Positions 1 to 42,552 of a stretch of 42,552 nt of DNA are shown piece by piece. Each line of letters begins with the position of its first letter. Position 1 is the first letter of the stretch. A program made the position numbers and the translations under genes. The notes beneath the pieces were generated by a model. It was not told where the DNA came from. It worked only from the letters and a program-made list of their open reading frames with translations, and did no database searches. Location: assembly GCA_016866775.1 (NCBI GenBank), contig VGLJ01000042.1, forward strand, positions 1 through 42,552, read 5' to 3'. The stretch comes from Candidatus Rokuibacteriota bacterium (GTDB taxonomy: Bacteria; Methylomirabilota; Methylomirabilia; Rokubacteriales; CSP1-6).

Positions 1-129
1 GCGAGCACGCGCGTTGGTCTGCATCACCCGCATGAGGTGGGTGGTGCCGCGACCCGGGACGCGGACAGCGCCGTCGCGGTCGAGCGCGGCCGCCTCCCTC
101 AAGAGAGCGAAGCGCCTGCGCTGGTCCAT
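1..129 (-). CDS. Partial unknown protein, N-terminus only
   Basis: An open frame on the minus strand begins with ATG at 129 (an in-frame alternative ATG lies at 150) and runs off the left edge of the window without a stop. The visible residues read MDQRRRFALLREAAALDRDG and continue with charged residues; I do not recognise a family. On the minus strand a TTGACT hexamer (163-158) lies 17 bases before TAGTTA (140-135), which would start transcription near 128 and favour the ATG at 129. The gene would be divergent from the acyl-CoA synthetase. Too little is visible to assign a function, and the frame could be chance in such GC-rich DNA. Confidence 0.35.
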   Translation of the reverse strand, partial: MDQRRRFALLREAAALDRDGAVRVPGRGTTHLMRVMQTNARAR

Positions 130-212
130 ACGGATAACTACCAGACGCATGACGAGTAGTCAAAAGGGGTGCGAACGCACCGCCCGAGCGGTGGTGTGGG
201 ACTGGGTCCCGC

Positions 213-241
213 TTGACGGGCTCGCCGCTACACGGTCTATT
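213..241 (+). promoter_or_regulatory. Sigma-70-like promoter of the acyl-CoA synthetase
   Basis: TTGACG (213-218), a 17-base spacer and TCTATT (236-241) lie directly before the ATG at 248. Only six bases separate the -10 hexamer from the start codon and no Shine-Dalgarno sequence is present, so the transcript would be leaderless or nearly so. This supports choosing 248 as the start over the far-upstream starts in the same frame. Confidence 0.5.
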
Positions 242-247
242 CGCCGC

Positions 248-2188
248 ATGGACACGAGCCAGGTGGTGTGGCGTCCCTCGCCGGAAGTCATCGAGCGCAG
301 TCGACTCGCGCGTTTCCTCAAGAAGCTGCAGGTCCCGTCCGTCGAAGCCCTTCACAAGCGGTCGGTCGAGGATCCCGCGTGGTACTGGGACGCGGTCGTC
401 CGCGACCTCGGGATTCGCTGGACGCGCCCCTACACGCGCGTGCTCGACGAGTCGCGCGGTGTCGCCTGGCCCCGCTGGTTCGAAGGCGGTCTGCTGAACT
501 TCAGCGACAACTGTGTCGACCGTCATCTCGATGCCGGCCGCGGCAACCATCCCGCGATCATCTGGGAAGGCGACGACGGCACCACGCGCACGCTGACGTA
601 TGCGGAGCTCGCGCGCGAGATCAACCGGCTCGCGAACGCGCTGACCCGTCTCGGCATTCGCAAGGGCGATCGCGTCGGCATCTTCCTGCCGATGTCGCCC
701 GAGGCCGTCATCGCCACGCTCGCGGTCCTGCGGCTCGGCGCGATCTACACGCCATGCTTCTCCGGGTTCGGCGCGCAGGCCGTCGTCGCCCGCGTGCAGG
801 ACGCGGAAGCGAAGCTGCTGATCACGGCCGACGGCTTCCAGCGCCGCGGCCAGGTCGTCAAGCTGAAGGAGACCGCGGACGAAGCGGTGGCGCAGTGCCC
901 GAGCGTCGAGACCGTGCTCGTCTACCGCCGGCTCGGCCGCGAGATCCCGTGGAACGCGTCGCGCGACGCGTGGTGGCACGAGAGCGTCGAGCGCGAATCG
1001 GATCGTGCCGCGGCCGTGCCCGTCGACGCCGACCATCCCGCGCTCATCATCTATACGTCGGGGACCACGGGACGGCCGAAGGGCACCGTGCTGACGCAGG
1101 CCGGCTTTCTTCTGAAGTGCGGGCACGACTTCGCCTACTGCATGGACGTGGGCGCGGACGACCGGCTCTTCTGGCTCACCGACCTCGGCTGGCTGATGGG
1201 ACCGATGCAGATCACGGCCGCGCTGGTCAACGGCGGCACGGCGGTGATGTTCGAGGGCGTGCAGGACTATCCCGCGCCCGATCGTCTCTGGTCGATCGTC
1301 GAGCGCCACCGCGTGACGATCATGGGACTCTCGCCGACCGCGGTGCGCGCGCTGATGCCGCACGGCGACTCGCATCCGCGCCGCCACGTGCTCTCGTCGC
1401 TGCGCATCCTCGCGTCGACGGGCGAGCCGTGGAACCCCGAGCCGTATCGCTGGCTCTTCGAGGTCGTCGGGCAGGGGCGCTTGCCGATCATCAACTACAC
1501 CGGCGGTACGGAGATCTCCGGCGGCATCCTCGGCTGCTTCCCGATCACGCCGATCAAGCCGTGCTCGTTCTACGGACCGATCCCCGGGATGGCGGCGGAC
1601 TGCTACGACGAGAACGGCAAGCCCGTGCGCGGGGCCGTCGGCGAGCTCGTGATCACGCGGCCGTGGCCGGGGATGACGCAAGGCTTCTGGCAGGACCGCG
1701 CGCGCTACGAGGAGACGTACTGGTCGCGCTGGGACAACGTGTGGGTCCACGGCGACTGGGCGTACGTCGACGACGACGGCTTCTGGTTCCTGCAGGGCCG
1801 CTCCGACGACACGCTGAAGATCGCGGGCAAGCGCCTCGGGCCGGCGGAAGTCGAATCGGTGCTCGTGGGCCACGACGCGGTCGCCGAGGCGGGTGTGATC
1901 GGCGTGCCGCACGAGGTCAAGGGCGAGTCGGTCGTCTGCTTCGTCGTGCTGAAGCCCGGCGTGACCGCGTCGGAGCCGCTGCGCGGCGAGCTCTCGGGGC
2001 GCGTCGCGCACGCGATGGGCAAGGCGCTCAAGCCGGAGAAGATCCTGTTCGCGCGCGAGCTGCCGAAGACGCGCAGCGCGAAGATCATGCGCCGCGTGAT
2101 CCGCGCGACGTACCTCGGCAAGGAGCCGGGCGACCTCAGCTCGCTCGAGAACCCGGCGGCGGTGAAGGCGGTGGCCGAGGCGACGTGA
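248..2188 (+). CDS. Acetyl/acyl-CoA synthetase, AMP-forming
   Basis: A 646-residue ANL-superfamily enzyme that activates a carboxylic acid with ATP and CoA through an acyl-adenylate. The adenylate-forming loop YTSGTTGRPKG starts near residue 269. The YTGGTEISGG segment is the A5-like motif, GRSDDTLKIAGKR near residue 517 is the hinge region, and the late catalytic lysine is in SAKIMRR (about residue 612). Length and the N-terminal extension (WYWDAVVRDLG type) match acetyl-CoA synthetase-like proteins of about 650 residues. The substrate cannot be fixed: acetate, propionate and other short acids are possible. The open frame extends upstream to 14, but that part has no family character and ATG 248 fits the promoter. 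The gene stands alone, followed by the thiamine operon. Confidence 0.9.
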   Translation: MDTSQVVWRPSPEVIERSRLARFLKKLQVPSVEALHKRSVEDPAWYWDAVVRDLGIRWTRPYTRVLDESRGVAWPRWFEGGLLNFSDNCVDRHLDAGRGNHPAIIWEGDDGTTRTLTYAELAREINRLANALTRLGIRKGDRVGIFLPMSPEAVIATLAVLRLGAIYTPCFSGFGAQAVVARVQDAEAKLLITADGFQRRGQVVKLKETADEAVAQCPSVETVLVYRRLGREIPWNASRDAWWHESVERESDRAAAVPVDADHPALIIYTSGTTGRPKGTVLTQAGFLLKCGHDFAYCMDVGADDRLFWLTDLGWLMGPMQITAALVNGGTAVMFEGVQDYPAPDRLWSIVERHRVTIMGLSPTAVRALMPHGDSHPRRHVLSSLRILASTGEPWNPEPYRWLFEVVGQGRLPIINYTGGTEISGGILGCFPITPIKPCSFYGPIPGMAADCYDENGKPVRGAVGELVITRPWPGMTQGFWQDRARYEETYWSRWDNVWVHGDWAYVDDDGFWFLQGRSDDTLKIAGKRLGPAEVESVLVGHDAVAEAGVIGVPHEVKGESVVCFVVLKPGVTASEPLRGELSGRVAHAMGKALKPEKILFARELPKTRSAKIMRRVIRATYLGKEPGDLSSLENPAAVKAVAEAT

Positions 2189-2194
2189 CGGGGA

Positions 2195-2200
2195 TATACT
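2195..2200 (+). promoter_or_regulatory. -10 element of the thiamine operon
   Basis: TATACT matches the sigma-70 -10 consensus at five of six bases. It would start transcription around 2207, just before the first helix of the TPP riboswitch at 2211. No good -35 hexamer is seen at the usual distance (TGGCCG at 2172-2177). Confidence 0.5.
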
Positions 2201-2210
2201 CACCCTCGTC

Positions 2211-2298
2211 CGTCGTGGGGGGAGGATTCCTGAGAACCGGGTGCGGCCCGGGACCCCTCGAACCTGATCCGGGTAATGCCGGCGAAGGGAACACGGCG
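2211..2298 (+). promoter_or_regulatory. TPP riboswitch (THI element)
   Basis: The conserved THI-box segments are all present in order: a G-rich start, CTGAGA (2230-2235), ACCC, GAACCTGATCCGGGTAATGCC (about 2260-2280), and GGCGAAGGGA. The closing helix P1 is visible as CGTCGTG (2211-2217) pairing with CACGGCG (2292-2298), with one G-U pair. The class binds thiamine pyrophosphate and represses thiamine genes; here it precedes thiS-thiG-thiE-thiO, as expected. Confidence 0.95.
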
Positions 2299-2312
2299 AG
2301 ACGGAGTCGGCG

Positions 2313-2344
2313 CGGCCGCACCCTTTTGTGGAGGGGGGCGGCCG
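2313..2344 (+). promoter_or_regulatory. Riboswitch expression platform hairpin masking the thiS ribosome site
   Basis: CGGCCG (2313-2318) pairs with CGGCCG (2339-2344). The stem continues through C-G pairs (2319 and 2321-2323 with 2338 and 2336-2334) around one A-G mismatch. The 3' arm contains most of the purine-rich GGAGGGGGG stretch (2330-2338) that serves as Shine-Dalgarno sequence for thiS. There is no U-run after the stem. This suggests control at translation initiation rather than transcription termination. The fold was drawn by eye. Confidence 0.6.
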
Positions 2345-2347
2345 TTC

Positions 2348-2554
2348 GTGTTTGTGAAGATCACCGTCAACGGACAGCCCACGCTCGTCGAGGCCGGCAT
2401 CACGGTCGACGGCCTCCTCGACACCCTCAACATCAAGCGCCAGTACACCGCGGTGGCGGTCAACCGTGAGATCACGCCGAAGAGCGAGTACGGAACGGTG
2501 AAGCTCTCGGAAGGCGACAAGGTCGAGATCGTGCGACCGATGGGTGGCGGATGA
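2348..2554 (+). CDS. thiS: ThiS, sulfur carrier protein for thiazole synthesis
   Basis: A 68-residue ubiquitin-like carrier that delivers sulfur, as a C-terminal thiocarboxylate, to thiazole synthase ThiG. The family hallmark, a C-terminal Gly-Gly, is present (RPMGGG end). The body shows the beta-grasp pattern ([27 protein letters not shown]). GTG at 2348 is chosen because the purine-rich GGAGGGGGG run lies before it at normal spacing; GTG at 2354 is an alternative. It is first in the thi operon and directly controlled by the TPP riboswitch. Its stop overlaps an in-frame ATG (2551) of thiG. No thiF adenylyltransferase is seen in this window. Confidence 0.93.
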
Positions 2555-2595
2555 GCGACGTCCCGGCGCTCGTGATGGACTGTGGGGGAAAGAAC

Positions 2596-3378
2596 ATGTA
2601 CGACACCAATCTCGTGCTGGGCGGCAAGGACTTCAGCTCGCGGCTCATCGTGGGCACGGGCAAGTACTCCTCGAACGAGGTGATGCGCACCGCGATCGAG
2701 GAATCGGGCGCGGAGATCGTGACGGTGGCGATCCGCCGCGTCGCGCTGCCGGGGAGCGGCGAGTCGATCCTCGACGTCATCGATCCCAAGCGCTACACGC
2801 TGCTGCCGAACACCGCGGGCTGCTACACCGCGGACGAAGCGATCCGCACGTGCTATCTCGCGCGCGAGGCGGGCCTCGGCGAGATGGTGAAGCTCGAGGT
2901 CATCGGCGACCAGCGCACGCTGTTCCCCGACGTGCAGGGGCTCCTGGAAGCGACGAAGACGCTCGCGCGCGACGGCTTCACGGTGATGCCGTACACGAAT
3001 GACGACCCCGTGATGGCCAAGAAGCTCGAGGACGCCGGCGCGGCGTGCGTGATGCCGCTCGGGGCCCCGATCGGCTCGGGCCTCGGCATCCGCAACCCGT
3101 ACAACATCAAGATCATCCTCGAGACGGTGTCGGTGCCGGTCATCGTCGACGCCGGCGTCGGGACCGCGTCGGACGCCGCGATCGCGATGGAGCTGGGCTG
3201 CGACGGTGTCCTGATGAATACGGCCATCGCCGCGGCCTCCGACCCGGTCAGCATGGCGAAGGCGATGCGCCTGGGCGTGCAGGCGGGTCGCCTCGCCTAC
3301 AAGTCGGGCCGCATGGGCAAGAAGCTGTACGCCACCGCGTCCTCACCGCTCGAGGGCGTGCCCGATTGGACCAGCTGA
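2596..3378 (+). CDS. thiG: ThiG, thiazole synthase
   Basis: Forms the thiazole phosphate of thiamine from deoxyxylulose 5-phosphate, dehydroglycine and the ThiS thiocarboxylate. The product has 260 residues, the usual family length, with the N-terminal family pattern [14 protein letters not shown], the substrate-lysine region MVKLEVIGD, and the phosphate-binding [20 protein letters not shown] segment. ATG 2596 is preferred because it follows GGGGGAAAG and gives the family N-terminus. ATG 2551, overlapping the thiS stop as ATGA, would add 15 residues. The end of thiG overlaps the thiE start. Confidence 0.93.
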
Positions 3379-3977
3379 GGCTCTGCCTCGTCACCGATCG
3401 GGCAGGAACACGCGGCCGCGACCTCGTCGAGGTCGCGGCCGCGTGTGCCGCCGCGGGCCTCCCCGCGGTGGAAGTGCGTGAGAAGGATCTCGGACCCGCC
3501 GATCTCGCCGCCCTCTGTCGTCGCATCCGCGCGCTGCACGGAGCACCGTTCCTGATCGTCAACGACCGCGTCGACGTCGCCCTCGCTGTCGGCGCCGACG
3601 GCGTGCAGCGCACGCACAGCTCGCTGTCGGTGGAGGAGCTGAAGGCGGTGGCCGACAAGCGAACGCGTGTCGGCGCGTCCGTGCACGGCCTGGATGAAGC
3701 GAGGGCCGCGGCCCAGCAGGGCGCCGACTGGCTGTTCTTCGGCCCGGTCTACGACACGCCGTCGAAGCGTCGGTACGGCGCGCCGCAGGGCCTCGCGGCG
3801 CTGGAGCAGGTGACCGCCGCGGTGCAGATTCCCGTGATCGCGATCGGTGGGATCACGCCCGATCGCGTGGCGGAGGTACGGGCCGCCGGAGCGCATGGCG
3901 TCGCCGTGATCTCCGCGATCCTGTTCGCCGACGATCCGGCCGCGGCGACACGCCGCTTCCTCGACGCGCTCGCATGA
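3366..3977 (+). CDS. thiE: ThiE, thiamine-phosphate synthase
   Basis: Joins the pyrimidine (HMP-PP) and thiazole phosphate moieties into thiamine phosphate. This 203-residue TIM-barrel protein shows LCLVTDR at the start, the loop [10 protein letters not shown], and the C-terminal [12 protein letters not shown] phosphate site. TTG at 3366 is the chosen start: it follows GAGGG (3352-3356) at nine bases and overlaps the thiG end by 13 bases. Longer open frame upstream is only antisense-style extension inside thiG. The family's usual GVHLGQ segment reads GVQRTHSS here, a mild divergence. The stop overlaps the thiO ATG (ATGA). Confidence 0.92.
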
Positions 3978-5086
3978 AGATCCTCGTCGTCGGAGGCGGC
4001 ATCATCGGGTGCGCCAGCGCGTACGAGCTCGCGAAAGCAGGGTGCGCGGTGACCGTGCTGGAGCGTTCGACGCCAGGTGCGGAAGCGTCGGGCGCGGCGG
4101 CCGGACTGCTCACGGTGCTCGGCGGGTCCGCGGTGACGGCCTTCGGCGAGCTCGCCCTCGAGAGCTGGCGCCGCTATCCCGAAGTCGTGCGCGAGCTGCG
4201 CGACCGCACCGGCATCGACGTCGAGCACGTCACGCACGGGACGATCTATCCGCTCGCCACCGCCGAGGACGTGCGCGCCGCCGAGGCGAAGCTCCGGCAT
4301 CCGTGGGCGCGGGAGATCGGCATCGAGGCGTGGGACGCCGGTGACGTGCGCAGCCGCGAGCCGGCGCTCGCGACCAGCGTGCGCGGCGCGATGTTCATCC
4401 GCGGCGACCACTGGGTGAACAACCAGCGCCTCGTGGTCGCCTACGCCCAGGCGGCGGTCGGCGCCGGTGTCGCGATGATGACGGGAGCCGCGGTGTCGCG
4501 CATCGTGGTCGAGGACGGCCACGCCCGCGGCGTGATCGTCGACGGCGAGCCGTACGAGGCCGACGCGGTCCTGCTCGCCGCGGGCGCGTGGACCGGAGCG
4601 CTCGCGGCATCGTTCGGCGCGCGGCTGCGCGTGGAGCCGCGCAAGGGGCAGATGGTCGCGCTCACGCACGTGCCGCAGATCCTGACGCACGCGATCCACG
4701 GCGAGGACGTCTACCTCGTGCCGCGCGCGTCCGGCGAGCTCTTGATCGGCGCCACGGTCGAGCAGGTCGGCTTCCAGCGATCGGTCACCGCGATCGGCAT
4801 CGCGGGGCTCCTCACCGCCGCGATGACGCTCGTGCCCGGCCTCGCCTCGCTGCCGATCAGCCGGACGTGGTATGGCTTTCGTCCATGGGCGCCGGACAGC
4901 CTGCCGATCCTCGGCCCGTGGCCCGGGATCGACGGACTCTTCGTGGCGACGGCACACTATCGCAACGGGATCCTGCTCGCGCCGATCACGGCGCGGCTGA
5001 TGACCGAGTGGATGACGCACGGGCAGCCGTCGCTGGACGTGAAGGACTTTCTTCCTGACCGCTTCATAAAGGACCGACGATCATGA
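3974..5086 (+). CDS. thiO: ThiO, glycine oxidase
   Basis: An FAD-dependent oxidase that makes the dehydroglycine needed by ThiG in aerobes. The 370-residue protein starts with the dinucleotide-binding fold VVGGGIIGCASAYELAKAG followed by an acidic LERS end. It carries the DAO-family C-terminal segment WYGFRPWAPDSLPILGPW and an RNGILLAP motif near the end. It overlaps thiE by four bases and the next gene by four bases (ATGA), so it is translated as part of the riboswitch-controlled operon. Using ThiO rather than ThiH implies an oxygen-using version of the pathway. Confidence 0.92.
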   Translation: MKILVVGGGIIGCASAYELAKAGCAVTVLERSTPGAEASGAAAGLLTVLGGSAVTAFGELALESWRRYPEVVRELRDRTGIDVEHVTHGTIYPLATAEDVRAAEAKLRHPWAREIGIEAWDAGDVRSREPALATSVRGAMFIRGDHWVNNQRLVVAYAQAAVGAGVAMMTGAAVSRIVVEDGHARGVIVDGEPYEADAVLLAAGAWTGALAASFGARLRVEPRKGQMVALTHVPQILTHAIHGEDVYLVPRASGELLIGATVEQVGFQRSVTAIGIAGLLTAAMTLVPGLASLPISRTWYGFRPWAPDSLPILGPWPGIDGLFVATAHYRNGILLAPITARLMTEWMTHGQPSLDVKDFLPDRFIKDRRS

Positions 5087-6414
5087 CGAAAGACGATCTC
5101 AAGCAGCAGGTGCTCACGGCGATCGACCGGCGCGCGGAGGACATCATCGGCCTCGGCGAGCAGATCCGCCGCCACCCGGAGCTCGGCTTCAAGGAGTTCA
5201 AGACCGCGAAGGCCGTCGAGGAGACGCTCGGCAAGCTCGGGCTCTCGCCGAAGGGCGGCCTCGCGATCACCGGCGTGCGCGGGGACCTCCGCGGCCAGGC
5301 CGGCGACGGCCCGACGTTCGCGATGCTCGGTGAGCTCGACGCGCTGGTCGTCGCCGGGCATCCGGAAGCCGATCCCGCGACCGGCGCCGCGCACGCGTGC
5401 GGCCACAACGCGCAGATCGCCGGGCTCCTCGGCGCCGCGATGGGCCTCGTCGACACGAAGGCCGCGCAGCATCTCGCGGGCCGGCTCGTGTTCTTCGCGG
5501 TGCCCGCGGAAGAGTACGGCGACGTGGAGTGGCGCGTGAGCCAGGCGCGCGCGGGGAAGCTCGAGTTCCTCGGCGGCAAGCCGGAGCTGATGCGCCTGGG
5601 CCACTTCGACGACGTCGAGCTCTCCATGATGATCCACGGCACCTCGCGGCCGGAAGACGGCAAGGCCGGCGTGCCGACGTCCAACAACGGCTGCATCGTG
5701 AAGACCGTGCGCTACATCGGCAAGGCGGCGCACGCGGGCGGCGCGCCGCACATGGGGGTCAACGCGCTCTACGCCGCGCAGATCGCGCTCATGGGTATCA
5801 ACGCGATCCGCGAGACGTTCCGCGACGAGGACACGATCCGCGTGCACCCGATCATCACGCACGGCGGCTCGCAGGTGAACGTCATCCCCGGCGACGTGCG
5901 GCTCGAGACCTACGTGCGCGGTCGCACGGTCGACGCGATCATGGCGGCCAACACGCGCGTCGACCGCGCGTTGCGCGCGGGCGCGCTCGCGCTCGGCGCG
6001 AAGGTCGAGATCGAGACGCTGCCGGGCTACATGCCGATGGAGTGCGACCGCACCATGGCCGGCTTGTTCAAGGCGACGATGGCGAAGCTCGTCGGCGAGG
6101 AGCACTTCCGCGAGATCCCGCACCGCACCGGCTCGACCGACATGGGCGACCTGAGCCAGGTGATGCCGATCCTCCACCCCTACATCGGTGGCGCGCGCGG
6201 CTCCGGCCACGGCGCCGACTACGAGATCGTGGACAAGCCGCTGATGTACGTCACGCCCGCGAAGGCGCTCGCGTCGATGGCGATCGACCTGCTCTACGAC
6301 GGCGCGTCGGGCGCGAAGCAGGTCCTGAAAGCGGCGAAGCCGCCGATGACACGCGAGCAGTACCTGTCGTTCCAGCGCTCGGTGGCGAAGCGCGAGGTCT
6401 ACGAGGGGTCCTGA
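5083..6414 (+). CDS. M20D-type amidohydrolase in the thiamine operon
   Basis: A 443-residue metal-dependent amide hydrolase of the M20 family, closest in style to AbgB/aminoacylase-type members. Visible features are RRHPELGFKEFKT near the N-terminus, the metal-site segment AAHACGHNAQ, EEYGD, and the SQVNVIPGDVRLE dimerisation-domain pattern. AAAGGA lies before the ATG, which overlaps the thiO stop (ATGA). This coupling suggests a role in thiamine or thiamine-precursor metabolism. The M20 enzyme YlmB of Bacillus, which deformylates a thiamine breakdown product, is a precedent, though it belongs to another M20 branch. The substrate is unknown. Confidence 0.85.
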   Translation: MTKDDLKQQVLTAIDRRAEDIIGLGEQIRRHPELGFKEFKTAKAVEETLGKLGLSPKGGLAITGVRGDLRGQAGDGPTFAMLGELDALVVAGHPEADPATGAAHACGHNAQIAGLLGAAMGLVDTKAAQHLAGRLVFFAVPAEEYGDVEWRVSQARAGKLEFLGGKPELMRLGHFDDVELSMMIHGTSRPEDGKAGVPTSNNGCIVKTVRYIGKAAHAGGAPHMGVNALYAAQIALMGINAIRETFRDEDTIRVHPIITHGGSQVNVIPGDVRLETYVRGRTVDAIMAANTRVDRALRAGALALGAKVEIETLPGYMPMECDRTMAGLFKATMAKLVGEEHFREIPHRTGSTDMGDLSQVMPILHPYIGGARGSGHGADYEIVDKPLMYVTPAKALASMAIDLLYDGASGAKQVLKAAKPPMTREQYLSFQRSVAKREVYEGS

Positions 6415-6417
6415 TCG

Positions 6418-8688
6418 TCACGGGGCGGCGGACGCCAGCTCGGCGTCCGCCTGCTCCGCCCAGAAGCGCATGTCCATGGCGCGGAGATTCGCGAGCGCGG
6501 CGGTCAGCTGGGGCCGAGCCTGCGCGGAGTCTCCCACCCGCCGATAGAGGCGGCCAAGCTCGAGCTGGCAGCGGGCGACGAGCGGGCGCATCCCCAGCTC
6601 CTCGGCGAGAGCGCGCGCCTGTTCCAGGTAGTGCCCGGCACCTTCGAGCTCTCCGAACAGTCGGAGCGCGTAGGCGCGATTGCCGCGCTCGCCATGGGTG
6701 TCGGCGAGAGCGAGCGCCCGCTCGGCGGCGCGCCGGGCGTCATCGACGCGGCCGCTCCAGAGATACGCCTCGGCGAGGTGAGTCATCCGGCGCGACTGCC
6801 ACCAGAGGCCCCGCAACGAGGCGCTCCGCTCGACGGCGTCCTCCAGGAGCGGCACCGCCTCGGCGAGACGTCCGGTCATGGCGTACGCGTACCCGAGCCA
6901 GCTCGCGAAGGCGAACAGGACGGGAATCTCGTAGTCGCGGCAGAGCGTCTCGAATCGCTCGAGCGCGGGGATCGCGCGCGCGTAGTCGCCCTTGATGCAG
7001 TGGGCGTGACCGAGCGTGGCGTGCGCGAGCGTCAGGCTGTAAGGCTGAGCCGCTTCCTCGGCGATACGGATCGCCTCTTCACCGTGGGCGATCGCGTCGG
7101 GAAACACTCCGAGCTCCGCCAGAGGCATGACCAGCCAGGAGCGCCAGAGCACGGCGGGCAGGCCGATGAACCCGAAGCGCCGCCCGGCCGGTTGCCCCTC
7201 GAGCAAATCGGCACTTCGCCGCAGGAAGGTGATCGCCGTCGGAAGATTTCCGGCCCCGATATGAGCGAACCCGAGCAGGACCCTCGCGACGGCCTGGAAG
7301 GGGACGAGACCCGCTGATTCCGCCATGGCGAGCCCACGCTCGCCGGTCTCGATGGCCGCCGCATGCTCTCCCATCGTCGTGAGGCAGAAGGGTCGGAGGA
7401 CGTTGACGCGCCCGAGCCGCGCGTCGTCGCGTAACCCATGGGCCAGCGCTTCGGCCTCGCGCAAGCCGTCCAGAGCGCGTGGAAGCTCCGCGAGCGGGAA
7501 GAACAGCGCGGCACGCATCATCTCGAGGTTGTACGCCGCTTCGCTTCGGCCCATGCCCTCGGGCAGATGTGTCACCACCTCCAGGGCCTGCTCGGAGTAC
7601 GCGACGGCTTCGCGACTCGCCGAGCACGCCACCGCGTCGTTGCCCGCCAGCCGGAGATAGCGGACCGCCCTGTCCCAGATTTCGCCGTGCCGGTAATGGA
7701 CGCCGAGCGCTCCATGATGCGGCGCGAGCGCGTCCCCGTACGTCGACTCGATCGCGTTGCCGACGGCGGCGTGAAGCCGCGTGCGGCGCGCCGGGAGCAG
7801 CGCGCCGTAGGCGACCTGGCGAATGCGGTCGTGCGCGAAGTCGAGCCGGACGCCGACGCCGTGCAACACACGGCGCCGGACGAGCTCCTCGACGCCGGCC
7901 GCCGCCTCGCGCTCGTCGAGCCCCGCCGCGCGCTGCAGCAGCGCGAAGTCGAACTGGCGTCCGATGACGGCGGCGACGGCGACGACGTCCCGCGCCAGCG
8001 GGCTCAGCCGCTCGAGCCGGCTGCCGATCGCTTCGCGCACCCGCTCCGGGAGCGCGATGGTCGACGGACCGAAGCGGTGGCCCTCGTGGAGCGCGCGCAT
8101 CGTTTCCACGGCGACGAACGGGTTGCCCTCGCTCAGCGTCCAGACTTGCTCCGCCACGTGACCGAGCGCGGCCTGGTGTGTTCCGGCGCTGCCGAGGATC
8201 TGCACGAGGTCGTGCGTCTCCGCCTCGGAGAGCGGTGACAATGTGAGCGCCGCGACGTGGCGCTCCGCACGCAGCTCCTCCATGACCCGGCGCAGGAGCG
8301 GGGCCTCGCCGATCTCCTCCGCTCGGCTCGTTCCGACGAGCAGGAGCGGCCAGCCTCCTGCGCGACGGGCGAGAAACCCGAACAGTCTCACGCTCATCTC
8401 GTCCGCCCAGTGCAGGTCCTCGAGGATCACCGCGAACGGCGGCGTCACCGTCAGGATCTCGAGCAGCCGAGCCACCGCTTCGAAGAGGCGGAGATAGTCG
8501 TCCGATGCCGATGCCGGGCCGGGGCTCGCCTCGGCGATCTCGGGCAGCAAGCGGGCCAGCTCGGCGCGTCGGGTCGGGTCGAGACTCCCGAGCACGCCGC
8601 GGTCGAGCCCGGTGACGGCGGCGCGTAGCGCCTCGACCCAGGGACCGAACGGCAGGATCTGCTCCGTCTCGTAGCAGCGCCCTACCAC
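6418..8688 (-). CDS. BTAD-type ATPase regulator, C-terminal part (split by amber)
   Basis: This is the downstream 756 residues of a large transcriptional regulator. It lies in the same reading frame as the upstream part (8701-9675) and is separated from it only by a TAG codon at 8703-8701. It begins in the middle of the ATPase domain (VVVGRCYETEQILPFGPW), carries the Walker B segment ILEDLHWADEMS, a winged-helix-like region, and then a long array of TPR-like repeats (ALAEELGM, LGRLYRRVGD). The GTG start at 8688 is only the first start codon after the stop; no ribosome site supports it. Read through, the full protein would have 1085 residues. It is either a pseudogene, a sequencing error or a genuinely split protein. 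Confidence 0.75.
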   Translation of the reverse strand: MVGRCYETEQILPFGPWVEALRAAVTGLDRGVLGSLDPTRRAELARLLPEIAEASPGPASASDDYLRLFEAVARLLEILTVTPPFAVILEDLHWADEMSVRLFGFLARRAGGWPLLLVGTSRAEEIGEAPLLRRVMEELRAERHVAALTLSPLSEAETHDLVQILGSAGTHQAALGHVAEQVWTLSEGNPFVAVETMRALHEGHRFGPSTIALPERVREAIGSRLERLSPLARDVVAVAAVIGRQFDFALLQRAAGLDEREAAAGVEELVRRRVLHGVGVRLDFAHDRIRQVAYGALLPARRTRLHAAVGNAIESTYGDALAPHHGALGVHYRHGEIWDRAVRYLRLAGNDAVACSASREAVAYSEQALEVVTHLPEGMGRSEAAYNLEMMRAALFFPLAELPRALDGLREAEALAHGLRDDARLGRVNVLRPFCLTTMGEHAAAIETGERGLAMAESAGLVPFQAVARVLLGFAHIGAGNLPTAITFLRRSADLLEGQPAGRRFGFIGLPAVLWRSWLVMPLAELGVFPDAIAHGEEAIRIAEEAAQPYSLTLAHATLGHAHCIKGDYARAIPALERFETLCRDYEIPVLFAFASWLGYAYAMTGRLAEAVPLLEDAVERSASLRGLWWQSRRMTHLAEAYLWSGRVDDARRAAERALALADTHGERGNRAYALRLFGELEGAGHYLEQARALAEELGMRPLVARCQLELGRLYRRVGDSAQARPQLTAALANLRAMDMRFWAEQADAELASAAP

Positions 8689-8700
8689 GACATAGCCGTC

Positions 8701-9675
8701 CTACCGGAGAACGGCGGCGGCCAGCTCTTCGACGAGGCGCGTCTTCCCGATGCCCGCTTCGCCGAGCACCACGACCGTCCGTCCCGTTCCTCGGTCCGCC
8801 TCGTCGAGCGCCTGCGTAAGCCGAGCGAGCTCGGCCACGCGCCCCACGAGAGGAGGCTCCGGACGGGGCACGTCGGGGGCGGCGCGGGCCGTGCGCCGCG
8901 GCGACGTGCGCGATCTCGCCGGAACGTCCTGCGGCGCGGTGGACGGCGCACGGTGCTGGAGGATGTCCTGATAGATCTGCCGCGTCTCCGGCTCCGGCTC
9001 CACGCCGAGCTCGCGCTGCAGCACGCCGACGCACGTCTGGTATTGCCGGAGCGCCGCCGCCCGCCGACCCTGTCGCACGTAGAGCTGCATGAGCGTGCGG
9101 TGCACGTCTTCCTGCCGGGGATCGAGCGCGACGAGGCGCACGGCGCTCTGCGCGGCCTGCTCGAGGCGCCCGCTCTTCACGTAGAGGGCTACCAGGCGGC
9201 GGAGCGCATCGAGCGCGAGCTCGTGCAGCCGCGCGCGCTCGGTGATCATCCTGTCCTCGAACGCCGCCTCGTCGACGTGCACGCCGTCGAGGAACTGACC
9301 GCGATACAGCGCGACCGCCGTCTCGAGAGAGTCCACGGTCCCCTTGCAAGTCAGGTCCTCGAACCGCGCGACGTCGAGATCGACGGCCGACGGATCGAGC
9401 GTGACGGTATCGCCCTGCGTGACGAGACATCGACGCGCACCGCCCGCGAGCGCGCGGCGCACCTGGACCAGCGTCTGGCGCAGGCTCTGCCGGGCCTGCG
9501 CCTCGGCGGCATCGCTCCACAGGAGCCCCGTCAGCGTCTCGCGCGCGTGTGCCCGTCCCGCCCGCACCGCGAGGTAGGCGAGCATCGCCTGCGCCTTCCG
9601 CGCGGGCACCGCTCGTCCGCGCGCGTCGGCCCGAAGCAGGAACCCGCCGAACAGCCGAAGACTCAGACGCGCCAT
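8701..9675 (-). CDS. AfsR/SARP-like regulator, N-terminal part (split by amber)
   Basis: A 324-residue N-terminal piece of an AfsR-like regulator. Residues 1 to about 90 form the DNA-binding winged helix (LSLRLFGGFLLRAD, KAQAMLAYLAVR). It is followed by a BTAD domain (RGQFLDGVHVDEAAFEDRM, VALDPRQEDVHRTLMQLYVR, LGVEPEPETR). The ATPase domain opens with LVGRVAELARL and Walker A GEAGIGKT (about 305-312). The frame ends at a TAG 13 residues after Walker A, so the ATPase would lack Walker B. ATG 9675 is chosen because it begins the family N-terminus; an in-frame GTG at 9717 lies within the promoter. The targets of the regulator are unknown; the divergent secreted protein is one candidate. Confidence 0.8.
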   Translation of the reverse strand: MARLSLRLFGGFLLRADARGRAVPARKAQAMLAYLAVRAGRAHARETLTGLLWSDAAEAQARQSLRQTLVQVRRALAGGARRCLVTQGDTVTLDPSAVDLDVARFEDLTCKGTVDSLETAVALYRGQFLDGVHVDEAAFEDRMITERARLHELALDALRRLVALYVKSGRLEQAAQSAVRLVALDPRQEDVHRTLMQLYVRQGRRAAALRQYQTCVGVLQRELGVEPEPETRQIYQDILQHRAPSTAPQDVPARSRTSPRRTARAAPDVPRPEPPLVGRVAELARLTQALDEADRGTGRTVVVLGEAGIGKTRLVEELAAAVLR

Positions 9676-9690
9676 CGCCGTGCCGGACGG

Positions 9691-9717
9691 ATAGCACCGC
9701 GCTTCGCCGGCCGTCAA
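9691..9717 (-). promoter_or_regulatory. Promoter of the AfsR-like gene
   Basis: On the minus strand TTGACG (9717-9712), a 15-base spacer and TGCTAT (9696-9691) precede the ATG at 9675. The predicted transcript start is near 9684, leaving only a leader of about nine bases. The spacer is short, so confidence is moderate. The rest of the divergent gap (9676-9798) shows nothing else recognisable except the ribosome site of the next gene. Confidence 0.4.
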
Positions 9718-9798
9718 GGACGCGCGGGACGTGCTCTCACAGGACGATCACGGCGTGCTGACGGGCGCGCGAGAGCGTCGTACGCGGAGGGCATCGCC

Positions 9799-12495
9799 AT
9801 GACCCGTCGAGGCATCCTGTTCGCCAGCATCGTCTGCCTGCTCGCCGGCGCGCTCCCGGCCGCCGCGGCGACCATCACGGTCACCACGACCGCCGACGAG
9901 CTGATCACGAACGGCACCTGCTCGTTACGCGAGGCCATCCGGTCGGCGAACCTCAACGTCGCCGTGGACGCCTGCACCGCGGGGAGCGGCGCCGAAGAGA
10001 TCGTCCTGCCGGCCGGCGTCTATACGCTCACGATCGCCGGCGCGAGGGAGAACGCCGCGCTCACCGGCGACCTCGACGTCACGGGCACGCTGACCATCAC
10101 GGGCGCAGGTGCGGGCGCCACCATCACCGAGGGCTGCGCCGTCGTGCCCCCGGCCACGAGTTGCACCGGCATCGACCGCGTCTTCGACGTCCAGCCGGGC
10201 GCGACCCTGACGATCAATCGCGTCACGATCCGGCACGGGACAGATGTTCAGGAAGGCCTCGGCGGCGGCATCCGGAACCAGGGCGCGTTGACCCTCACCG
10301 ACAGCGTCGTCACCGACAACGTGAGCAGCCTGGCCGGCGGCGGACTCCGTAACAGTGGTGCGGGCTCCGCGACCCTGATCCGGACGATCGTCAGCGGCAA
10401 CCGGGCGCCGAGCGGCGGGGGCATCAGCAGTCTCGCCCGCCTGGTCGTCAGCGACAGCCTCGTGAGCGACAACGCCGCCACCGACACCTTCGGCCTGGGC
10501 GGGGGAATCCTGAGTGCCGGCCCCGCCACGATCACCACCAGCACGATCGCCGGCAACACGGCGGTCGGAGGTGGCGGGATCAACAATCTCGCTTCGATGA
10601 CGATCATCCGCAGCACCGTCAACGACAACACGGCGACCGGCAATGGCGGCGGGCTGGTCAACGGCGGGGGCACCGTGACCACGCTCACGGTGATCAACAG
10701 CACCGTCAGCGGCAACAGCGCGGGGGAGTTCGGGGGCGGCCTTCACAGCGGGGGAAACACCGCGAGCACCCTGACCGTGATCAACACGACCGTCACCGCC
10801 AACACCACCCCCGGCCGCGGCGGCGGCCTGCACCTCTCGGCCGGCACTCTGAACCTGAGGAACACGATCCTGGCGGGTAACTTCGACACGTCTACCGCGT
10901 CCGGGTTCCACCCTGACTGCTCGGTGCAGCCGGGCAGGGTCGTGACCTCGCAGGGGTACAACCTCGTCGGCGACGGGACGGAGTGCGCGGGCATCGCCGA
11001 CGGTGTCAACGGCGACCGCGCCGGCACGGCGGAGAACCCGATCGATCCACGCCTCACGTCGCTGGCCGATCACGGCGGCCCCACGCTCACGCATGCGCTC
11101 CTGGCCGACAGTCTCGCCATCGACACGGGAGATCCGGCTGGATGCACCGACGAAACCGGCGCGCCGCTCGCCGTCGATCGGCGAGGCTTTCCCCGCCCCG
11201 ACCCCCCGGGTGGACGCTGCGATATCGGTGCGTTCGAGGCGGCCAATGCCGCCCCGATCGCCGGCGCCGGACCGGACCAGACCGTCGATGAGCGCGTGCG
11301 GGTCACGCTGGACGGGTCGGGGAGTCATGACCCCAACGGCGATGCCCTGAGCTATCAGTGGACGCAGATCGCCGGTCCTCTCGTGACGCTGGACCTGACG
11401 GATCCGGTGCGACCCACCTTCGTCGCGCCGGTGGTCTCCGTCGGCGGGGCGACGCTCGCCTTCGAGCTCACAGTCAGCGACGGCTCGTTGAGCAGCCAGG
11501 ATGCGGTCGACATCACGATCAAGAACGTGAACGGACCTCCCGTGGCGGATGCGGGCGCTGATCAAACGGTGGGCGAGGGCGCGACCGTGACCTTGCACGG
11601 CGAGAACAGCTACGATCCGGATGGCGAGTCGGTCACCTATGCGTGGCTACAAACCACCGGGCCTCCCGTGGCACTCTCCGGCGCCGGCACCGCCCAGGCG
11701 ACCTTCACCGCGCCACTGGTGGGCGCCGGTGGAGTGACGCTGACGTTCGCGTTGCGCGCGAGCGATGGCATCGACAGCGCCACCGACACGGTCAGCGTCG
11801 TCGTGGAGAACGTCAATCACGCGCCCACCGCCGACGCCGGAGCCGATCAGACGAAGGCAGAGGGCAGCGAGGTGATGCTGGACGGCAACGCGAGCCGGGA
11901 TCCCGACGGCGATCCGTTGACTTACCTCTGGACGCAAGTCAGCGGGCCCACGGTCGCGCTGTCGGGCGCCGAGACCGACATTCCGACCTTCGTCGCTCCG
12001 CCGGTGGGCCCGGGTGGAGCGACGCTGGTCTTCCAGCTCCGCGTGGACGACGGCCTGGGCGGCCAGGCCACCGACGAGGCGAGCGTGCTCGTGCAGAACG
12101 TGAACGATCCGCCCGCGTGCGAGGCGGCGCGACCCAGCCCGTCGTCACTGTGGCCACCGAACCACAAGCTGATGCTCGTGAGGATCGTCGGGGTCTCCGA
12201 TCCCGACAACAATCCGGTCACGGTGACCACGATCGGGGTCACGCAGGATGAGCCGGTCAATGGCCTCGGCGACGGCGACACCAGTCCCGATGCCATGTGG
12301 AAGAAAGAAACGCTGCTGCTGCGCGCCGAGCGCGCCGGCGGCGGAAACGGCCGCGTGTATCGGGTGCGCTTCCAGGCGACCGACGGGCAGGGAGGAAGCT
12401 GCACCGGCGCCGTCACGGTGTGTGTGCTCCACGACCGGGGGCACGGCAAGGTCTGTGTCGACGATGGCCAGCAGTACGACTCGGCACAGCCGTAG
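9799..12495 (+). CDS. Secreted CSLREA / beta-helix / PKD-repeat protein
   Basis: An 898-residue exported protein. Residues 1 to about 23 form a signal peptide (RRGILFASIVCLLAGALPAAA). The CSLREA motif follows at 41-46, then a right-handed beta-helix region rich in short repeats (GGGLRNSG, GGGINNLA, NSTVSGN), similar to choice-of-anchor Q proteins. Three PKD/REJ-like domains of about 95 residues start near 484, 578 and 673, each with ADAGADQT and DPDGD-type motifs. A C-terminal domain has the recurring SLWPPNHKLM motif. GGAGGG (9786-9791) supports ATG 9799, although the frame is open far upstream. No membrane anchor or sorting signal is visible at the C-terminus. The likely role is a cell-surface or adhesive protein. 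It is divergent from the split regulator. Confidence 0.88.
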   Translation: MTRRGILFASIVCLLAGALPAAAATITVTTTADELITNGTCSLREAIRSANLNVAVDACTAGSGAEEIVLPAGVYTLTIAGARENAALTGDLDVTGTLTITGAGAGATITEGCAVVPPATSCTGIDRVFDVQPGATLTINRVTIRHGTDVQEGLGGGIRNQGALTLTDSVVTDNVSSLAGGGLRNSGAGSATLIRTIVSGNRAPSGGGISSLARLVVSDSLVSDNAATDTFGLGGGILSAGPATITTSTIAGNTAVGGGGINNLASMTIIRSTVNDNTATGNGGGLVNGGGTVTTLTVINSTVSGNSAGEFGGGLHSGGNTASTLTVINTTVTANTTPGRGGGLHLSAGTLNLRNTILAGNFDTSTASGFHPDCSVQPGRVVTSQGYNLVGDGTECAGIADGVNGDRAGTAENPIDPRLTSLADHGGPTLTHALLADSLAIDTGDPAGCTDETGAPLAVDRRGFPRPDPPGGRCDIGAFEAANAAPIAGAGPDQTVDERVRVTLDGSGSHDPNGDALSYQWTQIAGPLVTLDLTDPVRPTFVAPVVSVGGATLAFELTVSDGSLSSQDAVDITIKNVNGPPVADAGADQTVGEGATVTLHGENSYDPDGESVTYAWLQTTGPPVALSGAGTAQATFTAPLVGAGGVTLTFALRASDGIDSATDTVSVVVENVNHAPTADAGADQTKAEGSEVMLDGNASRDPDGDPLTYLWTQVSGPTVALSGAETDIPTFVAPPVGPGGATLVFQLRVDDGLGGQATDEASVLVQNVNDPPACEAARPSPSSLWPPNHKLMLVRIVGVSDPDNNPVTVTTIGVTQDEPVNGLGDGDTSPDAMWKKETLLLRAERAGGGNGRVYRVRFQATDGQGGSCTGAVTVCVLHDRGHGKVCVDDGQQYDSAQP

Positions 12496-12500
12496 CGCGC

Positions 12501-12506
12501 TAGACT
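12501..12506 (+). promoter_or_regulatory. -10-like element before the BtuF-like gene
   Basis: TAGACT lies seven bases before the ATG at 12514 in an otherwise GC-rich stretch, and no ribosome site is present. This is consistent with a leaderless transcript. No convincing -35 element is seen. Confidence 0.4.
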
Positions 12507-12513
12507 GGTCCGG

Positions 12514-13308
12514 ATGTATGGCAAGACGGCGATCGATTTTCCGCGGCGTGTCGTCTGCCTGACGGCGGAGACCGCGGAGATCGCGCATCTCGTCGGCGCC
12601 GGTGACCGGGTGGTGGGCGTGCCCGGCACCGCGCGCCGGCCGGACGCCGCACGGGAGAAGGCGAAGGTCGGCGGCTTCACCACGTTCAAGCTCGACAAGA
12701 TCCTGGCGCTCGAGCCCGATCTCGTGCTCGCGTTCTCCGATCTGCAGCGCGACATCGTGCGCGATCTCATCGGCGCGGGCGTCAGCGTGCTCTGCACGAA
12801 CCAGCGCTCGTTCGACGAGGTGCTCGAAGCGATCCTCGTGATCGGCGGGGCGCTCGGCCGGGAAGGCGACGCGCGCGCGCTGGTGGCGGACATGCGCGAC
12901 GAGGTCAAGCAGATCCGCGAGTACTCGAGCATCTGGCCCCACCGTCCGCGCGTCTACTTCGAGGAGTGGCCCGATCCGATGATCGCCGGCATCCGCTGGG
13001 TGTCGGAGCTCATCGACATCGCCGGTGGCCACGACGTCTTCACGGAGCTGCGCGCGCAACCGGGCGCGAAGGAGCGCGTGATCGCCGCCGACGAGGTCGC
13101 TCGGCGCGATCCGGAGATCATTCTCGCGTCGTGGTGCGGGAAGCCGGTCGACATTTCGGCGATCGCCGCGCGACCGGGATGGTCGAACGTGACAGCTGTG
13201 CGTTGCGGTCAGGTCCACGAGATCGACGGCGCGGACATCCTGTCACCGGGACCATCGCTCATGCACGGTCTCAGACGCATTCACGAGCTGATCCAAGCGT
13301 CAAGGTGA
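12514..13308 (+). CDS. Cobalamin/iron-chelate binding protein, BtuF-like
   Basis: A 264-residue protein with the periplasmic-binding fold of class III metal-chelate/cobalamin binding proteins (Peripla_BP_2). Motifs are RVVCLTAETAEIAHLVGAGDRVVGV at the N-terminus (split here only by description), KILALEPDLVLAFSDLQ, the YFEEWPDPMIAGIRWVSELI segment and a C-terminal LSPGPSLMHGLRRIHELI. It has no signal peptide or lipobox, so as annotated it would stay in the cytoplasm. It may act as a soluble corrinoid-binding protein, or the true export signal may be missing. No ABC permease or ATPase partner lies beside it. Confidence 0.8.
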   Translation: MYGKTAIDFPRRVVCLTAETAEIAHLVGAGDRVVGVPGTARRPDAAREKAKVGGFTTFKLDKILALEPDLVLAFSDLQRDIVRDLIGAGVSVLCTNQRSFDEVLEAILVIGGALGREGDARALVADMRDEVKQIREYSSIWPHRPRVYFEEWPDPMIAGIRWVSELIDIAGGHDVFTELRAQPGAKERVIAADEVARRDPEIILASWCGKPVDISAIAARPGWSNVTAVRCGQVHEIDGADILSPGPSLMHGLRRIHELIQASR

Positions 13309-13317
13309 CACCACCCG

Positions 13318-13357
13318 AGCGGGCGGGCGGGCGGGCGCTTGAGCGCCCGGGCGCCCG
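13318..13357 (+). terminator. GC hairpin with GGGC tetranucleotide run
   Basis: After the BtuF-like stop come four tandem GGGC units (13321-13336), overlapping a perfect hairpin GGGCGC-TTGA-GCGCCC (13333-13348) and further GGGCGCCC. There is no U-tract. It probably ends or attenuates transcription between the two genes, but could equally be a simple repeat. Confidence 0.35.
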
Positions 13358-13400
13358 CGAGTTCAATGTCAGATTGCCCGGGGGCATACAATCAGGGCGT

Positions 13401-13448
13401 AGTTTCCGCACGGAAAAACTTGGGGCAGTTGCACACGCGCGCTAGTAT
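13401..13448 (+). promoter_or_regulatory. tldD promoter with adjoining palindrome
   Basis: TTGGGG (13420-13425), 17 bases, TAGTAT (13443-13448) forms a sigma-70-like promoter for the peptide-handling operon. Just upstream, TTTCCG-CA-CGGAAA (13403-13416) is a perfect palindrome with partial flanking symmetry (AGT at 13401, ACT ending at 13420). Its position against the -35 box would suit an operator. Confidence 0.5.
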
Positions 13449-13482
13449 CGGACCCCGTTCCACAGGAGCCTGACTGAGACCC

Positions 13483-14925
13483 ATGACCGACCTCGCCCGA
13501 CCCGAGCGCTTTTTCGCCGATCGCTTCAACGTCACACCGTCGCTCATGGAGAACGTGCTCGGCGGCGCGCTCAAGGGGCGGGTCGACGACGCGGACATCT
13601 ACCTCGAGTACCGGATCAACGAAGAGCTCGTGCTCGAGGAAGGCGTCTGCAAGAAGGCCTCGCGCCACGTGAGCCAGGGCGCGGGCGTGCGCGCCCAGGC
13701 GGGCACACGCACGGGCTACGCGCACACCGACGACATCACGCTCCGAAATCTCGAGGATGCCGCGCGCCAGGCGCGCGCGATCGCCGACCGCGCGACCGCG
13801 AAGGCCGCGCTCGCCGGCATCGGCGCCGCGAGGCCGCACGACCTCTACAGCCTCGACGAGCCGCCGATCGTCACCGACCTCGTGCGCAAGCTCGACCTCC
13901 TTCGCAAGGTGGACGCCGCCGCGCGCGCCGCCGATCCGCGGGTGCGCCAGGTGATCGCCTCCGTGGCGAGCGAGGAGGTCGTCACGCTCATCGCGACCGT
14001 GACGGGCTGGACCATCGGCGACGTGCGTCCGCTCACGCGTCTCAACGTCACGACGATCGCTGAGGACAACGGCAAGCGGGAGATCGGCACGTACGGCGGC
14101 GGCGGGCGCGTGCGCTTCGACTTCTTCCTCGATGAGTCGCGGTGGAAGCGCTTCGCGACCGAGGCCGCGCGCCAGGCGACGCTGAAGCTCACCGCCGTCG
14201 ACGCGCCCGCGGGGACGATGACGGTCGTCCTCGGTCCCGGCTGGCCGGGCATTCTCCTGCACGAAGCGGTCGGCCACGGCCTCGAGGGCGACTTCAACCG
14301 CAAGGGCGTCTCGGCGTTCGCGGGGCGCATCGGTCAGAAGGTGGCGTCGGAGCTCGTGACCGTCGTGGACGACGGGACGATTCCGAATCGCCGCGGCTCC
14401 CTCAACGTCGACGACGAGGGCACGCCGACCGGACGCACGGTGCTCATCGAGCGCGGCGTGCTGCGCGGCTACCTGCAGGACAAGCTCAACGCGCGCCTCA
14501 TGGGCATGACGCCGACGGGCAACGGGCGGCGCGAGTCGTACGCGCACCCGCCGCTGCCGCGCATGACGAACACGTTCATGCTCGCGGGCGACGACGACCC
14601 GGCCGAGATCCTGAGATCGGTGAAGCACGGCCTCTACGCGGTCGCGTTCGGCGGCGGGCAGGTCGACATCACGAGCGGCAAGTTCGTGTTCTCGGCGAGC
14701 GAGGCCTATCTGATCGAGGACGGGCAGGTGACGAAGCCGGTGAAGGGCGCCACGCTCATCGGCAACGGACCGGACGCGCTCACGCGCGTGAGCCGCGTCG
14801 GCCGCGATCTCCAGCTGGACGAGGGCATCGGCACGTGCGGCAAGGACGGCCAGTCGGTGCCCGTCGGCGTCGGACTGCCGACCATTCGCATCGACGGCAT
14901 GACGGTCGGCGGGACGGCGGTGTGA
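13483..14925 (+). CDS. tldD: TldD, zinc metallopeptidase subunit
   Basis: The catalytic half of the TldD/TldE (PmbA) heterodimer, which cleaves unfolded or modified peptides such as antitoxins and RiPP precursors in Enterobacteria. The 480-residue product has the zinc motif HEAVGHGLEGDFN with H260, E261 and H265, the following family segment RRGSLNVDDEGTP, and the C-terminal IGTCGKDGQSVPVG with the conserved cysteine. Length equals E. coli TldD. AGGAG (13464-13468) is rather far from the ATG, but the promoter and family N-terminus support it. It overlaps pmbA by four bases (GTGA). Confidence 0.93.
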   Translation: MTDLARPERFFADRFNVTPSLMENVLGGALKGRVDDADIYLEYRINEELVLEEGVCKKASRHVSQGAGVRAQAGTRTGYAHTDDITLRNLEDAARQARAIADRATAKAALAGIGAARPHDLYSLDEPPIVTDLVRKLDLLRKVDAAARAADPRVRQVIASVASEEVVTLIATVTGWTIGDVRPLTRLNVTTIAEDNGKREIGTYGGGGRVRFDFFLDESRWKRFATEAARQATLKLTAVDAPAGTMTVVLGPGWPGILLHEAVGHGLEGDFNRKGVSAFAGRIGQKVASELVTVVDDGTIPNRRGSLNVDDEGTPTGRTVLIERGVLRGYLQDKLNARLMGMTPTGNGRRESYAHPPLPRMTNTFMLAGDDDPAEILRSVKHGLYAVAFGGGQVDITSGKFVFSASEAYLIEDGQVTKPVKGATLIGNGPDALTRVSRVGRDLQLDEGIGTCGKDGQSVPVGVGLPTIRIDGMTVGGTAV

Positions 14926-16259
14926 GCGGCGCGCTCCTCGTCGACGTCCTCAAGCGTGCCGTCGCCCGCGGGGCCACCGCCGCCGACGGCTTCCTCGTCG
15001 AAGAGCGGCACTTCAGCGGCCTGGTGCGCCTCGGCCAGGTCGACACCGTCACCCACGCGGACGACCGGCGGCTCTCGCTGCGCGTGTTCGTCGGGCAGGC
15101 ATCCGCCGCGGCGTCGACGTCCGATCTCTCGCGCGAGTCGCTCGAGCGCGTGGTGGACGAGGCGACCGCCCTCGCGCGCATCACCGCCGCCGATCCTCAC
15201 GCGGGGTTGCCCGAGCCCGGGCAGCTGATCGAAGGGCTGCCGGACCTCGATCTCTCCGATCCCACGGGGCACGACCTGGCGCCCGAGGACAAGATCGAGC
15301 TCGCGCGCCGCGCCGAAGCCGCCGCGCTCGCCGAGGACCCGCGCATCACCAATTCCGAGGGCGCGGAGTTCTTCGATCGCCAGGCGCGCTACGCGTACGC
15401 GACGTCGCACGGGTTCGAGCGCGAGTATCCGACGTCGAGCTTCGGCATCACGGTCTCGCCGGTGGCGACGCGCGCCGGCGAGATGCAGCGCGACACCTGG
15501 TACTCCACCGCGCGCAGGCGGGCGAAGCTCGACGATCCCGAGTCGATCGGCCGCACCGCCGCCCGGCGCGCGGTCCGCCGGCTCGGCGGGCGGAAGGTGA
15601 AGACGACCGAGGTGCCGGTGATCTTCGACCCGGAGAACGCGGCGAGCCTGCTGCGCGCCATCGCCGGCGCGGCGAGCGGGCCGACGCTCTACCGGCGCGC
15701 GTCGTTCCTGCTCGACCGCCTGGGCTCACGCATCGCCGTGCCTCGAGTGACGATCGTCGACGACGGCACGCTGCCCGGCGCCCTCGGCTCGCGGCCGTTC
15801 GACGGCGAAGGGCTGGCGACGCGGCGCACGGTGCTCGTGCGTGACGGCGTGCTCGAGTCGTACCTGCTCGACACGTACAGCGCGCGCAAGCTCGGCATGA
15901 CGTCCACGCATCACGCCGTGCGCGACGGCGCCGGCGTCAGTGTGTCGACGTCGAACCTCATGCTGTTGTCGGGCACGGCGAGTCCTCAGGACCTGATCAA
16001 GTCCGTGAAGAACGGCCTGTACGTCACCGAGCTCATCGGCTTCGGCGTCAACGGCGTCACCGGCGACTATTCGCGTGGCGCCGCCGGCCTCTGGATCGAG
16101 AACGGCGAGCTCAGCTATCCCGTGGAAGAGGTGACGGTCGCCGGCAACCTCCTCGAGATGTTCGCGGCGGTGGAGGGCATCGGCAACGACCTCACGATGC
16201 GGGACCGGACCGTGTCCCCCACGCTTCTCATCGGCCGCATGGTCGTCGCAGGAAATTGA
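14922..16259 (+). CDS. pmbA: PmbA/TldE, partner of TldD
   Basis: The non-catalytic partner of TldD, 445 residues. It lacks the HExxxH zinc motif but shows the family pattern (DGFLVEERHFSGLVRLGQVD at the start, LGSRPFDGEGLATRRT, SVKNGLYVTELIGFGVN, GAAGLWIENGELSYPVEEV). GTG 14922 overlaps the tldD stop (GTGA) and yields a normal family length; the longer open frame upstream lies within tldD and is not real. Translational coupling to tldD supports formation of a heterodimer. Confidence 0.92.
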   Translation: MSGALLVDVLKRAVARGATAADGFLVEERHFSGLVRLGQVDTVTHADDRRLSLRVFVGQASAAASTSDLSRESLERVVDEATALARITAADPHAGLPEPGQLIEGLPDLDLSDPTGHDLAPEDKIELARRAEAAALAEDPRITNSEGAEFFDRQARYAYATSHGFEREYPTSSFGITVSPVATRAGEMQRDTWYSTARRRAKLDDPESIGRTAARRAVRRLGGRKVKTTEVPVIFDPENAASLLRAIAGAASGPTLYRRASFLLDRLGSRIAVPRVTIVDDGTLPGALGSRPFDGEGLATRRTVLVRDGVLESYLLDTYSARKLGMTSTHHAVRDGAGVSVSTSNLMLLSGTASPQDLIKSVKNGLYVTELIGFGVNGVTGDYSRGAAGLWIENGELSYPVEEVTVAGNLLEMFAAVEGIGNDLTMRDRTVSPTLLIGRMVVAGN

Positions 16260-16273
16260 GTGACGGAGCCCCG

Positions 16274-17059
16274 ATGATCATCGACAGCCACTGCCACCTG
16301 CACGACCCGGCGTTCAAGGACCTCGGCGAGACCCTGCGCGTCGCGCTCACGCACGACGTGTGGGGCGTCGTGGGCGTGGGCGTGGATCCCGACAGCAACG
16401 CCTACATGCTGCGCGCGGCCGCGTCGTTCCCGAAGGCCGTGTGGTCGTGCGTCGGCTTCCATCCCGACCGGCCGGAGCTCGACGACGCGGCGTGCGACAA
16501 GGCGATCGCGCAGGTGCACGACAACCACGCCCGCATCGTCGCGCTCGGCGAGGTCGGGCTGCCCTGGTATTCGCTCGAGGGCCGCGCGGACGCGGCGGAG
16601 CTGATGACGCGCGGACGTCGTCGGCTGAACCGGCTGCTCGCCGCCGCCGCTCGCTACGACCTGCCGGTGGCGCTCCACGCGCCGCACGGCGCCGCTGTCG
16701 GCGCGCTCGAGGCGCTGAAGAAGCACGGCATCGAGCGCGCGGTGTTCCACTGGCACAAGGCGCCGGCCGACGTGACCCGCGCGATCGTGGACGCCGGCTA
16801 CTGCGTGTCCGTCGGTCCCGAGGTCGTCTACCGCGAGCGGGACCGCGAGCTCGTGGCCGCGGTCGATCTCGAGTCGCTGCTGGTCGAGAGCGACGGCCCG
16901 TGGCCGTATCGCGGCGAATTCGAGGGGATGCCGTCGGGCCCATGGCTCGCGTCGCGCGTGGCGGAAGAGGTGGCGAAGATCAAGCGCCTGCCCGTCGACG
17001 ACGTGATGTTCCAGCTCTCCGGGAACACGTGCCGCCTCTTCGACCTGATGTGGACGTGA
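16274..17059 (+). CDS. TatD-family metal-dependent hydrolase
   Basis: A 261-residue TIM-barrel hydrolase of the TatD type, which acts as a DNase or, in some members, on other substrates. The metal-ligand pattern is visible: IIDSHCHLHDP at the N-terminus, GEVGLPWY (glutamate), VALHAPHGA (histidine), FHWHKAP, and VESDGPWP (aspartate). ATG 16274 follows GGAG (16265-16268) at five bases. A TTG at 16256 overlapping the pmbA stop is the alternative and would add six residues. The gene sits inside the tldD-pmbA-hydrolase-M20 operon, which suggests a joint role in peptide or protein turnover. Confidence 0.88.
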   Translation: MIIDSHCHLHDPAFKDLGETLRVALTHDVWGVVGVGVDPDSNAYMLRAAASFPKAVWSCVGFHPDRPELDDAACDKAIAQVHDNHARIVALGEVGLPWYSLEGRADAAELMTRGRRRLNRLLAAAARYDLPVALHAPHGAAVGALEALKKHGIERAVFHWHKAPADVTRAIVDAGYCVSVGPEVVYRERDRELVAAVDLESLLVESDGPWPYRGEFEGMPSGPWLASRVAEEVAKIKRLPVDDVMFQLSGNTCRLFDLMWT

Positions 17060-17072
17060 CGTGACCTTGACC

Positions 17073-17861
17073 ATGGGGGACACCCCCACGCCCCCGGAGC
17101 GCCACGCCGTCGAGGTGCCCGGCGGGCGCGTCTGCCTCGTTCTCCACCTCCCCGACCGCGCGCCCGCTCCGTGCGTGGTCGCGTGCCACGGACTCAGCGC
17201 TTCGAAGGACGGCGACAAGTACCTGATGCTCGGCGCCGAGCTTCCGCCCGCGGGCTACGCCCTCGCGCGCTTCGACTTCCGCGGCTGCGGTGAGTCGTCG
17301 GGCCGCGAGGACGAGACCACGATCGCGACGCGGATCGAGGACGTCGAAGCCGTGCTGAAGCTGCTCGGCCGGCACGCGGCGTTGTCCGGAGAGTTCGGTC
17401 TCCTCGGCTCGAGCCTCGGCGGCTTCGTCGCGCTCCACGTCGCCGCCGCACGCGGCGACGGGACCCCGCTCGTCACGTGGAACGCGCCGAGCAACCTCTT
17501 CGATCTCGCCAACGACGAGCGCGACGAGCGGCCCGGCATCGGCGTGCCGTTCTTCATGGAGCTGGCGACGCACCGCTACGAATCGACGCCCGTCGGTGTG
17601 CCGCGCCACCTGGTGATCCAGGGCGAGGCCGACGACGTCGTCGAGGTCGAGCACGGCGTGGTCCTGCACTCGCGCGCCGCCGAGCCGTGCGACCTGATCG
17701 TGATCCCGGGCGCCGACCACCGGCTCACGGAACCGGAGCATCGCCGCCAGGCCGTCGACGCGAGCCTCGCCTGGTTCCAGAAGTTCGTCCGCGGAGGGCC
17801 CGGATTCACTCCGGGCCCGGAGCGTGGGGGGCTTGGGGGGCGCTCGGAGCCCCCCGGATGA
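17073..17861 (+). CDS. Alpha/beta hydrolase
   Basis: A serine hydrolase of about 262 residues, of the dienelactone hydrolase/acyl-peptidase type. It shows the oxyanion-loop segment VACHGLSASKDGDKY, the nucleophile elbow LLGSSLGGF, an acidic residue in GEADDVVEVEHG and the histidine in GADHRLTEP. ATG 17073 is used; GTG 17061, two bases after the TatD stop, is possible, and neither has a ribosome site. The last 22 or so residues (from GGPGFTPGPE on) are glycine- and proline-rich and encoded by a short hairpin repeat. The natural C-terminus may therefore have been altered by the repeat. The stop overlaps the next ATG. Confidence 0.85.
   Translation: MGDTPTPPERHAVEVPGGRVCLVLHLPDRAPAPCVVACHGLSASKDGDKYLMLGAELPPAGYALARFDFRGCGESSGREDETTIATRIEDVEAVLKLLGRHAALSGEFGLLGSSLGGFVALHVAAARGDGTPLVTWNAPSNLFDLANDERDERPGIGVPFFMELATHRYESTPVGVPRHLVIQGEADDVVEVEHGVVLHSRAAEPCDLIVIPGADHRLTEPEHRRQAVDASLAWFQKFVRGGPGFTPGPERGGLGGRSEPPG
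17790..17857 (+). repeat. Hairpin repeat, copy A
   Basis: Two hairpins in tandem: GGGCCCGGA-TTCAC-TCCGGGCCC (17796-17818) and GGGGGGC-GCTCGGA-GCCCCCC (17835-17855), joined by a linker containing GGGGGGCTTGGGGGG. The same arrangement occurs at 37797-37857 in reverse orientation, with compensating changes in the first stem. It overlaps the end of the hydrolase gene. Confidence 0.75.
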
Positions 17862-19003
17862 ATCAATCCCGGCTGGTCGACGATTTCCTCTCGCTCGTCC
17901 GCATCTCGAGCCCGTCGCGGCGCGAGGCGGAAGTGGCGCGCTGGCTCATGGGCACGCTCGACCGGATGGGCGTGCGCGTGGACGTCGACGACGCGGGCGA
18001 GAAGATCGGCGGCGACACCGGCAACCTGCTCGCGCAGCTGCCCGGCACCGCGCCCGACGCGCCGCCGCTGCTGCTGTGCGCGCACATGGACACGGTGATC
18101 CCGTGCGAGCGCATCACGCCCGTGCGCGACGGCGACGTCATCCGGACCGACGGCACGAGCGTGCTCGGCGGCGACGACAAGGCGGGGGTGGCCGCGATTC
18201 TCGAAGCCGTGCGGATCGTGCGCGAGCGCCAGATCCCCCACGGGCCGATCGACGTGCTCTTCACGGTCTGCGAAGAGCAGGGCCTGTTCGGTGCCAAGCA
18301 CTTCGACGTCGGCCGGCTGCGGGCGCGGCGTGGCGTCGTCCTCGACTGCGACGGCGTCGACGAGCTCATCGTGCAGGGCCCGGCCGCCAACAAGCTGCGC
18401 GTCGTCGTGCGCGGCCTCGAGGCGCACGCGGGGCTGGCTCCCGAGCAGGGCATCAGCGCGATCAAGGTCGCGGGCGACGCCATCGCCGCGATGCGCCTCG
18501 GCCGGATCGACGAGGAGACGACCGCGAACCTCGGGTTCATCGAGGGCGGGCTCGCGATCAACATCGTGCCCAACGAGGTCACCGTGCGCGGCGAGACGCG
18601 CAGCCGCAACGACGCGAAGCTCCGCGCGCAGACCCGGCACATGGTCGAGTGTTTCGAGCAGGCGGCCGCGCGCTATCGCGTGACGGTCGAGGGCCGCGAG
18701 CACGTCGCGCGGGTCGAGTCGAAGGTGACGCAGGACTACGAGGGCTTGAACATCCCCCGGGACAGCGGGATCGTCCGGCTGATGCGCGGCGCCGTCGAGG
18801 GGCGGGGGCGCGCGCTGACCGTCCGCGCGACCGGCGTCGGCTGCGACGCGAACATCTTCAACGGCCGCCACGGCCTGGAGATCGCGAATCTCGGCTGCGG
18901 CATGCGCCAGATCCACACGGTCAACGAGTGGATCGCGATCACGGACCTCGTGGCGACCGCCGAGACGCTCGTCGAGGCGCTCCGCCTCAACGCGGTTCGC
19001 TGA
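17858..19003 (+). CDS. M20 metallopeptidase, PepT-like
   Basis: A 381-residue zinc aminopeptidase-like protein of the M20 family, nearest to peptidase T and its tripeptidase-like relatives. It has LLLCAHMDTVIP, the bridging-aspartate segment VLGGDDKAGVAAILEA, CEEQGLFGAK with the catalytic and metal glutamates, the dimerisation domain with AHAGLAPEQGISAI, and the late ligand region GMRQIHTVNEWI. Its ATG overlaps the hydrolase stop. As last gene of the operon it would finish degrading peptides released by TldD/PmbA. Directly after its stop begins a repeat remnant. Confidence 0.9.
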   Translation: MNQSRLVDDFLSLVRISSPSRREAEVARWLMGTLDRMGVRVDVDDAGEKIGGDTGNLLAQLPGTAPDAPPLLLCAHMDTVIPCERITPVRDGDVIRTDGTSVLGGDDKAGVAAILEAVRIVRERQIPHGPIDVLFTVCEEQGLFGAKHFDVGRLRARRGVVLDCDGVDELIVQGPAANKLRVVVRGLEAHAGLAPEQGISAIKVAGDAIAAMRLGRIDEETTANLGFIEGGLAINIVPNEVTVRGETRSRNDAKLRAQTRHMVECFEQAAARYRVTVEGREHVARVESKVTQDYEGLNIPRDSGIVRLMRGAVEGRGRALTVRATGVGCDANIFNGRHGLEIANLGCGMRQIHTVNEWIAITDLVATAETLVEALRLNAVR

Positions 19004-19018
19004 GGCACTCGCGGAGGG
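19004..19018 (+). repeat. Hairpin repeat, 15-base remnant (copy H)
   Basis: The 15 bases GGCACTCGCGGAGGG immediately after the M20 stop are identical to the first 15 bases of copy B (read on the minus strand from 37856). The rest of the element is missing and a headless histidine-kinase fragment follows directly. This looks like one end of a deletion. Confidence 0.55.
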
Positions 19019-19634
19019 GGACCCGTTCTATCAGGTCGAACCGACGCTGCGCCGGCGTCACGGAGGCTCCGGGCTCGGCCTCACGATCGTGCGCCGTCTC
19101 GTGGAGCTCCACGGCGGGCTGGTGCGCGCGGAGAGCGAGGGCGAGAACCGCGGCAGCCGCTTCATGTTCACGCTGCCGGTCGCCACCGCGCCGGTCGTGG
19201 CGGAGGCGGCGCCGCCGCAGGTCGCGCCGGTCGATCGCATCCTCGCGGGCCGCCGCGAACTGATCGTGGAGGACGAGCCGGACAACCAGGAGCTGATGCG
19301 CACCGTCGTGCAGGACCTGCTCGGCGGCGAAGCGGTCGTCTGCCGCGACGGCGAGCGCGCGGTCTTCGAGGCCGTCGAGCGTCCGCCCTCGCTGATCCTC
19401 CTCGATCTGATGCTGCCGTCGCTGAGCGGCTGGGAGGTCGCCCGCCGCCTGCGTCAGAACCAGCGGACCAAGATCGTGCCGATCATCGCCGTCACCGCGC
19501 TCGCCCGGCCGCAGGAGCGCGAGTCGGCCCTCCACGCGGGCTGTGACGGCTACCCCTCGAAGCCGTTCGCCCCGGACGACATGACGCGGCTGATCGCCGC
19601 GACGCTCGCACGACAGGGAGTGGGGGCGCGATGA
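19011..19634 (+). pseudogene. Histidine kinase G2-box remnant fused to a receiver domain
   Basis: The frame opens without a start codon on the last piece of a kinase ATP-binding domain: DPFYQVEPTLRRRHGGSGLG, then LTIVRRLVELHGG. Its N- and G1-boxes and everything before them are absent. After a linker comes a receiver domain with VEDEPDN, the phospho-acceptor aspartate in LILLDLMLP, and YPSKPF. The first available start is GTG 19089, inside the kinase remnant. So the protein is at most an orphan receiver, and the gene is best seen as the 3' end of a hybrid kinase. Its 3' end overlaps the next ATG (ATGA). Confidence 0.7.
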
Positions 19635-21214
19635 GCCACGACATTGCGCGGATCCTCGTCGTCGAGGACAACCGCGATACCTCCGCGCTGCTCCGCGATC
19701 TGCTCGAAGCCGAAGGCTACGGCGTCGAGTCGGCGCTGACGGGCGAGAAGGCGCTCGAAGTCCTCGCGCAGAACCCCGACGTCGATCTCCTCGTCCTCGA
19801 CCTGATGCTCCCCGGGATGAGCGGCTACGACGTCATCGAGAAGCTGCGGGCCGATGGCGACCTCGCGAGCATCCCCGTGCTCGTCCTGAGCGCGCTCAGC
19901 TCCGCGTCCGCCCGCAGCCGCGGCCTCCGCGACGGCGCGGACGACTACATGACGAAGCCGTTCCTCCCGGAGGAGCTGCTCGCGCGCACGCGCACGCTCG
20001 TCACCAGCCGGCTGCTCGAGCGCCGGACCCGCGAGCTGCAGGCGCTCGGCCAGATCGCGCAGGCGAGCCTCACCGCGATGAGCGCGGACGTGCTGCTCCA
20101 GCGCACCGTCGAGATCACCGCCGAGGTCTTCGGCGCCGACTTCGCGCTGCTGTTCCTCGCGGACGAGGCGCGCCACGAGCTGCGCGCGCTCGGCGTCCGC
20201 TCGCTGATGGTGGCGCCGCTGATCGTCGGCGGCAGCGCGGTCGGTGTCCTCGAAGTCGGCCGCCGCACGCGGCGACTCGACCCGCGCGCGGATCGCCTGC
20301 TGCGGATCGTGGCCGATCGCGTGGCCGTCGCGATCGAGCTCGCGCGGCTCGAAGGCGAGGCGCGCGAGCTGGCGGATGTCGTCAGGCGGATCAGCGAGGG
20401 TGTCGTCGTCGCGGAGGCGGACGACCGCGTCACCTTCGCCAACGCCGCGTTCGCGGAGATGGTCGGGGTCGCGCCCGAGGGACTGCTCGGCCGGAGCTGG
20501 ACGGAGTTCCTCACGGGCGCGCAGGATACGGCGGCGCTCACCGAGCGCATGCGGCAGCCGACGTTCCAGGGCGAGGTCCTGCTGATTACGCGTTCCGGCG
20601 AGCCCCGGCCCACGCTGGTGAGCTTCTCCACGGTGCCGCGCGAGGGCGGCCGGCTCGAGCGCATCGGCGTCTTCCGCGACATCAGCCGCGAGCACGAGCT
20701 GCGCTTCCGCGTGATCCGCGAGCAGAAGTTCAGGACCCTCGGCTCGCTCGCCGCGGGCGTCGCGCACAACATCAACAACCGCCTGACGCCGGTGCTCGGC
20801 TGGACCGAGATGCTGCTCGAGCGCCTCGCCGCGGGCGAGACGCTCGACCACGGCGAGCTCGTCCACGCGCTGACCGTCATCACCCAGGGCGCGTCCGACA
20901 GCGTCGGCACCGTGCGGCGGCTCCAGGAATATGCGCGGCCCGGGCGGGCGCGCGGTCCCGAGGCCGTGCAGCTGCGCGACGTGATCGGGCACCTGCTCGC
21001 GCTCACGCGCCCCAGTGGGACGACGAAGCCGCCCGGCGCGGCATCCGCTACGAGATCGACCTCAAGATCGAGCCCGCGCCCGCGATCCTCGCGGTGGCGA
21101 GCGAGATCCGCGAGGCGATCCTCAACGCGCGATCCCGATCGTCCTCTTGACCGGTTGGGCCGACGAGATCGATCCCGACCAGATGCCGAACGTCGACGTC
21201 GTGATCCAGAAGCC
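19631..21214 (+). pseudogene. Decayed REC-GAF-PAS-histidine kinase hybrid
   Basis: The protein starts with a receiver domain (VVEDNRD, acceptor D57, K109 in MTKPF), followed by a GAF-like region and a PAS domain (ADDRVTFANAAFAEMVGV). Next is the dimerisation helix with the phospho-histidine H379 in GVAHNINNRLTPVLGW. At the CCCC run near 21010-21013 the frame breaks: one extra base restores RPQWDDEAARRGIRYEID in another frame. After REAILNA the rest of the ATPase domain and most of a second receiver are missing, and the text resumes in a third frame at IPIVLLTGWADEIDPDQMP to VVIQKP. There repeat copy D cuts it off. A 682-residue frame stays open to 21679, but its tail is nonsense. At least one frameshift and one deletion are present. 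Confidence 0.75.
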
Positions 21215-21245
21215 GGGAATGAATCCCGGCCCTGCGCGAGTGCCG
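21212..21245 (-). repeat. Hairpin repeat, truncated copy D
   Basis: Read on the minus strand it is GGCACTCGCGCAGGGC followed by the hairpin GCCGGGA-TTCAT-TCCCGGC (21230-21212). This is the first half of the repeat seen at 37797-37857 and 17790-17857; the G-rich second half is missing. On the plus strand it replaces the end of a receiver domain immediately after VVIQKP. On the minus strand it follows the stop of the retropepsin gene. Confidence 0.7.
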
Positions 21246-21259
21246 CGCTCGGTCTCGCC

Positions 21260-21628
21260 TCACGCGGAGGCCGTCAGGAGGAGGCCGGGAACCGGCACGA
21301 GGCGGCGGGCGACGGGATCGGCGGCGAGCCGGAACCCCTCGAGGGCGTAGGCCCCGAGGAGCGCGGGACTTCCCGCTTCGGCAAAGACGACGAAAGTCAT
21401 TTCAGGGACCCCGTCGATCCGGATCCACGTCCGCGCGATGTCGCGCTCGACACGCCGGCCGTCGGCCAGGGTGAACGGTGCCCGCGCGTGTGGGTGCACG
21501 TCCAGTGCTTCGAGCACGGGACGTGGAATGCTCGTGTACGTGGCGCCCGTATCCACGACCGCGTCGATCCACGCGAAACGATCTCCCGCCGGGCTGCCGA
21601 CCTCGATCTCGACCCGAAACGTCCCCAT
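21260..21628 (-). CDS. Retropepsin-like aspartic protease
   Basis: A 122-residue single-domain protein of the retroviral-type aspartyl protease fold found in many bacteria. The active-site motif AVVDTGATYTSIP (catalytic D26) is followed by the second-half pattern FVVFAEAGSPALLGAYALEGF. Such proteins work as homodimers; there is no signal peptide or membrane segment. ATG 21628 gives a protein beginning MGTFRVEIEV, typical for the family; no strong ribosome site is seen. Longer upstream frame overlaps uppP and is rejected. Its substrate is unknown. Confidence 0.82.
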   Translation of the reverse strand: MGTFRVEIEVGSPAGDRFAWIDAVVDTGATYTSIPRPVLEALDVHPHARAPFTLADGRRVERDIARTWIRIDGVPEMTFVVFAEAGSPALLGAYALEGFRLAADPVARRLVPVPGLLLTASA

Positions 21629-21693
21629 GCCCCATCCGAACGCACGGACGCCGCCGTCGTCAATGTGTCCTTTCGCTGACAGTCGTGCCCGCG

Positions 21694-22479
21694 TCAGCGG
21701 ACGGCGAGGAGGATCGCGAGCGCGAGCAGCAGGCGGTAGATCACGAACGGGGTCAGCGAGCGGCGGCGGAGATAGCCCACCAAAAACCACACGGCGAACC
21801 AGCCGCTCACGAACGCCGCGAGCACGCCGGCGACGAGCGGGCCGGACTCGCCCGCCGGGAGGCCCGTGTTCAGGAGCTGCAGCAGCTTGTAGCCGCCGGC
21901 CGCGGCCGTGATGGGGATGCCGAGCAGGAACGAGAAGCGCGCGGCCGTTGCGCGATCGAGACCGGTGAAGAGCCCCGCGGTGATCGTGATGCCGGAGCGC
22001 GACGTTCCCGGGATGAGCGCGATCGCCTGTGCGACGCCGACCGTCACGCCGCGCCCCCAGCCGACGCGCTCCAGCGGATCGCCGTTCCCATCCGGCTTCG
22101 CGCTCGTCCGGCGGTCGGCGAGCCACATCACCACGCCCCAGAACGCCGTCGTCGCGGCGATGAGGAGCGGGGAGCGGAGGCCCGTCTCGATCGCCTTCCC
22201 GAAGAGCAGGCCGACGACGCCCGCGGGGATCGTCGCCACGATCAGGATGAGCGCCACGCGCCGCGACAGCGCCCCGCGCGCGAGATCCAGCAGCTCGCCG
22301 CGGAAGTACGCCACCAGCGCCGCCAGCGTGCCGATGTGAGTCACGGCGTCGAACGCCAGGCCCTGGTCCCGCCAGCCGAAGACGTGAGGCACGAGAATGA
22401 GGTGGCCGGACGACGAGATCGGAAGAAACTCCGTGAGCCCTTGAACGACCCCGAGGATGACGGCCGGGAGGTAGCTCAC
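21694..22479 (-). CDS. uppP: UppP/BacA, undecaprenyl-diphosphate phosphatase
   Basis: Recycles the lipid carrier undecaprenyl diphosphate to the monophosphate for peptidoglycan and glycan export, and gives bacitracin resistance. The 261-residue, multi-span membrane protein shows both family motifs, LTEFLPISSSGHL near the N-terminus and PGTSRSGITITAGL in the middle. GTG 22479 begins the family sequence four bases after the upstream SDR stop, so the two minus-strand genes are probably co-transcribed. Confidence 0.95.
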   Translation of the reverse strand: MSYLPAVILGVVQGLTEFLPISSSGHLILVPHVFGWRDQGLAFDAVTHIGTLAALVAYFRGELLDLARGALSRRVALILIVATIPAGVVGLLFGKAIETGLRSPLLIAATTAFWGVVMWLADRRTSAKPDGNGDPLERVGWGRGVTVGVAQAIALIPGTSRSGITITAGLFTGLDRATAARFSFLLGIPITAAAGGYKLLQLLNTGLPAGESGPLVAGVLAAFVSGWFAVWFLVGYLRRRSLTPFVIYRLLLALAILLAVR

Positions 22480-22483
22480 CCGG

Positions 22484-23338
22484 TCACCCGACGATGTCTT
22501 CGCCGCCGTCGACGCCGATCACGTTGCCCGTGAGCCACTGCGTGTCCGGATGCGCGAGGACGGCGATCGCGCGCGCGACGTCCGCGGGCGTCGTCAGCCG
22601 GCCGCTCGGATTCTTGCGGCGCGCGTCGGCTTCGAGCTTGTCGTAGCCGGGGATCTTCTGCGCGGCCGGCGTGGCGGTGACGCCCGCGCGGATCGCGTTG
22701 ACCGTGACCCCGCGCGGCGCGAGCTCCATGGCGAGCTGGCGCACGTGGGACTCGAGCGCCGCCTTCGCCGCCGACACCGGCCCGTACGCCGGCAGCACGC
22801 GCCCGCCGCCCGACGACGTCATCGCGTACACCCGTCCGCCCTCGCGCATGAGCTCGCGCGCCACCAGCGCCTGCGTCCAGTAGACGAGCGTGTGCGCCAT
22901 CACGTCGAGCGTCATGTCCATCTGCGCGGGCGTCACCTCGTCGTGAACATGGGGCCCCGCAACTGAGGACCCCAAACCCCTCGGGCTCCCGGCGATGAAC
23001 GGCTTGAGCGAGCCGAACGCCAGCGAATGGACGAACACGCGCACCTGACCGGCCTCGTCCCGCTCGCGCAGCGTCGCCTCCATCGCGGCGATGGTCTCCG
23101 CGCGACGGTCGCCGTCGGCGGCGTTGACGTTGAAGAAGCACGCCTCGCGGCCCGCGGACCGGACCTCCGATGCGATGCGCTCGGCGTTGGGCTGCGTGGC
23201 CTTGCGATCGAGGTGGACGCCGAAGATGTGGAGGCCGGCACGCGCGAGGCAGACACTGATGGCTTCGCCGAAGCCGGACGAGGCGCCGAGGACGACGGCC
23301 CAGCCTCGAAGGCGGATCGGATCGGCGGGCAGGGCCAC
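22484..23338 (-). CDS. FabI-like short-chain dehydrogenase with repeat insertion
   Basis: A 284-residue NAD(P)-dependent reductase. It has the nucleotide-binding LGASSGFGEAI, and Y-x6-K (YGPVSAAK) as in enoyl-ACP reductases rather than the usual Y-x3-K. Enoyl-ACP reduction is plausible but unproven. GTG 23338 starts the recognisable fold and lies seven bases after a TACTAT element. Between FIAG and VTPAQMDMTL sit extra residues (RGLGSSVAGPHVH) encoded by a repeat (22944-22981) that keeps the frame. The insertion is near residues 119-132, between Rossmann core elements, and may or may not be tolerated. Confidence 0.85.
   Translation of the reverse strand: MALPADPIRLRGWAVVLGASSGFGEAISVCLARAGLHIFGVHLDRKATQPNAERIASEVRSAGREACFFNVNAADGDRRAETIAAMEATLRERDEAGQVRVFVHSLAFGSLKPFIAGSPRGLGSSVAGPHVHDEVTPAQMDMTLDVMAHTLVYWTQALVARELMREGGRVYAMTSSGGGRVLPAYGPVSAAKAALESHVRQLAMELAPRGVTVNAIRAGVTATPAAQKIPGYDKLEADARRKNPSGRLTTPADVARAIAVLAHPDTQWLTGNVIGVDGGEDIVG
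22944..22981 (-). repeat. 39-base repeat inserted in the SDR gene (copy F)
   Basis: Read on the minus strand the 38 bases start AGGGGTTTGGGGTCC and end GGGGCCCCATGTTCA. They match 33 of 39 aligned positions of 37341-37379 on the plus strand. The ends GGGGTCC and GGGCCCC can pair. The copy lies inside a coding region without breaking the frame. Confidence 0.65.
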
Positions 23339-23362
23339 GGCGTCAATAGTACGCTCTGGTGC
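23339..23362. promoter_or_regulatory. Compact bidirectional promoter, SDR / methyltransferase
   Basis: Only 24 bases separate the two divergent start codons. On the minus strand TACTAT (23351-23346) lies seven bases before GTG 23338. On the plus strand TAGTAC (23347-23352) overlaps it and lies ten bases before GTG 23363. Neither gene has a ribosome site, so both transcripts would be leaderless. The plus-strand hexamer is the weaker. Confidence 0.4.
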
Positions 23363-24155
23363 GTGAATTTCGACGCGTTCATCCGCGAGTGCCGCGCCGC
23401 GTGGGGCGAGTTCGACGACGAGGCCGCGCTCGCGCGCGTCGCGCACCCGCACGACCGCGCGCTCCGGCCGCTGCTCGACGCGATCCCCGGCATGGCGACC
23501 GAGAACAAGCTCGCGCTGCTCAACCACGCGGTGGCGCATCTGGCGCGGGACGAGGTCTACGTGGAGGTCGGATGCTGGCAGGGCCTCTCGCTCGCGGGCG
23601 CGCTGGCGGGCCATCCCGACGCGCCGGCGTTCGCGTGCGACAACTTCTCGGAGTTCGGCGGGCCGCGAGCCGCGCTGGCGGAGACGCTCACGAAGCGGGA
23701 CGGCGCCCGGGCAGGTGCGGTTCCACGACATGGACTTCCGGCGCTTTCTCGCCGCGGCGTCGTGGGCGCCGGCGCGCGTGGGCGTGGACTTCTACGACGG
23801 CCCGCACGACTTCGACGACCAGTTCGTCGCGCTGCAGGCGGTGCTGCCGCACCTCGCGCCCGACGCGGCGGTGATCGTGGACGACACCAACTGGCTCCAC
23901 GTGCGCGCGGCGAACGAGCTGTTCGCGCGGCACGTCCCCGGCTTCGAGCGCGTGCGCTCGCTCCGCACACCGTCGGCGTTCGCGCCGACGTGGTGGAACG
24001 GCGTCGAGGTCTATCGCTGGCGCGGCCGGCCGGGCACCACGCTCGCGACGCCGTCCGGGTACGCGGCGCGCCGGCGCCTGTGGGACGGCGCGTGCCTGCC
24101 GGTCGCGCGCGCGTGGTGGCGCGTGCGCGGCGCCCTCGGTAAAATCCGACGCTGA
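23363..24155 (+). CDS. Class I SAM-dependent methyltransferase, frameshifted
   Basis: Reads as a methyltransferase of the Methyltransf_24 type in two frames. The first frame from GTG 23363 gives NFDAFIRECRAAWGEFDDE and the SAM motif VYVEVGCWQGLSLAGAL, up to KRDGA. The fold continues as GQVRFHDMDFRRFLAAASW, then VDFYDGPHDFDDQF and VIVDDTNW, in another frame to 24155. The switch needs one base less at the CCCGGG run near 23706-23711. Without correction the first frame ends at 24142 with a nonsense tail, and the second opens at 23715. A one-base sequencing error or a real mutation are both possible. The likely role is a small-molecule or glycan methyltransferase near the envelope genes. The stop overlaps the next ATG. 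Confidence 0.7.
24140..24145 (+). promoter_or_regulatory. -10-like element before the CinA-like gene
   Basis: TAAAAT, an unusually AT-rich hexamer here, lies nine bases before the ATG at 24155, within the end of the methyltransferase gene. It would allow independent, leaderless expression of the downstream genes. No -35 box is evident. Confidence 0.4.
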
Positions 24156-24883
24156 TGCCGAGAACGGCCGGGATCATCCTCGTCGGCAACGAGATCCTCT
24201 CGGGCAAGGTCATCGACGCCAACGCCTCCTACCTCTGCCGCGAGCTGCGCGCGCTCGGCGTCGAGGTGCGCCGGATCAGCGTCATCCCCGACGAGGTCGA
24301 CCTGATCGCCGCCGAGGCGAGGCGCTTCGGTACCGACTACGACGTCGTGTTCACGTCCGGCGGCGTCGGTCCGACGCACGACGACGTCACGATCGAGGGC
24401 GTGGCGCGGGCCGCGGGGGTGCGCGTGATCCGGCACCCCGCGCTCGTCGCCCTGCTCGAAGGCTTCTACAAGGGCGCGCTGACCGAGGCGCACCTGAAGA
24501 TGGCCGAAGTGCCGGATGGCGCCGAGCTGCTGGTCGACGAGTCGGTACGCTTCCCGACGATCCTCATGGGCAACGTCTACGTCCTGCCCGGCGTGCCGGA
24601 GATCTTCCGCCGGAAGTTCGACGCGATCCGCGAGCGGTTCCGCGACCAGCCGATCTTCCTGAAGAACGTCTTCGTGAGCATCGGCGAGGGCATCCTGGCC
24701 GACCACCTGAACGCGCTCGTCCGCGAGTATCCGGACCTCTTGTGCGGCTCGTATCCCGAGTTCTCCAACCCCGAGTACAAGGTCAAGGTGACGCTCGAGT
24801 CGCGCGATCTCGCGTTCCTCGACATGGCCCTCGCCGAGCTGCTCAAGCGGCTGCCGGCGGATTCGGTCGTGCGCGTGGCCTGA
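24155..24883 (+). CDS. CinA-like molybdopterin-binding domain protein
   Basis: A 242-residue protein of the MoaB/Mog fold as found in the N-terminal half of CinA. It starts RTAGIILVGNEILSGKVIDAN and carries the FTSGGVGPTHDDVT motif and GNVYVLPGVPEIFRRKF. In CinA this domain hydrolyses ADP-ribose or CoA-type pyrophosphates. The nicotinamide-deamidase half is missing, as in many stand-alone homologues. Its stop is immediately followed by the GTG of the next gene. A competence role should not be assumed. Confidence 0.88.
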   Translation: MPRTAGIILVGNEILSGKVIDANASYLCRELRALGVEVRRISVIPDEVDLIAAEARRFGTDYDVVFTSGGVGPTHDDVTIEGVARAAGVRVIRHPALVALLEGFYKGALTEAHLKMAEVPDGAELLVDESVRFPTILMGNVYVLPGVPEIFRRKFDAIRERFRDQPIFLKNVFVSIGEGILADHLNALVREYPDLLCGSYPEFSNPEYKVKVTLESRDLAFLDMALAELLKRLPADSVVRVA

Positions 24884-26611
24884 GTGCGGGGCATCGCCCT
24901 CGGCGTCGCCGTCGTCGCCTTCGGGCTCTTCCTGATCGGGCTCGGCCGGGCTCCATTCCTCGATCCGCCGGAAGGCTTTCACGCCGCGGTCGCGCAGAGC
25001 ATCCGCGCCAGCGGTGACGCCGTCACCCTGCGCATCAACGGCATCCGGTATTTCGACAAGCCGCCGCTCCTCTACTGGCTCATGGCGGCCAGCTTCGAGG
25101 CCGGCGGCGTGACGCCGTGGACCGCGCGCTTGCCGTCCGCCATCGCCGCGGTCGGCGTGGCCGCGGTGACCGCACGGCTCGGGATGCTGCTCGGAGGCCC
25201 GCGGCTCGGACTGCTCGCCGGGCTGATGGTCAGCACGAACCTCGGCATCTTCCTCTACGCGCGGCTCGTGAAGCCGGACCTCGTGTTCATCCTCTGCATC
25301 CTTCTGGCATATGCCGGGTTCGTTTTGGCGTACCGCGGTTCCGGGAGGTGGGCGCTCGCCGTGTTCTACGCGGCGCTCGGGCTCGCGACGCTCGCGAAGG
25401 ACATCCTGGGCGCGCTCGGGCCGTGCGTGGTCATCGCGCTCTTCTTCTGGCTGAGCCGCGAGCGTCCGCTCGCGCCGTGGGTGCCGTGGTGGGGGCCGCT
25501 GCTCGCCGCCGCCATCGCCGTGCCGTGGTACCTCGCGGTCGAGCGTGAGAACCCCGGCTTCCTCTGGTACACGATCGTCGACAACCACCTCCTGAACTTC
25601 ACGCGCCAGCGCGTGTTCCCCGACGAGGACGTGCCGCTCGCCGCGGTGGAGTTCGTCGTCGTCACCGCCGCCGCGTTCCTCCCGTGGGCGCTCGCGGCGC
25701 CGTGGGCGATCGCGCGCGCGCTCAAGCGGCCGTGGCCGGATGCCACCGCGCGGCTGTGGGCGCTGCTGGCGCTGTGGGCCGTCGTCGTCATCGGCTTCTT
25801 CGCGATCTCGCCGTTCAAGCTGCCGCACTACGGCCTGCCCGCGTTCCCGGCGCTCGCGCTGCTCGTCGCGCGCGTGTGGGACGAGTCGATCGAGGCGGTG
25901 CCGCTCTCGCTGCGTCCGCGCACGCTGCTCGTCCCGGTCCTCGTCCTCTTCGCGCTCGCCACGCTCGGCGCCGCGGCGGCGTGGGGCGGCATCCTCCCGG
26001 TGCCGGCTGAGACGCTGAGCTCGCTCGACGTGGCGACGCGCAACGTCGCGGCGCGGGGCGGGGAAGTGGCCTCGGCGCCGATCGAGCGCTACGCGCCCAT
26101 CCTCGCGCGCTGCGCGCTCGTCTTCGGGCTGGGGACGATCGGCCTGATCGTGGCGGTGTGGCGGCGCGCGCCGGGCGTCGGGGTGGCGCTCGCGCTCGCG
26201 ACGATGGTCGCCTTCCTTCCCGTCGCCGGCGACGGCATGACCACGTTCGCGCGCTCCCGGTCGGCGATGACCGTGACCGATGCGCTCGCGCGCCGGGTGA
26301 CGCCGAACGACCTGATCGCGCACGAGGGGCCGCTGGAGAACACCGGCTCGCTCCTCCTGCGCGTGCGCGGCCCCGTTCAGGTCGTGGACGGCCTGCAGTC
26401 GAACCTCGCGTTCGGCGCCACCTTCCCCGAAGCGCGCGATCTCTTCTGGGATGCGCCCCGGCTGCAGGCGGCGTGGGCGGGGTCACGGCGCGTGTTCCTC
26501 GTGTCGGGCGTCGACCCCAATCGGAGCGTGGTGCGGGCCCTCCCCGCCGGGCGCGCGCACCTCATCGCGCGCGGGGGCGGGCGCTGGCTCTACTCAAACC
26601 TTGCCGATTGA
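24884..26611 (+). CDS. Glycosyltransferase family 39 membrane protein (ArnT/PMT-like)
   Basis: A 575-residue polytopic membrane protein that would transfer a sugar from a lipid-linked donor to lipid or protein on the outer face of the membrane. The first periplasmic loop has the GT39 signature FLDPPEGFHAAVAQSI, with the acidic catalytic site region, and RYFDKPPLLYWL. Many hydrophobic segments follow, with a soluble C-terminal tail. GTG 24884 directly abuts the previous stop. The neighbours (methyltransferase, GT2, DUF2079) and the nearby uppP suggest a polyprenyl-phosphate-based glycan pathway. Confidence 0.88.
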   Translation: MRGIALGVAVVAFGLFLIGLGRAPFLDPPEGFHAAVAQSIRASGDAVTLRINGIRYFDKPPLLYWLMAASFEAGGVTPWTARLPSAIAAVGVAAVTARLGMLLGGPRLGLLAGLMVSTNLGIFLYARLVKPDLVFILCILLAYAGFVLAYRGSGRWALAVFYAALGLATLAKDILGALGPCVVIALFFWLSRERPLAPWVPWWGPLLAAAIAVPWYLAVERENPGFLWYTIVDNHLLNFTRQRVFPDEDVPLAAVEFVVVTAAAFLPWALAAPWAIARALKRPWPDATARLWALLALWAVVVIGFFAISPFKLPHYGLPAFPALALLVARVWDESIEAVPLSLRPRTLLVPVLVLFALATLGAAAAWGGILPVPAETLSSLDVATRNVAARGGEVASAPIERYAPILARCALVFGLGTIGLIVAVWRRAPGVGVALALATMVAFLPVAGDGMTTFARSRSAMTVTDALARRVTPNDLIAHEGPLENTGSLLLRVRGPVQVVDGLQSNLAFGATFPEARDLFWDAPRLQAAWAGSRRVFLVSGVDPNRSVVRALPAGRAHLIARGGGRWLYSNLAD

Positions 26612-26627
26612 GGGGTCGGATCGGATC

Positions 26628-27326
26628 ATGGAAGTGGTGAGCATCACGGGCCGCTACACCCTGAAGCCGGATCCTCACAGCAGCCACTCCGTGATGCTGG
26701 CGTGGCTGGGCGAGGGGCACGGCCGCCGGCTGCTCGACGTCGGGGCGGCGGACGCCTTGCTCAGCCGCCACCTCACCGAGGCCGGCTGGCGGGTGACGGG
26801 GATCGAGTCGGATCCCGCGCTCGCCGAGGCCGGCCGCGCGTACTGCGAGCGCATGGTCGTGAGCGATCTCGACCGGGACCTGCCCGACTTCGACACCTCC
26901 TTCGACGCGATCGTGTACGGCGACGTGCTCGAGCATCTCGTCGATCCGCTGCGCACCGTGCGGGGCCTCAATCGCTGGCTCTCGCCCGGAGGCCGCGTCG
27001 TGGTCTCGGTCCCGAACGTGGCGCACCTGCTGATCCGCCTCTCGCTCCTGGTGGGGCGCTTCGATTACTTCGACCGCGGCATCCTCGACCGCACGCACCT
27101 CCGGTTCTTCACCGATCGGTCGCTGCGCCGCCTGCTCGGTGCCGCCGGTCTCGTGATCGTGCGTCGCACCGCCACCGCCGTGCCGCTCTACCAGGTGACG
27201 CCGGTCGCGTGGCACGGCCGCGTGCTCGCCGCGGTGCACGCGGTGAGCGCGGCGTTCTCGCGGATGTTTCCGCGTCTGCTCGCCTACCAGTTCGTCGTCG
27301 CCGCGGAGCGTGGCACGTGGCCGTGA
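26628..27326 (+). CDS. Class I SAM-dependent methyltransferase
   Basis: A 232-residue methyltransferase. Motif I reads RLLDVGAADALLSRHL, the acidic end of strand 2 is GIESDPA, and the post-motifs are FDAIVYGDVLEHLVDPLRTV and LSPGGRVVVSVPNVAH. The C-terminal RTHLRFFTDRSLRRLL pattern is typical of sugar or lipid methyltransferases found with glycosyltransferases. ATG 26628 comes after GAGGGG (26610-26615) at a loose distance. It lies 16 bases after the GT39 stop, and its own stop overlaps the GT2 start (GTGA). Confidence 0.88.
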   Translation: MEVVSITGRYTLKPDPHSSHSVMLAWLGEGHGRRLLDVGAADALLSRHLTEAGWRVTGIESDPALAEAGRAYCERMVVSDLDRDLPDFDTSFDAIVYGDVLEHLVDPLRTVRGLNRWLSPGGRVVVSVPNVAHLLIRLSLLVGRFDYFDRGILDRTHLRFFTDRSLRRLLGAAGLVIVRRTATAVPLYQVTPVAWHGRVLAAVHAVSAAFSRMFPRLLAYQFVVAAERGTWP

Positions 27327-28087
27327 CGAAGCCGAAAGTCGTGGTCGTCATGCCGGCCTACAACGCCGGCCGCACGCTCCGGATGACGTACGAGGAGCTG
27401 CCGAAGGACACGGTGAGCACCGTCATCCTGGTGGACGACGGCTCGACCGACATGACGCTGGAGGTCGCGCGCCAGCTCGGGCTGCAGATCTTCGTCCACG
27501 ACCGGAACTACGGCTACGGCGCCAACCAGAAGACCTGCTACACGGAGGCGCTGCGCGCGGGCGCCGAAGTCGTGGTGATGGTGCACCCCGACTACCAGTA
27601 CGACCCGACGCTGGTCCCGCAGATCATCGCGCCCATCCTCGCGGGCGACGCCGACGTCGTGCTCGGCTCGCGGCTCAAGAGCGGCTCGGCGCTCGCGCAG
27701 GGGATGCCGTGGTGGAAGTTCGTCTCGAATCGGTTCCTGACCTGGGTGGAGAACACCGTGTTCGGGCTCCACCTGTCCGAGTACCACACCGGCTACCGCG
27801 CGTTCCGGCGCGAGGTGCTCGAGACGGTGAACTTCGCCGCGAACTCCGACGCGTTCATCTTCGACCAGGAGATCATCGCGCAGACCGTGGCCGCCGGGTT
27901 CCGGATCGGCGAGATCGCGGTGCCGACGCGCTACTTCAAGGAAGCGTCGCAGGCGAGCTTCCTCGCCTCGACGCGCTACGGGCTCAGCATCCTCTCGGTC
28001 TGCTTCGTGTACCTGCTGCATCGCCGCGGGATCCGACGCTCGCGGCGCTTCTCGAGCCTGCGCGCGCGCTATCACCGCTTGCCTTGA
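27323..28087 (+). CDS. Glycosyltransferase family 2 (polyprenyl-phosphate type)
   Basis: A 254-residue GT-A transferase resembling dolichol-/polyprenyl-phosphate sugar transferases. It has VVVVMPAYNAGRTL, VILVDDGSTDMT with the nucleotide-binding aspartates, MVHPDYQYDP in the metal site region, and FDQEIIAQ. A short hydrophobic stretch near the C-terminus (LSILSVCFVYLLH) may touch the membrane. It would make the lipid-linked sugar used by the GT39 protein. GTG 27323 overlaps the methyltransferase stop; GTG 27317 is an alternative. Confidence 0.9.
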   Translation: MTKPKVVVVMPAYNAGRTLRMTYEELPKDTVSTVILVDDGSTDMTLEVARQLGLQIFVHDRNYGYGANQKTCYTEALRAGAEVVVMVHPDYQYDPTLVPQIIAPILAGDADVVLGSRLKSGSALAQGMPWWKFVSNRFLTWVENTVFGLHLSEYHTGYRAFRREVLETVNFAANSDAFIFDQEIIAQTVAAGFRIGEIAVPTRYFKEASQASFLASTRYGLSILSVCFVYLLHRRGIRRSRRFSSLRARYHRLP

Positions 28088-28103
28088 TCGCTCGCGCGCG
28101 CCG

Positions 28104-29660
28104 GTGACCGCGTCGCGCGCCCTTCTCGTGCGTCTTCTCGACGTCCTCGGCGTGGTCGCCGTGCTCGGCGGCGTCGTCGTGGCCGTGACCGGCGGCACGA
28201 AGCTCGGCGGGATTCTCCTCACGCGTCCCGAAGCGTTCGTCGTCGCCGCGACGACGCTCTTCGGCCTCCGCGCGTTGCTCCGGCCCTATCCGCCGCCCGC
28301 GCGCGCGCCCGCGCGTGTCGTCGCCATCGCGGTGGCGGGCTACGTCGTCGCGATGGGCTTCATCGTCGTCACGCGCCACTGGATGCTGCGGACGCACGCG
28401 CTCGACCTCGGGCAGTACGTGCAGACGGTGTGGGCGATCGCGCACGGCCACGGCGCGACGTTCACGCTGATTCCCGAGTACGTGACCACCGTGAAGATGC
28501 ACGCGTGGGGCGATCACTTCTCGCCGATCCTCTACACGCTCGTCCCGTTCATCCGCCTGGTGCCGGACACGACGGTCGCGCTGCTCTTCCAGACGGTCGT
28601 GCTGGCGCTCGGTGCGTTCGCGGTCTACCGGTACGCGCAGGGCCGCGTGCCCCCGACCGCCGCGGCGGCGCTCGCGGTCGTGTACCTGCTGAATCCGTCG
28701 CTGCAGGGGATCAACCTGCGCGACATCCACCCCGCCGCGTTCGTGATCCCGCTGATCATCGCGGCCGCCGTCGCGCACGACGCACGCCGGTTCGGGTGGT
28801 GCGCGCTCGCCGTGATCCTCGCGGCGGCGTGCCGGGAGGATGCCGCGGTCGCCGTGGTCGGCTTCGGCATCTGGCTGGCGCTCGCGCGACGGCGCCGGGT
28901 GGCGGGGCCCCTCGTCGCCGTGGCGGCGGTCGCGTTGCTGCTGCTCGACCTGCAGGTGATCATGCCGTACTTCCGCGGCGGCGCGGAGTATCACCATCTC
29001 TATCGCTACACGCACCTCGGCAGCTCGCTCACGGAGATCCTGGTCAGCGTCGCCGTCAGGCCGTGGCGCTGGCTCGGCGTGCTGCTGACCGGACCGAAGC
29101 TCGTCTACATGCTCGCGCTGCTGGCGCCGCTCGGCTTCCTGCCGTTGCTCGCGCCGCGCGTGCTCGCCGCGGCGCTGCCGGGGCTCGCGATGAATCTCCT
29201 GAGCGTCGACCCGATCCTCATCAACCACCGGTCGCAGTACCAGAGCTTCGTGCTCCCGTTCCTCGCGCTCGCGGCGGTCGAGGGCTACGCGGTCCTGCGC
29301 GCGCGCGCGGGCGAGTGGAGCCGGGCGCCGGCGATCGCGCTCGGCGTCGCGGTCTGTCTCGCGCTGATCCTGACGTCGCGCACGTTCAACGATCTCTCGG
29401 TGCAGAAGTGGCGCCCGGGAGAGGAGCAGCGCGCGGCGCACCGCTTGCTGGCGAGGATTCCGAAGGCGAGCGGCGTCAGCGCGAACGAGCGCCTGGTGCC
29501 GCACCTCGTGCTGCGCGAGCACGTGTTCGTGTTCCCGCGCGGCCTCGGGATCAGCTCGCACGTGATCGAGCGCGCGGACGTGCTCGCGCGCGTTCCCGCG
29601 CCGGGCTACGTGGAGCGCGAGCGCGCGGGCGGCTGGGTGCTGCTGGAGCGTCAGCCCTAG
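28104..29660 (+). CDS. DUF2079 polytopic membrane protein
   Basis: A 518-residue membrane protein with about ten hydrophobic segments and a short soluble C-terminus. The DUF2079 pattern is visible: ALDLGQYVQTVWAIAHGH, then HAWGDHFSPILYTLVPF, and GINLRDIHPAAFVIPLI. The family is thought to be related to GT-C type glycosyltransferases, but no reaction is established. GTG 28104 starts 16 bases after the GT2 stop, so it is probably the last gene of the glycan unit. Its stop lies two bases from the convergent SnoaL-like gene. Confidence 0.85.
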   Translation: MTASRALLVRLLDVLGVVAVLGGVVVAVTGGTKLGGILLTRPEAFVVAATTLFGLRALLRPYPPPARAPARVVAIAVAGYVVAMGFIVVTRHWMLRTHALDLGQYVQTVWAIAHGHGATFTLIPEYVTTVKMHAWGDHFSPILYTLVPFIRLVPDTTVALLFQTVVLALGAFAVYRYAQGRVPPTAAAALAVVYLLNPSLQGINLRDIHPAAFVIPLIIAAAVAHDARRFGWCALAVILAAACREDAAVAVVGFGIWLALARRRRVAGPLVAVAAVALLLLDLQVIMPYFRGGAEYHHLYRYTHLGSSLTEILVSVAVRPWRWLGVLLTGPKLVYMLALLAPLGFLPLLAPRVLAAALPGLAMNLLSVDPILINHRSQYQSFVLPFLALAAVEGYAVLRARAGEWSRAPAIALGVAVCLALILTSRTFNDLSVQKWRPGEEQRAAHRLLARIPKASGVSANERLVPHLVLREHVFVFPRGLGISSHVIERADVLARVPAPGYVERERAGGWVLLERQP

Positions 29661-29661
29661 G

Positions 29662-30090
29662 CTAGGCTTCGGCCTCGCTCACCTCACCGGAGGCGAGCAC
29701 GTGCGACGCGTGGTGGTGGATCATCCGCCAGCCCTCCGTCCCCCGCGCGAACAGGTTCGTCGCGAGGATGCGTGTGACGCCCACGCGCCCGCCGACGTCG
29801 GACAGGATGTTCTCGGTGCAGGTGACCCACCCGACGTCCGCGTGGACGACCACGCGGAGATCGCCGATGGTGAAGCGCATCTCCTCGGTGTTGGCGAAGA
29901 TCGCGCGCCACGACTCGCGCACGGCGTCCCAGCCGGTGAGCAGCGGCCAGCCCGGGTGCACGCACTTGACGTCGTCGTCGTGCGTCCAGACCGCGTCCAT
30001 CTCCGCGAGGTCGAGCGCCTCGAACGCGCGATAGAACCGCGCGTTCGCGTCCGCGACGGCCTTGCTCTCGCCCGTCAGGCCTGGGGGCAT
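29662..30090 (-). CDS. SnoaL/ketosteroid-isomerase-like NTF2-fold protein
   Basis: A 142-residue small alpha+beta barrel protein of the NTF2 superfamily. It shows the DUF4440-like pattern ANARFYRAFEALDLAEMDAVW, HPGWPLLTGWDAVRESW, and the C-terminal WRMIHHHAS. Members include isomerases, dehydratases and non-enzymatic binding proteins, so the reaction is unknown. ATG 30090 overlaps the end of the Rieske gene by 16 bases, which implies coupled translation of the pair. Confidence 0.85.
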   Translation of the reverse strand: MPPGLTGESKAVADANARFYRAFEALDLAEMDAVWTHDDDVKCVHPGWPLLTGWDAVRESWRAIFANTEEMRFTIGDLRVVVHADVGWVTCTENILSDVGGRVGVTRILATNLFARGTEGWRMIHHHASHVLASGEVSEAEA

Positions 30091-30425
30091 TCGACGACGA
30101 CGTGCTCGCCTTCGTGGCGCAGCGGGAGCGTGCCCAGCGCATCGCCCGCGCACGGCCCCGCGATGCAGCGCCCGGTCGCCGGCTCGAAGACCGCGCCGTG
30201 CGTCGCGCAGACGATCGTCCGCGCGTCCTCGCTGAGGAACTCGTTCTCCCAGAGGTCGAGCGGCGTGCCGACGTGCGGGCAGCGGTTCACGTACGCGTGG
30301 AACGCGCCCTCGTGGTTCACGACGAAGCCGTGCACGCGCTTGCCGCCGCACTCGAGACGGAACTTCGCGGTGTGGCCGGGTCTCACGTCGGCCGCCGCGC
30401 AGCGCCACTGCGCCGGGTCGGTCAT
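30075..30425 (-). CDS. Rieske [2Fe-2S] ferredoxin-like protein
   Basis: A 116-residue stand-alone Rieske protein that carries electrons, most likely to an oxygenase, or senses redox state. The iron-sulfur ligands are the pairs C-x-H in NRCPHVGTPLD and C-x2-H in IVCATHGAVFEP. ATG 30425 lies eight bases after a TACCAT element and has no ribosome site; ATG 30443 would overlap the promoter. No oxygenase gene lies nearby; the SnoaL-like partner is the only co-transcribed gene. Confidence 0.88.
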   Translation of the reverse strand: MTDPAQWRCAAADVRPGHTAKFRLECGGKRVHGFVVNHEGAFHAYVNRCPHVGTPLDLWENEFLSEDARTIVCATHGAVFEPATGRCIAGPCAGDALGTLPLRHEGEHVVVECPQA

Positions 30426-30452
30426 GAGGCGGAATGGTAGCATCGGACTCGC
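30426..30452. promoter_or_regulatory. Bidirectional promoter with overlapping -10 boxes
   Basis: Between divergent start codons only 27 bases apart, TAGCAT (30438-30443, plus) and TACCAT (30439-30434, minus) overlap by two bases. The first is nine bases before ATG 30453, the second eight bases before ATG 30425. Each matches the -10 consensus at four of six positions, including both ends. Ribosome sites are absent on both sides, so leaderless divergent transcription is likely. Confidence 0.45.
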
Positions 30453-31388
30453 ATGCTCGCGATCGACGCGCGCGACGTGGCGAAGACATTCCGGAGCGGC
30501 GTGCTCCGCCGGCGCGAGACGGTGGCGCTCGCGGGCGTGTCGCTCGGCGTGCCGCGGGGGACGATCTTCGGGCTCCTCGGCCCGAACGGCGCAGGGAAGA
30601 CCACGCTGCTCTCGATCTTCGCCACGCTGCTGCTGCCTGATCGCGGCCAGGTCACGGTGCTCGGCCACGACGTCGTTCGCGAGGCGGGCGCGGTGCGCCG
30701 CCGGCTCAACATGGCGAGCGGCAACGCGTCGTTCGTGTGGGCGCTGAAGCCGCCGGAGATCCTCGCGTTCTACGGACGGCTGTACGGGCTCTCCGGACGG
30801 CGCCTGCGTTTGCGCATCGACGAGCTGCTCGAGATGTCCGAGCTCACCGCGCACCGGCGCGTGGCGTACAACGAGCTCTCCACGGGGCTCAAGCAGCGGC
30901 TCGCGCTGGCGAAGGCGCTCGTCAACGACCCCGAGCTGCTGTTCCTCGACGAGCCGACGCTCGGCCTGGATCCGGACGTGTCCGTGCGGCTGCGCGAGCG
31001 CATCGCGCGCCTGCGCCGTGAGCGCGAGATGACGATCGTGCTCACGACGCACTACATGCGGGAGGCGGAGCAGCTCTGCGACGAGATCGCGTTCATCAAG
31101 AGCGGCCGCGTCCTGGCGCGCGGCACGGCGTCGGAGCTGAAGCGGCAGATCCGGATCGGCGACGTCATCGCGCTGCGCCTCGATCCGCCGGACGCGCCGT
31201 GGCTCGCGGACATGGCGGGCGTGCTGCGCTGCACGGCCGTCAACGGGCGCATCGAGTGCACCGTGGACGACGCCGAGAAGCGGCTGGCGGAGATCCTCGC
31301 GGCCCTCCACGCCGAGGCCGTCGTCGTGAAGGACATCCAGGTCCGCGAGCCCGAGCTCGAGGAAGTCTTCGTTGAGCTGGCGCGCTGA
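30453..31388 (+). CDS. ABC transporter ATPase, ABC-2 exporter type
   Basis: A 311-residue ATP-binding subunit of the drug/polysaccharide exporter class. Walker A GPNGAGKT is at about 43-50, the signature reads LSTGLKQRLAL in place of LSGGQ, Walker B LLFLDEPTLGLDP follows, and the switch histidine is in VLTTHYM. A C-terminal regulatory extension of about 80 residues resembles that of antibiotic-efflux ATPases such as CcmA/DrrA. It overlaps the permease gene by 17 bases. Confidence 0.92.
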   Translation: MLAIDARDVAKTFRSGVLRRRETVALAGVSLGVPRGTIFGLLGPNGAGKTTLLSIFATLLLPDRGQVTVLGHDVVREAGAVRRRLNMASGNASFVWALKPPEILAFYGRLYGLSGRRLRLRIDELLEMSELTAHRRVAYNELSTGLKQRLALAKALVNDPELLFLDEPTLGLDPDVSVRLRERIARLRREREMTIVLTTHYMREAEQLCDEIAFIKSGRVLARGTASELKRQIRIGDVIALRLDPPDAPWLADMAGVLRCTAVNGRIECTVDDAEKRLAEILAALHAEAVVVKDIQVREPELEEVFVELAR

Positions 31389-32166
31389 GCTCGTCGCGAT
31401 CAGCGCGTTCGCCCGGCGCAATCTCCAGATGGCGTCGCGCAACGTGTTCCTCGTCTTCGAGCTCCTCTTCTGGCCGGTCGTCGGCGTGGTCGGCATCGGG
31501 CTCATGGCCCGGTTCCTCCAGCTGTCGCCCGAAGCCACCTCCTTCATCCTCATCGGGCAGATCGCGTTCTCCACGGTGAGCATCTGTCAGCTGGACGTCG
31601 CGTACGCCGTGCTCTACGACGTCTGGTCGAAGTCGGTGAAGCATCAGTTCCTGGCGCCCATCGGCGTGCGCCACCTCACGGCCGGCGCGTGGCTGGTCGG
31701 GATCCTGCGCGCGCTCGTCGTCTTCACGCTGCTCGCGGCGCTGGGATGGTGGGCCTTCGGCTTCGATGCGCTCCACGCGGGCGTGGTCCCGCTCGCCGTC
31801 TTCCTCATGGGGTGCTGTCTCACCGCGTGGTCGGTGAGCGTGATCGTCTGCACCCTCATCATGCTGTTCGGCGCGAAGGCGGAGACGGCCGCGTGGGCGA
31901 GCGTGAACTTCGTGCTGACGCTCGCCGGCATCTACTACTCGGTCGCCGTGCTGCCGACGCCCGTGGCCGCGCTCGCCGCGGCGATCCCGCTGACGTACTT
32001 CCTCGACGCGTATCGCGCGTACCACGGGTTTCCCCCGGAGTTCGCGCGGCCCATCCTCGTGGGCAGCGTGCTCGCGGTCCTCTACGTGGTCCTGAGCCAC
32101 TGGGCGTTCGTGGCCGCGGTGCGGAGCGCGCGACGCTCGGGGTTGCTGCTGAAGCTGTCGGAGTGA
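31372..32166 (+). CDS. ABC-2 type transporter permease
   Basis: A 264-residue membrane subunit with about six hydrophobic segments, partner of the upstream ATPase. TTG 31372 is the start: GAGGAA precedes it by a normal distance and the coding overlap with the ATPase gene implies coupling. The N-terminal FARRNLQMASRNVFLVFELLFWP pattern (described here in part) and the central LNFVLTLAGIYYS-like region fit the ABC-2 family. The exported substrate is unknown. Its stop overlaps the start of the metal transporter (GTGA). Confidence 0.87.
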   Translation: MSWRAELVAISAFARRNLQMASRNVFLVFELLFWPVVGVVGIGLMARFLQLSPEATSFILIGQIAFSTVSICQLDVAYAVLYDVWSKSVKHQFLAPIGVRHLTAGAWLVGILRALVVFTLLAALGWWAFGFDALHAGVVPLAVFLMGCCLTAWSVSVIVCTLIMLFGAKAETAAWASVNFVLTLAGIYYSVAVLPTPVAALAAAIPLTYFLDAYRAYHGFPPEFARPILVGSVLAVLYVVLSHWAFVAAVRSARRSGLLLKLSE

Positions 32167-32891
32167 GCGTGGATCCTGTCCTGTCGGCGGTCCTGCTCGG
32201 CTTCGTCCTCGGCCTGCAGCACGCCACCGATCCCGACCATGTCGTCGCCGTCGCGACGATCGTGACGCGCGAGCGGCGCTTCGTCGCGGGCGTGCGCGTG
32301 GGACTGTGGTGGGGCGTCGGGCACATGCTGACGCTGGGCGCCGCCGGCGCGGGGGTGGTCGCGCTGAACGTCGGCATGCCGGGGCGCGTCGCGACCGGCC
32401 TCGAGCTCCTGGTGGCCGCGATGCTCGTCGGTCTCGGCGCCGTTCGCCTGCACGGCGCGCTCCGCGGCATCCTCGCGGTCGCGCCCGACCGCCGCGTCGC
32501 CGATCATCACCACGGGCGGAAGGAGACCGTCCACACGCACCACGGCCGGCCGCACGTCCATCCCTCGGCGGCGCTGCTCGCGGCGTGGCGCGACGAGAGC
32601 CGGCGCGTCGCGCTCCGCGCGATGCTGGTCGGCGCCGTGCACGGCATGGCCGGCACCGCGGCGGTCGCGCTGCTCGTGCTCGCGACGCTCCACACGGTGA
32701 CCGCGCCCGCGGTCTCTCTGCTCGTCTTCGGTCTCGGGACGATGGCCGGGATGACGGCGCTCACGGCGGCGATGGCCTATCCGGTGGCACGGCTCGCGCG
32801 CCTCCGGCTCATGCGCGAGGCGATGGCGCTGGCGTCGGGCGTCGCGGCGATCGCGTTCGGCTGCTGGTACGCCGTGCGCCTCGTCGTCTGA
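32163..32891 (+). CDS. Nickel/cobalt transporter-like membrane protein (NiCoT/UreH)
   Basis: A 242-residue membrane protein of the NiCoT/UreH superfamily. The metal-selectivity signature in the first helix, HATDPDH (from residue 20, HX4DH), is intact. A cytoplasmic or periplasmic loop around residues 116-137 is very histidine-rich (DHHHGRKE, HTHHGRPHVHP), typical of nickel or cobalt handling. Direction of transport cannot be told from sequence. GTG 32163 overlaps the permease stop. No urease or hydrogenase genes are in the window. Confidence 0.85.
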   Translation: MSVDPVLSAVLLGFVLGLQHATDPDHVVAVATIVTRERRFVAGVRVGLWWGVGHMLTLGAAGAGVVALNVGMPGRVATGLELLVAAMLVGLGAVRLHGALRGILAVAPDRRVADHHHGRKETVHTHHGRPHVHPSAALLAAWRDESRRVALRAMLVGAVHGMAGTAAVALLVLATLHTVTAPAVSLLVFGLGTMAGMTALTAAMAYPVARLARLRLMREAMALASGVAAIAFGCWYAVRLVV

Positions 32892-32902
32892 CGGGCCCGA
32901 TC

Positions 32903-33517
32903 GTGGTCGTGCGCACGTGGTCGATCGGCTGTCGCCTCCTCGGCGCGCTCACCGTCGTCGCGTTCGTCGTCGCCGCGTTCACCTCGGCGCCCAAGCTGGC
33001 CGCGCGGCGTCTCGCGGTGATGCCGGACGTCGGGGCCGCGGACGCCATCGTCGCCCTCGGCGCGACGGGCTACGTCGACGGAACGCTCGGCGACGCCTCG
33101 CTGCGCCGCGCCGTCCTCGGCATCCGGCTCTACCGCGAGGGGCTCGCGCCGCGCATCGTCTTCCTCGGCATGGTCGGCGAGGCGCAGTCGCGCGCGCGGC
33201 TCGCGCTGAGCCTCGGCGTTCCGCGCGAGGCGATCCTCACGGAAGGCGAGGAGCCGACCACGCGCGACGAGGCCCATCGGATGGGCGTCGTGCTGCGCGA
33301 GCGTCGCGGCGTCCGCTCGGTCCTGCTCGTCCCCGACGTCCTCCACATGCGCCGCGCCCGCGGCCTCTTCGAGCGCGCCGGCTTCACGGTGCGCCCCGCG
33401 CCGACGGAGACCGGCATCCTCGGCGCGGCGTCACCCGAGCGGCGCCTGGTCCTCACGCGCCACGTGGCGCAGGAAGTCGCGGCGCTCGCGTACCACCGGC
33501 TCTTCGGCTACCTGTGA
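32903..33517 (+). CDS. YdcF/SanA-like DUF218 protein
   Basis: A 204-residue protein with one N-terminal membrane segment (LLGALTVVAFVVAAFTSA) and a DUF218 domain: ADAIVALGATGYVDG, LYREGLAPRIVFLG, TTRDEAHRMGVVL, and VLLVPDVLHMRRARGLF. Relatives (SanA, ElyC, YdcF) act in envelope integrity or lipid-carrier metabolism. GTG 32903 is chosen, GTG 32909 is possible; neither has a ribosome site. It follows the metal transporter by 11 bases. Confidence 0.82.
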   Translation: MVVRTWSIGCRLLGALTVVAFVVAAFTSAPKLAARRLAVMPDVGAADAIVALGATGYVDGTLGDASLRRAVLGIRLYREGLAPRIVFLGMVGEAQSRARLALSLGVPREAILTEGEEPTTRDEAHRMGVVLRERRGVRSVLLVPDVLHMRRARGLFERAGFTVRPAPTETGILGAASPERRLVLTRHVAQEVAALAYHRLFGYL

Positions 33518-33527
33518 GCGCACGCCG

Positions 33528-33821
33528 ATGACGCTCCTGCTGCTGGCGGTCGTCGCGGTGACGTCGCTCCTTGCTGTCGCGGCGCTCGGGCGGGGCCGCG
33601 TCGGCGAGGCGCTGGCGGCGCTCGGAATGGTGCTGGAGGCGATCGGCGCGACGGTGGGGTTCTTCGTCGCGAACCTGACGGCGGGAGTCGCGCTCGTCCT
33701 GGTCGCGCGCGCGGTGTCGCTCTTCTACGCGACGCTGTACGAAGTCGCGGACGTGACGCTGCCGATCATGTCACTGATCCAGGCGCTGACGATCACGCTC
33801 TGGCGCGTGCGAATCGGGTAG
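33528..33821 (+). CDS. Small hydrophobic membrane protein, unknown
   Basis: A 97-residue protein made almost entirely of hydrophobic stretches: one at 2-19, a second around 27-62 broken by a few glycines, and a shorter one near the C-terminus. I recognise no family. It starts ten bases after the DUF218 gene and ends before a stretch of hairpins, so it is probably the last gene of the plus-strand unit. Confidence 0.65.
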   Translation: MTLLLLAVVAVTSLLAVAALGRGRVGEALAALGMVLEAIGATVGFFVANLTAGVALVLVARAVSLFYATLYEVADVTLPIMSLIQALTITLWRVRIG

Positions 33822-33939
33822 GCGTCGTCCGAGCGCGGGCTTGCCCGCGCAATTCTGCTGTTGGGGGGAGGCAGGGAGGAGCACGCCGTCAGGCGTGCGA
33901 CGACCGTCGGAAGGGGGGCGAAGCCCCCCTCCGAGTCAA
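33822..33939. terminator. Three hairpins between convergent operons
   Basis: The 118-base gap holds three strong stems: GCGCGGGC-TT-GCCCGCGC (33833-33850), GCACGCC-GTCA-GGCGTGC (33881-33898) and CGGA-A-GGGGGGC-GAA-GCCCCCC-TCCG (33908-33933, one bulged A). The first follows the plus-strand gene and the last lies six bases after the transketolase stop on the minus strand. No U-tracts are present. Bidirectional termination is likely. Confidence 0.55.
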
Positions 33940-34866
33940 CTACCGGCCGAGGAACTTGCGGACGCTGCGCGCGATGCCCGTCGCGTCCAGGCCGTGCTTG
34001 ACGTAGAGGCCCTTCGGATCGCCGGACTCGCCGAAGCCCTGCACGCCGAGGCGCTTCATCGCCGTCGGCAACGCTTCGCAGAGGGCCTCGCTGACCGCAC
34101 CGCCGAGCCCACCGGCGATCGAGTGATCCTCGACGGTCACCACGTGGCCGGTCTTGCGCGCGGACGCGAGCAGCATCTCCTCGTCGAGCGGCTTGATCGA
34201 CGCGGCGTTGATGACTTCCGCGCGGATGCCGTCGCCTTCGAGCTGCTGCGCGGCCTCGAGCGCGTTGAAGACGGTGCCGCCCGACGCGATGACCGTGACG
34301 TCGCTGCCGTCGCGCAGCCGCGCCCACTGGCCGAGCCGGAACTGATAGCCGGCGGGGGAGACCGGCTCGAGGTTCTGGCGCGTCAGCCGGAGGTAGAGCG
34401 GTCCCTGGTGCTCCGCGGCGTACGCGATGACCTGCTTGCACTCGACCTCGTCGGCCGGCTGGATGATCGGGATGTTCGGCAGCGCGCGGATGCACGCGAT
34501 GTCCTCGAGACCCATCTGGCTGTACCCGTCCTCGCCGATGGCGACGCCGACGTGGGTTCCGACGAGCTTCACGTTCGCGTTGGTGTAGGCGACCGAGATG
34601 CGAATCGTCTCGAAGCGGCCGACGAGGAAGCACGCGAAGGAGGCCGCGAAGGGGACCTTGCCCGCCATGGCGAGCCCCGCGGCCACGCCGATCATGTTCG
34701 CCTCGGCGATGCCGACGTTGAAGGCGCGGTCCGGGTACTTCTTCGCGAACGACACCGTCATCGTGGACTTCGAGAGGTCGGAGTCGAGCGTGACGATGCG
34801 CGGATCCTTCGCCCCGAGGTCGATCAGGGCCTCACCGAACGCGGCGCGCGTCGCTTTGGCGGCCAT
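33940..34866 (-). CDS. Transketolase, C-terminal subunit
   Basis: The pyrimidine-binding and C-terminal half of a split, TPP-dependent transketolase, 308 residues. It shows DSDLSKSTMT, FNVGIAEANMIGVAAGLAMAG with the conserved glutamate that activates the TPP pyrimidine, and the C-terminal VVTVEDHSIAGGLGGAVSE. ATG 34866 overlaps the upstream stop by one base (TGATG); GTG 34869 is possible. It is the last gene of the moeA-tldD2-rhodanese-tldE2-transketolase operon. Together with the N half it would move two-carbon units between sugar phosphates. Confidence 0.92.
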   Translation of the reverse strand: MAAKATRAAFGEALIDLGAKDPRIVTLDSDLSKSTMTVSFAKKYPDRAFNVGIAEANMIGVAAGLAMAGKVPFAASFACFLVGRFETIRISVAYTNANVKLVGTHVGVAIGEDGYSQMGLEDIACIRALPNIPIIQPADEVECKQVIAYAAEHQGPLYLRLTRQNLEPVSPAGYQFRLGQWARLRDGSDVTVIASGGTVFNALEAAQQLEGDGIRAEVINAASIKPLDEEMLLASARKTGHVVTVEDHSIAGGLGGAVSEALCEALPTAMKRLGVQGFGESGDPKGLYVKHGLDATGIARSVRKFLGR

Positions 34867-35780
34867 CACGTTTTCTCCAGCGCGGCCAGCTCGTCGACGA
34901 CGGCCTTGGTCGCGCTGTCACGGGTGAGGTATTCGTCCCAGGCGGCCTCCGACACGCCGAGCAGGTCGCGGATCGCGCGGATCGCCTCCTGCGGCTTCGG
35001 CGCCTTGCCGTGCCACTCGGGATTGTTCTCCATCCACGGCACGCCCTTGCCCTTCACGGTGTTCGCGACGATGAAGGACGGCTTGCCCTTCGTCGCCTCC
35101 GCCTGGTCGAGGGCCTTCCCGATCTGCGCGAAGTTGTGGCCGTCGATCTCCTGCACGGCCCAGCCGAACGCCTGCCACTTCGCGACCACGGGCTCGAGGT
35201 CGAGGATGTCGGTGACGAACCCGTCGAGCTGGATCTTGTTGTAGTCGAGGATGGCGCAGAGGTTGTCGAGCGGATGGCTCGGCTGGCCGAGCTTCGGCCC
35301 CGACATCGCCGCTTCCCACACCTGGCCTTCCTGGATCTCGCCGTCACCGAGGATGCAGTACACGCGCGCGGGCGAGCCGGCCATCTTCAGGCCGAGCGCT
35401 TCGCCGAGCGCGATCGAGAGGCCCTGGCCGAGCGAGCCCGTCGCCGCTTCGATCCCGGGCAGCGCGTTGCGATCGGGATGCCCCTGGAGCGGGCTGCCGA
35501 GCTTGCGTAGCGAGATGAGCTGCGACTCGGGGAAGAAGCCCGCGCGCGACATCGCCGCGTAGAGCGCGGGCACCGCGTGGCCTTTGGAGAGGATCACGCG
35601 GTCGCGGTCCGGCCAGTCCGGGCGCTTCGGATCGACGCGCAGCCGGCCGAAATAGAGCGCGACGAGCAGGTCGGCGACCGAGTTCGACCCGCCGGGATGG
35701 CCCGAGCCCGCGTGGGTGAGCATGCGCTCGATCTGCACGCGGCACCCGCGAGCGATGGCCTCGAGGCGTGCGATATCCAT
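34866..35780 (-). CDS. Transketolase, N-terminal subunit
   Basis: The diphosphate-binding half of the split transketolase, 304 residues. Visible are HAGSGHPGGSNSVADLL, RVILSKGHAVPALYAA, GSLGQGLSIALGEA, and the TPP motif GDGEIQEGQVWEAAM ending in LDYNKIQLDG. ATG 35780 overlaps the tldE2 stop by one base (TGATG). The gene is thus tightly coupled to the peptidase pair upstream, an unusual partnership for a sugar-phosphate enzyme. Confidence 0.93.
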   Translation of the reverse strand: MDIARLEAIARGCRVQIERMLTHAGSGHPGGSNSVADLLVALYFGRLRVDPKRPDWPDRDRVILSKGHAVPALYAAMSRAGFFPESQLISLRKLGSPLQGHPDRNALPGIEAATGSLGQGLSIALGEALGLKMAGSPARVYCILGDGEIQEGQVWEAAMSGPKLGQPSHPLDNLCAILDYNKIQLDGFVTDILDLEPVVAKWQAFGWAVQEIDGHNFAQIGKALDQAEATKGKPSFIVANTVKGKGVPWMENNPEWHGKAPKPQEAIRAIRDLLGVSEAAWDEYLTRDSATKAVVDELAALEKT

Positions 35781-37336
35781 CAGGCGAGATCCTCCATGAA
35801 CCCTGCGATCGCATCGATACGGACGCCTGAGATCGCGACCTCCGGGGTGTAGGCGACTTCCGCCCAGACCACCGTGCCGCGCACGTCCTTGGTGACGCCG
35901 ACGACGTTGTTCAGGATGGTCGCGATGTTGTCGTTGACCCGGATCACGTTCGCCCGGAGCGGCGCGGCGATCCGGCCGCCGCAAATGATATAGGAATCGC
36001 CGACGACCGTACAGGTGAAATCACCGGCGCGCAGGCCGTTGACCGGGTACGTGTACCAGATGCGGCCGATGTAGAGCCCGTTCCCGACGCGCCGGATCAG
36101 CTCGTCGCGCGTGACGCCGTCCTCTCCCTCGAGCACCACGTTCGACGCGGAGATCGAGGGGCTCGTATCGAACTGCCGCCCGCCGCCGAAGGCGAAGCGG
36201 AAGCCGTTGCGCGGCACCAGCGCGCGGCGGGCCGCCTCGTCCGGCGCCGTGCCGAGCTTCTCGGCGCGCGCGGGATCGCGCAGCAGGCGCTGGGTCTCGT
36301 ACCAGCTCGAGAGGCAACCCGTCAGCACCCCGGCGCGGATCAGGTCCGTGCGGCCGGTCGGCAGGCCCTCGCACGTGATGCCCTTGGATGCGATCCGTTC
36401 CGCCGCCGCGCCGTCGTCATAGAGGTGGAGGCCCGGTCCCGCCACGCGAGTACCGAGCCGGCCGAGGAACGGCGTGTTCGAGGCATAGAAGCTCGAGGCC
36501 GTGCACGCGGGCACGATGATGTTGTTCAGCAGATCGGCGACGGGCTGGCGGCCGAGCACGACCGTGTACGTGCCGGAGGGCACGCGGACGCCGTCGATCG
36601 CGGCGATCGCGCTCCGCGCGGCCTCGACGCCCGCCTCGTCGGTGAAGTGATCGAGCCGCGTGCCGGTGGACCACCCCGAGCCCTTCGCGTCGAACTTCTC
36701 GACCATCGCCGTGATGGACGAGGTGATGACGGTGGCTTCGTCGGTCTGCACCCGGGGCAGGTGCGTCGACACGATCGCGGCACGCTCCTGCACGACCGAG
36801 ACGTCGCCGCCGACGATGAGACCGAGGTCCCGCAATCCCGCCTCGCCGCCGGCGAGCTCGGCGAGCCGGCCCGCGTGGAGGAACGTGCGGACCGCGCCGT
36901 TCACGACCTTCCAGCCGGCCTCGACGAGCGCGCGGTCGTCGAGCGTCATCAGCGCGGGGTCGTGATGGGTCCCGAGCGTGCGCCGCTCGGGTCCGGGCTT
37001 CGGAAGCGAGACGAACTCGGGATCGCGCACGGCCGCGCGCCGCGCTTTGGTCAACGCGCGCTCGACGCCGCGCGCCGCGAGGTCGCTCGGCTCGCTACCG
37101 AAGCCGACGAGGTCGCCGTCGGGGCCGGCGAAGACCGCCTGGATCCCGATCCCGTGGGCCGTGGCCGACTTCGGCTCCTCGACGCCGTCGCACGGGATGT
37201 GGGACGTGTAGTTCAGCCGCGTGAGCAGGGCCGCGTTCGCCGCCACGAAGATCTCGACTTCGCGGACGTCCGGCTGATGCCGCGCCCACTCGAACGCCTC
37301 GGTCGCCGCGCGAGCGAGGTCGTCGATGGACATCAT
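35780..37336 (-). CDS. TldD/PmbA-family protein, second pair (TldE2-like)
   Basis: A 518-residue protein of the TldD/PmbA superfamily without an HExxxH zinc motif, so the likely non-catalytic partner of TldD2. It shows ATAHGIGIQAVFAGPDG, the segment GTYTVVLGRQPVADLLNNII, a family-like ASKGITCEGLPTGRTDLI, and NGLYIGRIWYTYPVNGLRAGDF. It is longer than the first PmbA (445 residues). ATG 37336 and ATG 37333 are adjacent. No ribosome site is seen, because repeat copy G occupies the sequence just upstream. It overlaps the transketolase start by one base. Confidence 0.85.
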   Translation of the reverse strand: MMSIDDLARAATEAFEWARHQPDVREVEIFVAANAALLTRLNYTSHIPCDGVEEPKSATAHGIGIQAVFAGPDGDLVGFGSEPSDLAARGVERALTKARRAAVRDPEFVSLPKPGPERRTLGTHHDPALMTLDDRALVEAGWKVVNGAVRTFLHAGRLAELAGGEAGLRDLGLIVGGDVSVVQERAAIVSTHLPRVQTDEATVITSSITAMVEKFDAKGSGWSTGTRLDHFTDEAGVEAARSAIAAIDGVRVPSGTYTVVLGRQPVADLLNNIIVPACTASSFYASNTPFLGRLGTRVAGPGLHLYDDGAAAERIASKGITCEGLPTGRTDLIRAGVLTGCLSSWYETQRLLRDPARAEKLGTAPDEAARRALVPRNGFRFAFGGGRQFDTSPSISASNVVLEGEDGVTRDELIRRVGNGLYIGRIWYTYPVNGLRAGDFTCTVVGDSYIICGGRIAAPLRANVIRVNDNIATILNNVVGVTKDVRGTVVWAEVAYTPEVAISGVRIDAIAGFMEDLA

Positions 37337-37340
37337 GTCA

Positions 37341-37379
37341 AGGGGTTCGGGGTCCCTCGGTTGTGGTGTCCCATGTTCA
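37341..37379 (+). repeat. 39-base repeat, copy G
   Basis: From AGGGGTTCGGGGTCC to CCCATGTTCA on the plus strand, it matches 33 of 39 positions of copy F inside the SDR gene. It fills the whole gap between the rhodanese and tldE2 genes. Its last three bases (TCA) are the complement of the rhodanese stop codon. Confidence 0.65.
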
Positions 37380-37868
37380 ATGCCCGGGCGTGGCCTTCGG
37401 ATTTCGGCCTTCGACGGGGTAGCCCTTCTCCCACCAGCCGGGGAGCCCTTCGTCGAGCACCTCGTGATTGCGCCAGCCCTTCGCGTAGAGGAGGTCGCTG
37501 GCCCCCCGGGCCAGCGCGTGCGGGCACGTTCAGTAGAGGACGACGCGGGTCTGCTTCGGCACTTCCTTCGGTGCGCGCGCATCCACCTCGCGCAAGGGAA
37601 GGCTCTTCGCGCCCTTGATGTGGAGCTCGCGGTACGCCTCGGCCGTGCGGACGTCGAAGATCGCGACCTTCGCGCCGCCGTCGACCTGGGCCTTGAGCGT
37701 GTCCACCTTGATGAACTTCACGGGGTAGCTCGGTGGCGCGGCTGGCTGCGCGGCGCCGAGGAGGAGCGCGATCGCAAGGATGGGGGATGCGAGACGCCCC
37801 CCCCAAGCCCCCCGCCGCTCCGGGCGCGGAATGAATCCGCGCCCTCCGCGAGTGCCGAAGGGCTTCAT
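37377..37868 (-). CDS. Putative selenocysteine-containing rhodanese (UGA at 37532-37530)
   Basis: A 163-residue exported rhodanese-type sulfurtransferase if the in-frame TGA at codon 113 is read as selenocysteine. Residues about 22-45 (RLASPILAIALLLGAAQPAAPP) form a signal peptide whose N-region is encoded by a repeat. The rhodanese domain runs from VKFIKVDTLKAQV through VAIFDVRTAEAYRELHIKGA to RVVLY. After the TGA the same frame gives TCPHALARGASDLLYAKGW, EVLDEGLPGWWEKGYPVEG and then a stop. The TGA sits where this fold has its catalytic cysteine. A hairpin suited to be a SECIS follows. ATG 37868 overlaps the tldD2 stop (ATGA). The alternatives are a Cys-to-stop mutation or a sequence error. 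Read conventionally, only 112 residues without an active site would be made. Confidence 0.75.
37496..37532 (-). promoter_or_regulatory. Candidate bacterial SECIS element
   Basis: On the minus strand, 22 bases after the TGA comes a GGG loop (37507-37505) closed by a perfect 9-bp stem, CGCTGGCCC (37516-37508) with GGGCCAGCG (37504-37496). Bacterial SECIS hairpins lie just downstream of the UGA, with the loop about 16-37 bases away and a G in the first loop positions; both hold. The hairpin lies within coding sequence, so part of its pairing could reflect the GC-rich codons. Confidence 0.6.
37797..37857 (-). repeat. Hairpin repeat, complete copy B
   Basis: Read on the minus strand: GGCACTCGCGGAGG, then hairpin GGGCGCGGA-TTCAT-TCCGCGCCC (37844-37822), GGAGCGGC, and GGGGGGCTTGGGGGGGG. 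Compared with copy A the first stem has exchanged G-C for C-G on both arms while the loop TTCAY is kept. It starts nine bases after the tldD2 stop, and is translated as the first residues of the rhodanese. Confidence 0.75.
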
Positions 37869-39421
37869 GAGCCGAATATCCGCGCGCGGCTGCGCATCGT
37901 CGGACCGCCGTTGCCGAGCTTCTTCGTCTGCATCGGCTGGCCCTTGCCGCAGTTGGAGATGGGATAGAGGCGAAAGTCGGCGCCGACCGCGTCGACGTTC
38001 ATCAGGTAGTCGCGCGTGTCGGCGGCGATGCCGCCGTCGCGATACAGGCGGCCGAGCTGGCCGTCGACGATCTCGTACACCTTCCGCGCGGAGATCCGGA
38101 AGTTCTCGCGGCTCTCCGCGATCGAGGGCGTGCGGTGGCCGACCACGTAGTAGCCGTGGTCGACCTCGCGGATCATCGCGTCGGGATCCCGGTCGCCCTC
38201 CGCGAACACCGTGCTCGACATGCGGATCAGCGGGACGAGCGACGGGTCGGTCGCCTTCCAGTGCCCGTTCGGCGCGCCGCCGAAGACCGCCGCGGTCTGC
38301 CGGCTGTTCATGAATCCCTGGAGCACGCCGCGATCGATGTGGACCACGCGTCGCGCGGGCGTGCCCTCGTGGTCGTAGGCGTAGTGGCCGTACCCCGGCA
38401 GCGCGGGATCGGAGAACGCGGTGACCAGCGGCGAGGCGATCTGCTTGCCGACCTGGTGCTCGCCGAGGCCGCGCAAGAGCCACGAGCGTCCGGCGTACGC
38501 CGTCTCCATCTTCAGCGCGCGGTCGAGCTCGACCGGATGGCCGATGATCTCGTGCGAGACGAGCGTGTTGTAGTGCGGATCCGTCACGACGACGACCTCG
38601 CCGTCGGACGTCGGCAGCGTGGGCGCGGCGGCGACCTCGACGGCTTCGCGCCCGATCGCGCGCGCGAACTCGACGAACGTCGGGAAGCGGATGAGCGGCT
38701 CGTCGGCCCCGCGCGTGAGGATCTCCCACCCGCGCTGGTGACCGAGCACGTCGTAGATCTCGTGGCTCACGCCGTCGACGACCGCGACGACCCACACCAT
38801 GCCCTGGGTGAGGGCGAAGGTCTGGTCGATGCGCGCGCCCTCGGTCGACACGAACAGCTCGCGCGAGAGCTGCGTGAGCGTGGAGACGAAGTTGTACTTG
38901 AGCCGCGCGTCGAGCCCCGCGAGGTCTCGCGAGACGTCGGTCGTCTCGACGACCATGGCCGGCAGCGCCATCGCGCGCGGATCGACCTCGCACAGGGCGG
39001 GGATGGTGTCGCGCCGGATCTCCACGGGATGCAGGCGCGTGTCCGCGAGCGTCTCGCCGAGCGGGCCCAGCTTGCCGCGCGCGTCCGCCTTCATCTCCGC
39101 GTTGACGTCTGCGCGGCGCCAGGCCTGTTCGATCGCCTCGCGCACGATCCGTGGCAGATCGTCGGCGTCGGCCGCGCCGAGCGTGAGGCCGACGTACCCC
39201 GGGGCGATCGAGCGGTCACCAGCGAGCACCCGAACGCCGAGGCCGAGCCCGTAGTCGTCGCCCGACGACTTCGCGGCGCCGTTCTCGGCGGTGGCGTACT
39301 TGCCCTGCGTGACTTCCAGGCGCACGTCGGCGTGCGTGAGATGCGGCAGCCGGCGCTTCGCGTCGTGGACCAGCTCCTCGACGCTGGGCGCGACGCGGTC
39401 GATCAGCTCGACGCCGATCAT
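37865..39421 (-). CDS. TldD-family zinc metallopeptidase, second pair (TldD2)
   Basis: A 518-residue catalytic member of the TldD family. The zinc motif SHEIIGHPVELDRALKME has H290, E291 and H295. Around it are VVVVTDPHYNTLV, the segment PGYGHYAYDHEGTPARRVV, and the C-terminal YPISNCGKGQPMQ with a conserved cysteine. ATG 39421 overlaps the moeA stop by one base (TGATG). It is about 40 residues longer than the first TldD and clearly a separate paralogue. With TldE2 downstream it probably forms a heterodimer, and the rhodanese gene is inserted between the two. Confidence 0.9.
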   Translation of the reverse strand: MIGVELIDRVAPSVEELVHDAKRRLPHLTHADVRLEVTQGKYATAENGAAKSSGDDYGLGLGVRVLAGDRSIAPGYVGLTLGAADADDLPRIVREAIEQAWRRADVNAEMKADARGKLGPLGETLADTRLHPVEIRRDTIPALCEVDPRAMALPAMVVETTDVSRDLAGLDARLKYNFVSTLTQLSRELFVSTEGARIDQTFALTQGMVWVVAVVDGVSHEIYDVLGHQRGWEILTRGADEPLIRFPTFVEFARAIGREAVEVAAAPTLPTSDGEVVVVTDPHYNTLVSHEIIGHPVELDRALKMETAYAGRSWLLRGLGEHQVGKQIASPLVTAFSDPALPGYGHYAYDHEGTPARRVVHIDRGVLQGFMNSRQTAAVFGGAPNGHWKATDPSLVPLIRMSSTVFAEGDRDPDAMIREVDHGYYVVGHRTPSIAESRENFRISARKVYEIVDGQLGRLYRDGGIAADTRDYLMNVDAVGADFRLYPISNCGKGQPMQTKKLGNGGPTMRSRARIFGS

Positions 39422-40620
39422 CAGAAGGGCTCGACCTCGACCAGCTCGCCCGGCTCGACGTCGCCGCGCTCCTCGTCGAGCACGACGAGACAGTTGCCGA
39501 CGACCATCGAGCTCAGGATGCCGGAGCCCTGCGGGCCGGTGGTCCGCACGTGCCACGTCCTGTCCGCCGCGGCGTAGCTGAGGATGCCGCGCTTGAACTC
39601 GCGCCGGCCGGTCTTCTTGCGCATCGGTTCGTCGGCGCGCGCGTGGAACGTCGCGGGGAAGAGCCGCGTGCGGCCCGCGAGCTTGTAGATGGCGGGCCGG
39701 ACGAACAGCATGAACGCCAGCATCGAGGCGACCGGGTTGCCGGGAAGGCCGAAGAAGTGCGCAGGGCCGATCGATCCCATCGCGAGCGGCCGGCCGGGCT
39801 GCATGGCCACCTGCCAGAACTCGATGCCGCCGATCTCCTCGAGCACGTCCTTCACGAGGTCGTAGATGCCGACCGACACGCCCCCGGAGCTCACGACCAC
39901 GTCGGCCATCGACGCCGCGTCGAGCAATCGTGCGCGCAGCTCCTCGCGCCGGTCGGGCACGATGCCGAGGTCGATCACCTGGCCGCCGCAGCGCGCGATG
40001 CTGCCGCGCAGCGCGAAGCGGTTGGAGTCGTAGATCTGCCCTGGCTTGCGCACCGAGCCCGGCTCCGCGACTTCGTCACCCGTCGAGAGCAGCGCCACGC
40101 GCGGCCGCGAGTGCACGAGCGCCTGCACGAACCCGAGCGAGGTGAGCAGCCCGATCTCCTGCGGCCGGAGCGGCGAGCCTTTCGCCACGACCACGGTGCC
40201 GCTCGCGATGTCTTCGCCGTGCCGCCGCACGTTCGCGCCCTTGTCGAGTGGACCGATGCGGACCCGGTCGCCCTCGCGCTCGACGATCTCCTGCGGGTAC
40301 ACGGTGTCGGCGCCCGCGGGCATCGGCGCGCCGGTCATGATGCGGATCGACTGGCCGGCGGCGAGCGTTCCGTCGTGCACGGAGCCGGCGGGCAGGTCGG
40401 CGATGACGGTCAGCTCGCGCGTGCCTTCACGGGGAATGTCGCCGCTGCCGACGGCGTAGCCGTCCACGGCCGAGTTGTCGCTGGGCGGAACGTCGAAGGG
40501 GGCGGGGACGTCTTCGGCGAGCACGCGATCGAGCGCGTCGACGACGGCGACGAGCTCGGGCGGCGCGATGTTCGTGACCCGGTCGAGGATCCGATTTTGG
40601 CCGTCCCGGACCGAAATCAT
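39421..40620 (-). CDS. moeA: MoeA, molybdopterin molybdenumtransferase
   Basis: Inserts molybdate into adenylated molybdopterin in cofactor synthesis. The 399-residue protein has DVPPSDNSAVDGYAV, IMTGAPMPAGADTV, the LLSTGDEVAEPG motif, VVVSSGGVSVGIYDLV and GLPGNPVASML, all typical of MoeA. ATG 40620 lies seven bases after a TACTAT element. It leads the six-gene minus-strand operon that continues with tldD2. The last domain is slightly divergent. Paralogues often serve tungsten instead, which cannot be decided here. Confidence 0.93.
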   Translation of the reverse strand: MISVRDGQNRILDRVTNIAPPELVAVVDALDRVLAEDVPAPFDVPPSDNSAVDGYAVGSGDIPREGTRELTVIADLPAGSVHDGTLAAGQSIRIMTGAPMPAGADTVYPQEIVEREGDRVRIGPLDKGANVRRHGEDIASGTVVVAKGSPLRPQEIGLLTSLGFVQALVHSRPRVALLSTGDEVAEPGSVRKPGQIYDSNRFALRGSIARCGGQVIDLGIVPDRREELRARLLDAASMADVVVSSGGVSVGIYDLVKDVLEEIGGIEFWQVAMQPGRPLAMGSIGPAHFFGLPGNPVASMLAFMLFVRPAIYKLAGRTRLFPATFHARADEPMRKKTGRREFKRGILSYAAADRTWHVRTTGPQGSGILSSMVVGNCLVVLDEERGDVEPGELVEVEPF

Positions 40621-40627
40621 GCTGGGA

Positions 40628-40633
40628 ATAGTA
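40628..40633 (-). promoter_or_regulatory. -10 element of the moeA operon
   Basis: TACTAT on the minus strand (40633-40628) lies seven bases before ATG 40620. There is no ribosome site, so the mRNA would be leaderless. The -35 region (GTGCCG at 17 bases) is weak. Confidence 0.45.
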
Positions 40634-40689
40634 TCGCACGGAGAACTCGCCGGCACGTCGCGTGAGCCCTGCTCGCGGGCGCGGATGCG

Positions 40690-40902
40690 TTACTCGATGC
40701 GGTGATCTGCGCGGAGTACCAGCGACCGCGAGAGCGTCAGGCCAATAGCCTTGGCAGTCTTGAGGCCGCGCAACTCGCGAACAAACGCGCGCACGTGCGG
40801 CTGTGTCGGGTCCGCTCTCGATAGCCCCGAGAGCGGCGTAAGGCTGGAGATGAAGACGACCGCGGGAAGTCGCGTCACTAACCAGCGGCGCGCGACGTCC
40901 AT
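40690..40902 (-). pseudogene. Internally deleted ABC substrate-binding protein relic
   Basis: A 70-residue frame that joins the two ends of a much larger protein. After a signal-like start (RWLVTRLPAVVFISSLTPLS), the segment SRADPTQPHVRAFVRELR resembles the N-terminal region of ABC_sub_bind (PF04392) lipoprotein-like binding proteins. The next residues, LKTAKAIGLTLSRSLVLRADHRIE and stop, resemble their extreme C-terminus. Some 250 residues are missing between. The join keeps the frame. It is a relic and may be expressed as a micro-peptide only by accident. Confidence 0.6.
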
Positions 40903-40959
40903 CGTGGCGGGAGTCCAGCACTTGCGTGCCTCGCGAACGCGCCGCTGAGCGAGACTCGC

Positions 40960-40965
40960 TATGAT
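40960..40965 (+). promoter_or_regulatory. -10 element of the RDD gene
   Basis: TATGAT matches the -10 consensus at five of six bases and lies seven bases before GTG 40973. It overlaps the ATG at 40961, so that ATG would not be in the transcript. No -35 box is evident. Confidence 0.45.
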
Positions 40966-40972
40966 AGCCAGC

Positions 40973-41464
40973 GTGATCGTGACCAAGCCGGCGGGCTTCT
41001 GGGTTCGCGTCGTCGCCGCGCTGCTCGATTTCGCGCTGCTCTGGCTCGTGAATCTCTCGTTCCGCGTCATCGCGGCGCGCGTCTGGCGCGTCGAGCCCGA
41101 CAGCCCGCTCGGTGTGCAGGGAACGCTCGCCCTGTGCATGTTCTTCTTCGTCGCGCTCTACACGATCCTCCTGCACGCGCTCGAGGGACAGACGATCGGC
41201 AAGCTGGTCGTGGGCGTCCGCGTGGTCGGCGCCGACGGCGAGCCGCCCGCGATCGGCGCGTGCGTGCTGCGCTTCTTCGCGTACGCGGCGTCGGCGTTGC
41301 CCCTCGGCCTCGGTTTCGTGATGGCCGGCCTTCGCACCGATCGCCGCGCGCTGCACGACCTGCTCGCGGGGACACGTGTCGAACGGGCCGTGCGCGTACC
41401 GCCGCCGCCACCGGCCAGCGAGCCCGCGCCCGAACCGGAAGAGATGCTCCGTCCGAGTGAGTGA
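40973..41464 (+). CDS. RDD-family membrane protein
   Basis: A 163-residue membrane protein with about three hydrophobic segments and an acidic, proline-rich tail. RDD-family marks are GFWVRVVAALLDFALLW at the N-terminus, EGQTIGKLVVGVRVVGADG in the middle, and RRALHDLLAGTRV near the end. The family has been linked to ion exchange and osmotic stress in a few species; function here is unknown. GTG 40973 is preferred because a -10 element lies seven bases upstream; ATG 40961 would add four residues. Confidence 0.82.
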   Translation: MIVTKPAGFWVRVVAALLDFALLWLVNLSFRVIAARVWRVEPDSPLGVQGTLALCMFFFVALYTILLHALEGQTIGKLVVGVRVVGADGEPPAIGACVLRFFAYAASALPLGLGFVMAGLRTDRRALHDLLAGTRVERAVRVPPPPPASEPAPEPEEMLRPSE

Positions 41465-41541
41465 CATGGGGGGCCGCCTCTAGCGGCCCCCCAAGCCCCC
41501 CGCGCTCGCGCCCCGGCGGAGCCGTGGCGCTTCGCGAGTGG
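41461..41541 (-). repeat. Hairpin repeat, divergent copy C
   Basis: On the minus strand it starts CCACTCGCGAAG. It has a first hairpin GCGCC-A-CGGC-TCC-GCCG-G-GGCGC, then GAGCGCGGGGGGCTTGGGGGG. The second hairpin is a perfect 10-bp stem, GGGGGGCCGC-TAGAG-GCGGCCCCCC (41492-41468), and the copy ends ATGTCAC. The end resembles copies F and G (CCCATGTTCAC), linking the two repeat groups. Confidence 0.65.
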
Positions 41542-41559
41542 CGATGACAAGGAGACCGT

Positions 41560-42354
41560 ATGGATCTGGAGCTCGTCGGCAAGACCGCGCTCGTGACCGG
41601 CGGGAGCAAGGGCATCGGCAAGGCGATCGCGCGCGGGCTCGCGCGCGAAGGCGCGCGCGTCGCGATCTGCTCGCGTGACGGCGCGGCGCTCGCCGCGGCG
41701 GCGAAGGAGATCGGCGAGGGCATGCGCAGCGAGGTGATCGCGATCCCCGCGGATCTGAGCCGCGCGGCCGAGGTCCAGCGCGTGGCCGAAGACGCGGCCG
41801 GGCGGCTCGGACGCCTCGACATCCTCGTCAACAACGCGGGCGCGATCCGCGGCGGCGACTTCCTCAAGATTCCCGACGAGCAGTGGACCGGCGACTGGAG
41901 CCTGAAGCTCGTGGGCTACGTCCGCATGGCGCGCGCCGTGATTCCGCAGATGCAGGCGCAGGGCGGCGGCCGCATCTGCAACATCGTCGGCGCGGCCGCG
42001 CGCAATCCGCAGGCGACCTATCTACCGGGCGGCATCGCCAACGCCGGGCTCATCAACTTCACGAAGGGGCTCGCCGACTTCGGCGCGCCGTCGCGCATCC
42101 TCGTCACGGCCGTCTCGCCCGCGGCGACGCGTACCGAGCGGTGGGACAGCTTGATGGCGCAGCAAGCGGCGGCAGCGGGAAAGAGCGTCGAGGCGTTTCG
42201 CGCGGATGCGGAAAAGACTTACCCGCTAGGCCGCATCGCGACGTCCGAGGACATCGCCGATGTCGTGTGCTTTCTGGTATCGGCGCGAGCATCCTTCATC
42301 ACCGGCGTCTGCATCACCGTGGACGGAGGCGCGACCCGCGGCGTGTATTTGTAG
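41560..42354 (+). CDS. Atypical short-chain dehydrogenase/reductase
   Basis: A 264-residue SDR with an intact nucleotide site (LVTGGSKGIGKAIARGLA, LVNNAGAIRGGDF) and C-terminal ITGVCITVDGGA. The catalytic centre is unusual. The serine position reads NIVGAAARN and the tyrosine segment TYLPGGIANAGLINFTKG has no lysine four residues after the tyrosine. A normal Ser-Tyr-Lys triad is therefore absent; some SDR subgroups share this. AAGGAG before ATG 41560 is a good ribosome site. Substrate unknown. Confidence 0.88.
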   Translation: MDLELVGKTALVTGGSKGIGKAIARGLAREGARVAICSRDGAALAAAAKEIGEGMRSEVIAIPADLSRAAEVQRVAEDAAGRLGRLDILVNNAGAIRGGDFLKIPDEQWTGDWSLKLVGYVRMARAVIPQMQAQGGGRICNIVGAAARNPQATYLPGGIANAGLINFTKGLADFGAPSRILVTAVSPAATRTERWDSLMAQQAAAAGKSVEAFRADAEKTYPLGRIATSEDIADVVCFLVSARASFITGVCITVDGGATRGVYL

Positions 42355-42379
42355 CCAATCCGGGGTCCGATCACGCAAC

Positions 42380-42408
42380 TTGACATGCGTCGACTGCTGT
42401 CATTACCC
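42380..42408 (+). promoter_or_regulatory. Promoter with dyad operator of the RRM gene
   Basis: A consensus -35 TTGACA (42380-42385) is followed at 17 bases by a weak TTACCC. TGACA (42381-42385) and TGTCA (42398-42402) form an inverted repeat whose centre coincides with the palindrome GTCGAC (42389-42394). A repressor bound here would cover the -35 and spacer. The rest of 42355-42474 shows nothing else clear. Confidence 0.4.
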
Positions 42409-42474
42409 TTTGGCACCCACTGCTACTTGTGGGGGTATCAACTCCGCCGCTTGTCAGGGCTCGAGGAGGCCGCC

Positions 42475-42552
42475 ATGGCCGCGAAGCTGTTCGTCGGAAA
42501 CCTCTCCTTCCAGGCCACCGAAGAAGATCTACGCGAGCTGTTCGCACAGGCG
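42475..42552 (+). CDS. RRM RNA-binding protein, N-terminal part
   Basis: The first 26 residues of a bacterial RNA-recognition-motif protein, cut by the window edge. KLFVGNLSF is the RNP-2 motif, followed by the start of the first helix (EEDLRELFAQ). Such small proteins bind single-stranded RNA and are often cold-induced. A perfect AGGAGG (42464-42469) lies five bases before ATG 42475, in contrast to the many leaderless genes nearby. Confidence 0.9.
   Translation, partial: MAAKLFVGNLSFQATEEDLRELFAQA

Follow-up and report, generated by a model that had tools for sequence, protein, structure and literature searches.

A probable selenocysteine-containing rhodanese with a UxCPH motif in Candidatus Rokubacteria

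An in-frame UGA in a rhodanese gene

A stretch of 42,552 nucleotides from a metagenome assembly of 5.13 Mb (completeness 97.5%), referred to here in its whole length as the window, carries on its minus strand a rhodanese reading frame that is interrupted by a TGA, raising the question of whether this codon ends the protein or is read as selenocysteine (Sec). Named relatives place the host group in Candidatus Rokubacteria, an uncultured lineage of soil and groundwater. The original prediction proposed a probable selenoprotein with UGA at the catalytic position and a perfect 9-bp hairpin behind it, and named, among the things to look for, homologs with Cys or Sec at this codon, a bacterial SECIS (bSECIS) element, and the genes selA, selB, selC (tRNA-Sec) and selD in the same genome.

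When the TGA at 37532-37530 is read as Sec, the minus-strand rhodanese frame that had been described proves to be a single one of 163 residues, with the gene running from an ATG at 37868 to a stop TGA at 37379-37377 (37868-37377, minus). The inner TGA (37530..37532, minus) is codon 113 and lies in the motif Y-U-T-C-P-H-A-L. The Pfam Rhodanese domain (PF00581) scores 48.2 bits against a cut-off of 22.2 over residues 56-147 and spans both sides of this codon. An AlphaFold model built from the ortholog alignment is a confident rhodanese (pLDDT 95), its best PDB matches in Foldseek are rhodaneses with a TM of about 0.8, and model residue U67 follows directly after strand E62-66. In the structure alignment, Sec is matched to the Cys of YC in known rhodanese structures, 6mxv and 3nhv among them, which, together with the Cys found at the same codon in a homolog described below, supports the proposed location of the UGA at the catalytic Cys position of a rhodanese. 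We infer from the model that the protein would fold as a single-domain rhodanese.

The hydrophobic segment RLASPILAIALLLGAAQPAA (37737..37796, minus), judged by eye to be a signal peptide or export segment, corresponds to the N-terminus of the orthologs, which, when their N-termini are compared by eye, share a hydrophobic start followed by GAAPAAPP ahead of the rhodanese domain. This hydrophobic N-terminus, as read by eye, is consistent with putative export of the Sec-rhodanese through an N-terminal signal. The frame had been described as starting with a signal peptide; the segment is present, but it is preceded by about 26 residues after the start codon that derive from a dispersed repeat inserted in frame and that are absent from the orthologs.

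Conservation of the UGA codon in orthologs and distant homologs

Orthologs were surveyed in 95 genomes of the class, all of the sequences being metagenome-assembled genomes (MAGs), and were found in 38 other genomes of the same taxonomic family at 47-68% identity. With the window gene included, the Sec codon is TGA in 39/39 family genes, which represent roughly 20 genera, and is TAA, TAG, TGC or TGT in none of these 39. The motif of the orthologs is Y-U-[TAGS]-C-P-H-A-L. In the 37-member ortholog alignment, 25 columns are invariant and more than half of them lie at or after Sec; residue 115 (37524..37526, minus), the Cys at the second site of UxC and a possible resolving cysteine, is invariant in the alignment and is Cys in all 39 orthologs. 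A single stop in an otherwise intact MAG frame is often just a nonsense mutation or a sequencing error in a pseudogene, but this reading, which the original prediction had already thought hard to expect of a random mutation, is refuted here and keeps a negligible probability, given that 39 of 39 independently assembled genomes have UGA at this very codon, that the downstream protein is conserved and that the genome has the Sec machinery.

In a scan of the contigs of named genomes, the single window protein as query found no relative, and an alignment-based query found 31. The scan of named genomes showed UGA at the same codon in two MAGs outside the family, labelled Proteobacteria and Deltaproteobacteria, and TGC in a third labelled Melainabacteria (L124). 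The UxC arrangement is present in 41/41 UGA genes of the clade (39 in the family and 2 outside). A full selA was found in the Deltaproteobacteria MAG and a fragment ended by the contig edge in the Proteobacteria MAG; the Melainabacteria MAG with the Cys form gave no selA match, an absence that counts for little where a MAG is incomplete. In these outside homologs, whose MAG labels may be wrong, the Cys or Sec form pairs with selA as would be expected of a selenoprotein. No relative was found in the viral contigs searched.

A conserved hairpin downstream of the UGA

A perfect hairpin with a 9-bp stem (CGCUGGCCC/GGGCCAGCG) and a GGG loop at 37507-37505 lies at 37496..37516 (minus), 22 nt from the UGA, a geometry exactly as originally claimed, and the 45-nt stretch that holds it folds with -22.5 kcal/mol. 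Under the published bSECIS rules (PMC13188914), applied with one internal mismatch allowed, the window hairpin passes (loop GGG, 9 bp, 22 nt, -19.2 kcal/mol), as do 35 of the 40 Sec genes, with the remaining five just short at -6.7 to -7.4 kcal/mol. The spacing from the UGA to a loop with G as its first base is 22 nt in nearly all Sec genes. The Cys homolog L124 has no such hairpin (-1.0 kcal/mol) and fails the same rules. The hairpin is conserved and, as sought, agrees with the bSECIS rules.

Of 1000 sequences that recode the same residues synonymously, about 999 fold less strongly than the window hairpin (z -3.2), and its excess over dinucleotide shuffles is modest (z -1.85). When the orthologs were compared with their own synonymous recodings, the effect was weak for many (mean z -1.26), so that the SECIS rules and the constraint on synonymous sites were given more weight. 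Across hairpin codons +6 to +11, six in all, synonymous diversity is 0.15 of expectation, compared to 0.85 in the other columns, and is the lowest among 89 six-column windows (Mann-Whitney p 0.0005). Codon choice at these positions is correspondingly narrow: Leu is CTG in 39/39 genes, Gly is GGG in 37/37 although GGC is the usual codon, Arg is CGG or CGT only, and Ser is AGC only.

In about half of the genes, a codon at mid-stem is TCC (Ser) rather than GCC (Ala), which gives a U.C mismatch there. Covariation in the hairpin is sparse and limited to few cells, with the loop-closing C-G pair changed to A-U in both outside Sec genes. RNAalifold, run on the whole set, did not recover the hairpin as a consensus structure, a result that we judged uninformative because of the U.C mismatch in half of the stems and the very G+C-rich coding sequence. 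Given the sparse covariation and this RNAalifold result, the case for a SECIS element is built on geometry and synonymous constraint.

Selenocysteine machinery and decoding of the UGA

A single contig of the host genome carries selB (380.8 bits), selA (592.3 bits) and tRNA-Sec (70 bits) near one another, and the genome also has selD (335.5 bits; L027, G000:C31:24695-25639), so that every component named in the original prediction is present in the same genome. The selD gene has a single internal TGA, and its product is probably itself a selenoprotein, a Sec-containing selenophosphate synthetase. Across the class, selA was found in 83 of 95 genomes, and its co-occurrence with the rhodanese is uninformative there because it is nearly universal.

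As the residue inserted at the UGA is deduced by sequence comparison, the codon might conceivably be read through as something other than Sec, either by near-cognate suppression (with Trp, for example) or by a general reassignment of UGA. This is very unlikely: the column is that of the catalytic Cys, which is Cys in L124 and in paralogs, most of the same genes end in TGA as an ordinary stop, and the conserved SECIS-like hairpin occurs together with selA, selB, selC and selD. Because the UGA is kept while the protein on both sides of it is under selection, and because the hairpin 22 nt downstream is conserved, the window gene is almost certainly a true selenoprotein gene in which UGA 113 is recoded as selenocysteine, and the proposal of a probable selenoprotein gains strong computational support from UGA conservation, the hairpin and the sel genes, all of the computational checks it called for being in agreement with it. 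From what is established for Sec insertion in bacteria, SelB carrying Sec-tRNA would bind the hairpin at the ribosome and insert Sec at the UGA, and the final stop codon, which has no hairpin, would terminate translation.

The recurrence of the same UGA and decoding hairpin in about 40 related genomes indicates that the Sec-rhodanese is a real selenoprotein subfamily, and it would then be a trait conserved in a large uncultured lineage. In deposited annotations, these genes are likely given as truncated proteins or left out.

Relation to known rhodaneses

Paralogs in the class are of a Cys type (YCACP), a double-Sec type (YUTUP) and a CxU type (YCTUP). In a maximum-likelihood tree, the UxC genes and the outside homologs fall into a single clade (99/98) that excludes the CxC, UxU and CxU genes, and the CxU and UxU rhodaneses group together (98/96); the exact placement of the outside rows is unsure because of the long branches of L124, L096 and L091. 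Two sequences from another family of the class (L093 and L094) have two in-frame TGAs, one at each active-site position, the motif YUTUP and a different strong hairpin downstream, and represent a double-Sec rhodanese. One genome (G051) has a CxU rhodanese (L096, YCTUP) as well as the UxC form.

Five rhodanese selenoprotein forms have been catalogued (UxxS, UxxG, CxU, UxxG and UxxxxU), and UxCP is not among them (PMC13188914). The nearest is form 3, rhodanese_LYCAU (NF041203, CxU), which is also a single rhodanese domain with a C/U pair one residue apart after the same strand. Within NCBIfam it matches the window protein best, and all 37 aligned members match it; the window protein reaches 50 bits, below the curated cut-off of 115. 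Sec occupies the second site in that form (CxU) and the catalytic first site here (UxC), and the CxU gene found in the class belongs to a clade separate from that of the UxC genes. Forms 1, 2 and 4 (WP_010941598, UxxS; MBM9537886, UxxG; MCY3690685, UxxG) share a rhodanese domain and a predicted Sec opening the motif, and the comparison by listed motif sets them apart, the motif here being UxCP, in which position +2 is an invariant Cys and position +3 a Pro. Form 5, the TsoB rhodanese/DsbD fusion (UxxxxU, NF045694), also has a rhodanese domain with predicted Sec, but its fusion profile covers 572 positions with two Sec and is matched here at 18-20 bits, its cut-off being 805. The single-domain thiosulfate sulfurtransferases PspE and GlpE have the same fold, PspE also being a small single-domain protein, and the window protein scores far below the curated cut-offs of their profiles. 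PspE and GlpE are cysteine enzymes.

No fitting model for the Sec-rhodanese was found in NCBIfam release 20. In the open literature covered on selenoproteins of Rokubacteria or Methylomirabilota, no description of the family was found. A 2026 report, as cited in PMC13188914, counts 63 selenoprotein genes in a MAG of Methylomirabilota, and the UxC family may possibly have been seen there already. The original claim of novelty stands at the level of the subfamily, for the UxCPH motif and the tldD/tldE context described below, and not for rhodanese selenoproteins as such, others of which are known (PMC13188914). From these sequence comparisons, the U-x-C-P-H clade appears to be an uncatalogued rhodanese selenoprotein subfamily, distinct from the CxU (LYCAU) forms.

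Gene neighbourhood and possible function

Directly upstream of the rhodanese lies a gene for a tldD-like metalloprotease with an HEIIGH motif (37865..39421, minus), whose TGA stop overlaps the rhodanese ATG and whose start was placed at an internal ATG overlapping the stop of the next gene upstream, moeA (39421..40656, minus). A tldE/pmbA-like gene (35780..37336, minus) follows directly downstream. Among Rokubacteria loci in the scan of named genomes, tldD and/or tldE flank the rhodanese in 26 of 28, with both genes in 25; in the one other tld-flanked locus, the sequence starts with the rhodanese and only tldE is seen. The two loci without tld matches have rhodanese sequences identical to each other. 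Near the outside homologs (L124-L126), the neighbours included no tld genes and no common partner. Linkage with the tldD/tldE-like pair suggests a possible shared role of the Sec-rhodanese and the Tld proteins, and the near-constant order tldD-rhodanese-tldE offers a testable lead on function. Downstream of tldE, transketolase is present as separate N- and C-terminal genes (33940-35984, minus), and a TPP riboswitch (RF00059, 62.8 bits) lies elsewhere in the window at 2208-2308 (plus).

The protein would be exported via its N-terminal signal and adopt a single-domain rhodanese fold with Sec as the nucleophile, and Sec would then either carry sulfane sulfur as an Se-S persulfide or bond reversibly (Se-S) to the Cys at +2. 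Such a bond, or a relay of persulfide from one UxC residue to the other, is chemically plausible because the second Cys is invariant, and we give this proposed mechanism about an even chance. A rival account, with odds only a little short of even, makes the selenoprotein an envelope thiol/selenol oxidoreductase working through a U-S-C selenenylsulfide and not a sulfur transferase. The second Cys of UxC, invariant in all orthologs, agrees with this account, as do the paralogs, which show CxC, UxC, CxU and UxU at the same two sites; the occurrence of all four combinations suggests that the two active-site residues work as a pair. Uncharacterised selenoproteins are, moreover, mostly thought to be redox proteins (PMC13188914). 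The fold, however, is that of a classical rhodanese, no redox partner gene is linked, and a CxC pair is able to pass a persulfide too. The four Cys/Sec combinations at neighbouring active-site positions among the rhodaneses of the class provide a natural series in which to ask how selenium benefits sulfur chemistry. A bolder and rather doubtful proposal is a Rokubacteria-wide envelope selenoenzyme, built on a rhodanese scaffold, in which a catalytic selenenylsulfide or persulfide relay of Sec and the +2 Cys acts with the TldD/TldE-like protease pair in an undescribed pathway; if true, such a pathway might, for example, mature an exported peptide or cofactor.

A dispersed repeat in the N-terminal coding region

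The inserted residues near the start of the rhodanese correspond to a copy of a dispersed structured repeat of about 78 bp (37780..37860, minus), which lies in frame between the start codon and the signal peptide and contains a covarying hairpin. Further copies occur in the window at 17790-17854 (plus) and 21216-21245 (minus), and the genome holds at least 40 copies (40 of 195 candidates scored). No Rfam family matched the repeat in the window at the gathering threshold. The consensus reads CGC-GGA-GGGCSSGG-ATTCAYT-CCSSGCCC-GGA-GCG, then GGGGGGCTTGGGGGGTGCGYCTCGCACCCCCC, and the copies form two hairpins. The first stem covaries strongly between copies: 17 cells show two-sided changes at two of its pairs, and 99% of cells are paired; the second stem varies, by eye, in a paired manner. 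On this sequence evidence, the repeat is a candidate REP/MITE-like element or structured RNA.
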